A DNA stretch of 64,000 nucleotides from Thermoflexibacter ruber (lineage in GTDB: Bacteria > Bacteroidota > Bacteroidia > Cytophagales > Thermoflexibacteraceae). The notes under the pieces were generated by a model that worked only from the letters and a program-made list of their open reading frames with translations, was not told the DNA's origin and did no database searches. Location: positions 1-64,000 of the forward strand of contig NZ_FONY01000004.1 of NCBI RefSeq assembly GCF_900113045.1. The letters are read 5' to 3'. Position numbers and translations under genes: made by a program. Shown piece after piece: positions 1 through 64,000 of the stretch (position 1 is the stretch's first letter; each line of letters starts with the position of its first letter).

Positions 1-257
1 TTAGGAAATAATGCTAAGTAGTTCTTCTTGACTATTTTATACCAAGCCTTCTCAGAATCGCAAACCATTTGACCGACAAGATTTAGACAAATCACTTCAC
101 TATCCGAAAAAGTTGGTTTAGGTCCCGAACGTTCAACTAACTGACCGACTTCTTTGTAAATTTCATCTATAATGAAAAAAGTAAGGGTCAGAAAATCTGA
201 TAAATTTAACTCTTTTATATTATCTTTGAATACTGAATCAATTGCGATTTGGTGCAT
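1..257 (-). CDS. IS982-like transposase, N-terminal part (runs off the left edge)
   Basis: The reverse strand is open from an ATG at 257 to the window edge, giving 85 residues. The segment with LTLTFFIIDEIYKEV, then GPKPTFSDSEVICLNLVGQ, then KAWYKIVKKNYLALFP matches the N-terminal helical region I know from IS982/IS4-type DDE transposases. In these a pattern like RPGPKPSLTDSEVI precedes the catalytic domain. The catalytic Asp and Glu residues would lie beyond position 1, so I cannot tell whether the enzyme is intact. The family makes DNA cuts that move its own element. It sits against a truncated sensor gene, which it appears to have interrupted. Confidence 0.7.
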   Translation of the reverse strand, partial: MHQIAIDSVFKDNIKELNLSDFLTLTFFIIDEIYKEVGQLVERSGPKPTFSDSEVICLNLVGQMVCDSEKAWYKIVKKNYLALFP

Positions 258-306
258 AGGTTATCTCTTTTTATGGTTGCACCTTAGAGATAACCTTTTT
301 TACTGA
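1..306 (-). mobile_element. IS982-like insertion sequence, one end only
   Basis: This is the end of an insertion sequence that runs off the left edge. It holds the 5' part of a transposase gene and about 45 bases of terminal sequence. Just outside the start codon is an inverted pair, GGTTATCTCT (259-268) and AGAGATAACC (286-295). It could be part of the terminal repeat or a small hairpin over the transposase start. The outer border is not certain. The disrupted host reading frame is open from 307, and a stop in that frame at 304-306 probably belongs to the element, so the junction lies about 296-321. The other end and the target duplication are outside the window. Confidence 0.65.
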
Positions 307-309
307 AAA

Positions 310-1458
310 TTCCAAACTAGCACAATCGGTATAGGCACCCTTATCTTCCAAATTCCCATAGATAAAATAGATAGAATTACCACTAATGATAAGATTTGGA
401 AAGAAAGAGGACTGCGAGAAACAGGAGAGTGTTACATCGTAGGCAGCGACTATAAGATGCGTACCAACTCTCGTTTTATTTTGGAATCCCCAAAAACTTT
501 TCTTGAGCAAATGGAAAAAATTGGTACTGACAGTACCTCTTTGGCACTAATGAAGTTTCATGAAACAACTATTCTTTTCCAAACTATTGATAATGAAGTA
601 ATAAGAAAGGCGTTAGCTAACCAGACAGGAGTAGCACTTACCAAAGACTATAGGGCGCAGGAGGTGCTTATTTCCTACTCTCCCCTAACAGTCCAAGACG
701 TAGAATGGATAATCGTTACGGAAATAGATGCAAAAGAAGCTTTAAAGTCAGTAGATGAGTTTGCTTGGCGTTCTGTTAGAATATTAGGCGTAGTATGTTT
801 ACTTATTGCTATTACTTCATTTTTTATTGCCCATAGAATTTCAAAGCCTATTTTGAAACTTTTAATAGGGACTACCCAACTTAGCAGAGGGGATTTGCAC
901 GTACAAGTAGATGTAAAAAGTAAAGATGAGATAGGGATTTTAGCTGAGTCTTTTAACCAAACAGTTATTTCTTTGCGAGAACAACGAAGGGAAATTTTAG
1001 AAAAACAAGAGGAAATTCATCGCCAAATGGAAGAAATCTCTCAGCAAGCCCAAAAACTTCAGGAAATCAACGAGGAGATTTCCTACAAAAATGAAGAAAT
1101 TACCAAAAAGAACCTCATTCTCGAGCAGCAAAAAGAACAAATTACTGTTCAAGCAGAAAACCTCAGACAGCTTAACGAAGAAATTACCCAAATTAATAAT
1201 TTCTTAGAAGAGAAAGTAAAAGAACACACTGCTGCCTTAGAAGCACAGAACAAAAAACTCTTAGAGTATGCCTTCATCAACTCTCATCGCTTGAGAGCAC
1301 CTGTAGCCACTATTTTAGGACTGATGAACGTCATTAAAGTTACCTCTAATGCAGAAGAAAAGCAAGCCTGTATAGATATGTTAGAGAAAACCACTCAAAA
1401 GTTAGATGCAATAGTCCATGAAATTCAGGATACTATATATCAAGCAGAGCAGCCCTAA
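310..1458 (+). pseudogene. dCache/HAMP sensor protein with DHp-like end, 5' truncated by an IS
   Basis: The frame is open from 307, well before the first ATG at 457. The upstream codons read as the end of a dCache sensor domain: GTLIFQIPIDKI, then a W-K-E-R-GLRETGECYIVGSDYKMR-type stretch and NSRF. The N-terminal membrane segment and first half of the sensor are missing, where the insertion sequence begins. What remains, numbered from 457: distal sensor part (1-95), a membrane helix (about 105-127), HAMP (128-180), a long Glu/Gln-rich coiled coil (180-265) and a DHp-like helix pair with NSHRLRAPVATILGL (about 278-292). There is no ATP-binding domain; the protein stops after the second helix. 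An ATG-initiated product of 333 residues could still be made. The last 4 bases overlap the convergent DUF3467 gene. Confidence 0.65.
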
Positions 1459-1772
1459 GCCTCTCCTATCGTTCCTCCAAAATTCATAGGGAAGCGTGTA
1501 GCCTCCTCCACGTACTTAATTTTTCCAAAAGTGGCTTCGTACTTTTCTACGTTTTCTTTCAAGGCTAACAAAAGACGTTTGGTATGCTCAGGCGTAAGTA
1601 CGATACGTGCTTTTACCTTAGCTTTGGGAACGCCAGGCATAAGGCGGATAAAGTCTATGACAAACTCGCTATTGGAGTGAGCTATCATTGCAAGGTTAGC
1701 ATATACTCCCTCCGCAACTTCGTCAGAGAGTTCTATGGTGATTTGTTGATTATTTTCTTCTTCTTCTTTCAT
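1455..1772 (-). CDS. DUF3467 family protein
   Basis: This is a 105-residue acidic protein. The order TIELSDEVAEGVYANLAMIAHSNSEFVIDF, then LMPGVPKAKVKARIVLTPEHTKRLL, is the DUF3467 pattern known from Bacteroidota and other bacteria (quoted here in parts; see codons 10-75). The function of the family is not established. There is no signal peptide or membrane segment, so it is probably cytoplasmic. It lies 12 bases downstream of the acetyltransferase gene and is probably its operon partner, driven by the promoter at 2315-2345. Its 3' end overlaps the convergent sensor gene by 4 bases. Confidence 0.85.
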   Translation of the reverse strand: MKEEEENNQQITIELSDEVAEGVYANLAMIAHSNSEFVIDFIRLMPGVPKAKVKARIVLTPEHTKRLLLALKENVEKYEATFGKIKYVEEATRFPMNFGGTIGEA

Positions 1773-1784
1773 TTTAAATGCGTA

Positions 1785-2282
1785 TTAAATATTTTTTTCC
1801 ATAATAAAATCTTGCATCAAAAAGCCCTTACCTATGTCAATGTCCTCTTCCTTCAGTATTTTAAAACCTATTTTCTCATAAAAATTGATGGCAGGATTGT
1901 ATCTATTTACATTAAGAGAAAGAGTTTTGTTTCCTTTTTCTTTAGCTATTTTTTCTATGCTATCCATTAAAATCTTGCCTACTCCCTTTCCTTGTGCTGT
2001 AGGCAAGACATAAATCTTATGGATTTTAGTCGTTTCTCTTTCTTGATAGCTTGTTTCATAAGAAGCATAGCCTAAGTAGCTCTCTTCGTCTTTAGCTAAG
2101 AGAAAAATATGTCCTTTTTGCTCTATCTGTTCCTCTATAGCTTTTAGGCTGTACATCATTCCCAACATATAGTCAATCTGCTCCTCAGAGAGAATTTTTC
2201 CAAAAGTTGCATACCAAGTCTGATGTGCTATTTGCTGGATAGTGAGGTAGTCTTTGGGCTCTGCTACGCTAATTTTAATCAT
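1785..2282 (-). CDS. GNAT family N-acetyltransferase
   Basis: This 165-residue protein is the usual length for a single GNAT domain. The acetyl-CoA loop is visible as LPTAQGKGVGKILM (about residues 95-108). It is followed by the beta-strand/helix pair LSLNVNRYNPAINFYEKIGF, which is the classic end of the fold. Such enzymes move an acetyl group from acetyl-CoA to an amine, but the substrate cannot be read from sequence. An ATG start at 2282 leaves a leader of about 26 bases from a well-matched promoter. It is the first gene of a two-gene leftward unit with the DUF3467 gene. Confidence 0.88.
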   Translation of the reverse strand: MIKISVAEPKDYLTIQQIAHQTWYATFGKILSEEQIDYMLGMMYSLKAIEEQIEQKGHIFLLAKDEESYLGYASYETSYQERETTKIHKIYVLPTAQGKGVGKILMDSIEKIAKEKGNKTLSLNVNRYNPAINFYEKIGFKILKEEDIDIGKGFLMQDFIMEKNI

Positions 2283-2314
2283 ACGTCTATGGCTTACTAA
2301 GCATCAATCAGCAA

Positions 2315-2345
2315 CAAAAGTAAAAATAACAAAATACAAATCAAA
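2315..2345 (-). promoter_or_regulatory. Bacteroidota-type promoter for the acetyltransferase/DUF3467 unit
   Basis: Read on the minus strand, TTTG (2342-2345) is followed after 19 bases by TACTTTTG (2315-2322). This is a full match to the Bacteroidota consensus TTTG-N19-TAnnTTTG. The predicted start of transcription is near 2308, ahead of the ATG at 2282. Confidence 0.6.
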
Positions 2346-2472
2346 TCTACCGTGCCTTAAATTATACATGATAAATTTATTCTTTGAAAAACTATAAAAA
2401 GTTGGTAATTTGGCTTAGGGCTATCAAACAAAAATGCCTACATACTGTTTTATACTTAAAATTGAATAAAAC

Positions 2473-2649
2473 ATGTTTGGACTGTTCAAGAAAGAAAGCG
2501 AAATAGAAAAACTCAGCAAAAAGTATGCAAGGCTTATGAAAGAAGCCCACCAACTTTGGCAGACCAACAGAGCCGCAGGCGACCAAAAAGTAGCCGAAGC
2601 AGAACAAATCGCTAAGCAAATAGATGAAATCAAGAAAAAGCAACAGTAA
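2473..2649 (+). CDS. Lacal_2735 family small protein
   Basis: This is a 58-residue ORF beginning MFGLFKKESEIEKL and ending in a Lys/Gln-rich helix. The start MFGLFKK, the central YARLMKEAHQL and the TNRAAGDQKVAEAE segment match the Lacal_2735 family, a short helical protein group found in Bacteroidota. No function is known. The whole protein looks like two amphipathic helices with no export signal. The gene stands alone between the divergent acetyltransferase operon and the propeller/SpoIIE gene. I found no clear promoter box upstream. Confidence 0.8.
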   Translation: MFGLFKKESEIEKLSKKYARLMKEAHQLWQTNRAAGDQKVAEAEQIAKQIDEIKKKQQ

Positions 2650-2842
2650 GACTGCTTTTAATCATTCATAAGCTCAATTTAAGATTATTAAGGTAATTGG
2701 TATCGTTTGCGGTGTAAATTTTAAAAATTTACAGAGTATAAAATTTTTTTTTGTTTTACAATTCATTAATATTGCTTTGAAAGTATCTGTTGCTTCAACG
2801 CATATCCCTTAGTATCCTTAATCCAAAGAACACCTATCCACC

Positions 2843-5800
2843 ATGCGAAAGTTTATACTGCTGATATGCTTCCAACTTCTAATTTTTGTATTTGCACAAG
2901 GGCAAATTGTGAAGTTCTGGCATCTGAACGTTAAGCAGGGACTTTCTACAAATTCTGTTACCTGCTTCTTGCAAGATAGTCAGGGCTTTATGTGGGTAGG
3001 TACACAAGACGGATTGAACCGCTACAATGGTTATACCTTTGAGGTGTACCGCCACGAAACCCAAAATCCTTACAGCCTTACCAGTAATTACATCAACTAC
3101 TTATATGAAGATAGTTATGGTACTATCTGGGTCGCTACTGAAAGTGGTGGCATACTCAGCTACAATGCCAAACTCAACCGATTTAACCGCATCAATATTA
3201 AAGGAGGTAGTAATTATAGTACTTATTTTTATGAAGATAGTGAGAAAAACTTTTGGGCATCGTTAGGAAATTCATTATACAAACAAAATCGCCAAACAGG
3301 TGAATTTATTGCACTACCCTCTTTTACTAATGTCAATATTGTTTCCTTTATTCAAATCGATACTCATCAGTTTTTTGTGGCTACTGACGGCGATGGTTTT
3401 TTTCTTTTAGATGTAAAAACTAACCAATTCAAACACTTTTTACATGAGGAGAAAAATGAAAACAGCCTTTGTAACAATAATATCATGTCTATTTTCAAGG
3501 ATATGGAGGGGAAGATTTGGATAGGGACTTCGCATGGCTTAGATAGATTTGACCTCCAAAATTTTTCTTTCACCCATTTTAAGCAGGGAGTGGATAAAGG
3601 AAAAAGCCTTTTAACTGCACCTGTTAGAGTAATTCACGGCTGGGGGAAAGACATCTTATTTTCCTCTGAAAACGGGGGATTGAGCAAGTTAGATTTGAGT
3701 ACGATGCGGTTTACCCACTATTTGCATGATGAGAACAATCCAGAAAGCCTGAGCGATAACTCTGTGTGGGCTATTCATGTAGATAAGCAAAATAGGATAT
3801 GGGTAGGTACGTTCTCGAGTGGTATCAGCATTGCTGACCCTCACAAAGAAAAATTCAGTAAACCAGATGTAATACTTAAAAACAAAACAGTAAATGCCCT
3901 CCTCAAAGATAGCAAAAATCGCCTCTGGATAGGTACAGAGGGCGGATTAGTAGTCAAAGCTGGAAATAAGACCTATTACTACCATCATGACCCTAAGCAA
4001 AAAAATTCTCTACCTAATGACCCTGTTTTAGCAGTCTATGAAGATTTGCAACAAAGAATATGGGTAGGTACTTGGGGAGGCGGGTTGAGTTTGTTTGATG
4101 AAAGCAAAAAAACATTTTTCTCCTACGAAGTTGGCTATCAAAGTGAAAGGCAACTCAACAATCCTAACATCTTTGAAATTGTCCAAAGTACTAAAAACAA
4201 GCAGTTTTTTATGGCTTCTTTCGGGGGAATGATAGTAATGGAATCAGAAAATCCCCCTATTTTCAAGGCTTACGCCAACGACCCAAGCAATCCCAATTCT
4301 ATCAGTGGAAATTACCTCATGTCTATTTATGAGGACAGTAAAGGTAACTTATGGGTAGGAAGTACAGGAGGGCTAAACCACTTTGACTATGCTACTCAAA
4401 AATTTACTCGCTACACACACCAAGAGGAAGATACTAATAGCCTCAGTAACAGCTACATAAAATGTGTATTAGAAGATAGCAAAGGCAGACTTTGGGTAGG
4501 AACGGCAGACGGACTCAACCAAATGCTCCCCAATGGAAAATTTTTAAGATATACTACCCAAGATGGATTGCCTAATAACGCAATAAACAGTATTTTAGAG
4601 GACAACAAAGGCAACCTATGGCTAAGCACCAATCTGGGACTTTGTTGCTTTAATCCTGAAACTAAAAAATGTAGGAATTACGATGAGAGCGACGGCTTGC
4701 AAAGCAATCAGTTCAAGGCAGACTCCCGCTTCAAAGCCAAAGACGGACAACTATTTTTTGGAGGGGTAGAAGGATTTAACGCATTTTATCCCGATAGCAT
4801 CAAAGACAATCCTTACCTGCCCAAAGTTCTCATCACAGGACTAAAAATTTTTAACAAACCCGTCAATATTGGCGATTACGATTCTTTGCTAAAACAGCAC
4901 ATTAGTCAAACTAAAGAAATCACGCTAAGCCATGAGCATGCTGTTTTTTCACTTGACTTTGTGGCTTTGAATTTTACTTTAAGCAATAAAAATCAGTATG
5001 CCTACAAGTTAGAACCACTTGAAAAAGAGTGGAATGAGGTAGGTAATCAACGCTCTGCTACCTATACGAGCCTGAATGCAGGAACTTATATATTTAGCGT
5101 CAAAGCCAGCAATAATGACGGACTTTGGAATGAAGAAGGTACGAGCCTAAAAATTATCGTTCTACCCCCTTGGTGGGAAACTTGGTGGTTCAGGACGATA
5201 GTATTTTTAATTATTGGAGTAAGCATTATTACCTATAATCGCCTCAGAGTAAAGGCATTAGAAAAGCAAAATATTAAATTGGAACGATTGGTAGTAGAGC
5301 GAACTAAGGCACTCCAACAAGCCAATGAAGCCATCAAAACGAAAAATGAAGAACTACAAGCGAGTGAGGAAGAACTGCGTCAAAATATGGAGGAGTTAGA
5401 GGCAAATCAAGAGGAACTCAAAGCCCAAAAAGAGCAGTTAGAAAACGCTTTTGCTCAACTGCATTACCAAAATACCAAAGTACAAGACAGCATTCGGTAT
5501 GCAGAACGCATACAACAAGCAATTCTCCCTCACGAAGATACTTTAGCCAGTGCTTTCCAAGAGCATTTTATCATATACAAGCCCAAAGATGTAGTTAGTG
5601 GAGATTTTTATTGGTATTTTGAAGTAAATACAACGACCAATGACCAATTATTACAACAAGAAACTGTAAACCAGCAACAAGGAACTATTAAGAAATTTTT
5701 GGCGGTAGTGGACTGTACCGGGCATGGAGTGCCGGGAGCATTTATGTCCATGATTGGCAATACTTTGCTCAGAGAGATAATAGAAAGTAAGCACATTCAC

Positions 5801-6277
5801 GAGCCTGCCCACATTTTGAATGAACTTAATCAAAGAATCATGACCTCTCTGAACAGAAGGGACAAGCACTTCCAAGATGGCATGGACATCGCCCTGTGCG
5901 TCATGCGATACACAGACAACGATAAAATCCACTTAAAATTTGCAGGAGCGAAAAGACCTCTGCTCTACTTCAAAGATAGCTTGCAAGAAATTAGGCTTGA
6001 CCATACTTCCATAGGACATAAAATTGACGTAAAGTACCAACAAAAGGAATTAGTATTAGAAAAAGATACCATACTTTATCTCACTACAGACGGCTGGATG
6101 GATTCTATCAATCAAGAAAGACAAAGATTTGGCAGTCAGCGATTTAAAGCAATGCTTAGCCAAGGTGCTTTCTTACCTTTCCCTACTCAGCATGAGTTTT
6201 TCTTGAAGGAATTAGAAGACTACCAAAAAGATGCTGAGCAGAGAGATGATATTCTATTTTTAGCCGTAAAGTTGTAA
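2843..6277 (+). CDS. Two-component-regulator-type propeller sensor with SpoIIE phosphatase output
   Basis: A protein of 1144 residues. It has a signal peptide (1-20) and a large periplasmic propeller region (about 20-640) built from many Reg_prop repeats of the kind WVGT.DGLNRY. A Y_Y_Y domain follows (about 700-775), then one membrane helix (about 780-800), a coiled coil (805-880) and a PP2C/SpoIIE phosphatase domain (about 885-1144). Metal-site motifs are present: VVDCTGHGVPGAFMSM, LYLTTDGWMDS and the final RDDILFLAVKL. Proteins with this front end usually carry a histidine kinase; here the output is a Ser/Thr phosphatase of the RsbU kind. By family knowledge it would act on an anti-sigma-antagonist protein, but no such partner gene is next to it. 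The ligand is unknown. Confidence 0.88.
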   Translation: MRKFILLICFQLLIFVFAQGQIVKFWHLNVKQGLSTNSVTCFLQDSQGFMWVGTQDGLNRYNGYTFEVYRHETQNPYSLTSNYINYLYEDSYGTIWVATESGGILSYNAKLNRFNRINIKGGSNYSTYFYEDSEKNFWASLGNSLYKQNRQTGEFIALPSFTNVNIVSFIQIDTHQFFVATDGDGFFLLDVKTNQFKHFLHEEKNENSLCNNNIMSIFKDMEGKIWIGTSHGLDRFDLQNFSFTHFKQGVDKGKSLLTAPVRVIHGWGKDILFSSENGGLSKLDLSTMRFTHYLHDENNPESLSDNSVWAIHVDKQNRIWVGTFSSGISIADPHKEKFSKPDVILKNKTVNALLKDSKNRLWIGTEGGLVVKAGNKTYYYHHDPKQKNSLPNDPVLAVYEDLQQRIWVGTWGGGLSLFDESKKTFFSYEVGYQSERQLNNPNIFEIVQSTKNKQFFMASFGGMIVMESENPPIFKAYANDPSNPNSISGNYLMSIYEDSKGNLWVGSTGGLNHFDYATQKFTRYTHQEEDTNSLSNSYIKCVLEDSKGRLWVGTADGLNQMLPNGKFLRYTTQDGLPNNAINSILEDNKGNLWLSTNLGLCCFNPETKKCRNYDESDGLQSNQFKADSRFKAKDGQLFFGGVEGFNAFYPDSIKDNPYLPKVLITGLKIFNKPVNIGDYDSLLKQHISQTKEITLSHEHAVFSLDFVALNFTLSNKNQYAYKLEPLEKEWNEVGNQRSATYTSLNAGTYIFSVKASNNDGLWNEEGTSLKIIVLPPWWETWWFRTIVFLIIGVSIITYNRLRVKALEKQNIKLERLVVERTKALQQANEAIKTKNEELQASEEELRQNMEELEANQEELKAQKEQLENAFAQLHYQNTKVQDSIRYAERIQQAILPHEDTLASAFQEHFIIYKPKDVVSGDFYWYFEVNTTTNDQLLQQETVNQQQGTIKKFLAVVDCTGHGVPGAFMSMIGNTLLREIIESKHIHEPAHILNELNQRIMTSLNRRDKHFQDGMDIALCVMRYTDNDKIHLKFAGAKRPLLYFKDSLQEIRLDHTSIGHKIDVKYQQKELVLEKDTILYLTTDGWMDSINQERQRFGSQRFKAMLSQGAFLPFPTQHEFFLKELEDYQKDAEQRDDILFLAVKL

Positions 6278-6292
6278 AGCACGCCATAGGCT

Positions 6293-8971
6293 TTAATTAA
6301 ACCCTATCCTAAACCTAAACGCCGTTCCCACTGCCTGCCCTCGTTGATAGGAACTTACAAAGTCGACTCGTAAAATCTTAAAGATATTTTCCATGCCTAC
6401 GGTTAGTTCTATGTATTCCTTGCTCTGGTCAGTATAAAGCACGTGCAAGCCACCAACCAAGTGCCAATTTAGTTTTTTAAATAGTGGAATAGAATTAGTG
6501 AGGAATCCGTTGAAATGATGCTCAAAATGCCCTTCAAAATAAGTATCAGTTGTGCTGTAAGTATAATAGGGCAGATTCCAAAAACTACGGAAAGTGCTGG
6601 GTGCAAAAAGGACTTGCGTAGTCATAAAGTGCTTGTAATCCATGAATTGTACCTTGTTTTTATTGAGGAAACCACCTACGGAAAGGTCATAAGAGCTACT
6701 CCCCACAATGCCGATATTGACATCATCATACACGCTTAACCGCACAAAATCAAAGTCTGTTCCCCCCATGCCCTTGCGGTATAAAAAGCCCAAAGTGGGG
6801 TAAGGTGAGCGCAAAATTGCTTTCATATTGGGACGAGTCATGTATTTTTGGGCAGGACGATAAGTAAAACCAAGCCCAATTACTACGGCATTGTGTCCTT
6901 CAAAAGAATTACCATTATTATCAGGGTTCAAAGGGTCATTGGAGGTGAACTCTCGGTCTTGGCGATTTACCCTGAACTGAGTAGGCAGATTTTCAGCATT
7001 TTGCAAAGGATTCCTTTGGGCAAACTCTACATTAATCCTACCAAAAAGTCCATTGGCTACCTCTTGGAAATAGTCTATATTTACATAGCTTTTCTCGTAG
7101 ATTTTCATAAAGTTCTGCTCCGCCCACAACGAATACATGGTATTTTGTAAAAAGGTAATAGGCTCATTAGCATTGAATTGGCTTACATAATGCCCCGCCT
7201 CAAAAGTAAAATTACTACGACTTATTAAGTCCCAACGATGCGAAAAGCCCAATTTTCCATACAGTTTTTCGCTTGAGAACCCATAACGCACCGCTCCATT
7301 GATATTGGTTCTTTTGTAAGTCGTATCATTGTAAAAAGTCCAACGACCGCTCAACTCGCCTACCCAGCCCTCTACGGTATTGAATTGGATATTATTGATA
7401 GGAGGGTCAATTGCCCAAGAGGTTTTCCGATAAGTATTGCGGTAATAATAACCCGTCAGCAAGTTAATTGGCTTGAATTTATTGCGAATCTTATCAATGG
7501 AATCTTTGTAAGCCCTCGTGTCTTTGATGGCTTTAATGCTGTCTTTTAGGTTGTAGTCTTTGATTTCCATTTCTGTTAGTGGTACAGGACGAATGCTATC
7601 CCAATAGGATTGGGTTCGTTTATTGGCATCAGCTTGAATAATTTGTACCTCGCTTCCAAAGAACTTTTTAGTTTCCCTTTCTTCAGTTTTCTTTATCCTT
7701 TCTTCTTGTTTTTTATTGGTTAGTGGTTGATTGTTATTGGTTGGTGGTTGATGTTTTTGTTTGTTGTTTGTGGTGGATTTTTTATTGTTAGTTGCTAATT
7801 GTTCATTTTTTGATGCTTGATTATTGATTGTTGGTTGCGGATTGCTGTAAAACTTAGGCTCAAGGCTATAATTAGAAAATACACCCATGTAAGTTCCCCC
7901 ACCTTGCACTTTGATACCCAAAGCTCCTACACTAAACTTAAACTCAAAAACTTGCGAACTTTTCATCCAAACCGAATCGGTTACAGGAACGAAAACTTGC
8001 TTAATCCTTGCAGTATCCAAATAGTCAATACCTGAGTCGCCTGTGAGGTAAAGGTCTGTGCTGTGGATTCGCCAAGTATCCTCTTGGATATGGATAAAGC
8101 CGTGATAAAGCGGTGCCCCTTTGGTTCGCGGGATAACCTGTATCTTATTGACTGTTACTCCTTTGTCTTGGTATTCACCTATGAGTTTGTATTTGTAATA
8201 GAGCATAGCAGTCGGGGCAATAGGCGAAATAAAATTGCGGTCGCCAATAGAATTAACACTACTTTCATAAAAATTCCAATTCAAGTTATCTGCCCTGTTC
8301 CAACTGAAACCTATTTCTGTTCCGCTTACCTTAGAGGAGAGCATGATTTCCTTGCTTTTGTTGGGGGCTTGGTAGTAATACTTAGACATTGATTCTGAGA
8401 GATATACGATTCCATTGCGGTCTTTATCCAAACCTACTATTACTATTTCCTTGCCTAAAATTTTCTTTGGGGCGTTTTTTACATAATAAGAGGCTTTCAT
8501 ATAAACACTTGCCTCGTATTTACTGACTTGGTTCAGGTAAAACTTGCGTTTGGCTTGGGCTTGCCTAATAATAGCATAAGCAGGGTCTTCATCTTTGGAA
8601 GATACAGTAACTTCTTTTAACTGAACGGTTTGCATTTTCATTTCTACGTTTATTTCTATGTCTTTGCCACTCATGCTAACCTGCTTAGTTTGTGTTTCAT
8701 AGCCCAAATGGCGAAAAACAATAGTATAATTTCCCTTGTCTAATTCCAGAAAGTATTGACCTTCGGCATTACTTGTCGTACCAATGGTAGTTCCTTCTAC
8801 ATAGACAGATACAAAAGGAAGCCCTTGCTGATTTTCGTCAGTAATTTTCCCTTTGATTTTCTGAGCAAATAATTGATTTTGAAATAAGAACAAAATAATA
8901 GATGGAAACAATAAATAGCAAGATTTTGCTACTTTGCCTTTTGAAAGTGTAGCTAAGATATGAGTTTTCAT
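6293..8971 (-). CDS. DUF5686 / carboxypeptidase-regulatory-like outer membrane protein
   Basis: I place the start at the ATG at 8971 (892 residues), because it begins the signal peptide MKTHILATLSKG...FAQ; a longer frame exists to 9061. After the signal comes a CarboxypepD_reg-like domain (about 35-115: GKITDENQQGLPFVSVYVEG). The long DUF5686 region follows, ending in beta strands that look like an outer-membrane barrel and a final Phe-Asn. An Asn/Gln/Lys/Thr-rich stretch of about 60 residues (codons near 7670-7850) interrupts the middle and is unlike the rest. The family is widespread in Bacteroidota, but its function is not established. It converges on the propeller/SpoIIE gene with 15 bases between them. 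Confidence 0.85.
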   Translation of the reverse strand: MKTHILATLSKGKVAKSCYLLFPSIILFLFQNQLFAQKIKGKITDENQQGLPFVSVYVEGTTIGTTSNAEGQYFLELDKGNYTIVFRHLGYETQTKQVSMSGKDIEINVEMKMQTVQLKEVTVSSKDEDPAYAIIRQAQAKRKFYLNQVSKYEASVYMKASYYVKNAPKKILGKEIVIVGLDKDRNGIVYLSESMSKYYYQAPNKSKEIMLSSKVSGTEIGFSWNRADNLNWNFYESSVNSIGDRNFISPIAPTAMLYYKYKLIGEYQDKGVTVNKIQVIPRTKGAPLYHGFIHIQEDTWRIHSTDLYLTGDSGIDYLDTARIKQVFVPVTDSVWMKSSQVFEFKFSVGALGIKVQGGGTYMGVFSNYSLEPKFYSNPQPTINNQASKNEQLATNNKKSTTNNKQKHQPPTNNNQPLTNKKQEERIKKTEERETKKFFGSEVQIIQADANKRTQSYWDSIRPVPLTEMEIKDYNLKDSIKAIKDTRAYKDSIDKIRNKFKPINLLTGYYYRNTYRKTSWAIDPPINNIQFNTVEGWVGELSGRWTFYNDTTYKRTNINGAVRYGFSSEKLYGKLGFSHRWDLISRSNFTFEAGHYVSQFNANEPITFLQNTMYSLWAEQNFMKIYEKSYVNIDYFQEVANGLFGRINVEFAQRNPLQNAENLPTQFRVNRQDREFTSNDPLNPDNNGNSFEGHNAVVIGLGFTYRPAQKYMTRPNMKAILRSPYPTLGFLYRKGMGGTDFDFVRLSVYDDVNIGIVGSSSYDLSVGGFLNKNKVQFMDYKHFMTTQVLFAPSTFRSFWNLPYYTYSTTDTYFEGHFEHHFNGFLTNSIPLFKKLNWHLVGGLHVLYTDQSKEYIELTVGMENIFKILRVDFVSSYQRGQAVGTAFRFRIGFN
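7711..7844 (+). repeat. T/G-biased low-complexity tract inside the DUF5686 gene
   Basis: About 130 bases on the plus strand consist almost only of T, G and A, with repeated pieces such as TTGGTTAGTGGTTGATTG, ATTGGTTGGTGGTTGATG and ATTGATTGTTGGTTG. On the coding strand they give Asn, Gln, Thr and Lys codons. The frame stays open through it. It looks like an expanded or inserted short repeat, not a folded domain. Confidence 0.6.
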
Positions 8972-9095
8972 GTAGTAAAGTTTTAAGTTTTTAAATAAAC
9001 AAAAGAAGTTGCTAAAATGATTTGAGATTTTTACTTTATTAAGAAGATGAAAAAACTGCAAAAAAGTTGCTTAGAGTGTAAAATATGTGAATGAG

Positions 9096-10310
9096 TTATT
9101 GCATTTGCTTCATTACCCATTCCAATTCTCTTTGTATAGAAGTAGTAAGGCTTTCTCTCATATCTTTGGGCAATACTTCCCAAGTATAAGTTTCTATTTC
9201 TAAGTGTTTGGTTATCTGAGGCTTTTCTTTCAAAATTTGCAGTATATTTACTATATCTGATTGGGTAGATTGGAGCAGGTTATATTTTTCTAAGAAGATA
9301 GGCACATGAAAATGAGTTCGCCACTCCACAAACTCCTCTCCTTTGGCTTTTGCTAATGCCAAAGGCAAATCATTAAAATTAAATAGCTGATTATCTGATT
9401 TTTTGGCTATGACTTGATGCAAATATACCGATTCATTAAATACTTCAAATTCCTCGAATATAGCCTCTCTTGTTGATTTTTCTCTGGGTAAGTCAGCTTT
9501 TAAAGCCGCACTAATCTGGAACTTACCTATTTTAATACCTTCTTTTTCAAATGTTTGTAAGGCTTCTTCGTGGTTTTCATATTCTACTGCAAAGTGGCAA
9601 ATATCATAACATACTTGTATATGTGTAAGAATCAGTTGTTCTGCCTGCTTTTCACTAATTTTCAAGTCATTAGACAGGTATTTTACCCCTTGTGAGAGTA
9701 GATATTCTTTGAAATAAGTAACCGTTTCTTGGGTATTTTCCAACATTCCGTCTGGTTCTGGCTCAATATCTAAGTGTAAGGTTTTTCCTGTTTTTTCTCT
9801 AATTCTGAACAGATGTGCTACTACTTTTAATATATGTTCAGTCGCTTTTTGCATTACCTTTTGCTTTTCTTGTTCACTCCTCCACCATAGTTTATAAGAA
9901 ATTGGAGAGGTTGAGATTCCCCCTTCTATACCAAGAGGTAGAATTTCTGCCAAAATATCAAAAAGCCTCATGGTGTAAGCCAATCGCTCTGTACTTGTCC
10001 AGTCGGGAAAGTGAACAGCATCTTTTACTTTTTGCCGATGAAAATTTCCAAAAGGAAAACCATTCATCGTAAATACATAGCAGTTATGTTCCTGTAACCA
10101 CTCTTTAAAGATAAGTAGTTGATTATCTGATAAAATTTCTTTACTTGCTAAGTCAGAAAGACGCAAGCCAATGCCAAAAGGTAAAGTAGGAGCGAGATGC
10201 TGTTTGATTGGAAGGATATGTGATTTTAAGTTGGCAAAAACTTCTTGCCAGCTTTCTCCACTGTGAATATTAGTGCAATACGAAAGATGTAAGTCGCTAA
10301 GTATTTGCAT
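9096..10310 (-). CDS. eboE: EboE-like TIM-barrel metabolite traffic protein
   Basis: A protein of 404 residues with no export signal. The opening LSDLHLSYCTNIHSGESW, the CYVFTMNGFPFGNFH segment, the LHLDIEPEPDGMLE strand and VCYDICHFAVEYE match EboE, a xylose-isomerase-like TIM-barrel protein. It belongs to the ebo (edb) gene set, linked by published work to export or handling of secondary-metabolite precursors. The conserved Asp, Glu and His residues in those strands fit a metal site. The ATG at 10308-10310 overlaps the stop of hemA by one base, so the two are probably translated together. The other ebo genes are not in this window. Confidence 0.8.
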   Translation of the reverse strand: MQILSDLHLSYCTNIHSGESWQEVFANLKSHILPIKQHLAPTLPFGIGLRLSDLASKEILSDNQLLIFKEWLQEHNCYVFTMNGFPFGNFHRQKVKDAVHFPDWTSTERLAYTMRLFDILAEILPLGIEGGISTSPISYKLWWRSEQEKQKVMQKATEHILKVVAHLFRIREKTGKTLHLDIEPEPDGMLENTQETVTYFKEYLLSQGVKYLSNDLKISEKQAEQLILTHIQVCYDICHFAVEYENHEEALQTFEKEGIKIGKFQISAALKADLPREKSTREAIFEEFEVFNESVYLHQVIAKKSDNQLFNFNDLPLALAKAKGEEFVEWRTHFHVPIFLEKYNLLQSTQSDIVNILQILKEKPQITKHLEIETYTWEVLPKDMRESLTTSIQRELEWVMKQMQ

Positions 10311-11587
10311 TAGATTGCTCGAGTAGCCTCTGCTTGTTTTTCTAAGTCAAACAAATCACTCAACACCTCCGCCAAAGATTCCGCTTCGCCTCGTTTACAA
10401 GCTGCTTTCAACTGCAAAACAGGCATTTTTATAATTTTTTGCATCATGCTTTTAGTGATACGGTCTATCTTTTCTACTTCTTCGGCATCTAACTGTTTCA
10501 CGTATCTTCCCAGTTCCTCTTGTCTAATTTGCTCTAACAAGTTTTTTAGCTTTTGGATAACAGGAGATACTATCATCTCCTTCGTCCAGTTCTCAAACTC
10601 GTGAATAGATTGGTTTACGATAGCTTCTACCTGTGGGATAGCCTCTTTACGGCGTTGGAGAGTTTCATCTAAACGATTATTAATCATGTCGATATTGTAG
10701 AGCAAAGCACCATTTACTTGTTCTATCTCTGGCTCTATACTGCGAGGTACTGAGAGGTCAAAGAAATATTTGAAAGAGAGAATGTTCATTTGAGCTACTA
10801 ATTCTTTGGTGATGAACGGCTCATTGCGCTGAACAGCACACACGATAAAATCTGCCTCTTGGATAGACTGATGCGCCTGCTCCATAGGGATAGCTTGATA
10901 ACCAAGCTCTTTTGCTAAATCTTCTGCTTTTTGAGCAGTGCGATTCATCAAAAAGATTTTCTCAATAGAAGTATTTTGAAAATTACGTGCTACATCACTT
11001 CCTATTTCTCCTAAACCTATGACCAATACTTTGGGGTCTGCTAACTGTGCCGCCAACTCCTCTATCATCTCTACTGTGGCGTAGGATACAGAAGCTGCGC
11101 CTGTGCGAAACATAGTTTCTTGCACTATTCTTTTGTTCGTAAAGAAGATAGTATGCAAAAGTCTATGCAAAAAAGCACCTGCCAAATTAGCATCGGCAGT
11201 ATATTGGTAGGCATTTTTAACCTGATTAATAATCTGCAAATCTCCTATTACTTGTGATTCTAAACCTACACTTACTCTAAACAGACGCTTTACTGCTTCT
11301 TGGGGATTATTAATTACCTCAAAATAAGGCAAATAAGAACTTATGTGCATCATACCTTTGACAATGCCCATAAGTTTGACTAATTCTTCTGATTTATCTT
11401 GTTCTGAGGAGTAATAAATTTCTGTACGGTTGCACGTAGAAATAACTAAAGCTTCGCTGATGCCTATTATCTCAGAAATTTTAGCTAATAAGTTTCTAAT
11501 TTGACTTTCATTAAGGGCTACTTCCTCTCTGGTTTCCAAAGAAGCAGTTTTGTATGAAAGGGCAATTGCTTTAAAGTTAAATTCCAT
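10310..11587 (-). CDS. hemA: Glutamyl-tRNA reductase
   Basis: Reduces glutamyl-tRNA to glutamate-1-semialdehyde, the first step of tetrapyrrole synthesis by the C5 route. The start at 11587 (425 residues) gives the family N-terminus MEFNFKAIALSYKTA; an open frame to 11737 is not needed. The catalytic Cys is in ISTCNRTEIYY (Cys52). The RLFRVSVGLESQVIGD segment (about 100-120), the NADPH-binding VLVIGLGEIG (about 190) and the C-terminal dimerisation helices are all present. A possible -7 box, TAACTTTG on the minus strand, is at 11629-11636. It shares a one-base stop/start overlap with eboE downstream. Confidence 0.95.
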   Translation of the reverse strand: MEFNFKAIALSYKTASLETREEVALNESQIRNLLAKISEIIGISEALVISTCNRTEIYYSSEQDKSEELVKLMGIVKGMMHISSYLPYFEVINNPQEAVKRLFRVSVGLESQVIGDLQIINQVKNAYQYTADANLAGAFLHRLLHTIFFTNKRIVQETMFRTGAASVSYATVEMIEELAAQLADPKVLVIGLGEIGSDVARNFQNTSIEKIFLMNRTAQKAEDLAKELGYQAIPMEQAHQSIQEADFIVCAVQRNEPFITKELVAQMNILSFKYFFDLSVPRSIEPEIEQVNGALLYNIDMINNRLDETLQRRKEAIPQVEAIVNQSIHEFENWTKEMIVSPVIQKLKNLLEQIRQEELGRYVKQLDAEEVEKIDRITKSMMQKIIKMPVLQLKAACKRGEAESLAEVLSDLFDLEKQAEATRAI

Positions 11588-11720
11588 TCCTAAAAATACT
11601 TTGAATGCCAACAAATACTTATCAGATACAAAGTTATAAAGTAAAAACTTACAAATAAAGTTCTCCTTTCTTAGCTTTTCTAATTTAGAATGAGTATAAA
11701 TAACACAAGCTAATTTCAAA

Positions 11721-11753
11721 ACAAAAAGGCTTACCATTTAGGCAAGCCTTTTC
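11721..11753 (-). terminator. Terminator after tuf
   Basis: On the minus strand AAAAGGCTTGCC pairs with GGTAAGCCTTTT across a five-base loop (stems 11724-11735 and 11741-11752), and T-rich sequence follows. It lies just past the tuf stop at 11791 and before hemA. Confidence 0.75.
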
Positions 11754-11790
11754 TCATATTGCTAATTTAATTTTTCCAAATAAACGAAAA

Positions 11791-12978
11791 TTAAACAAGG
11801 ATTTCAGTAACCTGACCAGCACCTACTGTACGACCTCCTTCACGAATCGCAAAACGAAGACCTTTCTCCATGGCGATTTCTTTCTGAAGTTTTACAGTAA
11901 TAGTGATGTTATCACCGGGCATAACCATTTCTACTCCACTTGGCAAGCTAATAGTACCTGTTACGTCAGTAGTTCTGAAATAGAACTGAGGGTTATATCC
12001 GTTGAAGAATGGAGTATGACGACCACCTTCTTCTTTAGACAATACGTAAACCTCTGCCTTAAATTCTGTATGTGGTTTTACGCTACCGGGCTTGCAAATA
12101 ACCATACCTCTACGGATTTGTTCTTTGTCAATACCTCTGAGCAATAAACCTACGTTATCACCTGCTTCACCTCTGTCCAAAATCTTACGGAACATTTCTA
12201 CCCCTGTTACAGTAGATTTAAGACCCTGCGCTCCCATACCGATAATATCTACAGCATCACCAGAGTTGATGATACCTCTTTCAATACGACCAGTAGCTAC
12301 AGTACCACGACCAGTGATAGAGAATACGTCTTCTACAGGCATCAAGAATGGTTGGTCAATCAAACGAGCGGGCAATGGAATGTACTCATCAACAGCGTCC
12401 ATTAACTCTTCTACAGTTTTAACCCATTTAGGTTCACCGTTCAATGCACCTAAAGCAGAACCACGAATGATTGGTATATTATCGCCGTCAAACTTATAGT
12501 ATGAGAGCAATTCTCTCATTTCCATCTCTACCAAATCCAACAACTCAGGGTCATCTACCATGTCCACCTTATTCATAAACACTACAAGTGCAGGAACACC
12601 TACTTGGCGTGCTAAAAGAATATGCTCACGAGTTTGAGGCATAGGACCATCAGTAGCCGCAACTACGATGATAGCACCGTCCATTTGAGCCGCACCTGTA
12701 ACCATGTTTTTCACATAGTCAGCGTGACCAGGGCAATCCACGTGTGCATAGTGTCTTTTGTCTGTTTGATATTCTACGTGTGCGGTATTGATTGTAATAC
12801 CTCTTTCTCTTTCCTCTGGGGCATTATCAATAGAAGAAAAATCTCTCTTCTCAGCCAAACCTTTGTTCGCTAATACTGTAGTGATTGCCGCAGTCAAAGT
12901 GGTTTTACCATGGTCAACGTGACCAATAGTACCAACGTTTACGTGAGGCTTGGAACGGTCAAATACTTCTTTTGCCAT
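11791..12978 (-). CDS. tuf: Translation elongation factor Tu
   Basis: The GTPase that brings aminoacyl-tRNA to the ribosome. The start at 12978 gives [16 protein letters not shown] and 395 residues, the normal length. The G1 motif [10 protein letters not shown]3 DCPGHADY and G4 NKVD are intact, and domains 2 and 3 run to the usual end, [15 protein letters not shown]. The longer frame to 13113 runs back through the tRNA-Thr gene and is not coding. It is transcribed behind tRNA-Tyr, tRNA-Gly and tRNA-Thr. In many Bacteroidota secE and nusG follow tuf; here a terminator and hemA follow. Confidence 0.98.
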
Positions 12979-13055
12979 TTTTAAAACTAATAATGTTTGA
13001 AATTTTCTAAATAATGCTTTGCTTATAAAATCAACTACACACTTTTGGATTCTTG

Positions 13056-13127
13056 AGCCGATGATGAGAATTGAACTCACGACCTCTTCATTACCAATGA
13101 AGTGCTCTACCACTGAGCTACATCGGC
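13056..13127 (-). tRNA. tRNA-Thr (GGT)
   Basis: A 72-base cloverleaf on the minus strand. The acceptor arms GCCGATG and CATCGGC pair. The anticodon arm has CTTCA/TGAAG around the loop TTGGTAA, giving GGT. The T-arm has GTTCAATTC. CCA is not encoded. It lies 77 bases ahead of the tuf start. Confidence 0.93.
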
Positions 13128-13142
13128 TTTAAGAAAAATAAG

Positions 13143-13215
13143 AGCGGGAGACGAGGCTCGAACCCGCGACCTACAGCTTGGAAGGCTGTCGCTCTACCAA
13201 CTGAGCTACTCCCGC
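13143..13215 (-). tRNA. tRNA-Gly (TCC)
   Basis: A 73-base cloverleaf on the minus strand. The acceptor arms GCGGGAG and CTCCCGC pair. The anticodon stem ACAGC/GCTGT closes the loop CTTCCAA, giving TCC. The T-arm has GTTCGAGCC. CCA is not encoded. It is the middle gene of the tRNA cluster ahead of tuf. Confidence 0.93.
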
Positions 13216-13226
13216 TTGTGTGCAGA

Positions 13227-13313
13227 TGGTGGGGAGAGAAGGATTCGAACCTTCGAAGTCATTACAACAACGGATTTACAGTCCGTCCCATTTGGCCGCT
13301 CTGGAATCTCCCC
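13227..13313 (-). tRNA. tRNA-Tyr (GTA)
   Basis: A type II tRNA with a long variable arm. The acceptor arms GGGGAGA and TCTCCCC pair. The anticodon stem ACGGA/TCCGT encloses CTGTAAA, giving GTA. The T-arm has GTTCGAATC. An encoded CCA follows the discriminator A (13227-13229), unlike its two neighbours. Confidence 0.92.
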
Positions 13314-13384
13314 AAATGTAAAAATTAACCTATCTTTTTCTAAATTTGAAAGAGGCTAAATACTCCCTCTCTCAAAAACGTGTG

Positions 13385-13415
13385 CAAAATTACACGCTTT
13401 TTTTTTAACTTCAAA
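13385..13415 (-). promoter_or_regulatory. Promoter of the tRNA-Tyr/Gly/Thr-tuf unit
   Basis: On the minus strand TTTG (13412-13415), 19 bases, then TAATTTTG (13385-13392) match the Bacteroidota promoter consensus in full. The predicted transcription start is near 13378, about 65 bases before tRNA-Tyr. No other good promoter is visible between here and tuf, so all four genes probably share a transcript. Confidence 0.68.
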
Positions 13416-13482
13416 AAAAACTAAAAAAAATTATCGAAAAAAGTATTTAGCCAGCCACATTCGGACTTGGAAACGTGTAGAT

Positions 13483-13893
13483 TTAATTTTCTTTCAGAAG
13501 AATATTGGCTTTGATAATCACTCTTTCTATCTGATTATTAGCGTTAGATTTTATTGTAATCACCTTGTTTTGTATGCCTTGCTTCCCTGAGGTATTGAAC
13601 TGTACTGTGATACTACCCTCTGCATCAGGAGGAATGGGTTGGTTTGTCCATTTGGTGGCGGTGCATCCACAAGTAGTTTGTACATTGGCAATGATAAGAG
13701 GCGTTTTCCCTGTATTTTTAAAAGAAAAAGTATGTTCCACCACATCACCTTGTTTGATGTCCCCAAAATCGTATTCTTTCTCGTGAAAAGATAATATTGG
13801 CACATTTTCATTGCTAATATTAGTGGTATTATTTTGGGCAAAACCCAATACGCCATAGCATAAGCAAATTAACAAAAGTAAGTACTTCTTCAT
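13483..13893 (-). CDS. DUF1573 domain protein, exported
   Basis: A 136-residue protein with a signal peptide ending at FAQ (about residue 19). One DUF1573 domain follows: FHEKEYDFGDIKQGDVVEHTF, then FKNTGKTPLIIANVQTTCGCT, then the WTNQPIPPDAEGSITVQFNT strand. This is an Ig-like beta-sandwich common in exported Bacteroidota proteins, and its role is unknown. The two Cys residues of the TCGCT motif are conserved in the family. A -7-like box, TATATTTG on the minus strand at 13929-13936, precedes it. The gene is monocistronic. Confidence 0.88.
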   Translation of the reverse strand: MKKYLLLLICLCYGVLGFAQNNTTNISNENVPILSFHEKEYDFGDIKQGDVVEHTFSFKNTGKTPLIIANVQTTCGCTATKWTNQPIPPDAEGSITVQFNTSGKQGIQNKVITIKSNANNQIERVIIKANILLKEN

Positions 13894-13974
13894 AGTTTAA
13901 TGATATTTAACATTCATATTATCAGCTACAAATATAGTAATTCTCAAATTTAATACCTAAAATCAGCACTATTA

Positions 13975-16683
13975 TTAAAAGTATATGGTAAACTCTACTC
14001 TGCGGTTCTGTTGCTTCCCCTGCTCAGAGGTATTGCTTGCCTTTGCCTTGGTTTCTCCTAAACCTACGGCAGTGATTGTGTTTTTACAGTTCTTGTCAAT
14101 CAAGTACTGCCTTACTGCTTCGGCTCTCCTTTTAGACAAATCCAAATTGAAGGTATCATTTCCGTCGCTGTCAGTATGCCCCTCAATGGTCAATTTTGCA
14201 GAAGGATTTTTTTGCAGAAAAACAGCCAATCTATCTAAATCAAAAAAAGATTCTGAGCGAATAATCGCTTTATTATAATCAAAATGCAAGGTGGGTAAAG
14301 TAAAAGGCAAGTGATTAGTCTTATTTTCATCAATCGTCCCTACTGTAATATTAGTTTCCAAATTGGTATTTTTCTCGTTCTTTGCCGTCAAATCTACTTC
14401 TACCGAACTTCCAAAAACTTGCTCACTCTCAGGATAATAAATGTACTTTTTCCTTCCTTTCAAAAGAAAAGAAAATTCTCCATCTTCTTTGGTTTGCACG
14501 ATACCATTATTCTTAGAGTTGCCTACTTCTTCCCATCTGATGAGCGATTTAACTACCTGTCTATCTGGACTCAACAATTTCCCTTTAATGAGTTTTACAG
14601 GTTCTGGTCGTGCCTTTTCTGGTACAGTGATTTGGTAAATATCAGATTGACCAAAATTGTCCGTAGGCTGAGTAGTAGCAATAAGAGCGGTTGAGCCATC
14701 TGCCGTGATAAAAAAGTTATCGTTAAAAGGTGTATTTATCACTTTCCCAAGATTAATCGGCTCGCTCCATTTTGCCCAAGAATTTTCATCTAAGCGTTTA
14801 GACATAAAAATATCATAACCTCCTAAGCCATAGTGTCCATCAGAACAGAAATACAAAGTTTTTCCGTCAGGGTGGAGGTAAGGGTTCATTTCTGCAAACG
14901 GCGTGTTGATAGTTTCGCCTAAATTGATAGGCTCAGACCAGCCATTTTCTTTTTTCTCACATACATAAATGTCTATGTTGAACTCTCCAGAGCCATGATA
15001 GTACAGAAAGTCAGGGTGATAGTTTGGTAGGTACTCCCCTACCCCACCCTTCCTATCTGAACTGAAAAATACTGCTTTGCCGTCAGTAGTCATAGAAAAA
15101 CCTGCTTCGTAGTTGGGAGAATTGATAGGCTCTGGTAACACCTGCATTCTATCCCAAAGAATTTGCCCACTGCTTACTCCCTTTTTTTCAACAAAATATA
15201 AATCTCCTTTTCCTAAAAATTTTTCTTTCACATAAAAAAATTCAGGTATTTCCGTATAGTTTCCATAAATAAAAAGCGTGTTGCCATCACTACTCAAATT
15301 CAAAGGGACTTCGTGAGTTTTAGTATTGACTTTGGGGCTAAGAGGAAAAGCGGCTTGCCACGTTTCATTCTGATATTCAGCTGCATAAATATCTTCACCT
15401 GTATTTGCTCCTTTCCTTGCAAAGTACAAAGTACTTCCGTCCAAACTCAATACAGGGCTGTATTCTTTCGCTTTAGAATTTACCCCTAAGCCTAAATTTA
15501 CTAATTTTCTATCTTCTTCTTTATCAGAAAGTAAAGCTATCATTTTATCAAAATCAAACTTTGTATTTACTACAAAAGAATAATTAGGATACTTTTTGGA
15601 AAGGTCTGTGTTGGCAAACAAAGACTTGTACTTCTCAAAAATGGTAATGGCTTTTTCCCAATTTTTCTGTTGGATATATTGATGAGCTATTTTCTGTACT
15701 GCCACAAGTGCAATATCTTGGGGTGCAAAAGTGTAAATAAAGTCATCGTACAGTTGGGCTTTGCTTTCTCCGAATCCTGCATGATGCAGATTTAGTTCGC
15801 AAAGTAGCTGATTTACATGTACTTGATATTTTTTAGCCAAAGATTGCAGTTTGAGAAAGTTAGGGTGCGAGAGATAGTTTTTGGCATTGAAGCCAAACTC
15901 TGCTCCGTAAAAATTAGGTATGATGTGTTTCAACTCCGTAGAATCAAAATCTGTTGTTATTAAGTGGCAAAATTTTTCGTAGGTGCTTCCACTTCTATCG
16001 CCAAACTGCCTTAGAGAAAGCAAATTAGTATAATCTCTCAATATCTCTCGGCGATACTCTTTGACATTTTTTAGGTAAGGCGATGTAGGGTAATCTTTGG
16101 CAAAATCTGCGCACTGTTGCAGTAGGGCTTCTCGCAAAGCAATGAGTGTATCAGTTTCGGTATATCGGTTGTAAATATTTGATTCATAGAGCTTTTGATA
16201 AGATAAACGATAAGGAGCATTCGTCAAAAGACTGTAGGCTTCTTGTGGGATTTTGCTTTTTTGCTGAGTTTGTATGGCATCAGCGGTCAAGTTGAGCATT
16301 TTTTTTACTTTATCTTTTTCACTATCACTAAGTTGTTTGAAAAGTTCTGCTCCTCTGTTTGCATGAAGGTAGGCTTTGCGAAGTAATGCAAAATAGGATT
16401 CAAAATTCAAGTATTTGACTTGATATTGTTGCTTTTGCTTTAAAACCTGTTCCTGCTCGTAGTAAACATGGCTCATGCCCAAATGTGCGGTTAGGTTATT
16501 ACTATCGCTTGCCAATAGTTGCTTAAAAATACGCTCGGCAGTAGTAAAATCTTTCTGAAATAGTGCATTTAACCCTTGTTTTTCCGTATTTTGTTGAGCG
16601 TAAATTTTGTCATTTTGACATATCAGCAAAGCAATAAGTCCAATAATTTTTATTTGAAAATAGATATGTTTGATTATCTTCAT
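13975..16683 (-). CDS. OmpA family protein with TPR and WD40-like (PD40) repeats
   Basis: I take the ATG at 16683 (902 residues); a TTG at 16698 is possible. The order is a signal peptide ending YAQ, TPR-like helices (about 30-360), a WD40/PD40 propeller with repeated LSSDGNTLF, TDGKAVFFSSDR, PDGKTLYFCSDGHYG motifs (about 400-640), a carboxypeptidase-regulatory-like beta domain (about 670-750) and an OmpA C-terminal domain (about 790-902). In the OmpA domain LTIEGHTDSDGND and LSKRRAEAVRQYL bind peptidoglycan. This matches PorE/PG-anchored proteins of Bacteroidota, some tied to type IX secretion. Which one this is cannot be settled here. Confidence 0.88.
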   Translation of the reverse strand: MKIIKHIYFQIKIIGLIALLICQNDKIYAQQNTEKQGLNALFQKDFTTAERIFKQLLASDSNNLTAHLGMSHVYYEQEQVLKQKQQYQVKYLNFESYFALLRKAYLHANRGAELFKQLSDSEKDKVKKMLNLTADAIQTQQKSKIPQEAYSLLTNAPYRLSYQKLYESNIYNRYTETDTLIALREALLQQCADFAKDYPTSPYLKNVKEYRREILRDYTNLLSLRQFGDRSGSTYEKFCHLITTDFDSTELKHIIPNFYGAEFGFNAKNYLSHPNFLKLQSLAKKYQVHVNQLLCELNLHHAGFGESKAQLYDDFIYTFAPQDIALVAVQKIAHQYIQQKNWEKAITIFEKYKSLFANTDLSKKYPNYSFVVNTKFDFDKMIALLSDKEEDRKLVNLGLGVNSKAKEYSPVLSLDGSTLYFARKGANTGEDIYAAEYQNETWQAAFPLSPKVNTKTHEVPLNLSSDGNTLFIYGNYTEIPEFFYVKEKFLGKGDLYFVEKKGVSSGQILWDRMQVLPEPINSPNYEAGFSMTTDGKAVFFSSDRKGGVGEYLPNYHPDFLYYHGSGEFNIDIYVCEKKENGWSEPINLGETINTPFAEMNPYLHPDGKTLYFCSDGHYGLGGYDIFMSKRLDENSWAKWSEPINLGKVINTPFNDNFFITADGSTALIATTQPTDNFGQSDIYQITVPEKARPEPVKLIKGKLLSPDRQVVKSLIRWEEVGNSKNNGIVQTKEDGEFSFLLKGRKKYIYYPESEQVFGSSVEVDLTAKNEKNTNLETNITVGTIDENKTNHLPFTLPTLHFDYNKAIIRSESFFDLDRLAVFLQKNPSAKLTIEGHTDSDGNDTFNLDLSKRRAEAVRQYLIDKNCKNTITAVGLGETKAKASNTSEQGKQQNRRVEFTIYF

Positions 16684-16722
16684 AAGAAAGTAACTCAACT
16701 TTTTATTTGATTAAAATAATGT

Positions 16723-16740
16723 CCGATTTTGGAAAATCGG
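16723..16740. promoter_or_regulatory. Perfect 18-base palindrome in a divergent intergenic region
   Basis: CCGATTTT-GG-AAAATCGG is a perfect 8+2+8 inverted repeat, 40 bases upstream of the OmpA/TPR gene start and 179 bases upstream of the oxidoreductase gene. It could be an operator or a small hairpin. No T-run follows on either strand. Confidence 0.35.
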
Positions 16741-16918
16741 TGCTACGGTTAGAGAACTGCTTTTCTTGAATATCAATAAAATAACATACTGTTTTCTCTA
16801 TTGTTAAACAATTTGTGAGTGGATTTTCCTTAATTTTGATTAATCCTTGCTAAATTTACACAAACGATTGTTCATAAATAGTCATTTCTTACTTTTCAAA
16901 CGATAAAAATATGTAAAT

Positions 16919-18253
16919 ATGGAAAACTCAAGGAGAGATTTTATCAAAAAAAGCAGTGTGCTTACCGCAGGTTTTGCTATGGCGATGAGTGCCAAGAGTT
17001 ATGCGAGTATCTTAGGGGCAAATGATAGAATTAGAGTAGGTATTGTAGGTTTTTCTGACCGAGTGCGTCAGTCTTTAATTCCTTCATTCTTGAATCATCA
17101 CAAGGAATTGAATTTTGAAATAGTCGCTTTATCTGATATTTGGAACAGACGCAGAGAGGAAGGAGCAGCATTTATCGGAGAAAAAACAGGAAAGAAAGAT
17201 ATTTTTAAAGCAAGAAATAATGAAGAGTTATACGAAAAAGGACAGTTTGATGCGGTCATTGTAGGGACAGCAGACTTTCAACATGCCTTGCACTGCATAG
17301 AAGCAGTAGAAGCAGGGAAAGATGCATACATAGAAAAGCCTTTTGCAGAAACTATGGAAGACAACCGCAGGGCTTACAAGGCTGTGCGTCAATCTAAAAG
17401 AATCGTACAAATTGGGACCCAACGCCGCAGCGGGGGTAATTACCAAAAAGCATACGAGTTTATTACCTCGGGCAAGTTCGGAGATATTACAATGGTGGAA
17501 ATGTGTTGGAACGTCAATCAGCCGGGACGCTGGCGAAGACCGCAATTAGTTAAAGAAATTCGACAAGAGGATACGGATTGGCAACGCTTTTTGCTCAATC
17601 GTCCACAAGTGGAGTGGGATCCTCGCAAATACTTAGAATACAGATTATTCTATCCCTATTCTTCTGGTATTCCAAGCCAATGGATGTGCCATCAGATAGA
17701 TACGGTACATTGGTTTAGTGGCTATGAGTTCCCAAGAAGTGTCGTAGCTAACGGCGGGATTTATATGTGGAAAGACGGCAGAGTGAATGCAGATACGCTG
17801 ACAGCTGTATTTGATTATGGTCCTAAAAATGACCTTTCCAAAGGTTTCCAAGTGCTTTATACTTCTCGTATGCACAATGAGGCGGGCGGAATCAAAGAAT
17901 TGTACTTTTCTAATGCGGGTATGATTAATTTGGATACAAACAAAGTTACTCCAGAAGGAGGGCTACAAGCGCACTTTGCCAAAGAAATGGGTATGCAAGC
18001 AAACCTCTTACCAGAGATGTCCTTAGCCTCAGAAAGCGAAAAAGTAGCCACTGGGGCTAACACAGGCGGCGACCCGCTGACATCGGCTCATATTAGAAAC
18101 TGGATGGAGTGTGTAAGGAGTAGAAAAGAACCCAACGCAAGTGTAAGGGCTGGTTATTGTCATTCTATTGCTACTATAATGACTACTATGGCTTTGCATA
18201 CAGGCAAGCGAGTTACTTTTGATGATACTTTACAAGACATTGTAGTAAGCTAA
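16919..18253 (+). CDS. Gfo/Idh/MocA family oxidoreductase, Tat-exported
   Basis: A 444-residue protein. It begins SRRDFIKKSSVLTAGFAMA, a Tat signal with the twin Arg. A Rossmann domain follows (about 38-155: RVGIVGFSDRVR, then VIVGTADFQHALHCIEAVEAGKD, then YIEKPFAETM). The C-terminal substrate domain (about 160-440) has a VGTQRRSGGNY-like turn and the MCHQIDTVHWF segment, whose His is usual at the active site. Such Tat-exported members occur in Bacteroidota and Planctomycetes and are thought to act on sugars or related polyols in the periplasm. The substrate is unknown. The gene is monocistronic. Confidence 0.9.
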   Translation: MENSRRDFIKKSSVLTAGFAMAMSAKSYASILGANDRIRVGIVGFSDRVRQSLIPSFLNHHKELNFEIVALSDIWNRRREEGAAFIGEKTGKKDIFKARNNEELYEKGQFDAVIVGTADFQHALHCIEAVEAGKDAYIEKPFAETMEDNRRAYKAVRQSKRIVQIGTQRRSGGNYQKAYEFITSGKFGDITMVEMCWNVNQPGRWRRPQLVKEIRQEDTDWQRFLLNRPQVEWDPRKYLEYRLFYPYSSGIPSQWMCHQIDTVHWFSGYEFPRSVVANGGIYMWKDGRVNADTLTAVFDYGPKNDLSKGFQVLYTSRMHNEAGGIKELYFSNAGMINLDTNKVTPEGGLQAHFAKEMGMQANLLPEMSLASESEKVATGANTGGDPLTSAHIRNWMECVRSRKEPNASVRAGYCHSIATIMTTMALHTGKRVTFDDTLQDIVVS

Positions 18254-18282
18254 AAAATCAGTTTTTCAAAAATAGTCATTTA

Positions 18283-18319
18283 GCCTTACAAAGTTTGACC
18301 AACCTTGTAAGGCATGGCT
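18283..18319 (+). terminator. Probable terminator after the oxidoreductase gene
   Basis: GCCTTACAA (18283-18291) pairs with TTGTAAGGC (18305-18313), and a T-rich run follows a few bases later. It lies 29 bases past the stop. Confidence 0.5.
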
Positions 18320-18320
18320 T

Positions 18321-18352
18321 TTTGATGAATAAAATTTCCATAAATGCTTTTG
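18321..18352 (+). promoter_or_regulatory. Likely promoter for yggS
   Basis: TTTG (18321-18324), 20 bases, then TGCTTTTG (18345-18352) fits the Bacteroidota consensus with one mismatch (TG for TA). It begins just after the hairpin that ends the previous gene, and 46 bases ahead of the yggS ATG. Confidence 0.4.
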
Positions 18353-18398
18353 TACATAATCGTATAATCTATTTTTCTATCCAAGAATTAACTATAAA

Positions 18399-19064
18399 AT
18401 GCTTTCTGAAAATATTAAAGCTATTCAAGCCGAATTAGCCCCTTTCTCCAAAGTCAAGTTGATAGCTGTTACTAAAACCAAACCCGTAGCCATGCTTTTA
18501 GAAGCCTATCAAGCAGGTTTAAGAGATTTTGGGGAAAACAAAGTACAAGAAATGCTACCTAAATATGAGGCTCTGCCCAAAGACATTCATTGGCATCTGA
18601 TTGGACATTTGCAGACCAACAAAGTCAAATACATCGCTCCTTTTGTATATTTGATTCATTCGGTAGATAGTTTAAAACTTTTGCAAGAGATAGATAAGCA
18701 AGGGAAAAAATTTAATCGGATTATTAACTGCCTACTCCAAATATATATTGCTCAGGAGGAAACTAAATTTGGACTTAGCCAAGAAGAACTTATAGCCATC
18801 CTTGATAGCCAAGAATTAAAGAACCTAAAAAATATATGTATCAAAGGGCTGATGGGTATGGCAAGCAATACAGATAATTTTGACCAAGTTCGTCAAGAAT
18901 TTAAAAATCTCAAAAATATTTTTGATAATATTCAGCAAAATTATCAGAGTGAAAATATTGATTTACAAGAGATTTCTATGGGTATGAGTGGAGATTACCT
19001 GCTTGCTATTGAGCAAGGCAGTACTATGGTGCGGATAGGTAGTAAGATTTTTGGAAGCAGATAA
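18399..19064 (+). CDS. yggS: YggS family pyridoxal-phosphate-binding protein
   Basis: A 221-residue single-domain PLP protein (PLPBP/YggS) that helps control free pyridoxal phosphate and amino-acid balance; it is not known to catalyse a reaction. The PLP Lys is in LIAVTKTKP (Lys26). Other family marks are RDFGENKVQEM, HWHLIGHLQTNKVK, IHSVDSL, ISMGMSGDYLLAIEQGSTMVRIGS and the end KIFGSR. There is no export signal. It converges on the ArgE-like gene with three bases between stops. Confidence 0.93.
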   Translation: MLSENIKAIQAELAPFSKVKLIAVTKTKPVAMLLEAYQAGLRDFGENKVQEMLPKYEALPKDIHWHLIGHLQTNKVKYIAPFVYLIHSVDSLKLLQEIDKQGKKFNRIINCLLQIYIAQEETKFGLSQEELIAILDSQELKNLKNICIKGLMGMASNTDNFDQVRQEFKNLKNIFDNIQQNYQSENIDLQEISMGMSGDYLLAIEQGSTMVRIGSKIFGSR

Positions 19065-19067
19065 CAT

Positions 19068-20150
19068 CTATAAAACCAGACCGTCTAATAGCTTGATATA
19101 CAACTCTATACCTTCTTTTACTTCCTCTAAGTAGATGTACTCGTCAGCAGTATGGGAGCGAGCAGAGTCGCCTGGGCCTATTTTGATAGAATCAAAAGGC
19201 ATGAGGGCTTGGTCAGAAGTAGTGGGAGAAGCATAATAAGTTCTCCCTAAGCGGATTCCTTGCTGTACGATGGGGTGAGTAATCGGTATGCTGGAGGCAT
19301 TGAGGCGGATAGAGCGTTCCTGAACTTCGCAACTTACATTTTGCTTGACGATTTCTAAAATTTCTGCGTTTTTATAGACATCAGTAGGACGAATATCTAC
19401 CGTAAAAGTGCAAATATCAGGGACTACATTGTGCTGACTGCCTGCATTGATAATGGTTACTGTCATTTTTACGTCGCCGAGCATTTCAGAAACTTTGGGG
19501 AATCGATAATTCCTGAACCAATCTATGTCTTTCAGTGCCTTATAGATAGCATTTTCTCCTTCATTGCGGGCAGCATGTCCTGCCCTACCTTTGACTGTAC
19601 AGTCAATCACCATCAAGCCTTTTTCTGCCACTGCCAACTGCATTTGCGTAGGTTCTCCTACTATTGCTAAATCTATTTTTCCGAAATTGGGTAGTACTAA
19701 TTCTACTCCATTTCGTCCACTGATTTCTTCCTCTGCGGTTGCGGCGATGATTAAATTAAAGGGTTTATCTTGTATCTTATTGTAATACAAGAAGGTAGCT
19801 ATCAAGGATACTAATGCACCTCCAGCATCGTTGCTTCCTAAGCCGTATAGTTTTCCGTCTTTTTCCGTAGGGGTAAAGGGGTCTAAAGTATAGCTTTTAT
19901 TGGGTTTGACGGTATCATGGTGCGAATTGAGCAAGATAGTAGGCTTATTTTCCTGAAAATTGGTGGAAAAAGCCCATACATTGTTAAGCTGACGATGTAT
20001 TTGTATATTTTTGGATATGAGGTAGTTGGCTATCAAATCTGCGGTTTTATCTTCTTCTTTGCTAAAAGAAGGCGTAGCAATCAGACTTTTTAGCAAATCT
20101 ACTGCTTCGGTGGTCAGCTGAGTGATATTGGATACGAAAGTGGTTTGCAC
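19068..20150 (-). CDS. argE: M20 family metallo-deacetylase, ArgE/DapE type
   Basis: A 360-residue zinc-dependent amidohydrolase. Metal ligands are visible in LNSHHDTVKP (His and Asp), GLGSNDAGGALVS (Asp) and AATAEEEISGRNG (Glu-Glu), and the dimerisation domain has KGRAGHAARNEGENAIY. In Bacteroidota this branch usually serves arginine synthesis by removing acetyl from N-acetylornithine or N-acetylcitrulline, or otherwise acts in the lysine pathway. No arg genes are next to it, so the substrate is an inference. A -7-like box, TAGCTTTG on the minus strand, is at 20176-20183. Confidence 0.85.
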   Translation of the reverse strand: MQTTFVSNITQLTTEAVDLLKSLIATPSFSKEEDKTADLIANYLISKNIQIHRQLNNVWAFSTNFQENKPTILLNSHHDTVKPNKSYTLDPFTPTEKDGKLYGLGSNDAGGALVSLIATFLYYNKIQDKPFNLIIAATAEEEISGRNGVELVLPNFGKIDLAIVGEPTQMQLAVAEKGLMVIDCTVKGRAGHAARNEGENAIYKALKDIDWFRNYRFPKVSEMLGDVKMTVTIINAGSQHNVVPDICTFTVDIRPTDVYKNAEILEIVKQNVSCEVQERSIRLNASSIPITHPIVQQGIRLGRTYYASPTTSDQALMPFDSIKIGPGDSARSHTADEYIYLEEVKEGIELYIKLLDGLVL

Positions 20151-20189
20151 TATACTTTTACATTAATTTTCTGCACAAAGCTAAAAAAA

Positions 20190-20447
20190 CTAATTAAATA
20201 TTTCATTGAGTAGTTTTTGACTTTTTTCAGAAAGTCGCTTGGGGTCTATTTCTAAGGCTTTTATTAAATCAATCAAACAATGAATGCGGTTTTCTGTATT
20301 GAAATACTTATTTACAATCACTACTTTAGTGTCTTTGAGTAAGCAGTAACCCGCCTTGAAGTTGCCTTTTTCATAACGTAATGTGTACCCCGCTTCAGAA
20401 AAAATATCTTCTACTTTGCTGAGAAATATAGAGGTATTTTTAATCAT
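20190..20447 (-). CDS. Conserved hypothetical protein, 85 residues
   Basis: Not assigned to a named family. It is a small soluble protein with YTLRYEKGNFKAGYCLLKDTKVVIVNKYF, a beta-hairpin-like centre (given in parts, residues 20-50), then helices ending LSEKSQKLLNEIFN. Proteins of this length and pattern recur in Bacteroidota genomes, which supports it as a real gene. It has no signal peptide. It lies 39 bases ahead of the ArgE-like gene on the same strand and may be transcribed with it. The receiver gene upstream is 76 bases away. Confidence 0.7.
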   Translation of the reverse strand: MIKNTSIFLSKVEDIFSEAGYTLRYEKGNFKAGYCLLKDTKVVIVNKYFNTENRIHCLIDLIKALEIDPKRLSEKSQKLLNEIFN

Positions 20448-20523
20448 AGCCTAATAAATATAAAAAACATGACAAGGACTACTTGAGCCTTCTCATGTTT
20501 TGCTTAGATTTTGAGATATGTTT

Positions 20524-20901
20524 TTATTGAGTAAGCCTTTTTACTGTTTCTACCAGTGCATCAAAATTTAAGGGTTTTTGGAGATACTCATTGATACCTG
20601 CCTCGCGAAAATCCTCTAAGGTATAGTTCTTGGCGTTCCCTGTAATAGCTACAATAGGAACGGAAGATTTTTTCTCGTCAGAGAGTTTGCGAATTTGTCG
20701 GGCGCACTCCATTCCGTCCATACCCGGCATATTGATATCCATGAGAATTATATCAAAATCGTTTTTTTCCATGATTTCCAAAACCTGTAAGCCATTTTTG
20801 ACCGCAGTAATGTTATAGTTTTGGAATTGAAGCACTTTTTTAGTAATATTCTGAATTACAGAGCTGTCCTCAGCGACTAATACTTGTTTTTGTACCGACA
20901 T
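20524..20901 (-). CDS. Single-domain response regulator (CheY-like)
   Basis: A 125-residue receiver domain without an output domain. The acidic pair is in VAEDSSV (Glu11-Asp12), the phosphorylation Asp is Asp55 in ILMDINMPGMDG, the switch Thr is in IVAITGNA and the Lys is in LQKPLN. It would take phosphate from a histidine kinase and act by protein contact. No kinase gene is adjacent. A -7-like box, TACTTTTG on the minus strand, is at 20927-20934. Confidence 0.92.
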   Translation of the reverse strand: MSVQKQVLVAEDSSVIQNITKKVLQFQNYNITAVKNGLQVLEIMEKNDFDIILMDINMPGMDGMECARQIRKLSDEKKSSVPIVAITGNAKNYTLEDFREAGINEYLQKPLNFDALVETVKRLTQ

Positions 20902-21014
20902 AACCGTAAATTTATTTTTTGTAATACAAAAGTAAATATTATTTCAATAAATACTTTTACAAATAATCAATAATTTAACTAAAAAACAAGGAGTCGGCTA
21001 AAATTTTTATTTTG

Positions 21015-22748
21015 CTAATTTTCACTTCGTATCTCAATGTAATATAATAGCCAATTTTTGATTTTCCCTTCGCTGACTTCTACCATCATTTTGGCTTTTT
21101 CGTAAAAATAATACTCTGAATTACTACCCGATTTGATGTAAGAGGGAGTTCCGTAGGTGGATAGGAGTTTTTCCTTGTCTGTACCTATGCCCAATCCTTG
21201 GGAGGTTTTGCCCTTATAAGACTGACCTGCCACGACAAGGTATATATTTTTATCAAAAAGACGAATCTTTATTTTGCTAAAATCTTCTTCGTAAGTAGCA
21301 TAAACAGTAAGTGACCTTCCTTGATTTTGAATAGTAGCATTTTCCACAAATTTTTCTTGCAGAAGTTGCTGAGGCATTAAGTTGCCAATTTTCTCGATAT
21401 GTGCAGGAATAAATTTGCTTTTATCTTTTTTATTTTCAGCAATAAACTCAGTAATCCACTCGCCAAGACTGCTGAAATCGAGGAGTTTTTCGATAAAAGA
21501 CTGATTAAGTTTTTGGTATAGTGCCAAGTTGTAATCTGCCATGTAAGCATTTTTCCTCTCTGCGGCTTCAAAATCTGCTTTGGCTTGTGGCATTTGTTTA
21601 TTCTTAGCAAAAGCAATGCCTCTAATCAGGTGTGCATTGGCAGGCAGTCCTCCCCTTGTCATAGGGTTATCGGCTAATTTATTTTCCAAATCATTGATAA
21701 TGCCTATAGCGTAAGCGTGATTTCCTTCCAAAGAATATTTGCAAGCCAAGTTGATATGGGCAGGGCTATAAGTCTTGTCCATTTTTATTACTTGGTCTAA
21801 ATGCTGTTGCGCTTTCTTCAGCAAGTCTTTGATTTGTTGCTTTTTATCTTTCTTATTTCCTCCCGTGGAAGCACTACGTGTAGTAGAGCCTAAGAGCCTA
21901 CCTGCTGCATCAAACTCACAAGGATAAGCAAAATAGACCTCTTCTTTTTCCATGAGGCTGATGGCTTGTGCTAAGGCAGATACTCCCAAATTATTAGCTA
22001 TATCTCTGTCAGTGAAACTATTAGCGATATGCTCAAAACAAACTATGGCATCTTCATAGTTTTTGGAAAGGTATAAAAACTTCCCCGCATGAAATATAGG
22101 AATCAAGGTTTTGATTTCCTTAGCCGTCATTTCCGCAGACTGAATGCGCTCTATTTTGGTAGGGTAGCCTTCTAATTTTTCGTTGAGCTTGTACTCCTCA
22201 TAGATTTTGCTCAGTACGTTAGGGAGGAGGCGGTAGGTATCAAAACCTGCTAAATACCCTTGTAAAAGTCCATAATAATCAGCTTCTTCCTCTAATTTGA
22301 GTTTGTGTTCTTTGCTACTTTTTTTGGTATTTTTTGAGGGCGAAACCACATTACTGGTAGGCATTAGTCCTGCGAAAAAACCTTCTCTATATTGGTGATT
22401 TTGGGTGTAATGGGCTAACTCATGCCCAATAATACACGCCAAGGCGTTCAACGAATCTGCTCCAAACTTCGTACAAAGGTCATAGAGTTTTTCATCTACA
22501 TATACTATCTGATGCCCATTGACAGCGACAAACTGGGCAATGACTTGGGTTTTGTTTTGGCGGGCAAACATTTTGAGTTCGGGAACGATACGTTCAAAAT
22601 CACGCACTCTTGCGATTTTCTCACAAATGCCTTGTACTACTTGATATTTGTAATGTGAAGTAGGCAAAAGGACTTCTTGGGCGAAGGATTGGAATGAAAA
22701 AAGAAAAAAAATGATATATACAGTGCTGTTTTTCAGTAGCTTATTCAT
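21015..22748 (-). CDS. M48-type metalloprotease with TPR repeats
   Basis: The start at 22748 gives a signal peptide MNKLLKNSTVYIIFFLFSFQ..FAQ and 577 residues; the frame to 22790 has no signal. The zinc motif is IIGHELAHYTQNH (His109, Glu110, His113). A Glu-rich LKLEEEADYYGLLQGYLAGF segment supplies the third ligand (about residue 165). TPR-like helices occupy about 200-420. The C-terminal 110 residues hold a beta domain of unknown kind. It is probably a periplasmic protease or chaperone-like protein. It differs from the smaller M48 protein at 41360 by its long repeat tail. Confidence 0.87.
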   Translation of the reverse strand: MNKLLKNSTVYIIFFLFSFQSFAQEVLLPTSHYKYQVVQGICEKIARVRDFERIVPELKMFARQNKTQVIAQFVAVNGHQIVYVDEKLYDLCTKFGADSLNALACIIGHELAHYTQNHQYREGFFAGLMPTSNVVSPSKNTKKSSKEHKLKLEEEADYYGLLQGYLAGFDTYRLLPNVLSKIYEEYKLNEKLEGYPTKIERIQSAEMTAKEIKTLIPIFHAGKFLYLSKNYEDAIVCFEHIANSFTDRDIANNLGVSALAQAISLMEKEEVYFAYPCEFDAAGRLLGSTTRSASTGGNKKDKKQQIKDLLKKAQQHLDQVIKMDKTYSPAHINLACKYSLEGNHAYAIGIINDLENKLADNPMTRGGLPANAHLIRGIAFAKNKQMPQAKADFEAAERKNAYMADYNLALYQKLNQSFIEKLLDFSSLGEWITEFIAENKKDKSKFIPAHIEKIGNLMPQQLLQEKFVENATIQNQGRSLTVYATYEEDFSKIKIRLFDKNIYLVVAGQSYKGKTSQGLGIGTDKEKLLSTYGTPSYIKSGSNSEYYFYEKAKMMVEVSEGKIKNWLLYYIEIRSEN

Positions 22749-22892
22749 AATTTTACTATGTTTTAAAATAAACTCTCGACCTATTAACAAAATTTACAAC
22801 AAAATTTAGCTTACTCATGCTTTGAACTTTGCAAGTCCTTCATTTAATTGCAAAAACTTGCAAATGTCAATCATTTTAAAATCTTATTACTC

Positions 22893-23429
22893 TTGATTAC
22901 GAAAAAGTTAGTATTTTTTTCTGTTTTATTTTTGCTTTTTTCTTTTTTACTACCTGAACAAATTTTAGGACAAAAAAGATTGCAACCCAAAAAATATTTG
23001 GTTTTGGACAAATATAGCCCTGCTCGTGTTTACCTTACCGTAGGCGACCCTATCCGATTCCGATTAAAGAAGGATAATCTTATTTTTAACGATTATATCG
23101 AGGAACTTAATCTCCAAGACTCGAGTATTATGCTGGTCGATGCACGCATGAAAATTTATCTGAGAGAGTTTGATACTTTTTACTTTGATAGGCGTTGGAC
23201 AAATTTGGTCAGAGGGGGGTTGAATTTTATAGGAGGGGGTTTTTTATTTTCTGCGGCAGTTCACCCCTTAGTCGGCAATGCCCTTTACGACCCCAAAGAA
23301 CAAGCGATTATCGGCTTGAGTGCAGTCGCTTTGGGGCAGACTACCAAATTTTTTCGCATTAGAAAGTTCAAAATAGATAGAAATAGTAGGGTACAAATTC
23401 TGGATTTGAGCAAGACTTTTGGAGAGTAG
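22893..23429 (+). CDS. Hypothetical exported protein
   Basis: The frame is open from 22848 (a TTG), but no ATG precedes the hydrophobic stretch. I prefer the TTG at 22893, which gives a tidy signal peptide (MITKKLVFFSVLFLLF..ILGQ) and 178 residues. The rest has a KYSPARVYLTVGDPIRFRLKK beta region, then a Gly-rich hydrophobic patch (LVRGGLNFIGGGFLFSAAVHPL) that could be membrane-associated. I do not recognise the family, though similar proteins with a GDPIRFRLK motif occur in Cytophagales. It follows the divergent M48 gene. Confidence 0.65.
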   Translation: MITKKLVFFSVLFLLFSFLLPEQILGQKRLQPKKYLVLDKYSPARVYLTVGDPIRFRLKKDNLIFNDYIEELNLQDSSIMLVDARMKIYLREFDTFYFDRRWTNLVRGGLNFIGGGFLFSAAVHPLVGNALYDPKEQAIIGLSAVALGQTTKFFRIRKFKIDRNSRVQILDLSKTFGE

Positions 23430-23525
23430 CTTATTTTTCGCTTAAATGAATAAAAAAGTAAAAGACTTTTTTGCGAAAACCCATGACTTTTTAGTAACAT
23501 TACTCATTCATTTAATAGATTCATT

Positions 23526-24650
23526 ATGTCATTGATTCAGCAAACCATAGATAAACTCTCTACTTTGGTTACCCAAGCATTGCCTTACCAAATGTTTGTG
23601 GGTTTTGACGGCTACTTAGACTATATCCAACACGTAGTCAAGAGCAAAGACTCTACGGGAAAATCTACTTATTTCGAGACTATTACCGATTTGTCTAAAC
23701 ACTTGCAGACTTTAGCAGGTAAGAGCGGACAGTTGGAGGTCAGCACCCAAGAAATCAAGATAGGGGGAAATGCGCCTATCTTAGCGAATGCCTTAGCAAG
23801 TTTAGGGATTAAAAACTATTGTTTCGGGGCAATGGGCTTCCCACAGTTGCACGCAGAATTCAAGTCTATGCACCCTCTTTGTGAGCTTGTTACTTTTGGC
23901 ATGTCTGGAGTTACTCACGCTATGGAGTTCGGCGATGGCAAACTCATGTTTTCAGATTTGGGAACGTTTGAGCGAGTAAACTGGAACTATCTAAAAAGCA
24001 TCATAGGCATAGATAAATTTTATACTTGCATTGCTAAAAGTCAAGTAGTTGCCTTAGTAGATTGGGTCAATCTCCCCCAAGCTACAGATATTTGGAGAGG
24101 TATTTTGGCAGAAGTCGTCAGACCTTTGGGCAAGCCCGACAAGCATTTCTTATTTGACCTTTGCGACCCCAGCAAAAAATCCCCAGATGACATCAGACAA
24201 GTATTAGACCTTATCAGCGAGTTTGCTAACTTAGGTACTGTTACACTTGGCATGAATGAAAATGAAACAAGAAAAGTTTGGTTAGCACTGAAAGGTTTGC
24301 CCTTGACTGCCTCAGAAGCCAATGAACAGGACTTGAAGGAAATTACCCATTTTATTTACCATACCTTACAAATCCAGCATTTGCTGGTTCACCCTACTAC
24401 CTACACCCTTGTTTGCGATAAAAATGGCTTGCAAGAAATCAAAGGCAGAGAAGTTACCCAGCCTAAAGTCCTTACGGGAGGAGGTGATAATCTCAATGCA
24501 GGCTATTGTTTGGGTGTATTGGCAGGTTTTGAACTCAATCAATGTGCCTTGTTGGGCATGGCTACCTCTGGTGCTTACATTCAGAACGGGCATAGTCCAA
24601 GTATCCAAGAATTAATTAGTTACTTAGAAGAAATGAAAAAAGAAAGTTAA
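23526..24650 (+). CDS. PfkB (ribokinase) family carbohydrate kinase-like protein
   Basis: A 374-residue protein of the PfkB/ribokinase fold. IKIGGNAPILANALASLG (about 75-92) matches the N-terminal substrate motif, and LTGGGDNLNAGYCLG (about 317-331) matches the GAGD anion-hole/catalytic-base motif, with Asp as base. It would phosphorylate a sugar or nucleoside with ATP. The sugar cannot be read. The first GG motif is followed by an unusual CFGAMGFPQLHAEF segment. It has no operon partner: the gene before it is 96 bases away and the next 136. Confidence 0.8.
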   Translation: MSLIQQTIDKLSTLVTQALPYQMFVGFDGYLDYIQHVVKSKDSTGKSTYFETITDLSKHLQTLAGKSGQLEVSTQEIKIGGNAPILANALASLGIKNYCFGAMGFPQLHAEFKSMHPLCELVTFGMSGVTHAMEFGDGKLMFSDLGTFERVNWNYLKSIIGIDKFYTCIAKSQVVALVDWVNLPQATDIWRGILAEVVRPLGKPDKHFLFDLCDPSKKSPDDIRQVLDLISEFANLGTVTLGMNENETRKVWLALKGLPLTASEANEQDLKEITHFIYHTLQIQHLLVHPTTYTLVCDKNGLQEIKGREVTQPKVLTGGGDNLNAGYCLGVLAGFELNQCALLGMATSGAYIQNGHSPSIQELISYLEEMKKES

Positions 24651-24786
24651 GTCTGTATTAGGAAAATAAATGCTTGTTCATTAGTTATTTTTTTACTAAT
24701 TTGTTCTCTATAGAGAGTACAATTCACGTTTTGCTTTCCTTTTGAGAGTAAAACAGTAGCCTAAATTCAACATAACGAAGGTAAAT

Positions 24787-27700
24787 ATGAAACAAGCAAA
24801 TTCCTTATTATCAATTCTTTTGTGTCTTTTTATTAGTGTTTGTTTATTTTTTTCTTGCCAAAACAAACCCTCTAATACGCTTTTTACCCAACTTACTCCA
24901 AGCGAAACGGGGATTGACTTTGCCAACCATATTACCCCTGACGATACCCTTAATGTGCTGTATTTCATGTATATGTATAACGGAGCAGGGGTAGGCGTCG
25001 GCGATTTTAATGGAGATAATCTCCCTGATATTTTCTTTTCAGGCAACCAAGTATCGAGTAGGCTTTATCTGAACAAAGGAAATTTCAAGTTTGAGGACAT
25101 CACAGAAAAAGCAGGCGTAAAAACTGACCGTTGGGCTACGGGAGTTTCTGTGGCTGATGTAAATGCTGATGGCTTATTGGACATTTATGTATGTGTGGCT
25201 TATAATAACCTTTGGAACAAAAGCAATGCTAACTTGCTGTTTATCAACCAAGGCGTAAAAGGCGGAATCCCTGTTTTCAAGGAAATGGCAAGCGAATACA
25301 ACTTAGCGGATACTTCTTATTCTACCCAAGCGGCATTTTTTGATTATGACAAAGACGGAGATTTGGATATGTACTTGCTAAACAACTGGTTAGAAAAGGA
25401 AAGTCATAACCGCCTTCGTCCCAAAGTTACTGACGGCACTGCCCCGAATAGCGATAAACTTTACCGCAATGAAGGCATAGCAGCCAATGGACACCCTATT
25501 TTCAAGGAAGTTTCCAAAGAGGCAGGAATTGTTTTTGACGGTTATGGCTTAGGTGTAGTGATTTCAGATTTGAATAAAGACGGATGGGAAGATATTTATG
25601 TATCTAACGACTTTATTACCAATGATTTAATGTATATTAACAATGGAAACGGAACTTTTACCAATCGCATCGCTGACTGCCTCATGCACCAAGCATATAA
25701 CGGCATGGGAGCAGATGTAGCCGATTACAACAATGACGGTTGGACAGACATCGTAGTTTTGGATATGCTTCCAGAGGACAACAAACGCCAAAAAATGATG
25801 ATGATGAATGCCAACTATGACCGTTATTCCATGATGACAGGAAAGTTTTTAAACTATCAGCCTCAATTTGTGCGAAATACGCTTCAACTTAACAATGGAA
25901 ATGAAACTTTTAGCGAAATAGGGCAGTTGGCAGGAGTAGAAAAAACCGATTGGAGTTGGGCGGCACTGTTTGCTGATTATGACAATGACGGCTGGAAAGA
26001 CCTATATGTTACCAACGGTTATAGGAAGGATATTACTGATTTAGACTACATTACCTACTCCCAACTCAATGTGCAGTTTGGCTCTGATGAGTTCAAACGC
26101 AACAAGAAAAAGGAAATGCTCAAACTCATTCCAGAGGTACGTATCCCTAATTATATGTATCGCAACAAAGGAGATTTGACTTTTGAAAATGTGTCAAAAA
26201 CTTGGGGGTTAGACGTTCCGTCCTATTCAAACGGCGGAGTATATGTGGATTTGGACAATGACGGCGATTTGGATTTGGTAGTGAACGATATAGACGAACC
26301 TGCTTTAGTTTTTCAAAACAATGCAGATAAGCTATTGGGAAATAATTACTTAAAAATAAAGCTCTCAGGAAGTGAGCAAAACCGATTTGGCATAGGAGCA
26401 AAGATTGAGGTCTGGGCAGAGGGAAAAATGCAATACCAAGAGCAAAGTCCTGTCAGAGGTTTTCAATCTTCGGTGGAGCATCTGTTACACTTTGGCTTGG
26501 GCAAAAAGCAAAAAATAGACTACGTAAAAATTACTTGGACAGATGGAAAATACCAAGTAGTAGAAAACATACAACCCAACCAAACTTTATTATTAGAGTA
26601 TAAAAATGCACAAAAAATACCTGATAATCAAGCCGTACAGTCTTCTACTATTCTACTTTTTCAAAATATCCCTCACTTAGTCAATTTCGAGCATAGAGAA
26701 ACCGAACACATAGATTTCAAGCAACAGTTTACTATCCCTCACAAGTTTTCTCAAAATGGCTTTGGCATAGCAATAGGCGACATCAACGGCGATGGCTTAG
26801 ACGATTTTTATGCAGGTGGAGCATACGGCATGAGTGGCTCATTTTTTATCCAAAACAAATTAGGACAATTCCAAGAAAAAAAATTAACTCTCGATACACT
26901 GCACGAAGATTTAGGCGTATTACTTTTTGATGCGGATAATGACAAAGATTTAGACTTGTACGTAGTTAGTGGGGGAAGTGAAAGAGCAAAAGATACTGAT
27001 TATTACCAAGATAGATTGTATTTGAATGATGGGCAAGGCAACTTTTCTTTGGCAGAAAATGCTTTACCAGAATTGAAAAGTAGTGGCTCTTGCGTAGTTG
27101 CTTGCGATTTTGACCAAGACGGAGATTTGGATTTATTCGTGGGCGGTAGAGTAATCCCTAACCAATACCCCCTTGCCCCTCGAAGTTATTTGCTAAGGAA
27201 CGATACCGAAGGCAATAAAGTCAAATTTACGGACATTACTCCCCAAGAACTTGCTCATATAGGCATGGTAACCTCGGCACTTTGGACAGACTTTGACAAT
27301 GACAATCAGACTGATTTGGTGATAGTTGGAGAGTTTATGCCCATCACCTTTTTCAGAAATAATCAAGGAAATTTAATTAAAGATTCCAGAGTCCAGATTC
27401 CTAACAAAGTTGGTTGGTGGAATAGCATAGTCGCAGGGGACTTCGACAATGATGGCGACATAGACTACATCGCTGGGAACTTAGGTCTTAACTCTAAGTT
27501 CAAAGCCTCTGATAGTGAGCCTGTTTGCGTTTATGCTAAAGATTTTGACAAAAATGGAATGATAGATGCCATGCTTTGCCACTATTACGAAGACGGTAAT
27601 AACTACCTTACTCACCCAAGGGACAACTTTTTAGAGCAAATGATAGTGATGCGCAGACGCTTTCCTAACTACATAGACTATGCCACAGCCCCGTTTGAAA

Positions 27701-28326
27701 AAGTTTTTAGCAAGGAAGAACTGAAAGATACTTACGTAGTAAGAGCGAACTATTTTTCTACTTCTTTCATTGAAAATCAAGGGAATGGAAAATTTGATAT
27801 TCGCCCTTTGCCTATAGAAACGCAGTTTGCTCCTATTTTTGGCATGACAGTAGGAGATTATAACAATGATGGCAACTTAGACGTACTCATGGTCGGCAAC
27901 TCCTACGCTCCTGAGGTGAATTGGGGACGTTATGATGCCTCTTATGGTGTTTATTTACAAGGAGATGGCAAGGGAAGTTTTAAGGCTGTGCCTAACAAAG
28001 ATAGTGGCTTTTTAGTAAAGGGTGATGCCAAAGGCATGGCAGAGATAGTATCAGGACAGAAGTTAGTTCATCTCATCGCTATCAACTCAGAAGGCATAAA
28101 AGCACTTGGAAATCAAATTATTAATGCTCAAAAAATTATTCCTGCTTTGCCTAATGAAAAATATGCAATGCTCACATTGAAAAATGGACAAAAGTGCAAA
28201 CAAGAGTTTTATTTTGGTAATACTTATCTTTCGCAATCCTCAAGAGTGTTGAAAATTAGCAAGGAAGTAATTGATATAGAGATTTTTGATGACAAAGGGA
28301 AAAGCAGAAAGGTAGCAGTTGAATAG
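24787..28326 (+). CDS. FG-GAP/VCBS repeat lipoprotein with ASPIC/UnbV domain
   Basis: An 1179-residue exported protein. A lipoprotein signal ends at FFSC (Cys24). The body has many integrin-like calcium repeats, for example GVGDFNGDNLPDIFF, DYDKDGDLDMY, DLNKDGWEDIYV, DYNNDGWTDIV and DLDNDGDLDLVV. These should form two seven-bladed propellers (about 60-500 and 640-1100). Between them is an ASPIC/UnbV domain (about 515-615) with RFGIGAKIEVWAEG, then the SVEHLLHFGLGKKQ pattern. It probably sits on the outer membrane. Such proteins are often next to SusC/SusD pairs, but none is here. The binding partner is unknown. Confidence 0.9.
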   Translation: MKQANSLLSILLCLFISVCLFFSCQNKPSNTLFTQLTPSETGIDFANHITPDDTLNVLYFMYMYNGAGVGVGDFNGDNLPDIFFSGNQVSSRLYLNKGNFKFEDITEKAGVKTDRWATGVSVADVNADGLLDIYVCVAYNNLWNKSNANLLFINQGVKGGIPVFKEMASEYNLADTSYSTQAAFFDYDKDGDLDMYLLNNWLEKESHNRLRPKVTDGTAPNSDKLYRNEGIAANGHPIFKEVSKEAGIVFDGYGLGVVISDLNKDGWEDIYVSNDFITNDLMYINNGNGTFTNRIADCLMHQAYNGMGADVADYNNDGWTDIVVLDMLPEDNKRQKMMMMNANYDRYSMMTGKFLNYQPQFVRNTLQLNNGNETFSEIGQLAGVEKTDWSWAALFADYDNDGWKDLYVTNGYRKDITDLDYITYSQLNVQFGSDEFKRNKKKEMLKLIPEVRIPNYMYRNKGDLTFENVSKTWGLDVPSYSNGGVYVDLDNDGDLDLVVNDIDEPALVFQNNADKLLGNNYLKIKLSGSEQNRFGIGAKIEVWAEGKMQYQEQSPVRGFQSSVEHLLHFGLGKKQKIDYVKITWTDGKYQVVENIQPNQTLLLEYKNAQKIPDNQAVQSSTILLFQNIPHLVNFEHRETEHIDFKQQFTIPHKFSQNGFGIAIGDINGDGLDDFYAGGAYGMSGSFFIQNKLGQFQEKKLTLDTLHEDLGVLLFDADNDKDLDLYVVSGGSERAKDTDYYQDRLYLNDGQGNFSLAENALPELKSSGSCVVACDFDQDGDLDLFVGGRVIPNQYPLAPRSYLLRNDTEGNKVKFTDITPQELAHIGMVTSALWTDFDNDNQTDLVIVGEFMPITFFRNNQGNLIKDSRVQIPNKVGWWNSIVAGDFDNDGDIDYIAGNLGLNSKFKASDSEPVCVYAKDFDKNGMIDAMLCHYYEDGNNYLTHPRDNFLEQMIVMRRRFPNYIDYATAPFEKVFSKEELKDTYVVRANYFSTSFIENQGNGKFDIRPLPIETQFAPIFGMTVGDYNNDGNLDVLMVGNSYAPEVNWGRYDASYGVYLQGDGKGSFKAVPNKDSGFLVKGDAKGMAEIVSGQKLVHLIAINSEGIKALGNQIINAQKIIPALPNEKYAMLTLKNGQKCKQEFYFGNTYLSQSSRVLKISKEVIDIEIFDDKGKSRKVAVE

Positions 28327-28329
28327 GCA

Positions 28330-28362
28330 AAAAAACAGTCCTTGCTCAAAAAGCAAGGACTG
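28330..28362 (-). terminator. Terminator for the leftward gene at 28555
   Basis: CAGTCCTTGCT (28336-28346) pairs perfectly with AGCAAGGACTG (28352-28362). On the minus strand it is followed by seven T. On the plus strand no T-run follows, so it acts mainly leftward, though it may also fold at the end of the FG-GAP transcript. Confidence 0.65.
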
Positions 28363-28554
28363 AGTCATTAATTGTTTCAAATTTACCCCCTTAATAAATA
28401 TTTTTATCAATATTTTTATGACGGCGAAACCGTTTTTGTTTCTATTGATGTCACAAAATTATAAGGTTTTTGATTGATAACCAATAGCATTATTTGCTTA
28501 AAATGATTGAGTAGGAGTACTTAATTTTAAAATAAGTAAAAATACAGAACTGCC

Positions 28555-29532
28555 TTAATTATCACTTTTACCTGCTTCTTTGTTTACAAAGATTCTTTCA
28601 TAAAAGTAGTCGTACAGTTTTGAGTAAGTTTCTGCCTCAAAGGAAAGTTTTAAGGCATTTTCGTAGGCATACATCGCTTCTCCGTAGAGTTCGTGCTCCT
28701 CTAAAAAGCGAGCTTCGAGAAGCTTGCCAAAGGCGGTGTTGTTATTTTTCCCATTCCTAATCCTGTTTAAATCTTGCATAATTTCCTTCCGCTTTTGTTC
28801 GTCTAATTTAGCAAGCATCTCACCATCAATACTTTTAGGGCTGACCAAATATTTTCCATTTTTGTCCAGAGGGACGATTTTCATTAGCAACATATTTTCT
28901 TGGGCTAATTTGCCTTGACTAAAATCTATTTCTATGGCTTCTTGAGAAACTACTTGCTCATGAATAATATCCTCAGCTATGTTGTAAAATATTACTTTGT
29001 AGGCACTTAGGTCTTTTTTAAAGGGCGAGTCCTCTACAAGTTCCCAGCGAATAAGACATTTTTCCCCTAAGATATGGGTTTTATTTTCTTTCACTACGAG
29101 CGAAGTAGTTACTATATTGTGTCCTCTAACTACCGAACCTGTTTTATTCATGTGTCGGAAGCGCGTTCTACTTGAAATCTTCATATCTTTATCATTCATG
29201 ATTTTATCAGTCACCCAGTCATAGTATTTGTCTTCCAATGATGCTTCATTGGATAGTTTGATTTGATTTTCTAATTCTTGGACTTTGTAAGCACCGGGCT
29301 GGGTAAGTTCTATGACCCGTTTGAGCGATTTGTGGGAAAGATTGAGGTAAGCATTTGCGCCTACTATTTTAATTACCTGATTGGCGGCAACTTGGCTACC
29401 TACCTTGACAGGAAGATTGTTTACAGTAATGCGCCCTTTAGCACCTAATACCTTAAAAACATAATTTTGTGCTTCTGCACTGGCTACTAAGAGGGATAAA
29501 GATAAAAAAGCAAATAAAATCTTGGTTTTCAT
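28555..29532 (-). CDS. Exported FecR-like protein with C-terminal helical module
   Basis: A 325-residue protein. A signal peptide ends SAEA (about residue 21). A FecR-like beta domain follows (about 24-90: VLGAKGRITVNNLPVKVGSQ). A linker with basic residues leads to a beta domain (about 155-235) and an acidic helical hairpin (235-325). The last two parts closely resemble the end of the VIT/VWA protein at 42309-44843: W-E-LVED against W-D-LVED, then KIVPLDKNGK against KIIPLDKAGK. A later EAMYAYENA matches DAMNTYETA. The function is unknown. It is probably periplasmic. Confidence 0.72.
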   Translation of the reverse strand: MKTKILFAFLSLSLLVASAEAQNYVFKVLGAKGRITVNNLPVKVGSQVAANQVIKIVGANAYLNLSHKSLKRVIELTQPGAYKVQELENQIKLSNEASLEDKYYDWVTDKIMNDKDMKISSRTRFRHMNKTGSVVRGHNIVTTSLVVKENKTHILGEKCLIRWELVEDSPFKKDLSAYKVIFYNIAEDIIHEQVVSQEAIEIDFSQGKLAQENMLLMKIVPLDKNGKYLVSPKSIDGEMLAKLDEQKRKEIMQDLNRIRNGKNNNTAFGKLLEARFLEEHELYGEAMYAYENALKLSFEAETYSKLYDYFYERIFVNKEAGKSDN

Positions 29533-29641
29533 AAAAATTCTAACTTTTAGATAAATAATGTCAAACTAACTTTTTGAAAGCAAAAGTTTATACATATTAA
29601 CGTAAACTATATAAATAAGATTTGTATAAGCACGCAAAACT

Positions 29642-29679
29642 AAAAAAAATCCAAGTATGCCTCTATTTAGCATACTTGG
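29642..29679 (-). terminator. Terminator after enolase
   Basis: CCAAGTATGC (29651-29660) and GCATACTTGG (29670-29679) form a perfect 10-base stem. On the minus strand eight T follow directly. It is 43 bases past the enolase stop at 29722. Confidence 0.85.
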
Positions 29680-29721
29680 AAAATGAATTTAGCTAATTTT
29701 AATGAAATTAGCTTTTTACTC

Positions 29722-31071
<1,350 letters not shown>

Positions 31072-31165
31072 TTATTGGAGAGCAAATATATAATTTTCTA
31101 ATTTCTTATCATTTATTCCCTAAATAAAATTATTTTTAAGCCCAAAAATCACTTAATTCGAAAAC

Positions 31166-31525
31166 GTGGGAATAATTGCCTTAGAAGGTTTAGAGTTTTT
31201 TGCTTATCATGGTTTTCACCCTGAGGAACGCATTATTGGGAATCGCTACGGGGTGGATATTAGCGTACAAGTGGATTTTAGAAAAGCCGCAGAAGAAGAT
31301 AAAATCAAATATACGGTCAATTATGGTACGCTTTATGAAATAGTCAAAGAGGAAATGGCTGTTTCTTCTTTGTTATTGGAACACATTGCACAGAAAATTA
31401 TGCGACGTGTATTTTCACAATTTCCTCAAGTAGAGCAAGTTGAAATTACTATTCGCAAGTTTAATCCGCCTATAGGTGGGGTATGCAAGGCTTCAAGAGT
31501 TACGCTCCAAGAAAGTAGAAAGTAA
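31166..31525 (+). CDS. folB: Dihydroneopterin aldolase
   Basis: Cleaves 7,8-dihydroneopterin to 6-hydroxymethyl-dihydropterin in folate synthesis. The start is GTG at 31166, because the family N-terminus (GIIALEGLEFFAYHGFHPEER) begins right there and no ATG lies in frame before it. The 119 residues are the usual length. The VNYGTLYEIVKEEM segment, LLEHIAQKIM and the end VEITIRKFNPPIGG complete the tunnelling fold. The Lys at the active site lies in IRKFNPP. The DUF4835 gene follows 27 bases later on the same strand and is probably co-transcribed. Confidence 0.92.
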   Translation: MGIIALEGLEFFAYHGFHPEERIIGNRYGVDISVQVDFRKAAEEDKIKYTVNYGTLYEIVKEEMAVSSLLLEHIAQKIMRRVFSQFPQVEQVEITIRKFNPPIGGVCKASRVTLQESRK

Positions 31526-31552
31526 ATTGGAAAAAATTTAATTGTTAAAAAA

Positions 31553-32467
31553 ATGAACCGATTTGTTGCTAATTTTTATATTATTATCTGTTTGCTGTGC
31601 CTATTTTCTCTAAGTATCTCTAAGGCACAAGAACTTAGGTGCAACGTCATTATCAATGACCAGCAAGTAGCCACACAAGAGCGTCAAATCATTACGCAGA
31701 TGCGAGATGCGATTTCGCAGTTCATGAATACTACTGAGTGGACTACCGACAAATACAGAGAGTTTGAAAGGATAAAATGCAATATTTTCATCACTTTAGG
31801 GGGCGACTCTGATGTAACCCAAGGGAGATATACGGCTACTGTTCAGATTCAGTCCAGCCGTCCTATTTACGGAACGGACTTAGAATCTCCTTTGCTTACC
31901 TTTTTTGACAGGAGTTTTGCTTTTGAGTATCAGCCTTCACAACCTTTGATTTTTGCTGAAAATGCCAACACTACCAATCTAACCGCCATGCTTGCTTATT
32001 ATGCTTATGTCATTTTGGCTATGGATTATGACAGTTTTGCTAACTTAGGAGGTAATGTGGTCTTGCCGAGAATTTTGAATATTTTAAACAATTCTCAACA
32101 GGCTAACTATGCAGGCTGGAGTGCTGGTGATACCAGAAACAGATATTGGCTCTCTGAAAACCTCAATAATCCACAATTTAGCCCCTTCCGAGAGGGAATG
32201 TACCAGTATCACCGCTTAGCGATGGACAATTTTACTAAAGACCCTGAAGGAAGTAGAAAAAAAATAGTAGAGGTCTTGCAGAAAATCAAACAAGTCAATC
32301 AAGTACGCCCTAATGCTATTCTAATTAATGCCTTCTTTGATGCTAAGTCAGATGAGTTACTTAATATCTTTTCAGAGGGCGACCCCTCTACTATCAAACA
32401 GGCAGTGGACTTGTTAGTTTCCATAGACCCCACTAACTCGAGTAAATACAGAAGTTTGATAAAGTAA
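31553..32467 (+). CDS. DUF4835 family exported protein (PorD-like)
   Basis: A 304-residue protein. A signal peptide ends SKAQ (about residue 25), then ELRCNVIINDQ, the MRDAISQFMNTTEWT helix and the FERIKCNIFITLG strand define DUF4835. Some databases call this family PorD, a protein tied to type IX secretion; I cannot test that role here. The later helices (about 130-300) include YYAYVILAMDYDSFANLGG and SGKYRSLIK-like ends (NSSKYRSLIK). It is probably periplasmic. It follows folB closely, and converges on the nitroreductase gene with 13 bases between. Confidence 0.85.
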   Translation: MNRFVANFYIIICLLCLFSLSISKAQELRCNVIINDQQVATQERQIITQMRDAISQFMNTTEWTTDKYREFERIKCNIFITLGGDSDVTQGRYTATVQIQSSRPIYGTDLESPLLTFFDRSFAFEYQPSQPLIFAENANTTNLTAMLAYYAYVILAMDYDSFANLGGNVVLPRILNILNNSQQANYAGWSAGDTRNRYWLSENLNNPQFSPFREGMYQYHRLAMDNFTKDPEGSRKKIVEVLQKIKQVNQVRPNAILINAFFDAKSDELLNIFSEGDPSTIKQAVDLLVSIDPTNSSKYRSLIK

Positions 32468-32480
32468 AAATTCAGGAAAT

Positions 32481-33074
32481 TTAGTTTTCTATCCAACTTA
32501 CTTTCTCGCTAATAGGGAAACGCTCTCCGTCAGGCGAAGGTGTAGCAATTTTCCCTATATAAAAGAAACCCAACAGTTTATCTTTTTCGCCTAAGCCAAA
32601 AAACTCTTTTGCTTCTTCCATATAAGTTACGCCCCCAGTGCTCCAATATGCCCCTAAGCCATAGGCAGTAGCTGTCAGGTACATATTTTGGACGGCACAG
32701 GCAACTGCCTCTACTTCCTCTATTTCAGGGATTTTTCCTTCTTTTTGCCTTTTCATAGCAATCCCTATGATGTGAGAGGCTTTCAAGGGGTCTTGTTTCA
32801 TTTTCTCGTATTTCTCAGGGCTAAATTTTTCCAAAGGGGTAAATTTTTGATACATTTCTGCCTGAAAATCAGCAAATTTTTGTAGTCCTTCGCCTGTAAA
32901 GACAAAAAAACGCCAAGGTTCTGTTTTGCCGTGTGTAGGTGCCCAGTTGGCATTTTCCAAAATTTGTTCTATGATAGCCTTCTCTACCTTTTCGCCAGAG
33001 TATTGGCGGGGAAAAGTAGAACGACGATGGCGAATGAGATGATTAATTTGTTCTGTATTGTAATTAGTCTGCAT
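32481..33074 (-). CDS. Nitroreductase family protein
   Basis: A 197-residue flavin (FMN) enzyme of the nitroreductase fold. IRHRRSTFPRQYSGEKV (about 13-29) is the phosphate-binding start. NANWAPTHGKTEPWRFFVFTG (about 43-63) and the AVACAVQNMYLTATAYGLGAYWSTGG segment (about 123-148) are typical of the group near YdjA. It reduces nitro or quinone-like compounds with NAD(P)H. The natural substrate is not known. It is cytoplasmic. The histidine kinase gene is 31 bases upstream on the same strand, so the two may be co-transcribed. Confidence 0.9.
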   Translation of the reverse strand: MQTNYNTEQINHLIRHRRSTFPRQYSGEKVEKAIIEQILENANWAPTHGKTEPWRFFVFTGEGLQKFADFQAEMYQKFTPLEKFSPEKYEKMKQDPLKASHIIGIAMKRQKEGKIPEIEEVEAVACAVQNMYLTATAYGLGAYWSTGGVTYMEEAKEFFGLGEKDKLLGFFYIGKIATPSPDGERFPISEKVSWIEN

Positions 33075-33105
33075 GATATTGCATTAGGTTATGTTTTTTA
33101 AGTAA

Positions 33106-34689
33106 TTATTTTTTCAGTTCTATTTTAAAACAGCTACCCTCCCCTACCCTACTCTCTACTTCTACCTTGCCTCCGTGCTGTTGGATTACACTGGCAACAT
33201 AGCTAAGCCCAAGCCCATAACCTTTGATGTTGTGAATGTTGCCCGTAGGTACGCGGAAGAATTTTTCAAAAATTTTATCCTTATACTCTGAGGCAATACC
33301 TATGCCCTTATCTTTGACTGCGAGCTGTACTTTATCTCCTAAATCTGTGAGTTGAATGAATATGTTTGGATTTTCTTTGCTGTATTTCAAAGCATTATCT
33401 AAAAGGTTGTAAATCACATTGGTAAGGTGTACCTCGTCTGCCTGAATAAAGAAATTCTTTGATTCATTTTGTAGATTGACTTCAAAACTGACTTCTGCTT
33501 TGTACTTCTCAAATTGCAACTTCATAGACTTCAAAATCTGATTAACAAGTTGCGGTAAGTTAATGGTGCTAAGTTTGAGTTCTATGCCTTTGCTTTCAAA
33601 ACTTGCCATCTTCATGATTTTATCCACCAGCATTGCCAATCTATTTAGCTCATTTTGAGAAATTTCTAAGTATTCCTTTGTTAGCGTAGGGTTCTGCAAG
33701 GCATTGAAGTTTTGCAAAGCCTCAATAGCTACACTTACCGTAGTAACAGGTGTTTTGAGTTCGTGAGTTACATTGCTGATAAAATCATTTTTCAAAGCAA
33801 TCAATTTTTCCTGTTTCTGCAAATTGTGATAAATCAAATAAAAAGCCCCCGAAGTCAGCAAAACCAACAAGAAAGAAAAGACAAATTGGGGTAACATTTT
33901 CCATAAAATAAATATCTGTGAATCAGGGAAATAGGCTTGATATACAGGTGAGGAGGGTATAGTAAAAAATGGAGCGGAGAGTATGCCTCTCTCCAGCCCT
34001 TCATGCGTTTTTCTTGAAAAAAAGTTTTCTCTTTCCTGTTGGCGATTCAATACTTGCAGTTGGAAAGGTAAGTCTATATTTGCCTCTAACAGTGCCTTCT
34101 GATAATTAGCCATGATAGAGGTATGAGCAAGCGTATCATTACCTAAGCGAATAATAAAACTTTTAGACTGTATCTCAGGCGGTCTGTCTGTGGCTATCTT
34201 TCTCAAAATAGTGTTAAGAGAATCTTGTGGCTTGTCCGAAGTAATAAAAACTTGAATATTAGATTCTTCTGAAATAATTAAAGTATCTTTGGATTTACTT
34301 TGTTGATTGCTTTGTGAGGAAGTTGTTTTTCCTTTTTGGGCATGCACTAACTTATTTACGTGTTGAAGTAAATGGCTTTGAATGTGTATGTGTCTATCTT
34401 TGTGTTTTGTGCTATCTTTCTGAAAAAATGCAGGATTGCGAAAATGCTCAAAGGGTCTGAAAAAATTAAATTTGAAATTGCTATCACCTACTGCCTTGAC
34501 ATTTTTTTGGAATAACGAATCTTGCATTGCCATCATCACGGTTCGGAAAGTAAGGTCTATTTGCTTTTGCAAAGTATTTTTTTCATCTTCATAGACTTTT
34601 TTTAGCCAAAAATATTGGAATACTAAGAGCAACATAATGCTGCTAAGCATCAAAAAAATAGACAAAATATGTTTCTTTGGCTTTTTCAT
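33106..34689 (-). CDS. Membrane sensor histidine kinase (orphan)
   Basis: A 527-residue kinase. The first membrane helix is at 10-28, and a periplasmic sensor of unknown fold runs about 30-255. The second helix (about 262-285) leads directly into a HisKA domain with NVTHELKTPVTTVSVA (phospho-His near residue 309). The ATPase domain has LLDNALKYS, VKDKGIGI, a short FEKFFRV and GYGLGLSYV. All catalytic boxes look intact. No response regulator gene is beside it, so the partner must be elsewhere. On the minus strand TAATTTTG (34694-34701) could be its -7 box. The nitroreductase gene follows at 31 bases. Confidence 0.92.
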   Translation of the reverse strand: MKKPKKHILSIFLMLSSIMLLLVFQYFWLKKVYEDEKNTLQKQIDLTFRTVMMAMQDSLFQKNVKAVGDSNFKFNFFRPFEHFRNPAFFQKDSTKHKDRHIHIQSHLLQHVNKLVHAQKGKTTSSQSNQQSKSKDTLIISEESNIQVFITSDKPQDSLNTILRKIATDRPPEIQSKSFIIRLGNDTLAHTSIMANYQKALLEANIDLPFQLQVLNRQQERENFFSRKTHEGLERGILSAPFFTIPSSPVYQAYFPDSQIFILWKMLPQFVFSFLLVLLTSGAFYLIYHNLQKQEKLIALKNDFISNVTHELKTPVTTVSVAIEALQNFNALQNPTLTKEYLEISQNELNRLAMLVDKIMKMASFESKGIELKLSTINLPQLVNQILKSMKLQFEKYKAEVSFEVNLQNESKNFFIQADEVHLTNVIYNLLDNALKYSKENPNIFIQLTDLGDKVQLAVKDKGIGIASEYKDKIFEKFFRVPTGNIHNIKGYGLGLSYVASVIQQHGGKVEVESRVGEGSCFKIELKK

Positions 34690-34866
34690 AGTGCAAAATT
34701 ATTCATATCTTCTCACTTTATTTGCCTTGCTTAACATCTCTTAACAGCTTTTCAAGCTACATTAACCTTAGCGTCAGAGGTTTTAGAGTAAATTTGCTTG
34801 AGAATCTATAGGAGATAATTCATTACATACATAAGTTAATTCATTTACTTAAATTTTATAAAAACA

Positions 34867-35595
34867 ATGAAAAAACTAATTTTTTTAATTTTAATTCTGA
34901 CAAGTGCAGTTGCTTTTGCACAAAAAAATGAAGGCATCGTTTTGTATGAGGTCAAGGTGAACATGCACAGACGCATACCTGCTGACCGCCAAGAAATGAA
35001 AGCAATGATTCCAGAGTTTCGTACTACCAAAATGGAGTTAATTTTCAATCAGAATGAGTCCCTTTTCAAAAACGTAGAGGAAGACGAGGACGAGGAGGTT
35101 AATGCCAATGGCGGAGCGATGAGAATGAGATTTATGATGCCTCAAAACGAACTTTACTTCAACTTTGCAGAGAACAAAAAGGTAGAAATGAGGGAGTTCA
35201 TGACCAAAAAGTTCCTGTTGGAAGGAGAAATCAAGCCTAATGCTTGGAAAATTAGCGATGAGGAAACCAAAGAAATCAAAGGCTACGTTTGTAAGAAAGC
35301 TACTTTCACCAATGAGGAACGCAAGATGAACATTGTGGCTTGGTTTACAGAGCAAATTCCCGTTTCGGCAGGTCCTGATAACTACAACTCGCTTATGGGC
35401 TTAGTCCTGCAAGTAGATATTAATGACGGAGAAATAGTAACTACGGCAAGCAATATTGAGTTCAAAAAATTGAAAAAGGGGGACATCAAGATTCCTACCG
35501 AAGGTAAAAAAATTACCCAAGAAGAGTTTAGGAAAATGGTAGAGGAGCAGATGAAACAAATGGGAGGAAATGGCATGAGAATTTTTAGGAATTAG
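34867..35595 (+). CDS. GLPGLI family exported protein
   Basis: A 242-residue protein. A signal peptide ends FAQ (about residue 19), then GIVLYEVKVNMHR, a run of beta strands, WKISDEETKEIKGYVCKKAT and the AWFTEQIPVSAGPDNYNSLMGLVLQVDIND segment (in parts, residues 156-187) identify the GLPGLI family. The name motif is degenerate here (SLMGLVL for GLPGLIL). The C-terminus is Met/Gln-rich (MVEEQMKQMGGNGM). The function is unknown; it is probably periplasmic or in the outer membrane. TAAATTTG (34789-34796) could be its -7 box. A clear terminator follows. Confidence 0.82.
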   Translation: MKKLIFLILILTSAVAFAQKNEGIVLYEVKVNMHRRIPADRQEMKAMIPEFRTTKMELIFNQNESLFKNVEEDEDEEVNANGGAMRMRFMMPQNELYFNFAENKKVEMREFMTKKFLLEGEIKPNAWKISDEETKEIKGYVCKKATFTNEERKMNIVAWFTEQIPVSAGPDNYNSLMGLVLQVDINDGEIVTTASNIEFKKLKKGDIKIPTEGKKITQEEFRKMVEEQMKQMGGNGMRIFRN

Positions 35596-35602
35596 AAAAA
35601 AC

Positions 35603-35640
35603 AACGCCTTTTACTATTAAAGTAGAAGGCGTTATTTTTC
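35603..35640 (+). terminator. Terminator after the GLPGLI gene
   Basis: AACGCCTTTTACT (35603-35615) pairs with AGTAGAAGGCGTT (35621-35633), with one mismatch, around a five-base loop. ATTTTTCTTT follows. Confidence 0.8.
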
Positions 35641-35663
35641 TTTATCTGCTGTACTTTGTTTTG

Positions 35664-37883
35664 TTATCTACTATACTTTGTGGCACGCGTATAATGACGC
35701 ATAAAGTACTTGATAGTGATGACTATAGCATTCCTAATAGAAAGTTGGCTATTTTCCAGTGCAAGTTCATTGATAAAATCTTGCCCTTGATTGCGCAACA
35801 TACCTATTTTACTGACAGGAGTGAACTTTACTATCTTATTTTCCAAATCAAACTTTGCCTCAACGTAAGACGATGCTGTAGTTACCCAGCCGTAATTCAT
35901 GTAATGGTTATCTCTGTACTCACTGTATAGAAGTTTCATAGAGATATTTTTATCGGACATATCGTCTATGGAGATACGACTTACGTACACGTGGACAGAC
36001 TCATTGATGTCATCTTGGAAAACCTCTCTGGTAACATCTATGTTATAGCTGAACTCATTGTTCCTGTCTATACTGTAACCAAAGCGATGACCGTCCATTT
36101 CAAAAAAGTTTCTATATTTGCCAAAGTCCTTCCACTCATTTTCCTTATTAATGTCTATTTTCTCTTCTTCGGTTAGGTTAAGTTCCTTAACTTTTTTAGC
36201 ATCTACCAAGGCGGCATTGGCGGCTCTCAACGAATCAATGACTCTTTTCTGCTCGGCTACTTCCCTTTCCTTTGCGGCTAACTGCAATTCCTTATTAGCT
36301 ATTTCAGAGGCAAAAGATTGAATTCTTCTATTATATTCTTCTTCTTTGGCTTGTTGCTCGGCGTCCAATTGGTCTATTTGATTGTTTGTAGTGGAGGATA
36401 TATTTTGTCTTGCTTCCTCCAATTCTTTTTGCATCTTAGCTTCTCTCTCTATGCGAGCCAAGCTATCCGCTACTTGTTTTTGCCTAAGTTGCGCAAATTC
36501 ATTTTGTAAGAACCTTAGACGCTCAGCCGCTTGAGCCATGCTATCAACCACGCGTTGCTGTGCCTTTAACTGTGCCTCGTCTGCTTTTTGCCTATTAGCT
36601 TCCAAAGCCTTCTTCTCTGCGAGTAACTTTTCTTCTATAGCCTTTGCTTGCCTTTGGGTTTCTTCCAGTTCTTTTTGTTTTCTGTTGGCTTCTTTAAGAG
36701 CCTCTGCCTTTTCTTTTTCTAATTGGGCTTTGATTTCATTTTCTCTGCGTTCTATCTCTGCCAATTTTTCTTTTTCTGCCTGTTTTAGTTTTTCTATCTC
36801 CGCCTTGATTCGTTCTTGTTCTCTGGCTCTTTCTTCCTCAAATTTCTTTTTTTCTCGCTCAAATTTCTCTTTTTCCAATGCCAACTCTTCTTTCATTTTC
36901 TTCTCCAACTCTGCTTTTTCCTTATCTTTTTGGGCTTGTATTTGAGCTAACTCTTCTTGATTTGCTTTTCTTGCTTCTTCCAAAGCTTTTTTTCTTGCTT
37001 CTTCTATTTTAGCTTGCTCTTCCTTTTCTTTCTTCTCTTTCTCCAAACGTTCTGCTTCTTTTTCGGCTGGGGTCATGTATTTTTCAGGTTTGAAAAAGAA
37101 ATCACCATAAAAAGTACCACTAAACTCTGGACGTTGCTTCCCTTTAGACTTTAAACTCACTTCTTTGCCTACTTCTTTGAATACATCTTCTATTCTTATT
37201 CTTGGCTTGTTCATTTGCTTTATTAATTCAGAGGTAAACAAACCATTATCTCCTTCGCCGTCAGAGGCTTTTCTACCCGCAGAAGTAGCATATAATATTA
37301 CTGTCCCTTCTGAAGTAGTTACTGGTGCTAAACCTTGTGTAGTAGCCACGCTCTTGCTCAATCCTTTGGTAGCAACTGCTACTTTCTCTACAGGATTGTC
37401 GCGGCAAGCATCTAAAATGATGATATTCACATTGCCTTGTTTTTCATTCATGGCAGCTAAAATATCATTTACCTTAAAACAACCGTATTCAATAGCAGTT
37501 TCATCTGTTGCCATTTCCTCAAGATTGGCTTTGATAGGGACTAAGTAGTTGATATTTTTTACCTGCAAGCCATGTCCAGAATAGTAGAATAAGCGTACAT
37601 TGTAGTCTTTAAGTTCATTTTTAAACTCCCTGAAACTCTTTTGAATAGCATTCAAATCTCCGTCTTCTAAGTAAACTACCTTAAAACCGAGATTCATGAG
37701 GTTTTCTTTCATTTTTCTGGCATCATTGACAGAATTGTGCAGTGCATTGGGGGCATCGTACTTTGCATTGCCAATGATAAAAGCCAAACGTTTTTCGTTC
37801 TCCCCTCCTGTGCTTAGGTTTTGCTGAGCAAAAGCCCAATTAGCAAGGAGCATAGGTAAAAATATGAAGACAAATTTTTTCAT
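35664..37883 (-). CDS. Exported caspase-like peptidase (C14) with long coiled coil
   Basis: A 739-residue protein. A signal peptide ends FAQ (residue 20). The caspase/metacaspase domain (about 30-270) has RLAFIIGNAKY, the His motif FYYSGHG (His104) and the Cys motif IIILDACRDNP (Cys160), so the dyad is intact. A very long Glu/Lys/Arg coiled coil follows (about 275-600). The C-terminal domain (about 610-739) is of unknown fold. In bacteria caspase domains are often cytoplasmic effectors; this one is exported, which points to a periplasmic or surface role. It is the last gene of a three-gene leftward operon, 50 bases after the small membrane protein. Caspases of this type cut after Arg or Lys; the target is unknown. 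Confidence 0.88.
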   Translation of the reverse strand: MKKFVFIFLPMLLANWAFAQQNLSTGGENEKRLAFIIGNAKYDAPNALHNSVNDARKMKENLMNLGFKVVYLEDGDLNAIQKSFREFKNELKDYNVRLFYYSGHGLQVKNINYLVPIKANLEEMATDETAIEYGCFKVNDILAAMNEKQGNVNIIILDACRDNPVEKVAVATKGLSKSVATTQGLAPVTTSEGTVILYATSAGRKASDGEGDNGLFTSELIKQMNKPRIRIEDVFKEVGKEVSLKSKGKQRPEFSGTFYGDFFFKPEKYMTPAEKEAERLEKEKKEKEEQAKIEEARKKALEEARKANQEELAQIQAQKDKEKAELEKKMKEELALEKEKFEREKKKFEEERAREQERIKAEIEKLKQAEKEKLAEIERRENEIKAQLEKEKAEALKEANRKQKELEETQRQAKAIEEKLLAEKKALEANRQKADEAQLKAQQRVVDSMAQAAERLRFLQNEFAQLRQKQVADSLARIEREAKMQKELEEARQNISSTTNNQIDQLDAEQQAKEEEYNRRIQSFASEIANKELQLAAKEREVAEQKRVIDSLRAANAALVDAKKVKELNLTEEEKIDINKENEWKDFGKYRNFFEMDGHRFGYSIDRNNEFSYNIDVTREVFQDDINESVHVYVSRISIDDMSDKNISMKLLYSEYRDNHYMNYGWVTTASSYVEAKFDLENKIVKFTPVSKIGMLRNQGQDFINELALENSQLSIRNAIVITIKYFMRHYTRATKYSR

Positions 37884-37933
37884 AGTTTAGAAGTTTTTGT
37901 AAAGTTTAAAAATGCTTAGTCTGTTTACTTTTT

Positions 37934-38368
37934 TTAGCCAAGGTCTATCTCTGCTTGTATTCTAAATAAATTAGCAATGGCATAGCCTAAGTATCCCCCA
38001 AATACAGTTTCTATTAAACCTAAGGAAGTTTTTACATTTTCCATTGCCTCAGGTCCCACATCGTGCCTATAGGCAAGGGTAGCAATGATAGCCAAAGTAT
38101 AAAAGAAAAGCATCGCCAGAGTAGTATAGAGAAAAGAGGCTTTGACTTCTCTGTCTTCTGCTTGGTTTTTGTACCGTTGCATGACTGTATATCGGATAAT
38201 CACAGAAGCATGAACAGAAAAAGCTGGTAGAATAATACTCATAATACTAATGAAATCATCAAAAGAGTAGCTCTCTGCTAAAAACAAAAGCAAAAGCCAA
38301 ACAATAATTAAGAACTTTGATGTAGCAATAGAAATTGCAATGACGTTTTTTAACTTAGACTCTCTCAT
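37934..38368 (-). CDS. Small multi-pass membrane protein, caspase operon
   Basis: A 144-residue protein with four likely membrane helices at about 8-30, 38-60, 82-103 and 112-133. Basic residues lie between helices 2 and 3. I do not recognise a family. Its start is 2 bases after the stop of the exported protein gene at 38371, and it runs into the caspase gene 50 bases later. The tight spacing supports co-transcription and a shared task. It could anchor or gate the two exported partners, but that is only an inference. Confidence 0.68.
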   Translation of the reverse strand: MRESKLKNVIAISIATSKFLIIVWLLLLFLAESYSFDDFISIMSIILPAFSVHASVIIRYTVMQRYKNQAEDREVKASFLYTTLAMLFFYTLAIIATLAYRHDVGPEAMENVKTSLGLIETVFGGYLGYAIANLFRIQAEIDLG

Positions 38369-38370
38369 GT

Positions 38371-39345
38371 TTAGTTCAGATTTTCAAGCCATCTTTCTAT
38401 CATGGCTCCATAAATATACGCGTACATTTCCATTTTATATTTTCCCTCTTTGTCATCGTCTATAGGAATAAAAGCACTTACTCGTGGTTTCCAAGGGAAA
38501 CTCGCCCCTTTCTTAGCATCTATGGTAAACTCTACTTTTATATCTTCCTTATCTTTCACACAAGCTACTGTAAAAGTTATCATCTCATAAGGAGCCCAAG
38601 AGCCTTTATCTCTAAAAATTTCTCTTTGAATATCGCTTACTTCAAAGCGCAACGCTCCATCTCTAATACCCAAATAAGTAAACTTTCCGCCTTTATTAGG
38701 AGCGGTAAAATACTTCTCTGACTCCTGTCTGATTTTTTTCAGTACTGTTTGCATATAAGCCTCCTCGAGTTCTTTTGCTTTTTGCAAGTCAGCGGCTGTA
38801 GGAGGAGTAGGTTTCTTAAATTTTTTCTGATTACTTGCAGGAATGATAGGCTTACGCAAAGGCACTTTCACATCTATTTTAGAAGTAACTGCTCGTGTTC
38901 CTACATTTTTTGCTTCTATTTTATCTCCTACAAGGGAAATCCTTACATCTTTACTTTCTTCATCTTTGGATAGAATATTCACCATGAGTTGATTAGCAGG
39001 GATTTCCAAAAGTTGCGCAGTTTTATTGAAAATAGAAGTTTCCAAAGACAGGGTATTCATCTTTGCAAAGTTGGCTTTCAAATTATCATAAGCAATTGCC
39101 GCAGAATCACTATTTTGATAGTTTATCCTCAAATACACTGTAACAGTATTTTTATCTAAGAAAGTTACTAATTTTTCTGCTTTCAAAACAGCACCAATTT
39201 CGTGTTCGTCCATCCATTTTTGGAGGTAAGGGAGTTGTGCCTCAAAGAACTTGTCGTCTTCTGCAGTCAGTTTAACCACCTCGCTCTGAGCCATGGTTAA
39301 GAATGGCAAAAGGAATAAAAGTGAATGTAAAATAACTCTTTTCAT
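38371..39345 (-). CDS. Exported protein of unknown function, first gene of the caspase operon
   Basis: The start at 39345 gives the signal peptide MKRVILHSLLFLLPFLTMAQ and 324 residues; the frame to 39402 lacks one. The mature protein has a helical N-terminal part, a beta region, a Lys/Pro-rich linker (KKFKKPTPPT, about 175-190), then a C-terminal domain with LGIRDGALRFEVSDIQREIF and WKPRVSAFIPIDDD. I do not recognise the family. It is probably periplasmic. No clear promoter was found in the 316 bases upstream. Confidence 0.68.
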   Translation of the reverse strand: MKRVILHSLLFLLPFLTMAQSEVVKLTAEDDKFFEAQLPYLQKWMDEHEIGAVLKAEKLVTFLDKNTVTVYLRINYQNSDSAAIAYDNLKANFAKMNTLSLETSIFNKTAQLLEIPANQLMVNILSKDEESKDVRISLVGDKIEAKNVGTRAVTSKIDVKVPLRKPIIPASNQKKFKKPTPPTAADLQKAKELEEAYMQTVLKKIRQESEKYFTAPNKGGKFTYLGIRDGALRFEVSDIQREIFRDKGSWAPYEMITFTVACVKDKEDIKVEFTIDAKKGASFPWKPRVSAFIPIDDDKEGKYKMEMYAYIYGAMIERWLENLN

Positions 39346-39661
39346 TACAATAACTTGATTAAAAATTTTTGTTAATTTAGCCTTAAATACTGTAAATATC
39401 AAATTTTTGTTTCAAAAAAACAGAAATTCCTTAAAATTTCTTACAAACAGATTCTTTTATAGTCATTGCTGACTACTTTTAAGGCTAATTCCTTACAAAT
39501 TCCCTATTTCAAAATTTATGCCTTAGATATAGTAGAAATTTACTTGGATAGTAAAAATTTACTCGCATTAAGTTTAAAAATTCATTTCATAGCAAAAAAA
39601 CTTCCCTAAAAATAAGTAATCTAATTAGAAGTTTTATCTTTACAAGACAAATGAATCTTGT
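39346..39661. other. Divergent intergenic region before the cyclase gene
   Basis: 316 bases between the caspase operon and the cyclase gene. It is AT-rich with no ORF I would support and no RNA gene. TATCTTTA (39637-39644) resembles a -7 box for the cyclase gene, with the last base differing from TAnnTTTG, but I see no TTG at the right distance. Confidence 0.4.
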
Positions 39662-41356
39662 ATGAGAAAAAATTTATCACTTTATTACTTTATCATCATA
39701 TTTTTCGCCTTTATCACTTTTAGCTTTCAGGTAGATAAAAAGGCTCTTACAGATAAAGCAAAGCAATTACTTGCTACACTTACACAACAAGTAAAAAACA
39801 ATCAGTATGCAGAAGCTACGCAAACTTCGGTGATTTTGGCAGAGATATATGAAGAATTAGGACAAGCAAGTCAGGCGGCAACTTACTTCAAAGATGCCAT
39901 CGGCTATGCAGAGAAAAGTAAGCAAAAACGGCTTATTGCTTTGGCTTACGAAAAAGAGGGTGATTTTCTGCTTGCTCATATTGATTTGACCAAAAAAATT
40001 AAAAACTATCAGACAGCCAGTAAATTGTACCAAGAGAGTCGAGATACAGTAGGTATTGCTTCTACTTTGAAAAAGTTAGCCAAGTATCATTTTGAGGCAA
40101 AACTTTATGCCAAAGTACCTGCGTATAGCCAAGTATTGCTTGAGAATGCAGAAGAATATGCTTTGAATAGCTTCGAGGAACTATCTCATTACAAAGCCCT
40201 GATTATATCTTATATAAGGCTTGGCAACATACAAGAAGTAAAAAAATACCTAACCTTGTGGAAAAATATCAAAAAGGAAGGACTGACAAGTATTGCATAC
40301 AATCCTGATATAGACTTTGATGAGGAGATTTTAGCTAAAGAGTTTGATGAGGCTTTGGCAAAGGCTAAACCTCAAATTCAACAGCTTGTCTATCAAGAAC
40401 AAGAGTTTATCAATGCTACTTCTAAAACATTAAAAAAATCCTTAGTCAATAATGACATAAAAAAGCCGCTCAGCGAGTTGGAACAGAAAGAAATTGAATC
40501 TAAATGGCAAAAAGATATTATCGCTAAACAGCAAGAAATAGTGCAGTTAGAAGAAGAAAAAAATCAACGCCTGTATTTTGGTATTGTAGCAAGTTTGTTA
40601 GCTGTAGGAATTGCTGTTATTGCCTTAGTAAGCAGACAGATAGCTAACAGAAAATTAGCAAAAAAGAACAAACAAATAGAGGAACAGAAAAAAGTGATTG
40701 AGGAGGAGAAGAAAAAAGCAGAAACTCTCTTACTCAATATCTTACCTAAGGAAGTGGCGGAGGAACTCAAAGAAAAAGGGTACGCCGCTCCGCGTCATTA
40801 TGACATGGTAACAGTATTATTTACTGATTTTAAGGGATTTAGCCAGATAGCAGAGCGTTTATCTCCGCATGAAATCGTGGATAGGCTCAACTTTTTTTTC
40901 CAAAACTTTGACGAAATAGCCTCTAAGCATAACTTAGAAAAAATCAAAACCATAGGAGATGCCTATATGTGCGCAGGCGGGATTCCTAACGAAAACAGCA
41001 CTAACCCCATAGATGCCGTCAGAGCAGGCTTGGAAATCCAAGAGTTCATGCGACAATGGAACTTGGAAAGACTGCTCCAAGGCGAACCTACCTTTGAACT
41101 TCGTTTAGGTATCAATACAGGACCTTTGGTGGCTGGAGTCATTGGCAAGAATAAGTTTGCTTACGATATTTGGGGAGATACAGTGAACTTGGCAAGTCGC
41201 ATGGAGTCAAGTGGGGAAATAGGTAAAGTAAATATTTCTCAAACTACTTATGAGTGGGTCAAACATCAGTTTGTATGTACTTATCGCGGAAAAGTTCCCG
41301 CTAAGCACAAAGGAGAGATAAATATGTATTTTGTCGAGGGCGAGATTACCTCCTAA
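39662..41356 (+). CDS. TPR-containing class III adenylate cyclase
   Basis: A 564-residue protein. A signal-like helix is at 1-22, TPR-like helices at about 25-270, a membrane helix at about 300-323 and a coiled coil at 323-365. The class III cyclase domain is at about 380-560. The two metal Asp residues are in VLFTDFKGF and KTIGDAYM. The base-selecting pair is Lys in EKIKTIGD and Asp in YDIWGDT, which by comparison with mammalian cyclases indicates ATP, so cyclic AMP. NLASRMES carries the transition-state Asn and Arg. It converges on the M48 gene with 3 bases between. The input sensed by the TPR region is unknown. Confidence 0.92.
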   Translation: MRKNLSLYYFIIIFFAFITFSFQVDKKALTDKAKQLLATLTQQVKNNQYAEATQTSVILAEIYEELGQASQAATYFKDAIGYAEKSKQKRLIALAYEKEGDFLLAHIDLTKKIKNYQTASKLYQESRDTVGIASTLKKLAKYHFEAKLYAKVPAYSQVLLENAEEYALNSFEELSHYKALIISYIRLGNIQEVKKYLTLWKNIKKEGLTSIAYNPDIDFDEEILAKEFDEALAKAKPQIQQLVYQEQEFINATSKTLKKSLVNNDIKKPLSELEQKEIESKWQKDIIAKQQEIVQLEEEKNQRLYFGIVASLLAVGIAVIALVSRQIANRKLAKKNKQIEEQKKVIEEEKKKAETLLLNILPKEVAEELKEKGYAAPRHYDMVTVLFTDFKGFSQIAERLSPHEIVDRLNFFFQNFDEIASKHNLEKIKTIGDAYMCAGGIPNENSTNPIDAVRAGLEIQEFMRQWNLERLLQGEPTFELRLGINTGPLVAGVIGKNKFAYDIWGDTVNLASRMESSGEIGKVNISQTTYEWVKHQFVCTYRGKVPAKHKGEINMYFVEGEITS

Positions 41357-41359
41357 AAC

Positions 41360-42169
41360 TTATCTTGGTAAGCTATTTTTAAAAGCCTGATAGCTTGCAT
41401 TATTTGATGCTTTCAGATTGCACTTGCGTTGCGTAGCCGCATTTTTTATGTTTTGTATTCTATTGGCTGGGTTGGGGTGAGTGCTTAAAAACTCAGGCGT
41501 TCTTGCCCCTTGATTACTCCTTTGTAGCTTTTCAAAAAATCCTGCTGCCCCAGAGGCTTGGTAAGGAGTATTACAAAGGTAAATCACCGAATAATCATCT
41601 GCTTCTCTTTCATGGCTTCTGCTAAAATTTAAACCTAACAGACTTGCAGCTACTCGTGCAATCATATTCCCACTATTCTCCCCTAAGACTAATTGCATCA
41701 ACATTCCCAATCCATACATTTTCATCAAATTATTGGTTGCATGGCGACGGTCTGCATGGGCTATCTCGTGAGCCATGACTCCTGCAAACTGGTCTTCCGT
41801 GTCCAAGAACTTAATGATACCTGTATAGACATAAATAAAACCACCCGGAGCGCAGAAAGCATTGAGAACGCTATCATTATGTATGATTTTTACCTGCCAA
41901 GGGAATTGTTCTTTGTAGCGAACCTGCCCCGAATTGAGAATTGTATTGGTAATTCTCCGCAAATGGGCATACGCCTGCGGATATTTTTTCTCATCTAAAA
42001 TCCTGTTCTTAGGGTCTTTTTCCACTTCATTGGCTACTTGTTGTCCTAATCTAATCTCATCTTCTATAGAAAATAGAAGTGCATTAAGCTCTTGCGAGTA
42101 TGTTTTTTTACTACAAAAACTTACAATTACACTGACAAGCAATAAGATAAAAATTCTTTTTACCATCAC
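41360..42169 (-). CDS. M48 family metalloprotease
   Basis: A 269-residue protein of the BepA/YfgC-like M48 group. The signal sequence runs to about residue 25 and contains a Cys at residue 19 that could be a relaxed lipobox. The zinc motif is VMAHEIAHADRRH (His134, Glu135, His138), and the third ligand Glu is in SRSHEREADDYSV. FLSTHPNPANRIQNI is the conserved end. It is probably a periplasmic or lipid-anchored protease for quality control of outer membrane proteins. ATG codons at 42169 and 42166 are both possible starts. Confidence 0.92.
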   Translation of the reverse strand: MMVKRIFILLLVSVIVSFCSKKTYSQELNALLFSIEDEIRLGQQVANEVEKDPKNRILDEKKYPQAYAHLRRITNTILNSGQVRYKEQFPWQVKIIHNDSVLNAFCAPGGFIYVYTGIIKFLDTEDQFAGVMAHEIAHADRRHATNNLMKMYGLGMLMQLVLGENSGNMIARVAASLLGLNFSRSHEREADDYSVIYLCNTPYQASGAAGFFEKLQRSNQGARTPEFLSTHPNPANRIQNIKNAATQRKCNLKASNNASYQAFKNSLPR

Positions 42170-42263
42170 TATTTTTCAGTTTTAGCAAAATTTTTACAAC
42201 CTTTTACTCCTAAAGGACAAATATTAAGTAAGTAAGTTTACAAATCTATGCTTTATTCTTGAA

Positions 42264-42299
42264 TAAAAAAAGTTAAAGGCTTCTTTGAGAGAAGCCTTT
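42264..42299 (-). terminator. Terminator after the VIT/VWA gene
   Basis: AAAGGCTTC (42275-42283) pairs with GAAGCCTTT (42291-42299). On the minus strand AACTTTTTTT follows. It lies 10 bases past the VIT/VWA stop. Confidence 0.8.
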
Positions 42300-42308
42300 G
42301 GTTACTTC

Positions 42309-44843
42309 TTACTTCAAACTCATATTATTCCTTTCTAAAAATTCTTGATACAGCACTTCTGCTTTTAGTTTTTGGCGGTCTTTCAGGGTGCGACTTGCTG
42401 TTTCGTAGGTATTCATGGCATCTACCCAAAGTTGCTGACTTTCAAAGAATTTGGCTACTTCAAAGAGTTTATCTGCCCAAGATTTTTGGGTACTGAAAGT
42501 AGTTTTCACTTCGCTTTGCAAAGAGTTTTTCTGCCCTGCCTCCAGTTTGTGTATGGAGATGCCTTCGGAGTTGTCCGCATTGATAAGTGGCTTACCTGCT
42601 TTGTCCAAAGGAATAATTTTAACGATAAAATGCTCATGTATAGCTAATTTATCTTTATTGATATTGATAATCAGTGCTTTGGCTGGTGTGCTTTGTTTAA
42701 AGAGTAACTCCTCAGTCAGGTCATAAATCTGAACTTCGTATTTATCAATCTGATTTTTGTAGCTGGCATCTTCTACCAAATCCCAGCTAAGTACCAGAGA
42801 ATCTCCTAAGAGTTTGGTTTGGTCGGGCAGGGCGTAGCGAATACCGTCTGAGCCTCTTTTGGTATTCCCTCCTGACTTGCTTTGGTTGTAATTCAAATTT
42901 GTAGAAGATACTTCCACAATATTAGTTCTATACTGCGCACCTATGGCAGAGTTACTTACACCTTGTGGCAAAGGCAACGCCTGATTGACAGAAGCTACTT
43001 GCTTTTGTCGGTTAATCGTGGAATCTATGGCTACAAAAGAGGTGTAATTAGTAAGTAAGTGATACTTTAAACCGATGTTGAGTATCTGCTCTACCTGCTC
43101 CCAACTTAACTTGACTGCATTATAATCGTCTAAGGTTTTTACTTTCTGCCTTGCCCATAAGTACCTCAAGGCTTGGTTATTTTGTGTACTTGCTAAGGCA
43201 GTATTTACTACACTCTCGAAATCTCCTTTTCCTGTTTTTCCAGTAACCTTGATACTTCCTTGCAATTTGCCTTTATATTTTCCAAAAACAAGCACAGGAC
43301 GCTCTGCCAATACATCAGGAATAGTAGGAGGCTCTACCTCATAAGTTTGCAATCCTTGAAATTCTACCTTTACATTGGTAAGCAAAGGAGTTTGAATATA
43401 TTTTCTAAATTTTTCTGCCGCTTTTACTGCCTCTGCTTCGTTGGTGGCAATAAAAGGCTCGCCCATGCCCATGTGTGCCATTCCCTCAATCAAATAGCGG
43501 TTTACACTCGTTCCTATACCAAAAGAAAATAAATTTGCTTCGCCTAAGTTGTTGCGAATCAGGTCAAAAGCCTCTTTTTCCAAAGAAACGAAACCGTCAG
43601 TAATCACTACAAAAGTCTTAGCAATGTCTGTTTGCTTATTGTGATTAAAAGCACTCCTCAGCGCAGGAAGCAAGTCCGTACCTCCAATAGCATTTCGCAA
43701 GATAATTTTATTCAGTGCTGTCTTTATATTTTCTTGGCTTGCTGCGAGAGGCTTAGGGGAGATAAAATTATGGGTATTATCAAAAAGCATGATATTGAAA
43801 TAGTCAGTAGGACGCAATCCATTCAAAAGATTAGTAATCAATGACTTGGTTACATTGATAGGGAAACCTTCCATAGAAGCAGAGGCATCTATAAGAAAAA
43901 TAAATTCTCTTGGAGGAATTTGGGTTTCCTCTACTCGCTTAGGTGGTTGCAACATGAGTAAGAAGAAATTTTCATCTTTCCCTTCGTAAGTGAGTAAACC
44001 TGATTGGGTATGATTTCCTGCCAATCTATACCTGACTATGTAATCTCTATTCCCGCCTAATTTTTCAGCAGGGTCTAATTTGACGAGTTTTGAATTATCT
44101 TTTTCATTGGTAATCACTGTTTTGTGAGAGGAACAGCTCACTTCCTCTATTGGTATTCCTGCATTAATCCTCGTTTTAATATCAAAAGTATAAGAAGGGG
44201 CTTTCCCTTGTTGCTCATAAGGCTGTTCTATCCATTTCTCATTAGCTCTGGCAAAGCTGGCAATAGAAGTAGAATAACGAGGAGCAACTACGGTAGGATA
44301 GGAAAACTCATATATACCGTCCTCTGGGACGAGGAGTTCCGTATAACTCATCGTAACAATGATAGAATCATTGGGCTGGATATTAGCTACGCTCATTTGA
44401 AAAACATTAGGGCGTTCCTGCTCTAACAAAGAAGCTGTTTTTCCCTGTGCCTTTGCCTGCTCGTAGCGTTCGCGAGCTTGGTCTTTGGTAGCTACTTTAG
44501 CCACTATTAGTCTTCTGCCTACTTGCATCTGCATCGCATACACGGCGGCACGCGTAGAGGCAGGAAATACATACAAAGCCTCTAATGGCTTTTTGCCTGT
44601 ATTGATATAGACCTGACGCATTTTTACATCGGCAATGACCCCTGCAATATTTACCTCAGCCGAAGTACTTTTCAAAGGCATTTGGTCTATGTCAGGATTT
44701 TCTGTAAGTACCACAAAGTAAGGAGAGAGCGTTCTTTCTTCACTACCCGTTGCCTCGCTCTTTTGAGCAAAAATATAAGTATGGAAGCCTAAAAATATAA
44801 CTAATAAACAGCTACTTGCATAGGTTAAGGAAAGCTTTTTCAT
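42309..44843 (-). CDS. VIT and VWA domain protein, exported
   Basis: An 844-residue protein. A signal peptide ends IFAQ (about residue 27). A VIT domain (about 30-160: YVFPASTRAAVYAMQMQVG, then the EQERPNVFQMSVANIQP segment) is followed by a VWA domain (about 308-470) with a full metal-site motif, FLIDASASMEG. This pairing is like inter-alpha-trypsin inhibitor heavy chains and probably binds other proteins. From about residue 680 to the end is a beta/helical module that recurs in the FecR-like protein at 28555. No sortase or typical type IX tail is visible. The gene is monocistronic. Confidence 0.9.
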   Translation of the reverse strand: MKKLSLTYASSCLLVIFLGFHTYIFAQKSEATGSEERTLSPYFVVLTENPDIDQMPLKSTSAEVNIAGVIADVKMRQVYINTGKKPLEALYVFPASTRAAVYAMQMQVGRRLIVAKVATKDQARERYEQAKAQGKTASLLEQERPNVFQMSVANIQPNDSIIVTMSYTELLVPEDGIYEFSYPTVVAPRYSTSIASFARANEKWIEQPYEQQGKAPSYTFDIKTRINAGIPIEEVSCSSHKTVITNEKDNSKLVKLDPAEKLGGNRDYIVRYRLAGNHTQSGLLTYEGKDENFFLLMLQPPKRVEETQIPPREFIFLIDASASMEGFPINVTKSLITNLLNGLRPTDYFNIMLFDNTHNFISPKPLAASQENIKTALNKIILRNAIGGTDLLPALRSAFNHNKQTDIAKTFVVITDGFVSLEKEAFDLIRNNLGEANLFSFGIGTSVNRYLIEGMAHMGMGEPFIATNEAEAVKAAEKFRKYIQTPLLTNVKVEFQGLQTYEVEPPTIPDVLAERPVLVFGKYKGKLQGSIKVTGKTGKGDFESVVNTALASTQNNQALRYLWARQKVKTLDDYNAVKLSWEQVEQILNIGLKYHLLTNYTSFVAIDSTINRQKQVASVNQALPLPQGVSNSAIGAQYRTNIVEVSSTNLNYNQSKSGGNTKRGSDGIRYALPDQTKLLGDSLVLSWDLVEDASYKNQIDKYEVQIYDLTEELLFKQSTPAKALIININKDKLAIHEHFIVKIIPLDKAGKPLINADNSEGISIHKLEAGQKNSLQSEVKTTFSTQKSWADKLFEVAKFFESQQLWVDAMNTYETASRTLKDRQKLKAEVLYQEFLERNNMSLK

Positions 44844-44993
44844 GTTTTTAGTATTCAGACGTTTAGTATCAGCAAATCTCAGTCAAGTTTATCAAAATAT
44901 TTCATAGAGGGGTTTAGCGTTGAAACTATTTGATAACTTAAACGTTAAAAGCACTTTTGCGTTGTCTTTTTAAAAGGAAAATTATGCCAAAAA

Positions 44994-46205
44994 TTATGAA
45001 GGTTGAGTTTGCAAACCTGCTGTCTTTAATTTTTGAGCAACAAAAACACAAGCAATACTTACCAAAATCGCCATATAACCCACATACTCATAATTTTGCA
45101 ACTCCCCACTCGCTGATTTACTTACTATTAAACCTGCTATGAAAGCCGCTCCCCCCGAAGCCAGTTGTTGCAAAGAGGACGAGATACTCATGTAGCCTCC
45201 TCTTTGTTGGGGGCTTACCAAAGACGTAATCATAGCATTGGCAGGAATAAAACGACTGCTCGCAAAAACAAAAAACATAGCCGTAACTACCAAAGCCAGC
45301 GGAATAGGAATTTTGGGCATATTGGTTATCAGGAAGATAGGAATAAGAGCCAAAATACCAAACAAGGTAAAAATCTTCAGTTTTCCGTATTTATCAGAAA
45401 GTTTGCCAATGAATGGGGAAGTAAAAAAAGTCAATACTCCCCCTACAAAATAAATGTAAGTCAGTTCTTTTTCTGAAAAACCTACATTTGCTACCATATA
45501 AGGAGAAATAAAAGGAATAATAGAAAAATGCCCTACCATCAAGATTACCCCAAAGAGCAAACCCAACTGCTGATTGGAGTCTTTGGCAATGTTTTTTATT
45601 ACTGCAAAAGGTTGATTTTTAGTTGATTGCTGTATGTGGCTGTCCATTTTGGGAAAAATTTTGTAAACAAATGGAATAAGCAATGCACCCAAAGAAGCAA
45701 TCAGCACAAAAGGAGCGTGCCAAGAAAACTCGGCAGCGATATATAAGCTAAAAGGCACGCCTACCACCGAAGCCATAGAAAAAGCAGCACTAATGCTACC
45801 CATAGCACTCCCCCTGCGTTCATAAGGAATGATGTCCCCAATAATAGAAAACACCTGCGCTCCTATTAGCCCACCAAAAATTCCTGTAAGTACTCTTGCA
45901 ATAACCAAAAAAAGATAGGTAGGTGCAAAAGCACAAGCAAAAGTTCCTAATACAAAACCTGTATAGGCAAAAAGTAAAATCTGCTTTCTATCAAACCTAT
46001 CTACGAAAAATGCCGCTAAAAAGCCTGAGATTCCAGCACTAAACGTATAGGCAGAAACAATTAGACCAAACTCTTGGGGAGAAATCTGAAAAAGTCGCAT
46101 CAATTGGGGACCTAAGGGCATCATAATCATAAAGTCCATGATGTGGGTAAAATTGATACAGGCTAAGAGCAACACAATGATTTGCTCCTTATTGATTTTT
46201 ATCAT
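44994..46205 (-). CDS. Major facilitator superfamily transporter
   Basis: The start at 46205 gives MIKINKEQIIVLLLACINF and 403 residues; an open frame to 46271 adds nothing typical. Twelve hydrophobic helices are expected. The family loop FFVDRFDRKQILLFAY (about 58-73) and its counterpart GKLSDKYGKLKIFTLFG (about 266-282) are the repeated MFS motif A. The SMASVVGVPFSLYI helix fits the antiporter-type motif C, so it may be a drug-type proton antiporter. The substrate is not predictable. The gene is monocistronic. Confidence 0.9.
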   Translation of the reverse strand: MIKINKEQIIVLLLACINFTHIMDFMIMMPLGPQLMRLFQISPQEFGLIVSAYTFSAGISGFLAAFFVDRFDRKQILLFAYTGFVLGTFACAFAPTYLFLVIARVLTGIFGGLIGAQVFSIIGDIIPYERRGSAMGSISAAFSMASVVGVPFSLYIAAEFSWHAPFVLIASLGALLIPFVYKIFPKMDSHIQQSTKNQPFAVIKNIAKDSNQQLGLLFGVILMVGHFSIIPFISPYMVANVGFSEKELTYIYFVGGVLTFFTSPFIGKLSDKYGKLKIFTLFGILALIPIFLITNMPKIPIPLALVVTAMFFVFASSRFIPANAMITSLVSPQQRGGYMSISSSLQQLASGGAAFIAGLIVSKSASGELQNYEYVGYMAILVSIACVFVAQKLKTAGLQTQPS

Positions 46206-46574
46206 CTTGGTTAAGAATAAATTAGCTGTAAATATAAAATGTAAAAAAGTATTTTTTGAGTAAACAAACAAACCTGTAACAGATTTTACTTCTGGTTTAG
46301 TTCATTAGAATAATACTTTAAGCAAATTTTCATGCCATTTACTTCTGTATATTTCCTAACAATAATTTAGCAAAACTTAACAAATTAATTTAGACGGATT
46401 GGGCAACTATTTGACTCAACATTTGTCTATTATTGAGGCTATAAGAAAAATCTTATCATAACTTGTAAGAATACAAAATTTTATATAGCTTGCAACTTGA
46501 ATTAAAATATCAACGTATTTGTTATAAGAGTAAGAGTATTAAAATTGTATGTTAAACGTTAAAATATAAATAAT
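46206..46574. other. Intergenic region before the Trp/Met repeat gene
   Basis: 369 bases with no supported ORF. It should hold the promoters of the leftward transporter and the rightward repeat protein. A TATTTG at 46516-46521 with TTG 16 bases earlier is the only promoter-like pair I saw, and it is poor. Confidence 0.4.
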
Positions 46575-47681
46575 ATGAAAAGTCTTCGTTCTTTATTTCT
46601 ACTTGCTATGCTCTTTGTATGGAGTGTAGGGGTAATCTTGGCGCAGGAGTCTGATGACTTATATTTCTTTGCAAAGGATAGAGAGTCTGAGATGGTAGCA
46701 AAGAGAGCATCTACAGCAAAGTTGAATGCAATCACCATGCGCGATGCGATGCAAGATGAATCTATGCGCTCTAAGTTTGCTAATCCTGATTACCAAGCAA
46801 ATACAAATCAAAACACTACTAATCTTCCTTATTTTAGGAAAGATTACAGAAGAGATTATAGTTTCAATAGTCTTTATGCCAATAATGCGGCAATAAACAA
46901 CCGATTTGGATTTTTCAACAATCCATTTATGAGTTCTTTTGGCGTAGGTATGATGTGGGGCAATCCTTCAATGATGTGGAACGACCCATGGATGATGAAT
47001 AGAATGGCGTGGAACCATCCTTGGATGTGGAATGACCCTTGGATGATGAACTCCATGATGTGGAACGACCCATGGATGATGAACAGAATGGCGTGGAACA
47101 ATCCTTGGATGTGGAATGACCCTTGGATGATGAACTCCATGATGTGGAACGACCCATGGATGATGAACAGAATGGCGTGGAACAGTCCTTGGATGATGAA
47201 TAGCTGGAACAGATGGAACATGGGCTGGGGTATGGGTTGGAACAACTGGAATAGTATGTATTGGGGAAGAAATATGTTCTTTAGTCCATATCAAAATGTA
47301 GTAAACAGCGTTTCAAGAAGTACAGTAACTTCCAATTCTGCTACTCGTCCAACAAGTGGGGCAGATTACGCAAGCTACATTAGGTCTTCCAGTGCTTATG
47401 GTAATTACTCTAATTCAAGTGTAGGCAATAGTGCCAACTACAACGCAGTAGAGTACAAAGGAGGTACAGCGAATAGTTACTTCTATGGTACTCCTAACAC
47501 TGCTAACGGTTCTAATTGGGGAATGCGTTCAGTAGATTACAATAATCGCGGTTCTTATAACAATAGCATTAGAGGTTCTTCAGGGAATAGTGGCTATGGT
47601 AGCAGTTCAAGCGGCTTCGGTTCCTATGGTGGTGGCGGTGGAAGCCGCTCCGTAGGTGGCAGAGGTGGCAGAGGAAACTAA
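46575..47681 (+). CDS. Exported Trp/Met/Asn-rich repeat protein
   Basis: A 368-residue protein of unknown family. A signal peptide ends LAQ (about residue 23). A charged N-terminal part (25-100) is followed by a segment (about 120-235) built of short units such as WNDPWMMN, MAWNHPWM and MMWNDPWM, very rich in Trp and Met. Two complete copies and part of a third form an 84-base tandem repeat. The C-terminal part (240-368) is rich in Ser, Asn, Tyr and Gly, ending in a Gly/Arg tail. It may be a surface, adhesive or metal-binding (copper via Met) protein; these are guesses from composition. Composition differs sharply from its neighbours. A strong terminator follows. Confidence 0.7.
   Translation: MKSLRSLFLLAMLFVWSVGVILAQESDDLYFFAKDRESEMVAKRASTAKLNAITMRDAMQDESMRSKFANPDYQANTNQNTTNLPYFRKDYRRDYSFNSLYANNAAINNRFGFFNNPFMSSFGVGMMWGNPSMMWNDPWMMNRMAWNHPWMWNDPWMMNSMMWNDPWMMNRMAWNNPWMWNDPWMMNSMMWNDPWMMNRMAWNSPWMMNSWNRWNMGWGMGWNNWNSMYWGRNMFFSPYQNVVNSVSRSTVTSNSATRPTSGADYASYIRSSSAYGNYSNSSVGNSANYNAVEYKGGTANSYFYGTPNTANGSNWGMRSVDYNNRGSYNNSIRGSSGNSGYGSSSSGFGSYGGGGGSRSVGGRGGRGN
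46974..47200 (+). repeat. 84-base tandem repeat coding for Trp/Met units
   Basis: Copies start at 46974 and 47058, with a partial third from 47142. Each complete unit encodes 28 residues of the form MWNDPWMMNRMAWNxPWM plus WNDPWMMNSM. The copies differ by few bases (for example CAT, AAT and AGT at the variable codon), which points to recent duplication. Confidence 0.85.
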
Positions 47682-47700
47682 TTAAATACACGAAATACAC

Positions 47701-47743
47701 AAAAAGCGGATTAGATTTAATAAAATCTCAATCCGCTTTTTTA
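47701..47743 (+). terminator. Terminator after the Trp/Met repeat gene
   Basis: AAAAAGCGGATT pairs with AATCCGCTTTTT, with an inner GATTT/AAATC pairing, and T-rich sequence follows. Confidence 0.85.
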
Positions 47744-47773
47744 TTTTTATTCATTTAAACATATCATACCTAT

Positions 47774-48451
47774 ATGAAGAAAATATCATACTGGGCAAAA
47801 AACCATGTTTGGCTTAGTCGTATTAGCATTATCATACTTTGCCATTTCTTGGTGTTTTTAGGCATAGGGCTGGGAGTAGTCCTATTTGCTGAGGTAGAGA
47901 AATTAAGTTGGTTTTGGGAAGCAGGTTTAGTAGGTGCTATATCCTACTTGTTCTGGGTTTATTTACCTGAACGCAATCTAAGCTATCGCAAGCGTACCAC
48001 TGTGTTAGCATTGATTTACTGCCTTTGCTTTTTTATCTGTGTTTTTGTAGGGAATCGCCTACCTGAACGCATCGCCTCTTGGGAATTACAACAAACAAGT
48101 AGCTATGATTATCAAGTAGTTGCAGCAAGCATATCCCCTGCCAAAGTGAATAAAAAAGCTACTAAGCGTGAGATTCGGCAGGAATATAGAAAGGCTGTCA
48201 AAAATACAGTCAAGCAAATTTTACAAGACTGGAAAAAACAAGGTTCAGGTGCAAAAGTCATTCTAATTATTTTATCTGTTCTTTTGGCTCTTGTAGTCTT
48301 TCTGATGTTAGCAGCACTCTCTTGTTCTATTGCTTGTGCAGGTAATGAGGTTTTAGCTGTCTTAGTTCTATTAGGGGGGACTGGACTTATCGTTTGGGGA
48401 GCTGTGGTATTGATTCGTAGTATTGTAAGAAAATATCGGACAACAGCATAA
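47774..48451 (+). CDS. Hypothetical multi-pass membrane protein
   Basis: A 225-residue protein with about five membrane helices: roughly 13-35, 43-60, 75-92, 160-183 and 190-212. A basic cytoplasmic linker (about 95-155) has KRTKREIRQEYRKAVKN-like content. The last two helices with the turn SIACAGNEVLAVLVLLGG resemble a helical hairpin seen at the C-terminus of other Bacteroidota membrane proteins. The function is unknown. It lies 92 bases past the repeat protein and after its terminator, so it is probably separate. It converges on the YciO gene. Confidence 0.65.
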   Translation: MKKISYWAKNHVWLSRISIIILCHFLVFLGIGLGVVLFAEVEKLSWFWEAGLVGAISYLFWVYLPERNLSYRKRTTVLALIYCLCFFICVFVGNRLPERIASWELQQTSSYDYQVVAASISPAKVNKKATKREIRQEYRKAVKNTVKQILQDWKKQGSGAKVILIILSVLLALVVFLMLAALSCSIACAGNEVLAVLVLLGGTGLIVWGAVVLIRSIVRKYRTTA

Positions 48452-48471
48452 ATAAATTTGGACAATTAACA

Positions 48472-49098
48472 TTAAAACAAATTTTCTATTTCTCCCGCTC
48501 CTTCTCTGATTACCTCAAAGTTGTCATCTATACAAGAGATGACGGTGGAAGGGATATTTCCCCCGTAGCCTGAGTCTATGATAATATCTACCAAATGTCC
48601 ATATTTATCATCTATAAGGGAAGGGTCGGTCATGTATTCCAATACCTCATCTTCGTCTTTCACTGAAGTAGTGAGAATGGGATTTCCTAACTCTTTCACA
48701 ATCTGACGAGGAACTTCGTGGGCTGGCACGCGGATACCTACTTGTTTCTTTTTATTATTCAGTATCTTAGGGACTTCGCTACTTGATTCTAAAATAAAAG
48801 TATAAGCACCAGGTAGGGCTTTTTTCATCAGACGGAAAGTAGGTGTACTAATATGCTTGGCGTATTGGCTGATGTCGCTTAGGTCGTAGCAAATAAACGA
48901 AAGGTGCATTTTATCAGGCTTAACCCCCTTAATGCGACAAATACGCTCTATTGCCTTCTGATTATACAAATCGCACCCAATACCATAGACTGTATCTGTC
49001 GGGTAGATAATTACTCCACCTTCCTTCAAACACTCAACTACCCTACTAATTTTTCTACGGTCTGGATTGTCGGGGTGTATTTGTATAAGTTCTGCCAT
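48472..49098 (-). CDS. YciO/Sua5/YrdC-type threonylcarbamoyl-AMP synthase
   Basis: A 208-residue protein of the Sua5/YrdC/YciO family. It is most like YciO in IHPDNPDRRKI, GGVIIYPTDTVYGIGCDLYN, AIERICRIKG and the LPGAYTFILE, GIRVPAHEVPRQI and REGAGEIENLF segments. TsaC/Sua5 members make threonylcarbamoyl-AMP for tRNA A37 modification; YciO is less active in the studied cases. If no second copy exists elsewhere, this one does the job. A -7-like box, TACTTTTG on the minus strand, is at 49129-49136. Confidence 0.9.
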   Translation of the reverse strand: MAELIQIHPDNPDRRKISRVVECLKEGGVIIYPTDTVYGIGCDLYNQKAIERICRIKGVKPDKMHLSFICYDLSDISQYAKHISTPTFRLMKKALPGAYTFILESSSEVPKILNNKKKQVGIRVPAHEVPRQIVKELGNPILTTSVKDEDEVLEYMTDPSLIDDKYGHLVDIIIDSGYGGNIPSTVISCIDDNFEVIREGAGEIENLF

Positions 49099-49128
49099 AG
49101 GGGCGAATAGATTTTATAAATGATTCAA

Positions 49129-49168
49129 CAAAAGTAAAGAGTAGATTCAAATAATTTTGAACCTACTC
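49129..49168 (-). terminator. Terminator of rpsU, next to the YciO promoter box
   Basis: On the minus strand GAGTAGGTTCAAA pairs with TTTGAATCTACTC (49139-49151 and 49156-49168), one mismatch, loop of four, and TTTACTTTT follows. The TACTTTTG box of the next gene is inside the tail (49129-49136). Confidence 0.65.
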
Positions 49169-49234
49169 CTTGCTTTTGAAAAAATTATTTTTGAGAAAAA
49201 AATTAGCATTAATCTGCTCTCAAATCTCCTCAGT

Positions 49235-49429
49235 TTACTTCATTTCTTGTCTTTGAAGTGCTTGTCTGTAAATAGCACGCAAGCGTGTATTTCTATCTCT
49301 TACTGAAGGTTTTTCGTAAGCAGTTCTTGCGCGTAATTCTCTTAACACTCCTGTCTTTTCAAATTTCTTTTTGAACCTTTTTAATGCTTTATCAATAGAT
49401 TCGTTTTCCTTAATATTAATGACTATCAT
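49235..49429 (-). CDS. rpsU: 30S ribosomal protein S21
   Basis: A 64-residue basic protein of the small ribosomal subunit. [21 protein letters not shown] opens it (the first residue before that is Met-Ile), and [13 protein letters not shown] and a Lys/Arg-rich end follow. The length and order match the Bacteroidota S21 family. In this phylum S21 helps hold the 3' end of 16S rRNA and can influence Shine-Dalgarno use. A -7-like box, TAATTTTG on the minus strand, is at 49486-49493. Confidence 0.95.
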
Positions 49430-49564
49430 ATCTTGCGTAAAATGAATGAATAAGATTTAAAATTTCAGTTTCAGATTTAGGACTGCAAAATTAGTAATTT
49501 ATCCGATAAAAAAGAATTTTTTGCATAAAATTAATTATCAAGTAGATGATTTTATTGTTTTAGG

Positions 49565-49636
49565 CAAGTACATGCCTTGGTGCTAAACCTCTGGCTTGTG
49601 CCATTCATCTCTACAAGCCAGAGGTTTTTGTACTTG
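49565..49636 (+). other. Strong two-part hairpin, possible terminator or small RNA
   Basis: AAACCTCTGGCTTGT (49585-49599) and ACAAGCCAGAGGTTT (49613-49627) form a perfect 15-base stem. It is flanked by a second pair, CAAGTAC (49565-49571) and GTACTTG (49630-49636). It lies between the S21 promoter and the stop of the gene at 49638. It may end that leftward gene, but no T-run follows on the minus strand. On the plus strand a TTTTT run does follow. Confidence 0.5.
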
Positions 49637-49637
49637 T

Positions 49638-50129
49638 CTAAATAGCTTCTACTTTTTGTTGTATTATTTGAAACCACTTTTCTACTATTTCTATTTCTCC
49701 TGAAGGAGTAGAACTATCGTGGTCTTTATTGTAAAACTCTAAGGTTATAGGAGTTTGTTTCGGGTCTTCTAAGGTAAATACTAACTCTAATTTATAAGTA
49801 ACCTCATAGGTACTTTCTTTTTCTTGGAATACTTTGTGTGTATTCATCACTTGACATTCCTGTACCTCAGCAAGGGAAATATAATGAGAGATGACCTCAT
49901 CTTTTGTATGTTTGTAAAAGATAATCGCATTAGCTTTTTTATCCAAGCCAATAGCGGTATTTCCCCAAGCATCATATTCATCAACTTGTCCATAATTTTG
50001 CGAGGCAATAGCCTGAAGTGCCTGAGTAAGTTGCCTTTCTTTGATTTTTCTATTCCTGCTAACAAGCACGAAAGGAAGTAAGCAGATAGCCAAAGCAATA
50101 AGCCCTGCTATCAAGGTATTTGATTCCAT
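49638..50129 (-). CDS. Hypothetical membrane-anchored protein
   Basis: A 163-residue protein with one N-terminal membrane helix (about 6-25) and a soluble beta-rich domain (about 45-163) with GNTAIGLDKKANAIIF and ISLAEVQECQVM. The order of strands looks like a PH-like or similar small domain, but I do not recognise it. It has no obvious partner gene. It probably faces the cytoplasm or periplasm by its helix. Confidence 0.62.
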   Translation of the reverse strand: MESNTLIAGLIALAICLLPFVLVSRNRKIKERQLTQALQAIASQNYGQVDEYDAWGNTAIGLDKKANAIIFYKHTKDEVISHYISLAEVQECQVMNTHKVFQEKESTYEVTYKLELVFTLEDPKQTPITLEFYNKDHDSSTPSGEIEIVEKWFQIIQQKVEAI

Positions 50130-50246
50130 TTTAAATGAGTAATTTTTTGATTGTGAGAAAAATAAGTAAAATAAGGTATATAGCTTGTGCCAATACCCAG
50201 ACGTAGGTTTAGACTGTTAAGCAGCCTAAGGAGAATTTAAAATGGA

Positions 50247-50621
50247 TTACCAGAAATAGTGAAAAGGAAAGATTATATCTGTGGGACGGAAACAAATAAG
50301 GAGATTACGAGCATAGAAAGTGTACTGGACATACAAGGCATGAAGTACTTGCTCGTTTATTTTGGTAGTAGAAAAGAAAACCTTAGACTGGCTTTTAGCG
50401 AGAGAGGAAAAAGTATAACCCAAAGTACAAGAACTCTCAGGTGCTAAGGCATAGCCAGAGATATGACTTAAATGGACTGTGAGGTGGCTTTCTTTTGAAG
50501 TTTGCTTATCTACTGCTGAACTTGTATATGTATGAAAAGCAAGCACTTGTACAAACTGCACAATGAAGAAACAAACTACTGTTCCCAAAACAATCCGTAA
50601 AATATTAGCACTTTTTCTCAT
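50247..50621 (-). CDS. Hypothetical small protein with membrane or signal helix
   Basis: A 124-residue protein. A hydrophobic N-terminal helix (about 8-28) follows a basic start, then a Ser/Thr-rich stretch. It ends in an aromatic tail, FPFHYFW. Small proteins with this ending occur in Bacteroidota, often near metal efflux genes, but no such gene is here. I cannot assign a function. It is oriented away from the SBBP/PKD gene that follows at 50800. Confidence 0.5.
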   Translation of the reverse strand: MRKSANILRIVLGTVVCFFIVQFVQVLAFHTYTSSAVDKQTSKESHLTVHLSHISGYALAPESSCTLGYTFSSLAKSQSKVFFSTTKINEQVLHALYVQYTFYARNLLICFRPTDIIFPFHYFW

Positions 50622-50714
50622 ACGCTTTTATTAAACGATAAATTTACAAAATAAGTTGAATAAAAATAAAACTATTTTCTTCTTACCCAGAAATACTTGC
50701 AAATATCTCTTTGC

Positions 50715-50750
50715 TTTGCAACCAAGTCTTTTAATCTTTTCGTATCTTTG
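50715..50750 (+). promoter_or_regulatory. Possible promoter of the SBBP/PKD gene
   Basis: TATCTTTG (50743-50750) is a full match to TAnnTTTG. A TTTG is at 50715-50718, but the spacing of 24 is longer than the usual 19-21. It is 50 bases before the ATG. Confidence 0.4.
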
Positions 50751-50799
50751 CTTATGAAATATGTATATTAAATTATCCAATTTATCATTCTCCTAAGCC

Positions 50800-53700
50800 A
50801 TGCGAATTATCCTGATTTTCTTGCTTTTAACATCTTTCTGTGCCTTTGCCCAAGTGCGTGTTAAAAGCCCCCAAATAGCATCTGCACCCTTATTCCAATT
50901 TACAGAAAATAAAAATCAGTGGGAAAAAGAAGTGCTTTTCCGCGCTGATATTCCTGATGGTTTTTTGTTTTTGAAAAAAAATGGCTTGCATTACGGCTTT
51001 TATGATGCCCAAGCCGTATCCGAACTCAGACACCCTAAGAAAAAAGAAACCAATGAAAATACTAAGGCAAGGGTAGAAGGTAATAACGCTGACGAGAGCA
51101 AGTTCAATATCAAAGCTCATGGGGTATCAGTTAAATTTTTAAATGCTCGTTCGCAACCTATGGTAAGTGGAAAAGGGAAAATAAGTGGGATTCGCAACTA
51201 CTTTATAGGCGAAGACGAAAGCAAGTGGGCAAGCAATGTGCAGTCTTTCCAAGAGGTAAACTATCTATCTATTTATCAAGGAATTAATCTTAGATTGTTT
51301 ACACAAGGGCAGAGATTAAAGTATGAGTTTGTAGTGGAGGCAGGGGCAAATCCTAACCTAATACAAATGCAATACGAAGGAGCAGAGCAAATGCGTATTT
51401 CAGAAGAAGGAAATCTGGAAATCACCACTTCTATTCATGTTTTCGGTGAAAAAAAGCCTTTTACTTACCAAGTCATCAACGGAGAAAAAGTAGAAATTCC
51501 CTCTAAGTTCGTATTGAAAAATAATGTAGTCAGCTTTGAGTTGGGAAGTTATAATAAAAATTTGCCTTTAGTCATAGACCCACAATTAGTTTTTTCTACT
51601 TTCTCTGGCTCTACAGCAAACAACTGGGGCAATACAGCGACCTATGATACCTTAGGCAACCTCTACACAGCAGGAACAGTTTTTGGGACAAATTTCCCCA
51701 CTACGGTAGGGGCATTCCAAAGATTTTTTGGCGGAATAATAGACGTAGGTATTTCTAAATACAACCCCACAGGTACACTCCAACTTTATACTACTTTTTT
51801 AGGAGGTTCATTTGCAGAAGTTCCTCATAGCTTGGTAGTTAATAATTTAAACCAATTAGTAGTCATGGGAACGACAAGCTCTACCAACTTCCCTACTACT
51901 GTTGGGGCTTTTGACCGTACTTATAACGGAGGCAGTGGAGCAAACAGCTTTGAGGCAATTAGCGGGATTCCTTACAATAATGGGAGTGATATTTTTGTGA
52001 GTACGCTAAGCACCAATGGAAACGCATTGCTGGCTTCCACTTATTTAGGAGGTTCAGGAAACGACGGATTAAATATTTTTGGAACAGCTTTCGTACATAA
52101 CTACGGTGATGAACTCAGAGGAGAGGTCAATGTAGATGCGCTTAACAACGTGTATGTGGCTTCTACTACTCGCTCCACTAATTTTCCTCTACAAACCGCT
52201 ACACAAACTAATCTCTCAGGTTTACAAGACGCTGTTTTTATTAAACTAAGTCAAGGTCTGAACAACCTACTTTGGAGTACCTATTGGGGAGGGAGTGGAC
52301 TTGACGTAGGCTATTCTATCAAAATTAATAAGGTAAACGAAATTTTAGTTTGCGGAAGTACTACAAGCAACAACTTACGTACTTCTAATAATTCTTTCCG
52401 ACCCACTTTCCAAGGTGGGAGTTCTGACGGATTCGTAGCTCGCTTTACTACAAATGGTACTTTCTTAACAGGTTCATATTTAGGCACATCAGAGTATGAC
52501 CAAGCCTTTATCTTAGACTTAGACCAAGAGGATAATGTCTATGTCTTAGGAAATACAAGGGGGCAGTACCCTGTAAGTGCAGGCGTTTACAGCAATGCCA
52601 ATAGTGGGCAGTTTATTCACAAATTAAACCCTAATCTAAGCACTTCTTTATGGTCAACGGTTATTGGTACGGGAAGGCGAACACCTGATTTGTCTTTGAC
52701 AGCCTTTTTGGTGAATGAATGTGGGAATATGTATGTAGCGGGTTGGGGCGGAAACTTGCAAGCTGGCTACCCTGCAAATAGCACCACAGTTGGGCTACCT
52801 ACTACTGCTGATGCCATAAGAAGAACTACCGATGGGCAAGATTTTCATTTGATGCTCATAGAAAAAGATGCAAAATCCTTGCTATATGCTACATTTTTTG
52901 GAGGAGTAGGTGGCGAAGGCGACCATATAGACGGAGGAACTTGTCGCTTTGATAAAAAAGGAGTAGTGTATCACGCCGCTTGCGTATGCCGCTCTAATCG
53001 TTTTTTTACTACTCCGGGTGCATGGTCAAGGGTAAATAATGCCGCTCCCACAGGTGGAGATACCGAAGGCTGTAATAATGCAGCTTTTAAAATAGACATA
53101 GAAATTCTCCAAGCAGGGTTGCGCCCCTTAGATGCGGCAACAAGTGTGGAAAGAAGAAGCGGTTGCGCCCCCTTGCGTATTCGCTTCCAGAACCGAAGCG
53201 TTAATGCCCAAGAAATTGAGTGGAATATCGGTAACGGTTTGCTTGTTACCCAAGTCAGCGAGCCTGTTTATACTTTTACTCAACCGGGGAGATACATCGT
53301 ACAGCAAAAAGTAAGTAGCAAACTTACTTGTGCTACCCTGTTTGCTTATGATACGATTACCGTTCTGCCTGTGGTAAACGCCACCATCAACAGGGATACT
53401 ATTCTTTGCCGAGGTACCTCTATCCAACTACAAGCCTCAGGAGGCACAACCTATCGTTGGACACCTGCGGCAAGTTTAAGTAATCCTAATATCGCTAATC
53501 CTATTGCCAACCCTACCCAAACTACACGCTACACTGTAACTATTTCTAATCCAGAGGGTTGTTCTAAGGATACTTCCGTACTAATTACGGTGGCTAATCC
53601 AGTGGCAAGTTTTAACTTAGCCCTTGATGACCTTTGCGATAACTCTCCTACAGTGAGGCTTACCAATACCAGCCCAGATGCTACGGAGTATATTTGGGAT

Positions 53701-55035
53701 TTGGGAGATGGTAGGGCTTTTATAGGGCGAACTCCTCCTCCATTCAAATATACAAGAAGTGGTTTTTACCAAATCTCCTTGACAGCAAGGATAGGTACTT
53801 GTACGAATCGGGCTACTCGGGACGTAAATATAGTGGTGCAAGCAGATTTACCCCCTATTACGATTACCAGAGATACGATTATATGCAGAGGGCAAAGCGT
53901 GCAACTGAATGTAACAGGAGGAAATAGCTACATTTGGCAACCTGCCACAGGGCTGAGTAATCCGAATATAGCAAACCCAGTAGCACAGCCAAGCCAAACC
54001 ACTCGTTACCAAGTAACTATCATTAACAGAGAAAACTGTCGCAGGGATACGGCTGTAACGGTAACAGTGGCTAATCCTATTGCTAGCTTTACGGTCAATA
54101 CAGAGAATATTTGCGACCCCTCCCCTACTATCCGCCTTACCAACACAAGTACAGATGCTACTGCTTTCGAGTGGAATTTTGGTAATGGGCAAACTTTTGC
54201 AGGGCAGAATCCTCCACCTTTCAAATACCAAGAAAGTGGAACTTACCAAATCACTTTGACAGCAAGGAGAGCAAACTGCGTAAGTCAATTTTCACAAATG
54301 GTAAATGTTTCTGTGTTAGCAGACCTCATGCCCACCATAACAAAAGACAGCGTACTTTGTACCAACGAAAGCTTGCAGTTAGTAGCAACAGGAGGGATTG
54401 CCTATCGGTGGAGTCCAGCCACAGGACTAAGTAATCCGAATATTGCCAACCCTATAGCACGCCCAACACAGACCACTCGTTATACGGTAAGTATTACGCG
54501 CAGAGAAGGTTGCGTTCAGGAGCTTTCTACTTTAGTTCGTGTAATCAATCCTGCATCAGCAAGTTTCGCCGTCAATTATGAAGATTTTTGTTCTCCTTTT
54601 CCTACGGTTCGCTTAGTCAATACCAGCCCTGAGGAGGCAAACTTTGTGTGGAACTTAGGCAATGGGCAAACCTTTGTAGGAAAAGAGCCACCTCCTTTCA
54701 AATATACTCAAAGCGGAAACTATCGCGTAACACTTACTGTCAGCGAGGGGAGATGCTCCAGCCAATTTGTGCAGAACTTAGCAATAGAGGAATTTATTTT
54801 TCCTAACGTAATTACGCCCAACGGCGATGGAAAAAATGAAACCCTATTTTTCAATTCTCCTATTTTAGGCTTAAAAGTAGAAATTTATAACCGATGGGGA
54901 AAATTGGTCTATAAAAGCGATAACTACCAAAATGATTGGAAAGGGGAAGGCATTGCAGGGGTGTATTATTACTTAGTCAGTTCGCCCGACGGAAAAACTT
55001 GCAAAGGGTGGCTTAATGTATTTACAGGGAATTAA
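50800..55035 (+). CDS. Large SBBP/PKD adhesin-like protein with type IX secretion C-terminal domain
   Basis: A 1411-residue exported protein. A signal peptide ends FAQ (about 18). An N-terminal beta domain (about 27-265; YFIGEDESKW) is followed by SBBP beta-propeller repeats (about 266-740: GNLYTAGTVFGTNFP, NVYVASTTRSTNFP). Then come PKD-like domains, the last three of which form a tandem of about 160-residue modules (from 53378, 53860 and 54336). Each has a CxG..VQL motif, a SNPNIANP motif and a PPFKY motif. The end (about 1330-1411), with FPNVITPNGDGKNE and VEIYNRWGKLVY, is the gliding-motility-associated C-terminal domain that directs type IX secretion. It is probably a surface protein. 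Confidence 0.9.
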   Translation: MRIILIFLLLTSFCAFAQVRVKSPQIASAPLFQFTENKNQWEKEVLFRADIPDGFLFLKKNGLHYGFYDAQAVSELRHPKKKETNENTKARVEGNNADESKFNIKAHGVSVKFLNARSQPMVSGKGKISGIRNYFIGEDESKWASNVQSFQEVNYLSIYQGINLRLFTQGQRLKYEFVVEAGANPNLIQMQYEGAEQMRISEEGNLEITTSIHVFGEKKPFTYQVINGEKVEIPSKFVLKNNVVSFELGSYNKNLPLVIDPQLVFSTFSGSTANNWGNTATYDTLGNLYTAGTVFGTNFPTTVGAFQRFFGGIIDVGISKYNPTGTLQLYTTFLGGSFAEVPHSLVVNNLNQLVVMGTTSSTNFPTTVGAFDRTYNGGSGANSFEAISGIPYNNGSDIFVSTLSTNGNALLASTYLGGSGNDGLNIFGTAFVHNYGDELRGEVNVDALNNVYVASTTRSTNFPLQTATQTNLSGLQDAVFIKLSQGLNNLLWSTYWGGSGLDVGYSIKINKVNEILVCGSTTSNNLRTSNNSFRPTFQGGSSDGFVARFTTNGTFLTGSYLGTSEYDQAFILDLDQEDNVYVLGNTRGQYPVSAGVYSNANSGQFIHKLNPNLSTSLWSTVIGTGRRTPDLSLTAFLVNECGNMYVAGWGGNLQAGYPANSTTVGLPTTADAIRRTTDGQDFHLMLIEKDAKSLLYATFFGGVGGEGDHIDGGTCRFDKKGVVYHAACVCRSNRFFTTPGAWSRVNNAAPTGGDTEGCNNAAFKIDIEILQAGLRPLDAATSVERRSGCAPLRIRFQNRSVNAQEIEWNIGNGLLVTQVSEPVYTFTQPGRYIVQQKVSSKLTCATLFAYDTITVLPVVNATINRDTILCRGTSIQLQASGGTTYRWTPAASLSNPNIANPIANPTQTTRYTVTISNPEGCSKDTSVLITVANPVASFNLALDDLCDNSPTVRLTNTSPDATEYIWDLGDGRAFIGRTPPPFKYTRSGFYQISLTARIGTCTNRATRDVNIVVQADLPPITITRDTIICRGQSVQLNVTGGNSYIWQPATGLSNPNIANPVAQPSQTTRYQVTIINRENCRRDTAVTVTVANPIASFTVNTENICDPSPTIRLTNTSTDATAFEWNFGNGQTFAGQNPPPFKYQESGTYQITLTARRANCVSQFSQMVNVSVLADLMPTITKDSVLCTNESLQLVATGGIAYRWSPATGLSNPNIANPIARPTQTTRYTVSITRREGCVQELSTLVRVINPASASFAVNYEDFCSPFPTVRLVNTSPEEANFVWNLGNGQTFVGKEPPPFKYTQSGNYRVTLTVSEGRCSSQFVQNLAIEEFIFPNVITPNGDGKNETLFFNSPILGLKVEIYNRWGKLVYKSDNYQNDWKGEGIAGVYYYLVSSPDGKTCKGWLNVFTGN
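53378..54790 (+). repeat. Three tandem PKD-containing modules inside the large adhesin
   Basis: Each module of about 480 bases starts with a DT/DS-[IV]-[IL]-C motif, followed by SNPNIANP, then a PKD core with W-[DN]-LG-[DN]-G and PPPFKY. The copies share long identical stretches at protein level but differ by many silent bases. Confidence 0.75.
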
Positions 55036-55314
55036 AAGATTGTTGCTTATTTACTCTGTAAGTTTTACCATATTTTGAGGACTTTTAGAAAGTTATCTTG
55101 GTTTGTTGGAACACAGATTATAGGGATTAAACAGATTTTGACTAAATAAACTATCCAAAAATCTGTGCCTCATCAGTATTATCTGTGTTCCATACACCAG
55201 CCATAGTAATTTAGCTAAATCAAAAATCTAAGGCTGCAAAGGTATTATATTGAAAATCACATAGTAAAAACTCTACAACCACAGTATTTTTCATTTGAAC
55301 TTAGCAGATACTGC
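55036..55314. repeat. Intergenic stretch with a long inverted repeat
   Basis: GGAACACAGAT (55108-55118) is an exact inverted copy of ATCTGTGTTCC (55181-55191), with an inner CAGATTTT / AAAATCTG pair. It resembles the ACAGATT-rich dispersed elements common in Bacteroidota intergenic DNA. No gene is seen in the 279 bases. Confidence 0.55.
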
Positions 55315-56052
55315 CTATTCTCTTGAGATACTACTCCCACCAGAGGAATTATTGCTTACAGAAGAAGGATTGCCAATGTAGCGAATATGACTACCGCCAC
55401 TTGCTTCTGCACGAAGGGTTTTACTTACATTTACTTTAGCATTGCTACCACCTGAAGCAGAAATTTGTACCTCCTCTACTGAGAAGCCAAAGAAAGATAA
55501 CTCTGCTCCTCCTGAAATATCTGCCTTCATTTTTTGAGAAGCACCTACCCCAGAAAGACGTGAAGCACCTGACAAATCTATTTCAATCTCATTTGCTCTA
55601 ATGCTAAGGACTCCTTCTGAAGCACCTGATAAACGTGCATACATTTTTTGGCTATTTTCAAAACCTCCTACATCAGCAATAGTTGCCCCTGAAAAATCAA
55701 CTCCCTCCAATGTTGGCATAGTGATAGTAAATTCAGTCCTATACTGGCGATTCCTATGATTATGAGGATAGTAGTCGGCTTTCAAAATCCCATTTTCTAC
55801 CCTTACTCTGAGGTCATCTAAGTTGCGACTATCTCCTCTCACAAATACACCATAAGCCGCTCCTTGTTGGATAGTAACTTTAGAACCACTCCCGATATGT
55901 ACTCTAGTAAAACCACTCAAATCATAGGTTTTTCTTTCTTCTTGGAAAGCACCTACATCTTCAAATCGTTGGCAGCCAGAAAATAATACTACTGATAAAA
56001 GCCCCAAAAGAGTAAACATGCGAGCAAACATAAAAAAACGAATAGTTTTCAT
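55315..56052 (-). CDS. Head-GIN (DUF2807) lipoprotein
   Basis: A 245-residue protein. A lipoprotein signal ends FSGC (about residue 27). DLSGFTRVHIGSGSKVTI opens the DUF2807 right-handed beta-helix domain, with regular DFSGATI, RLSGASE, DLSGASR and DISGGAE turns. The C-terminus is Ser/Gly-rich. It is probably anchored at the outer membrane; its function is not established, and the family name comes from GIN-motif proteins. A second Met at residue 11 is also a possible start. Confidence 0.88.
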   Translation of the reverse strand: MKTIRFFMFARMFTLLGLLSVVLFSGCQRFEDVGAFQEERKTYDLSGFTRVHIGSGSKVTIQQGAAYGVFVRGDSRNLDDLRVRVENGILKADYYPHNHRNRQYRTEFTITMPTLEGVDFSGATIADVGGFENSQKMYARLSGASEGVLSIRANEIEIDLSGASRLSGVGASQKMKADISGGAELSFFGFSVEEVQISASGGSNAKVNVSKTLRAEASGGSHIRYIGNPSSVSNNSSGGSSISRE

Positions 56053-56363
56053 ATAAATTAATTTGTTTAAAAAAGGTTTAAGTGAATAATCTGTTTAAGT
56101 TTTCTGATTTTGTACCTAAGACAACTTGGGGAAGTTTTACCCCTATGTAGTGTACGAATTTATTTTTACTAATCCTATACCAAAATCGTAAAATTTTTAA
56201 AATCAACAGCTTACATTATGATGATTTTTACAAAATGTTCATAAATTAGATAGAGTGTGTACGGATTTGGACAAGCAAAGAGCAAAGGTAGGTGAGCAAC
56301 TTTTGTAAGATTGTTTTTCAAAAATATTTCCCTAAATTTGGCTAATCACTCATCATTCAAGAT
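56053..56363. other. Intergenic region before the epimerase gene
   Basis: 311 bases with no supported ORF. It contains the epimerase promoter at 56311-56340. Nothing else stands out. Confidence 0.5.
56311..56340 (+). promoter_or_regulatory. Promoter of the epimerase gene
   Basis: TTG (56311-56313), 19 bases, then TAAATTTG (56333-56340) match the Bacteroidota consensus. The expected transcription start is near 56347, 17 bases before the ATG. Confidence 0.62.
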
Positions 56364-57560
56364 ATGGAAATGGAAACACAAGCAAAGTCTGCTCGCTATG
56401 CCAAAGAAGTTCGCCAAGAACTCGACAACATATTGACTTATTGGGCAAAAAATACCTTTGACGAAAAAAATAACACCTTTCATCACAGAGTAAATAAAGA
56501 TAATCAAGTCATTCCCAATGCACCCAAAGGCACTGTCTTGGGCAGTCGTATCTTATGGACTTTTGCCGCTGCCTACAACTTTGACAAGCAACAATATGCC
56601 AAATACTTGCCTTTAGCGGAAGTTGCTTACCAAAACTTAATTAACTACTTTATAGACAAGGATTTACATGGAGTATATTGGACAGTAGATAATCAAGGGA
56701 ATCCTTTGGACACAAGCAAGCAAATGTATGCTCACTCCTTTGCGGTGTATGCCCTCAGCGAGTACTTCAAAGCAGTGCAAAAGCAAGAAGTCTTAGATAA
56801 GGCATTAGGTATTTATCAAGTCATGGAAAAATACAGTTTTGACAAAGAAAACTTGGGCTATATAGATGCTTTTAGCCGAGATTGGCAAGCTACGGACAAG
56901 CTACATTTGAGCAGTGGTGGAGCAAAAAAGACGATGAATACGCATCTTCATATTTTAGAAGCCTACACCAATTTGTATAAAGTTTGGAAAGAGGAAGGTT
57001 TGCAAAAGCAGTTATACCACCTCATAGACAATTTTTTATCTCATATCATAGACCCAAGTTCGCATCATCTCATGCTATTTTTTGATGAAAAATGGACACC
57101 TACCTCCCAAATAGACTCTTACGGACATGATATAGAGTGTTCTTGGCTGTTGCTGGAGGCAGCAGAGGCACTTGGGGACAGATTATTGGTAGAAAAAGTA
57201 AAGCCAATCTGTACCCAAATGGCATTGGCGGCAGCTATGGGCTTAGAAAATGACGGCAGCATGAAGTATGAACTTGACCGCAAAACAGGACATCGCAACG
57301 ATGACAAAAGTTGGTGGGTACAGGCAGAGGCTATGGTGGGTTTCTTCAGTGCTTGGCAAATCACCCGAGCTAAGCATTTTTTAGACAAATCCCTCGCCTC
57401 TTGGGAATTTACTAAGAAAAATTTGATTGACAAAGAAAATGGTGAATGGTTCATCTCTGCCAATAACAAAAACGGCGACAAAGTTACCCTTTGGAAATGC
57501 CCTTACCACAACAGCAGAGCTTGCATAGAAGTTTTTAACAGAATTAAATACAAACATTAA
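56364..57560 (+). CDS. AGE family epimerase, probably cellobiose 2-epimerase
   Basis: A 398-residue alpha/alpha-barrel enzyme of the N-acylglucosamine 2-epimerase family. Family marks are GSRILWTFAAAYN, DLHGVYWTVD, KQMYAHSFAVYALSEY, MNTHLHILEAYTNLYKVW, DSYGHDIECSWLLLEAAEALGD and KSWWVQAEAMVGF. The His residues in THLH, YGHD and CPYHNSRACIE fit the catalytic set. By these motifs it is closest to cellobiose 2-epimerase, which turns a reducing-end glucose to mannose. It has no signal peptide, so it is cytoplasmic. The acyl-CoA reductase gene follows 69 bases later on the same strand. Confidence 0.88.
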   Translation: MEMETQAKSARYAKEVRQELDNILTYWAKNTFDEKNNTFHHRVNKDNQVIPNAPKGTVLGSRILWTFAAAYNFDKQQYAKYLPLAEVAYQNLINYFIDKDLHGVYWTVDNQGNPLDTSKQMYAHSFAVYALSEYFKAVQKQEVLDKALGIYQVMEKYSFDKENLGYIDAFSRDWQATDKLHLSSGGAKKTMNTHLHILEAYTNLYKVWKEEGLQKQLYHLIDNFLSHIIDPSSHHLMLFFDEKWTPTSQIDSYGHDIECSWLLLEAAEALGDRLLVEKVKPICTQMALAAAMGLENDGSMKYELDRKTGHRNDDKSWWVQAEAMVGFFSAWQITRAKHFLDKSLASWEFTKKNLIDKENGEWFISANNKNGDKVTLWKCPYHNSRACIEVFNRIKYKH

Positions 57561-57629
57561 AGTTGATAGTGAGATGAAATACGTAATTTTACGGCTTTGT
57601 ATTGCTTTGTAAATACTATTTGTCTGATA

Positions 57630-58646
57630 ATGAAGCCGATGAATAAATCATATCTCATTGAGATTTTTTTAACTTTAAGAAAACGGATACAAGAACTAAC
57701 GCCAGAAGATTTAACTATACTGAGTTTTCACGCTCAAAATGAAAACAACTGGTTTACTCCTGAAAACGTGCAGTTAGCTTTGCAAGGTTTGGTACACTAC
57801 TTAGAAGAAACTACCTTCCGAAAGTGGGCTGAGAGCTATCCTACCCCTTCTCACCCCCGAAAAATAGGGGTAGTCATGGCAGGAAATATTCCTATGGTAG
57901 GGGTGCATGACCTAATTTGCGTGTTGGTGAGTGGGCATTTCTTACAAGCCAAACTAAGTAGCAGCGATAGCGTATTGATGAAGTTTTTGATAAACACACT
58001 CTTAGCCATAGAACCCCAACTTAGCCACAGAATAGAAATAGTAGAGCAGTTAAAAGGATTTGATGCAGTGATTGCTACGGGAAGCGATAATACAGCACGC
58101 TACTTTGAATATTATTTTGGCAAATATCCTCATGTCATTCGCAAAAATAGGACTTCCGTAGCCATTCTTCATGGAAAAGAAAGCCAAGGAGACTTAGAAA
58201 ACTTAGCAAAAGATATTTTTACTTATTATGGCTTGGGTTGTAGGAATGTTACTAAGATATATATCCCTGAAAACTACGACTTTACTTTATTTTTTAAATC
58301 CATAGAAAGTTTCAAAAAAGTCTTTGAGCATCACAAGTACGTCAATAACTATGACTACAACAAGTCTATTTATTTGGTAAACAAAATCAATCACTTAGAC
58401 AATGGCTTTTTGCTGTTAGTAGAAAATTCTTCTTTCTTTTCTCCTATTTCTGTACTACATTACGAAAAATACGCAAATCTCGCTAACTTAGTAGAAAATT
58501 TGGAACTCCACAAAGAAAAGATACAGTGCATAGTAGGTGATAGCAAGCTCTTGTCAGATTGTATTCACTTTGGGGAGGCACAAACTCCAATCATTACTGA
58601 CTATGCCGATGGCGTGGACACTATGGAGTTTTTAAGCAAAATCTAA
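57630..58646 (+). CDS. LuxC-like acyl-CoA reductase
   Basis: The ATG at 57630 (339 codons including stop) starts the protein; a TTG frame to 57597 is unneeded. It is a short LuxC-type aldehyde-dehydrogenase fold. IGVVMAGNIPMVGVHDLICVL and a KLSSSD turn form the cofactor-binding part, and the catalytic Cys is in YYGLGCRNVTKIY. The family reduces acyl-CoA or acyl groups to aldehyde with NADPH. A length of about 340 residues is usual for the Bacteroidota members. There is no nearby luxD or luxE. It is followed by mreB 33 bases later. Confidence 0.82.
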   Translation: MKPMNKSYLIEIFLTLRKRIQELTPEDLTILSFHAQNENNWFTPENVQLALQGLVHYLEETTFRKWAESYPTPSHPRKIGVVMAGNIPMVGVHDLICVLVSGHFLQAKLSSSDSVLMKFLINTLLAIEPQLSHRIEIVEQLKGFDAVIATGSDNTARYFEYYFGKYPHVIRKNRTSVAILHGKESQGDLENLAKDIFTYYGLGCRNVTKIYIPENYDFTLFFKSIESFKKVFEHHKYVNNYDYNKSIYLVNKINHLDNGFLLLVENSSFFSPISVLHYEKYANLANLVENLELHKEKIQCIVGDSKLLSDCIHFGEAQTPIITDYADGVDTMEFLSKI

Positions 58647-58679
58647 ACGAACAGACTTAATGATAAAACCCTCTTAATC

Positions 58680-59702
58680 ATGAAAATAAGTAAGTATTTG
58701 GTACAAGATTACGGTGTAGATTTGGGAACTGCCAATACTATCATTACACACCAAGACACCATTATCGTCAATGAACCCTCTATTATTGCGGTGGACAATC
58801 AGAACCGCAAACTGCTTGCTGTTGGGAAGGAAGCTATGGACATGCACGAGAAAACGCATGAACACATCAAAACTATCAAACCTCTTAAAGACGGGGTCAT
58901 TGCCGATTACTATGCTACTGAGCAAATGATTCGCGGTTTTTTGCAAAAAGCTATTCACCAAAAGTTTTTTCTGGGAAGAAAAAGATTTTTGATTTGTATT
59001 CCTTATGCCACCACTGAGGTAGAAAAAAGAGCGGTAAGGGATTCAGCTCAGGGAGTAGGAGCATCAGAACTTTATATGATACACGAGCCTATAGCTGCCG
59101 CAGTAGGCATGGGATTAGATGTTACCCAAGCCGAAGGCAAAATGGTAGTAGATATTGGGGGTGGAACAACAGAAATTGTAATTTTATCACTTTCTGGAAT
59201 CGTTTGTAGCCAATCGCTCAGAGTAGCTGGGAATACCTTTGATACAGACATTATAGATTATGTAAGAAGAAACTACAACTTACTCATAGGAGAACGTACT
59301 GCTGAAAAAATCAAAATAGAGGCTGGTGCAGTCCTTGATGATTTAGACAATCCACCTCCCCCATTGAAAATAGTAGGGCGAGATTTGATGACGGGTATTC
59401 CTAAGGCAGTGTCTATTACACACCACGACGTAGTCAATATGTTGGACAAATCTATTAGCAAAATCATAGAAGGTATTTTACATACTTTGGAGGTTTGTCC
59501 ACCAGAATTAGCAGCTGATGTATATGACTATGGTATATACCTCACAGGAGGAGGGGCTTACCTGAGAGGTTTGGACAAGAGAATCAGCAGAATTACTAAA
59601 CTCAAAGTAAAAATAGCCCCAGAACCTTTGCTTTCTGTAATGAAGGGCGTAGATATTTGCTTGAAAAACTTAGATAAAAATAAGCATTTATTGCTCAATT
59701 AG
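58680..59702 (+). CDS. mreB: MreB-like actin protein
   Basis: A 340-residue actin fold protein. The nucleotide motifs are VDLGTANTIIT (phosphate 1), VVDIGGGTTEIVILSLSG (phosphate 2) and LTGGGAYLRGLD (adenosine). IHEPIAAAVGMGLDV is a typical MreB sequence. MreB forms membrane-bound filaments guiding cell-wall synthesis. The mreC, mreD and rodA genes that usually follow are absent here. This may therefore be an extra copy. It is preceded by the LuxC-like gene at 33 bases. Confidence 0.92.
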   Translation: MKISKYLVQDYGVDLGTANTIITHQDTIIVNEPSIIAVDNQNRKLLAVGKEAMDMHEKTHEHIKTIKPLKDGVIADYYATEQMIRGFLQKAIHQKFFLGRKRFLICIPYATTEVEKRAVRDSAQGVGASELYMIHEPIAAAVGMGLDVTQAEGKMVVDIGGGTTEIVILSLSGIVCSQSLRVAGNTFDTDIIDYVRRNYNLLIGERTAEKIKIEAGAVLDDLDNPPPPLKIVGRDLMTGIPKAVSITHHDVVNMLDKSISKIIEGILHTLEVCPPELAADVYDYGIYLTGGGAYLRGLDKRISRITKLKVKIAPEPLLSVMKGVDICLKNLDKNKHLLLN

Positions 59703-59728
59703 CATGATTGAGGTTTTGTTTCATCTCA

Positions 59729-60817
59729 TTACTGCCCTGTTTCTATCTTAGCTTGTGTAGAAATATTGCTCACTAAACTTGCATTGGCACTTTTGAGTTT
59801 GAAACTAAAAGCTGTGCCTTTGCCTACTTCGCTACTGACTTGGATTTCAGTATTGTGCTTTTGGAGAATATGTTTAACGATTGCTAAGCCAAGTCCTGTA
59901 CCGCCTTGCTGTCGGGAACGACTTTTCTCTACCCGATAAAATCGCTCAAATATGCGCTTAAGGTGTTCTTTGGCAATACCATGACCGTCATCTTTGACAA
60001 AAATAGTTACGTATCCTTCTTCTTTGATGAACTCAACTTCAACCTTTCCCCCCTCTTTGCCGTATTTGATGCCATTGTTAATTAGGTTGGTCATGACTTG
60101 CATGATTTTCGAGTAGTCTGCATTGACAATCACTCCATCTACACCTAAGTAGTTAATAATCAAAGAAATATCCTTTTTCTGTGCCTTTTCCTCCAACTGC
60201 TCAAAAACTTCTTTGGTAAGTTCCTGCATATCAAAGTTTTCAAATTGCATGACTATATCGCCTGACTCTATTTGAGAAAGCGTAAGTAAATCTTGAACGA
60301 GTAAGTTCAATCCTTCTAAACTCTTGGCGGCTTTGTTTAGAAACTTGTAGCGTACGTTTTCATCATCTACCGCTCCTTCTAAGAGGGTAAGTACAAAGCC
60401 CTGAGCAGCGAAAATAGGCGTTTTAAGTTCGTGAGAAATATCAGCAATAAACTCCCTGCGAAATACCTCCAATTTTTTCAATTCATCTATTTCTCTTTGT
60501 TTTTCTGAGGCATAGGCTACTATGGCTTGGTTTACCCTTTTGATAGGGTTAGCAGACTGGTTTTGTAGGGTGGAAACAAAAGCCTTGAAGTCTTTGCGGT
60601 TAATTTTGTCAATGCCATCGTAGAGTTTTTGTATCTCTCTGAAAATCAGAAATTCAAAGGTTAGATAAGTAAGTAAAAAAGTAGAGGCAAAAGAAAGCGT
60701 TCCTGCAATGAGTAGAGCTATGTAGCTAACGCCCTGCACTAAGGAAAGGAAAGCAGTAATAATTGCCGAGATACAAAAGGCTAACAATAAAGCAACAGCA
60801 CGAGAATTAATCAACAT
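59729..60817 (-). CDS. PhoR-type sensor histidine kinase
   Basis: A 362-residue kinase. Two membrane helices (about 8-26 and 32-55) surround a very short periplasmic loop. HisKA has FIADISHELKTP (His129). The ATPase domain has LINNGIKYG, VKDDGHGI, FERFYRVEKSR and GGTGLGLAIV. It is complete. It lies 62 bases after the response regulator gene and is its partner. The layout, with little periplasmic sensor, fits a PhoR-type kinase that senses through the membrane or a phosphate transporter. No pst genes are adjacent. Confidence 0.92.
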   Translation of the reverse strand: MLINSRAVALLLAFCISAIITAFLSLVQGVSYIALLIAGTLSFASTFLLTYLTFEFLIFREIQKLYDGIDKINRKDFKAFVSTLQNQSANPIKRVNQAIVAYASEKQREIDELKKLEVFRREFIADISHELKTPIFAAQGFVLTLLEGAVDDENVRYKFLNKAAKSLEGLNLLVQDLLTLSQIESGDIVMQFENFDMQELTKEVFEQLEEKAQKKDISLIINYLGVDGVIVNADYSKIMQVMTNLINNGIKYGKEGGKVEVEFIKEEGYVTIFVKDDGHGIAKEHLKRIFERFYRVEKSRSRQQGGTGLGLAIVKHILQKHNTEIQVSSEVGKGTAFSFKLKSANASLVSNISTQAKIETGQ

Positions 60818-60879
60818 AGATTCATTAGTTTATGGTTCATAGCCTATGGATTCCAACCAGAAACTATCAACTAAAAAAA

Positions 60880-61575
60880 TCACTTGGGCATTTCAAACTT
60901 GTAACCTACTCCTTTGACCGTAGTAATGTAGTCTTCTCCTATTTTTTCACGTACTCGGCGGATATGCACATCTACCGTACGAGCCAATACATAAACATCT
61001 GCCCCCCAAATGTGATGCAAGAGGTCATCGCGACTAAATACTTTGTATGGGTTACTTGCCAAAAAGTATAGTAACTCAAATTCCTTTTTGGGAAGCGTAA
61101 TCTGCTCCTCTCCTTTCATGAGCGTATAGCTTGTCTTGTCTATAGCAAACTCACCTATGCGAATAACATCATGCTCTTCTGGCGAGGTTTTTTGTGTTTC
61201 TCTACGGAAAAGAGCATTAATACGGCTCATCAAAGCACGAGGACGAATAGGTTTTGTCAAAAAATCATCAGCCCCTACATCGAAGGCAGCAATTTCGGAA
61301 TACTCCTCTGACCTTGCTGTTAAAAAAATGATATAGGTATTCGCTATTTCAGGACGCTCTCTAAGCTGGCGACATGTTTCTACTCCGTCCATTTCGGGCA
61401 TCATGATGTCCATGAGAATCAAGTCAGGGATAAAGTTTTTAGCCACTGAAAGGGCTTTCTTTCCACTTGAAGCGGTCTGAACCTCATATCCTTCTTTTTC
61501 AAGATTATATTGGAGAAGTTCTACTATATCTGGCTCATCATCTACAATGAGTACCTTGTGTTTTCGCTGTGTCAT
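60880..61575 (-). CDS. PhoB/OmpR-type response regulator
   Basis: A 231-residue regulator. The receiver domain has VLIVDDEPD, Asp56 in ILMDIMMPEMDG, FLTARSE and LTKPIRPR. A winged-helix DNA-binding domain (about 135-231) has LPKKEFELLYFLASNPYKVFSRDDLL-type content (in parts) and VDVHIRRVREKIG, VKGVGYKFE. It activates or represses genes when phosphorylated, probably by the kinase encoded downstream. A -7-like box, TAACTTTG on the minus strand, is at 61604-61611. Confidence 0.93.
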   Translation of the reverse strand: MTQRKHKVLIVDDEPDIVELLQYNLEKEGYEVQTASSGKKALSVAKNFIPDLILMDIMMPEMDGVETCRQLRERPEIANTYIIFLTARSEEYSEIAAFDVGADDFLTKPIRPRALMSRINALFRRETQKTSPEEHDVIRIGEFAIDKTSYTLMKGEEQITLPKKEFELLYFLASNPYKVFSRDDLLHHIWGADVYVLARTVDVHIRRVREKIGEDYITTVKGVGYKFEMPK

Positions 61576-62199
61576 GCGAATATATTTGAACTTAATTTTA
61601 ACGCAAAGTTATACTTTTTGATTTGAAAAAGAAGTTACTGAAAGGTTAATTATAGGTTAAATCAGTAAGTAGAGAAAATGGCTGAGCGTACAATTCATGG
61701 GTAATGTCTTTGCAGAGAGGGGAACAGGAATAAAAACAAAGTTGGAAAATCAAGACGTGTTATTGATATATAAGTCAGGAAAGTATGCTGATAAGCCTGC
61801 ATTGATTGAAACTGTTTCCGGTGTACTTAGCTATCAAACGGATACCGACCTACTACCCCACATAGAAGCGCGTCCAATACCATACTTAATCTGGTTTAGG
61901 GCTTAGCAGTGTACAAGTTCTTAGATAAAAAAATCAGCACATCTATCTTGGGAAACGAGCAGTCCTAACAAATTGTACTTTTCTAAGATTATGGAAAATA
62001 TTTACGTTAATCAGTCCATGCTTATCCGCTGAGAGCATAAATGTAAAAGAACGTCGTTACATTTATTATATAGCTTAACAGGCAAGATGCTACTGCATAT
62101 TTTTCTTATTTTTGTATTTAATAAAAAATATACCAATTTAATTTACAATTTAGTAAATTCTTTTAGAGAAACCTAAACTGCACATAAAAACTGAAAGTG
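61576..62199. other. Intergenic region before the sulfatase gene
   Basis: 624 bases. It holds one weak ORF (61697-61906, see separate entry) and a TATTTTTG box (62107-62114) that could be a -7 for the sulfatase gene; no TTG lies at the right spacing. No RNA gene recognised. Confidence 0.45.
61697..61906 (+). CDS. Small ORF of doubtful status
   Basis: A 69-residue ORF with a normal-looking amino-acid mix but no family I recognise, no signal peptide and no evident ribosome site. It may be a remnant of a larger gene or chance. Treat as tentative. Confidence 0.22.
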   Translation: MGNVFAERGTGIKTKLENQDVLLIYKSGKYADKPALIETVSGVLSYQTDTDLLPHIEARPIPYLIWFRA

Positions 62200-63639
62200 A
62201 TGAAAACATTATGCTTATACTTCTTACTATTAGCGATGCTCACAGGCTTGCATTTTAAACCTCAAAATGCAAATCCTATCATCAAACAACCCAATATTTT
62301 ATTTTGCATCGCAGATGATTGGTCAGGCGACCATGCAAGCATTTACGGAGATAAGACCGTTAGCACCCCCACTTTTGACCGCATGGCAAAAGAGGGAGTT
62401 TTGTTCAGACGTGCTTTCTGTGCCTCTCCTTCATGCAGTCCCTCGCGTGCTTCTATACTCACGGGGCAGTATCCGCACCGCTTAGAAGAAGGGGGAAACT
62501 TGTGGGGAAGTCTGTCTGTTCGCTACCCTAACTATACTCAACTGTTAGAAAAACAGGGTTATTTAGTAGGTATTTCTCGCAAAGGCTGGGGACCCGGCAA
62601 CGATACCATAGGAGGTTATAAGCATAATCCTGCGGGACAGAGGTATAGCAATTTCGAAGAATTTTATGCCCAAAAATCTCCCGACCAACCCTTTTGCTAT
62701 TGGTTTGGAAGCACAGACCCGCATAGACCTTATGAAAAAGGAGCAGGAGAAAAGATAGGTTTAAAAATAGAGTCGGTGCAGGTACCTGCTTGCTTCCCCG
62801 ATGTTCCAGAAGTACGCCGAGATATATTAGACTATTACTTTGAAGTGCAACGCTTTGACAAAGAAGTAGGAGAAATCATACAGTTTTTAGAACAGAAAGG
62901 AGAGTTGGAAAATACCATTGTTGTTATTACTTCTGATAACGGTATGCCTTTCCCAAGAGCCAAAGCCAATTTGTACGACTTAGGAACAAAAATGCCTTTA
63001 GTTATTGCTTGGAAAGCAAGAATCAAAGGAGGGAAAGTCATCAATGAAATGGTCAATCTTATAGACCTTGCGCCTACTTTTCTGGAAGCCTCAGGATTAA
63101 AAGTACCTAAGGAAATGTCAGGAAAAAGTCTTTTATCTCTTTTAGAAGGAAAAAGGAAAGAAAATTTGGAAAAAGTACAGTTCCTCGAAAGAGAACGCCA
63201 CGCCTATGTCAGACCCAATAACTTGGGCTATCCTTCCAGAGCCGTCAGGACTAATCAATTTTTGTATATCGCTAATTTCCAAGCTGGCCGCTATCCTGCG
63301 GGCAACCCAGAGTTTATATATGTAGTAGGGGAATATGGTGATTGCGACAACTCTCCTACCAAGTCTTATATGATAGAAAACAAACATAAACCCGAAGTAG
63401 CTAATCTATATACACTTGCCTTTGAGAAAAGACCAGAGGAAGAACTATATGATTTGGAGAAAGACCCTTCACAACTGAATAATGTGATAGGAAATCCAAC
63501 TTATGCCAAAGAATTAGATAAATTGAGAGCAATGCTTAGAAAATGGCAAAAACAAACTCAAGACCCAAGATATATAAATCCACACGATACTCGCTGGGAT
63601 AGTTTCCCTTACTATGGAGGAAGTGGAAAAATTGATTAG
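62200..63639 (+). CDS. Sulfatase family hydrolase, exported
   Basis: The ATG at 62200 gives 479 residues; a GTG three bases earlier is less likely. A signal peptide precedes PNILFCIADDWSGDHASIYG, the metal-binding start of the sulfatase fold. The Cys that is turned into formylglycine is in CSPSRASILTGQ (Cys79). Later metal and substrate residues are in STDPHRPYEKG and ITSDNGMPF. The group is close to heparan/arylsulfatase-type enzymes of Bacteroidota that cut sulfate from polysaccharides. The activating enzyme and SusC/D genes are not in the window. It converges on the SpoIIE gene fragment with 25 bases between. Confidence 0.92.
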   Translation: MKTLCLYFLLLAMLTGLHFKPQNANPIIKQPNILFCIADDWSGDHASIYGDKTVSTPTFDRMAKEGVLFRRAFCASPSCSPSRASILTGQYPHRLEEGGNLWGSLSVRYPNYTQLLEKQGYLVGISRKGWGPGNDTIGGYKHNPAGQRYSNFEEFYAQKSPDQPFCYWFGSTDPHRPYEKGAGEKIGLKIESVQVPACFPDVPEVRRDILDYYFEVQRFDKEVGEIIQFLEQKGELENTIVVITSDNGMPFPRAKANLYDLGTKMPLVIAWKARIKGGKVINEMVNLIDLAPTFLEASGLKVPKEMSGKSLLSLLEGKRKENLEKVQFLERERHAYVRPNNLGYPSRAVRTNQFLYIANFQAGRYPAGNPEFIYVVGEYGDCDNSPTKSYMIENKHKPEVANLYTLAFEKRPEEELYDLEKDPSQLNNVIGNPTYAKELDKLRAMLRKWQKQTQDPRYINPHDTRWDSFPYYGGSGKID

Positions 63640-63664
63640 ATGAGTTTCAATAGGTAAAACCTAC

Positions 63665-64000
63665 TTATAGCTTTACTCCAATAATGAGTATGTCATCTAT
63701 TTGTCTGTTTTCACCTTGCCACTTGAGGATGGTCTCCTCCAAGAGATATTGCTGTTCTTGTGGAGGTTTGCCGTGAATATCAAAAAGTAGTTTTTTGAAC
63801 CTTTTTGACATGAACTTAGTATTGTTTTCGCCGCCAAACTGGTCTTGGTAGCCGTCAGAACTAAGATAAAAACTTGTAGGCATGCTTATATCAAAAGTAT
63901 GATTATCATAGAGATAGTGTTCTTGCTTTTCTAAGTAGCCTATGGACTTCCGATTGCCTTTGACTTCTATGAATTGGGCTTCTCTGCCTTCTGCTTCTTG
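63665..64000 (-). CDS. SpoIIE/PP2C phosphatase, C-terminal part (runs off the right edge)
   Basis: The reverse-strand frame is open from the stop at 63665 to the window edge (112 codons including stop); no start is in view. The end of a PP2C/SpoIIE phosphatase is visible: VKGNRKSIGYLE, then FYLSSDGYQDQFGGENNTKFM, then FKKLLFDIHGKPPQEQQ and the metal-site RQIDDILIIGVKL. Its relative at 2843-6277 has the same order. The front part, probably a sensor, lies to the right. It acts as a Ser/Thr phosphatase. Confidence 0.85.
   Translation of the reverse strand, partial: QEAEGREAQFIEVKGNRKSIGYLEKQEHYLYDNHTFDISMPTSFYLSSDGYQDQFGGENNTKFMSKRFKKLLFDIHGKPPQEQQYLLEETILKWQGENRQIDDILIIGVKL

Follow-up and report, generated by a model that had tools for sequence, protein, structure and literature searches.

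FadL-fold barrels such as BamG and PorV play central parts in building the outer membrane and in secretion in the phylum Bacteroidota. BamG, which B. thetaiotaomicron encodes alongside three other FadL paralogues (PMC12578637), is an outer-membrane barrel with a lipoprotein partner, BamH, which carries a surface-export signal (PMC12578637, PMC12611786). In F. johnsoniae, the lipoprotein Fjoh_4940 is encoded near the FadL homologue Fjoh_4941; both rise on depletion of TamL, and the authors of that study suggest a functional link between the two (PMC12045153). The gene pair that we describe here resembles BamG–BamH in combining a FadL-fold barrel with an exported, often lipid-anchored neighbour, and Fjoh_4940/Fjoh_4941 are possibly a proS-linked example of it. 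Unlike BamH, this neighbour, which together with its family we call FAM0 as a working name, lacks a surface-export signal, is of low complexity and is predicted to be disordered. We found no paper on the family in the literature on Trp/Met-rich repeats, vitellogenin-like names of old annotations, low-complexity RGG exported proteins or proS-linked FadL.

The window, by which we mean the whole 64-kb stretch of DNA analysed, encodes one FAM0 protein (Table 1), from the single copy of the gene in the 5.5-Mb genome. The open reading frame is real and not a product of the repeat inside it, as judged from full-length orthologues with conserved flanks and a strong hairpin right after the stop codon. 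This hairpin, which was detected by folding whereas a scan for consensus terminators returned none after the gene, is likely an intrinsic terminator, and its U-run behind the stop makes the gene probably a transcription unit of its own. Export of the protein, as the sequence-only reading had proposed, is predicted from a signal peptide (...VILA, followed by QESDD) in which A23, Q24 and E25 are invariant among orthologues; signal peptidase I likely cuts before Q24, and inspection of the sequence revealed no lipobox. Neither the protein nor its orthologues matched any family in Pfam or NCBIfam, and the same two collections revealed neither a C-terminal type IX secretion sorting domain nor any other known export domain in FAM0. 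The protein is predicted to be disordered, with a pLDDT of 38 in a model built on six sequences, a value that could also reflect poor modelling.

Three overlapping antisense open reading frames of 76–123 aa (window 46874–47294, minus strand) span the 84-bp repeat. We judged these to be by-products of the repeat, as they are open because those frames contain no stop codon within the 84-bp unit. Elsewhere in the window, positions 50800–55035 encode a 1411-aa protein with PKD-like repeats and a ITPNGDGKNETLFF...-type C terminus typical of type IX (type B) sorted proteins. The EF-Tu open reading frame (11791–13113, minus strand) starts, as called, at a GTG well upstream, and its extra N-terminal 22 residues look like read-through of an upstream tRNA gene.

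Table 1. Features of the FAM0 gene, in window coordinates
Feature	Position	Strand	Basis
CDS of FAM0, predicted exported Trp/Met-repeat protein, 368 aa	46575..47681	+	Full-length orthologues
Signal peptide, residues 1-23	46575..46643	+	Sequence; A23-Q24-E25 invariant among orthologues
N-terminal motif DDLYFFAKDR, residues 27-36	46653..46682	+	Sole block conserved through the class
Variable middle rich in Trp/Met/Asn/Pro, residues 126-236	46950..47282	+	Composition
84-bp in-frame tandem repeat, 28-residue unit, 2.7 copies, 97% match	46971..47195	+	TRF
Tail rich in Ser/Gly/Asn/Arg, end GGRGGRGN, residues 237-368	47283..47678	+	Composition; predicted disordered
Hairpin then U-run directly after the stop codon	47701..47741	+	Folding, z = -9.4

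The near-identical tandem repeat, the unusual Trp density and the Gly/Ser tail that the sequence-only reading had described were all borne out by measurement. The period-84 array is by far the strongest within the window (TRF score 429). Two substitutions separate copies 1 and 2 over their 84 bases, one at a third position and the other replacing H with N, and copies 2 and 3 show 1 difference in their 57 shared bases; the 28-residue unit reads MMWNDPWMMNRMAWN[HNS]PWMWNDPWMMNS. Across residues 126–236 (111 residues), Met makes up 26.1%, Trp 20.7% and Asn 19.8%, and the C-terminal 132 residues contain 22.7% Ser and 18.9% Gly. Over the whole protein Trp reaches 6.8%, the highest value among the ATG-start open reading frames of at least 150 aa in the window (next 3.6%, median 0.8%). 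The suggestion of recent duplication also held: copies 1 and 2 are 98% alike, whereas the best ungapped identity of the unit to any stretch of six orthologous genes is 51–62%. The 84-bp repeat therefore arose recently within this lineage, out of a motif that is older in the family.

Orthologues from the same family place the repeat in context. The analysis covered 13 genomes of this family, which named relatives identify as Bernardetiaceae, Cytophagales; a protein search found FAM0 in 7 of them, including the genome of the window, and a profile search added an eighth (G012). A contig search with the single window sequence found no relative, and one queried with the FAM0 alignment found 13. The Bernardetiaceae proteins share a conserved N terminus (AQEyDDvYFtxKDR ... 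SKFANP ... PYFrKDY) and an Arg/Gly/Ser tail (..GRGGRGN), with A23, Q24, E25, D27, D28, Y30, F31, K34, D35, R36, S66, K67, F68, N70, P71, Y86, F87, K89, D90 and Y91 invariant in the alignment; the same-genus orthologue (L003/L037) is 63% identical to the window protein. Each of these proteins has 1–5 WNDPW[ML]MN-type cores, which genera of the family have in common. The tandem arrays differ from one orthologue to the next: 84 bp × 2.7 in the window, 93 × 1.9 in L003, 39 × 4.9 in L004, 84 × 2.0 in L005 and 99 × 1.8 in L007. Orthologues of the same length with conserved non-repeat residues had been named in advance as evidence against a repeat-centred view, and this was found in part, in that conserved non-repeat ends exist. 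With such ends and with differing tandem units of their own, the orthologues lend no support to the view that the role of the protein lies in its repeat. The Trp/Met repeat does not define FAM0 but is a lineage-specific elaboration of the variable middle of an old family.

Profile searches across the order and the class, together with reading of individual loci, provided a wider set of FAM0 proteins with a shared layout: a signal peptide or lipobox, a DD[VLM]Y[FY] motif, a variable low-complexity middle and an Arg-rich end. In distant relatives, all that is kept is the motif near the mature N terminus or lipid anchor, the low-complexity middle and the basic C terminus, and the homology of the most divergent proteins is based on position, motif and composition instead of alignment scores. 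Beyond Bernardetiaceae the middle is rich in Gly, Asn, Tyr, Trp and Ser, with little Met (0.8–0.9% in L042/L044). Around 35 of the 76 FAM0 proteins scored as lipoproteins, a count that is approximate because the simple lipobox pattern makes a few mistakes in each direction: signal peptidase I probably cleaves L008 and L032, and L029, L083, L086 and L089 are probably lipoproteins. In 34 of these 35 relatives the Cys lies 8–13 residues ahead of the motif (21 in the one outlier). Acidic residues are absent from positions +1 to +6 in all 35, which accordingly lack the export signal of surface lipoproteins as a published rule defines it, at least two acidic residues among the first six (PMC12578637). 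All 76 proteins have R, K or H within the last six residues, and over the last 150 residues Arg outnumbers Lys by 1396 to 147. Motif, anchor distance and Arg-rich C terminus thus persist in highly divergent lineages, with the middle varying freely in length and composition. The window protein has the same parts, its signal peptide lying close to the motif (ILA, followed by QESDDLYF) and its basic end following an Arg/Ser/Gly tail, and on this reading of the sequences it is best regarded as the Bernardetiaceae form of a class-wide, putatively exported family.

FAM0 genes are closely associated with a second gene. In most Cytophagales the order is floA–nfeD–proS, divergent, then FAM0, then a β-barrel of around 510 aa. 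At 40 of 42 FAM0 loci the barrel gene follows immediately in the same orientation, after a gap of 3–378 bp; as L014 and L081 are identical, this corresponds to 39 of 41 distinct places, the exceptions being L020 and L021. Conversely, in 20 Bacteroidia genomes with a barrel match but no match to the FAM0 profile (L108–L127), all 20 have an exported low-complexity protein directly upstream of the barrel (11–123 bp) with proS divergent; nearly all of these proteins have a DD[VIL]Y-type motif, and their ends are mostly basic. We found the barrel itself in 361 of the 395 Bacteroidia genomes, with weaker matches in other classes of the phylum. We also noted that a locus of divergent proS, low-complexity lipoprotein and FadL-like barrel is near-universal in Bacteroidia (L108–L127, L014–L036, L081–L099).

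The window species is atypical: its FAM0 lacks a lipobox and has a Trp/Met middle, and the barrel gene is on another contig. FAM0 lies on C84 and the barrel orthologue, 68% identical to that of the same-genus genome G011, lies unlinked on C54 (G000:C54:140249-141793; L061:6250-7797), so that FAM0 is not directly upstream of the barrel here as it is in G011 (G011:C79 31339 / 31520) and at those 39 of 41 places; the assignment of the window protein to FAM0 follows from its full-length orthology to the G011 protein. With the two genes adjacent in G011 and apart in the window species, the separation happened inside one genus. Each of the eight family genomes with FAM0 has the barrel too, unlinked in most, and three more hold a barrel and no FAM0 match (G002, G003 and the 62%-complete G010). 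In other Bernardetiaceae (L038–L041), FAM0 stands head-to-head with a gene for a haemolysin III-related membrane protein in place of proS. We set this neighbour aside as local synteny of related Bernardetiaceae that is absent in the window.

The partner barrel has a FadL-type fold. An AlphaFold2 model built on eight sequences (pLDDT 78.9) fits the barrel fold with N-terminal hatch region that characterizes FadL/Toluene_X proteins. In Foldseek its best PDB match was BamG of the B. thetaiotaomicron BAM complex (9hiv_F, E 2.8e-18), followed by E. coli FadL, TodX and the BamG proteins of P. gingivalis and F. johnsoniae (E 1e-18 to 1e-14 overall); TM scores of around 0.5–0.65 confine the likeness to the level of fold. 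Identity with BamG, which these matches led us to consider, was ruled out by sequence: partner barrels score at most 30.3 bits against the NCBIfam BamG model NF053685 (cut-off 250), and a PDB sequence search with the barrel gave no match to BamG. The genome of the window has a separate true BamG, L104 (1171-2445; G000:C73), with 352.6 bits and E 2.2e-38 to 9hiv_F; its gene directly follows an apparent type III pantothenate kinase gene (G000:C73). Against the PorV/PorQ model of the type IX secretion system (NF033709), the partner barrel scores 22–42 bits, below the cut-off of 90, and no T9SS cluster was seen adjoining it. Its overall fold is like that of the hydrophobic transporters FadL and TodX (PF03349; Foldseek E around 1e-16 to 1e-17), and one of six partner barrels exceeds the Pfam Toluene_X cut-off (34.9 versus 29.7), but its neighbour is FAM0, not a gene for fatty-acid or aromatic degradation. 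Most partner barrels tested fall under every curated cut-off, and no curated name exists for the barrel. Being distinct from BamG by sequence and sub-threshold to PorV/PorQ, it is a separate paralogue of the FadL superfamily.

Our preferred explanation, which we consider moderately probable, is that FAM0 is a disordered accessory partner of the FadL-like barrel, located in the envelope, and that its aromatic middle became a fast-turning Trp/Met repeat in the window lineage. FAM0 would remain an envelope protein at the outer membrane and use its N-terminal motif to dock near the membrane, on the barrel or on a shared factor. Its chain, which is aromatic, rich in Arg and predicted to be disordered, could then make many weak contacts (cation–π, hydrogen-bond and electrostatic) with the barrel, with the membrane or LPS, with the cell wall or with client molecules, and the pair might serve lipid or hydrophobic transport, outer-membrane assembly or surface export. 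Because the middle is loosely constrained, slippage or unequal recombination would keep rebuilding it; in the window lineage this may have turned it into the Trp/Met 28-mer repeat while its aromatic ‘sticker’ character was kept. Counting against a partnership, the window gene is not beside the barrel and appears to have its own terminator, and adjacency elsewhere is not proof of binding.

A more ambitious proposal, which we advance tentatively and think possible though rather doubtful, makes FAM0 and the barrel a near-universal Bacteroidia outer-membrane machine parallel to BamG–BamH and PorV. A disordered, Arg-tailed and often lipid-anchored chain would thread, gate or tether the barrel, with the short docking motif and the charge pattern alone conserved. 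The logic would be comparable to that of the BamP linker, which enters the BamA barrel. If so, the Trp/Met repeat would offer a natural test of how much drift a working chain tolerates.

FAM0 might instead be a substrate, a sticky surface or matrix protein that is exported through or with the barrel to form an adhesive film, one of the roles suggested by the sequence-only reading, with the Trp/Met repeat adding cohesion. Lineage-specific tandem repeats with differing unit lengths are common in surface proteins, and FAM0 has them (84, 93, 84, 99 and 39 bp) in a chain that is low-complexity, aromatic, Arg-rich and predicted to be disordered. We consider this unlikely given that FAM0 matched no sorting or export domain in Pfam or NCBIfam, that the uniform lack of an acidic surface-export signal in the lipoprotein relatives points to a periplasm-facing anchor, and that a near-universal barrel does not resemble a niche adhesion trait. 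A third explanation, that the two genes are co-expressed by history, with FAM0 a weakly constrained filler or spacer and its Trp/Met repeat near-neutral slippage, is in keeping with the free divergence of the middle and with a pair that is mostly unlinked in Bernardetiaceae. It strikes us as quite improbable when the motif, its 8–13-residue distance from the anchor and the Arg-rich C terminus are kept across highly divergent lineages, FAM0 is retained even once separated from the barrel and genera of the family have WNDPWxMN-type cores in common. Finally, copper binding through Met-rich motifs, which the sequence-only reading had raised on seeing a middle that is 26% Met with MM pairs every few residues, is very improbable, and we reject it as the family function because Met is not conserved outside Bernardetiaceae; Met is also down to 3.9% in L008, the window protein has one His and no Cys, and no copper gene adjoins FAM0 either in the window or at those orthologous loci that we inspected.

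The main interest lies in the conserved FAM0–barrel pair, which lay beyond what could be seen from the window sequence alone, and not in the Trp/Met repeat. The protein with this conspicuous repeat is one variant within a family that is old, widespread and unnamed, not a new type of metal-binding or fibre protein. The pair occurs in nearly every Bacteroidia genome examined, yet neither Pfam nor NCBIfam has a family for FAM0. Since BamG and PorV are central in the phylum, a FadL-like barrel that is the third conserved one and has a disordered partner of its own would represent a concrete gap open to testing.
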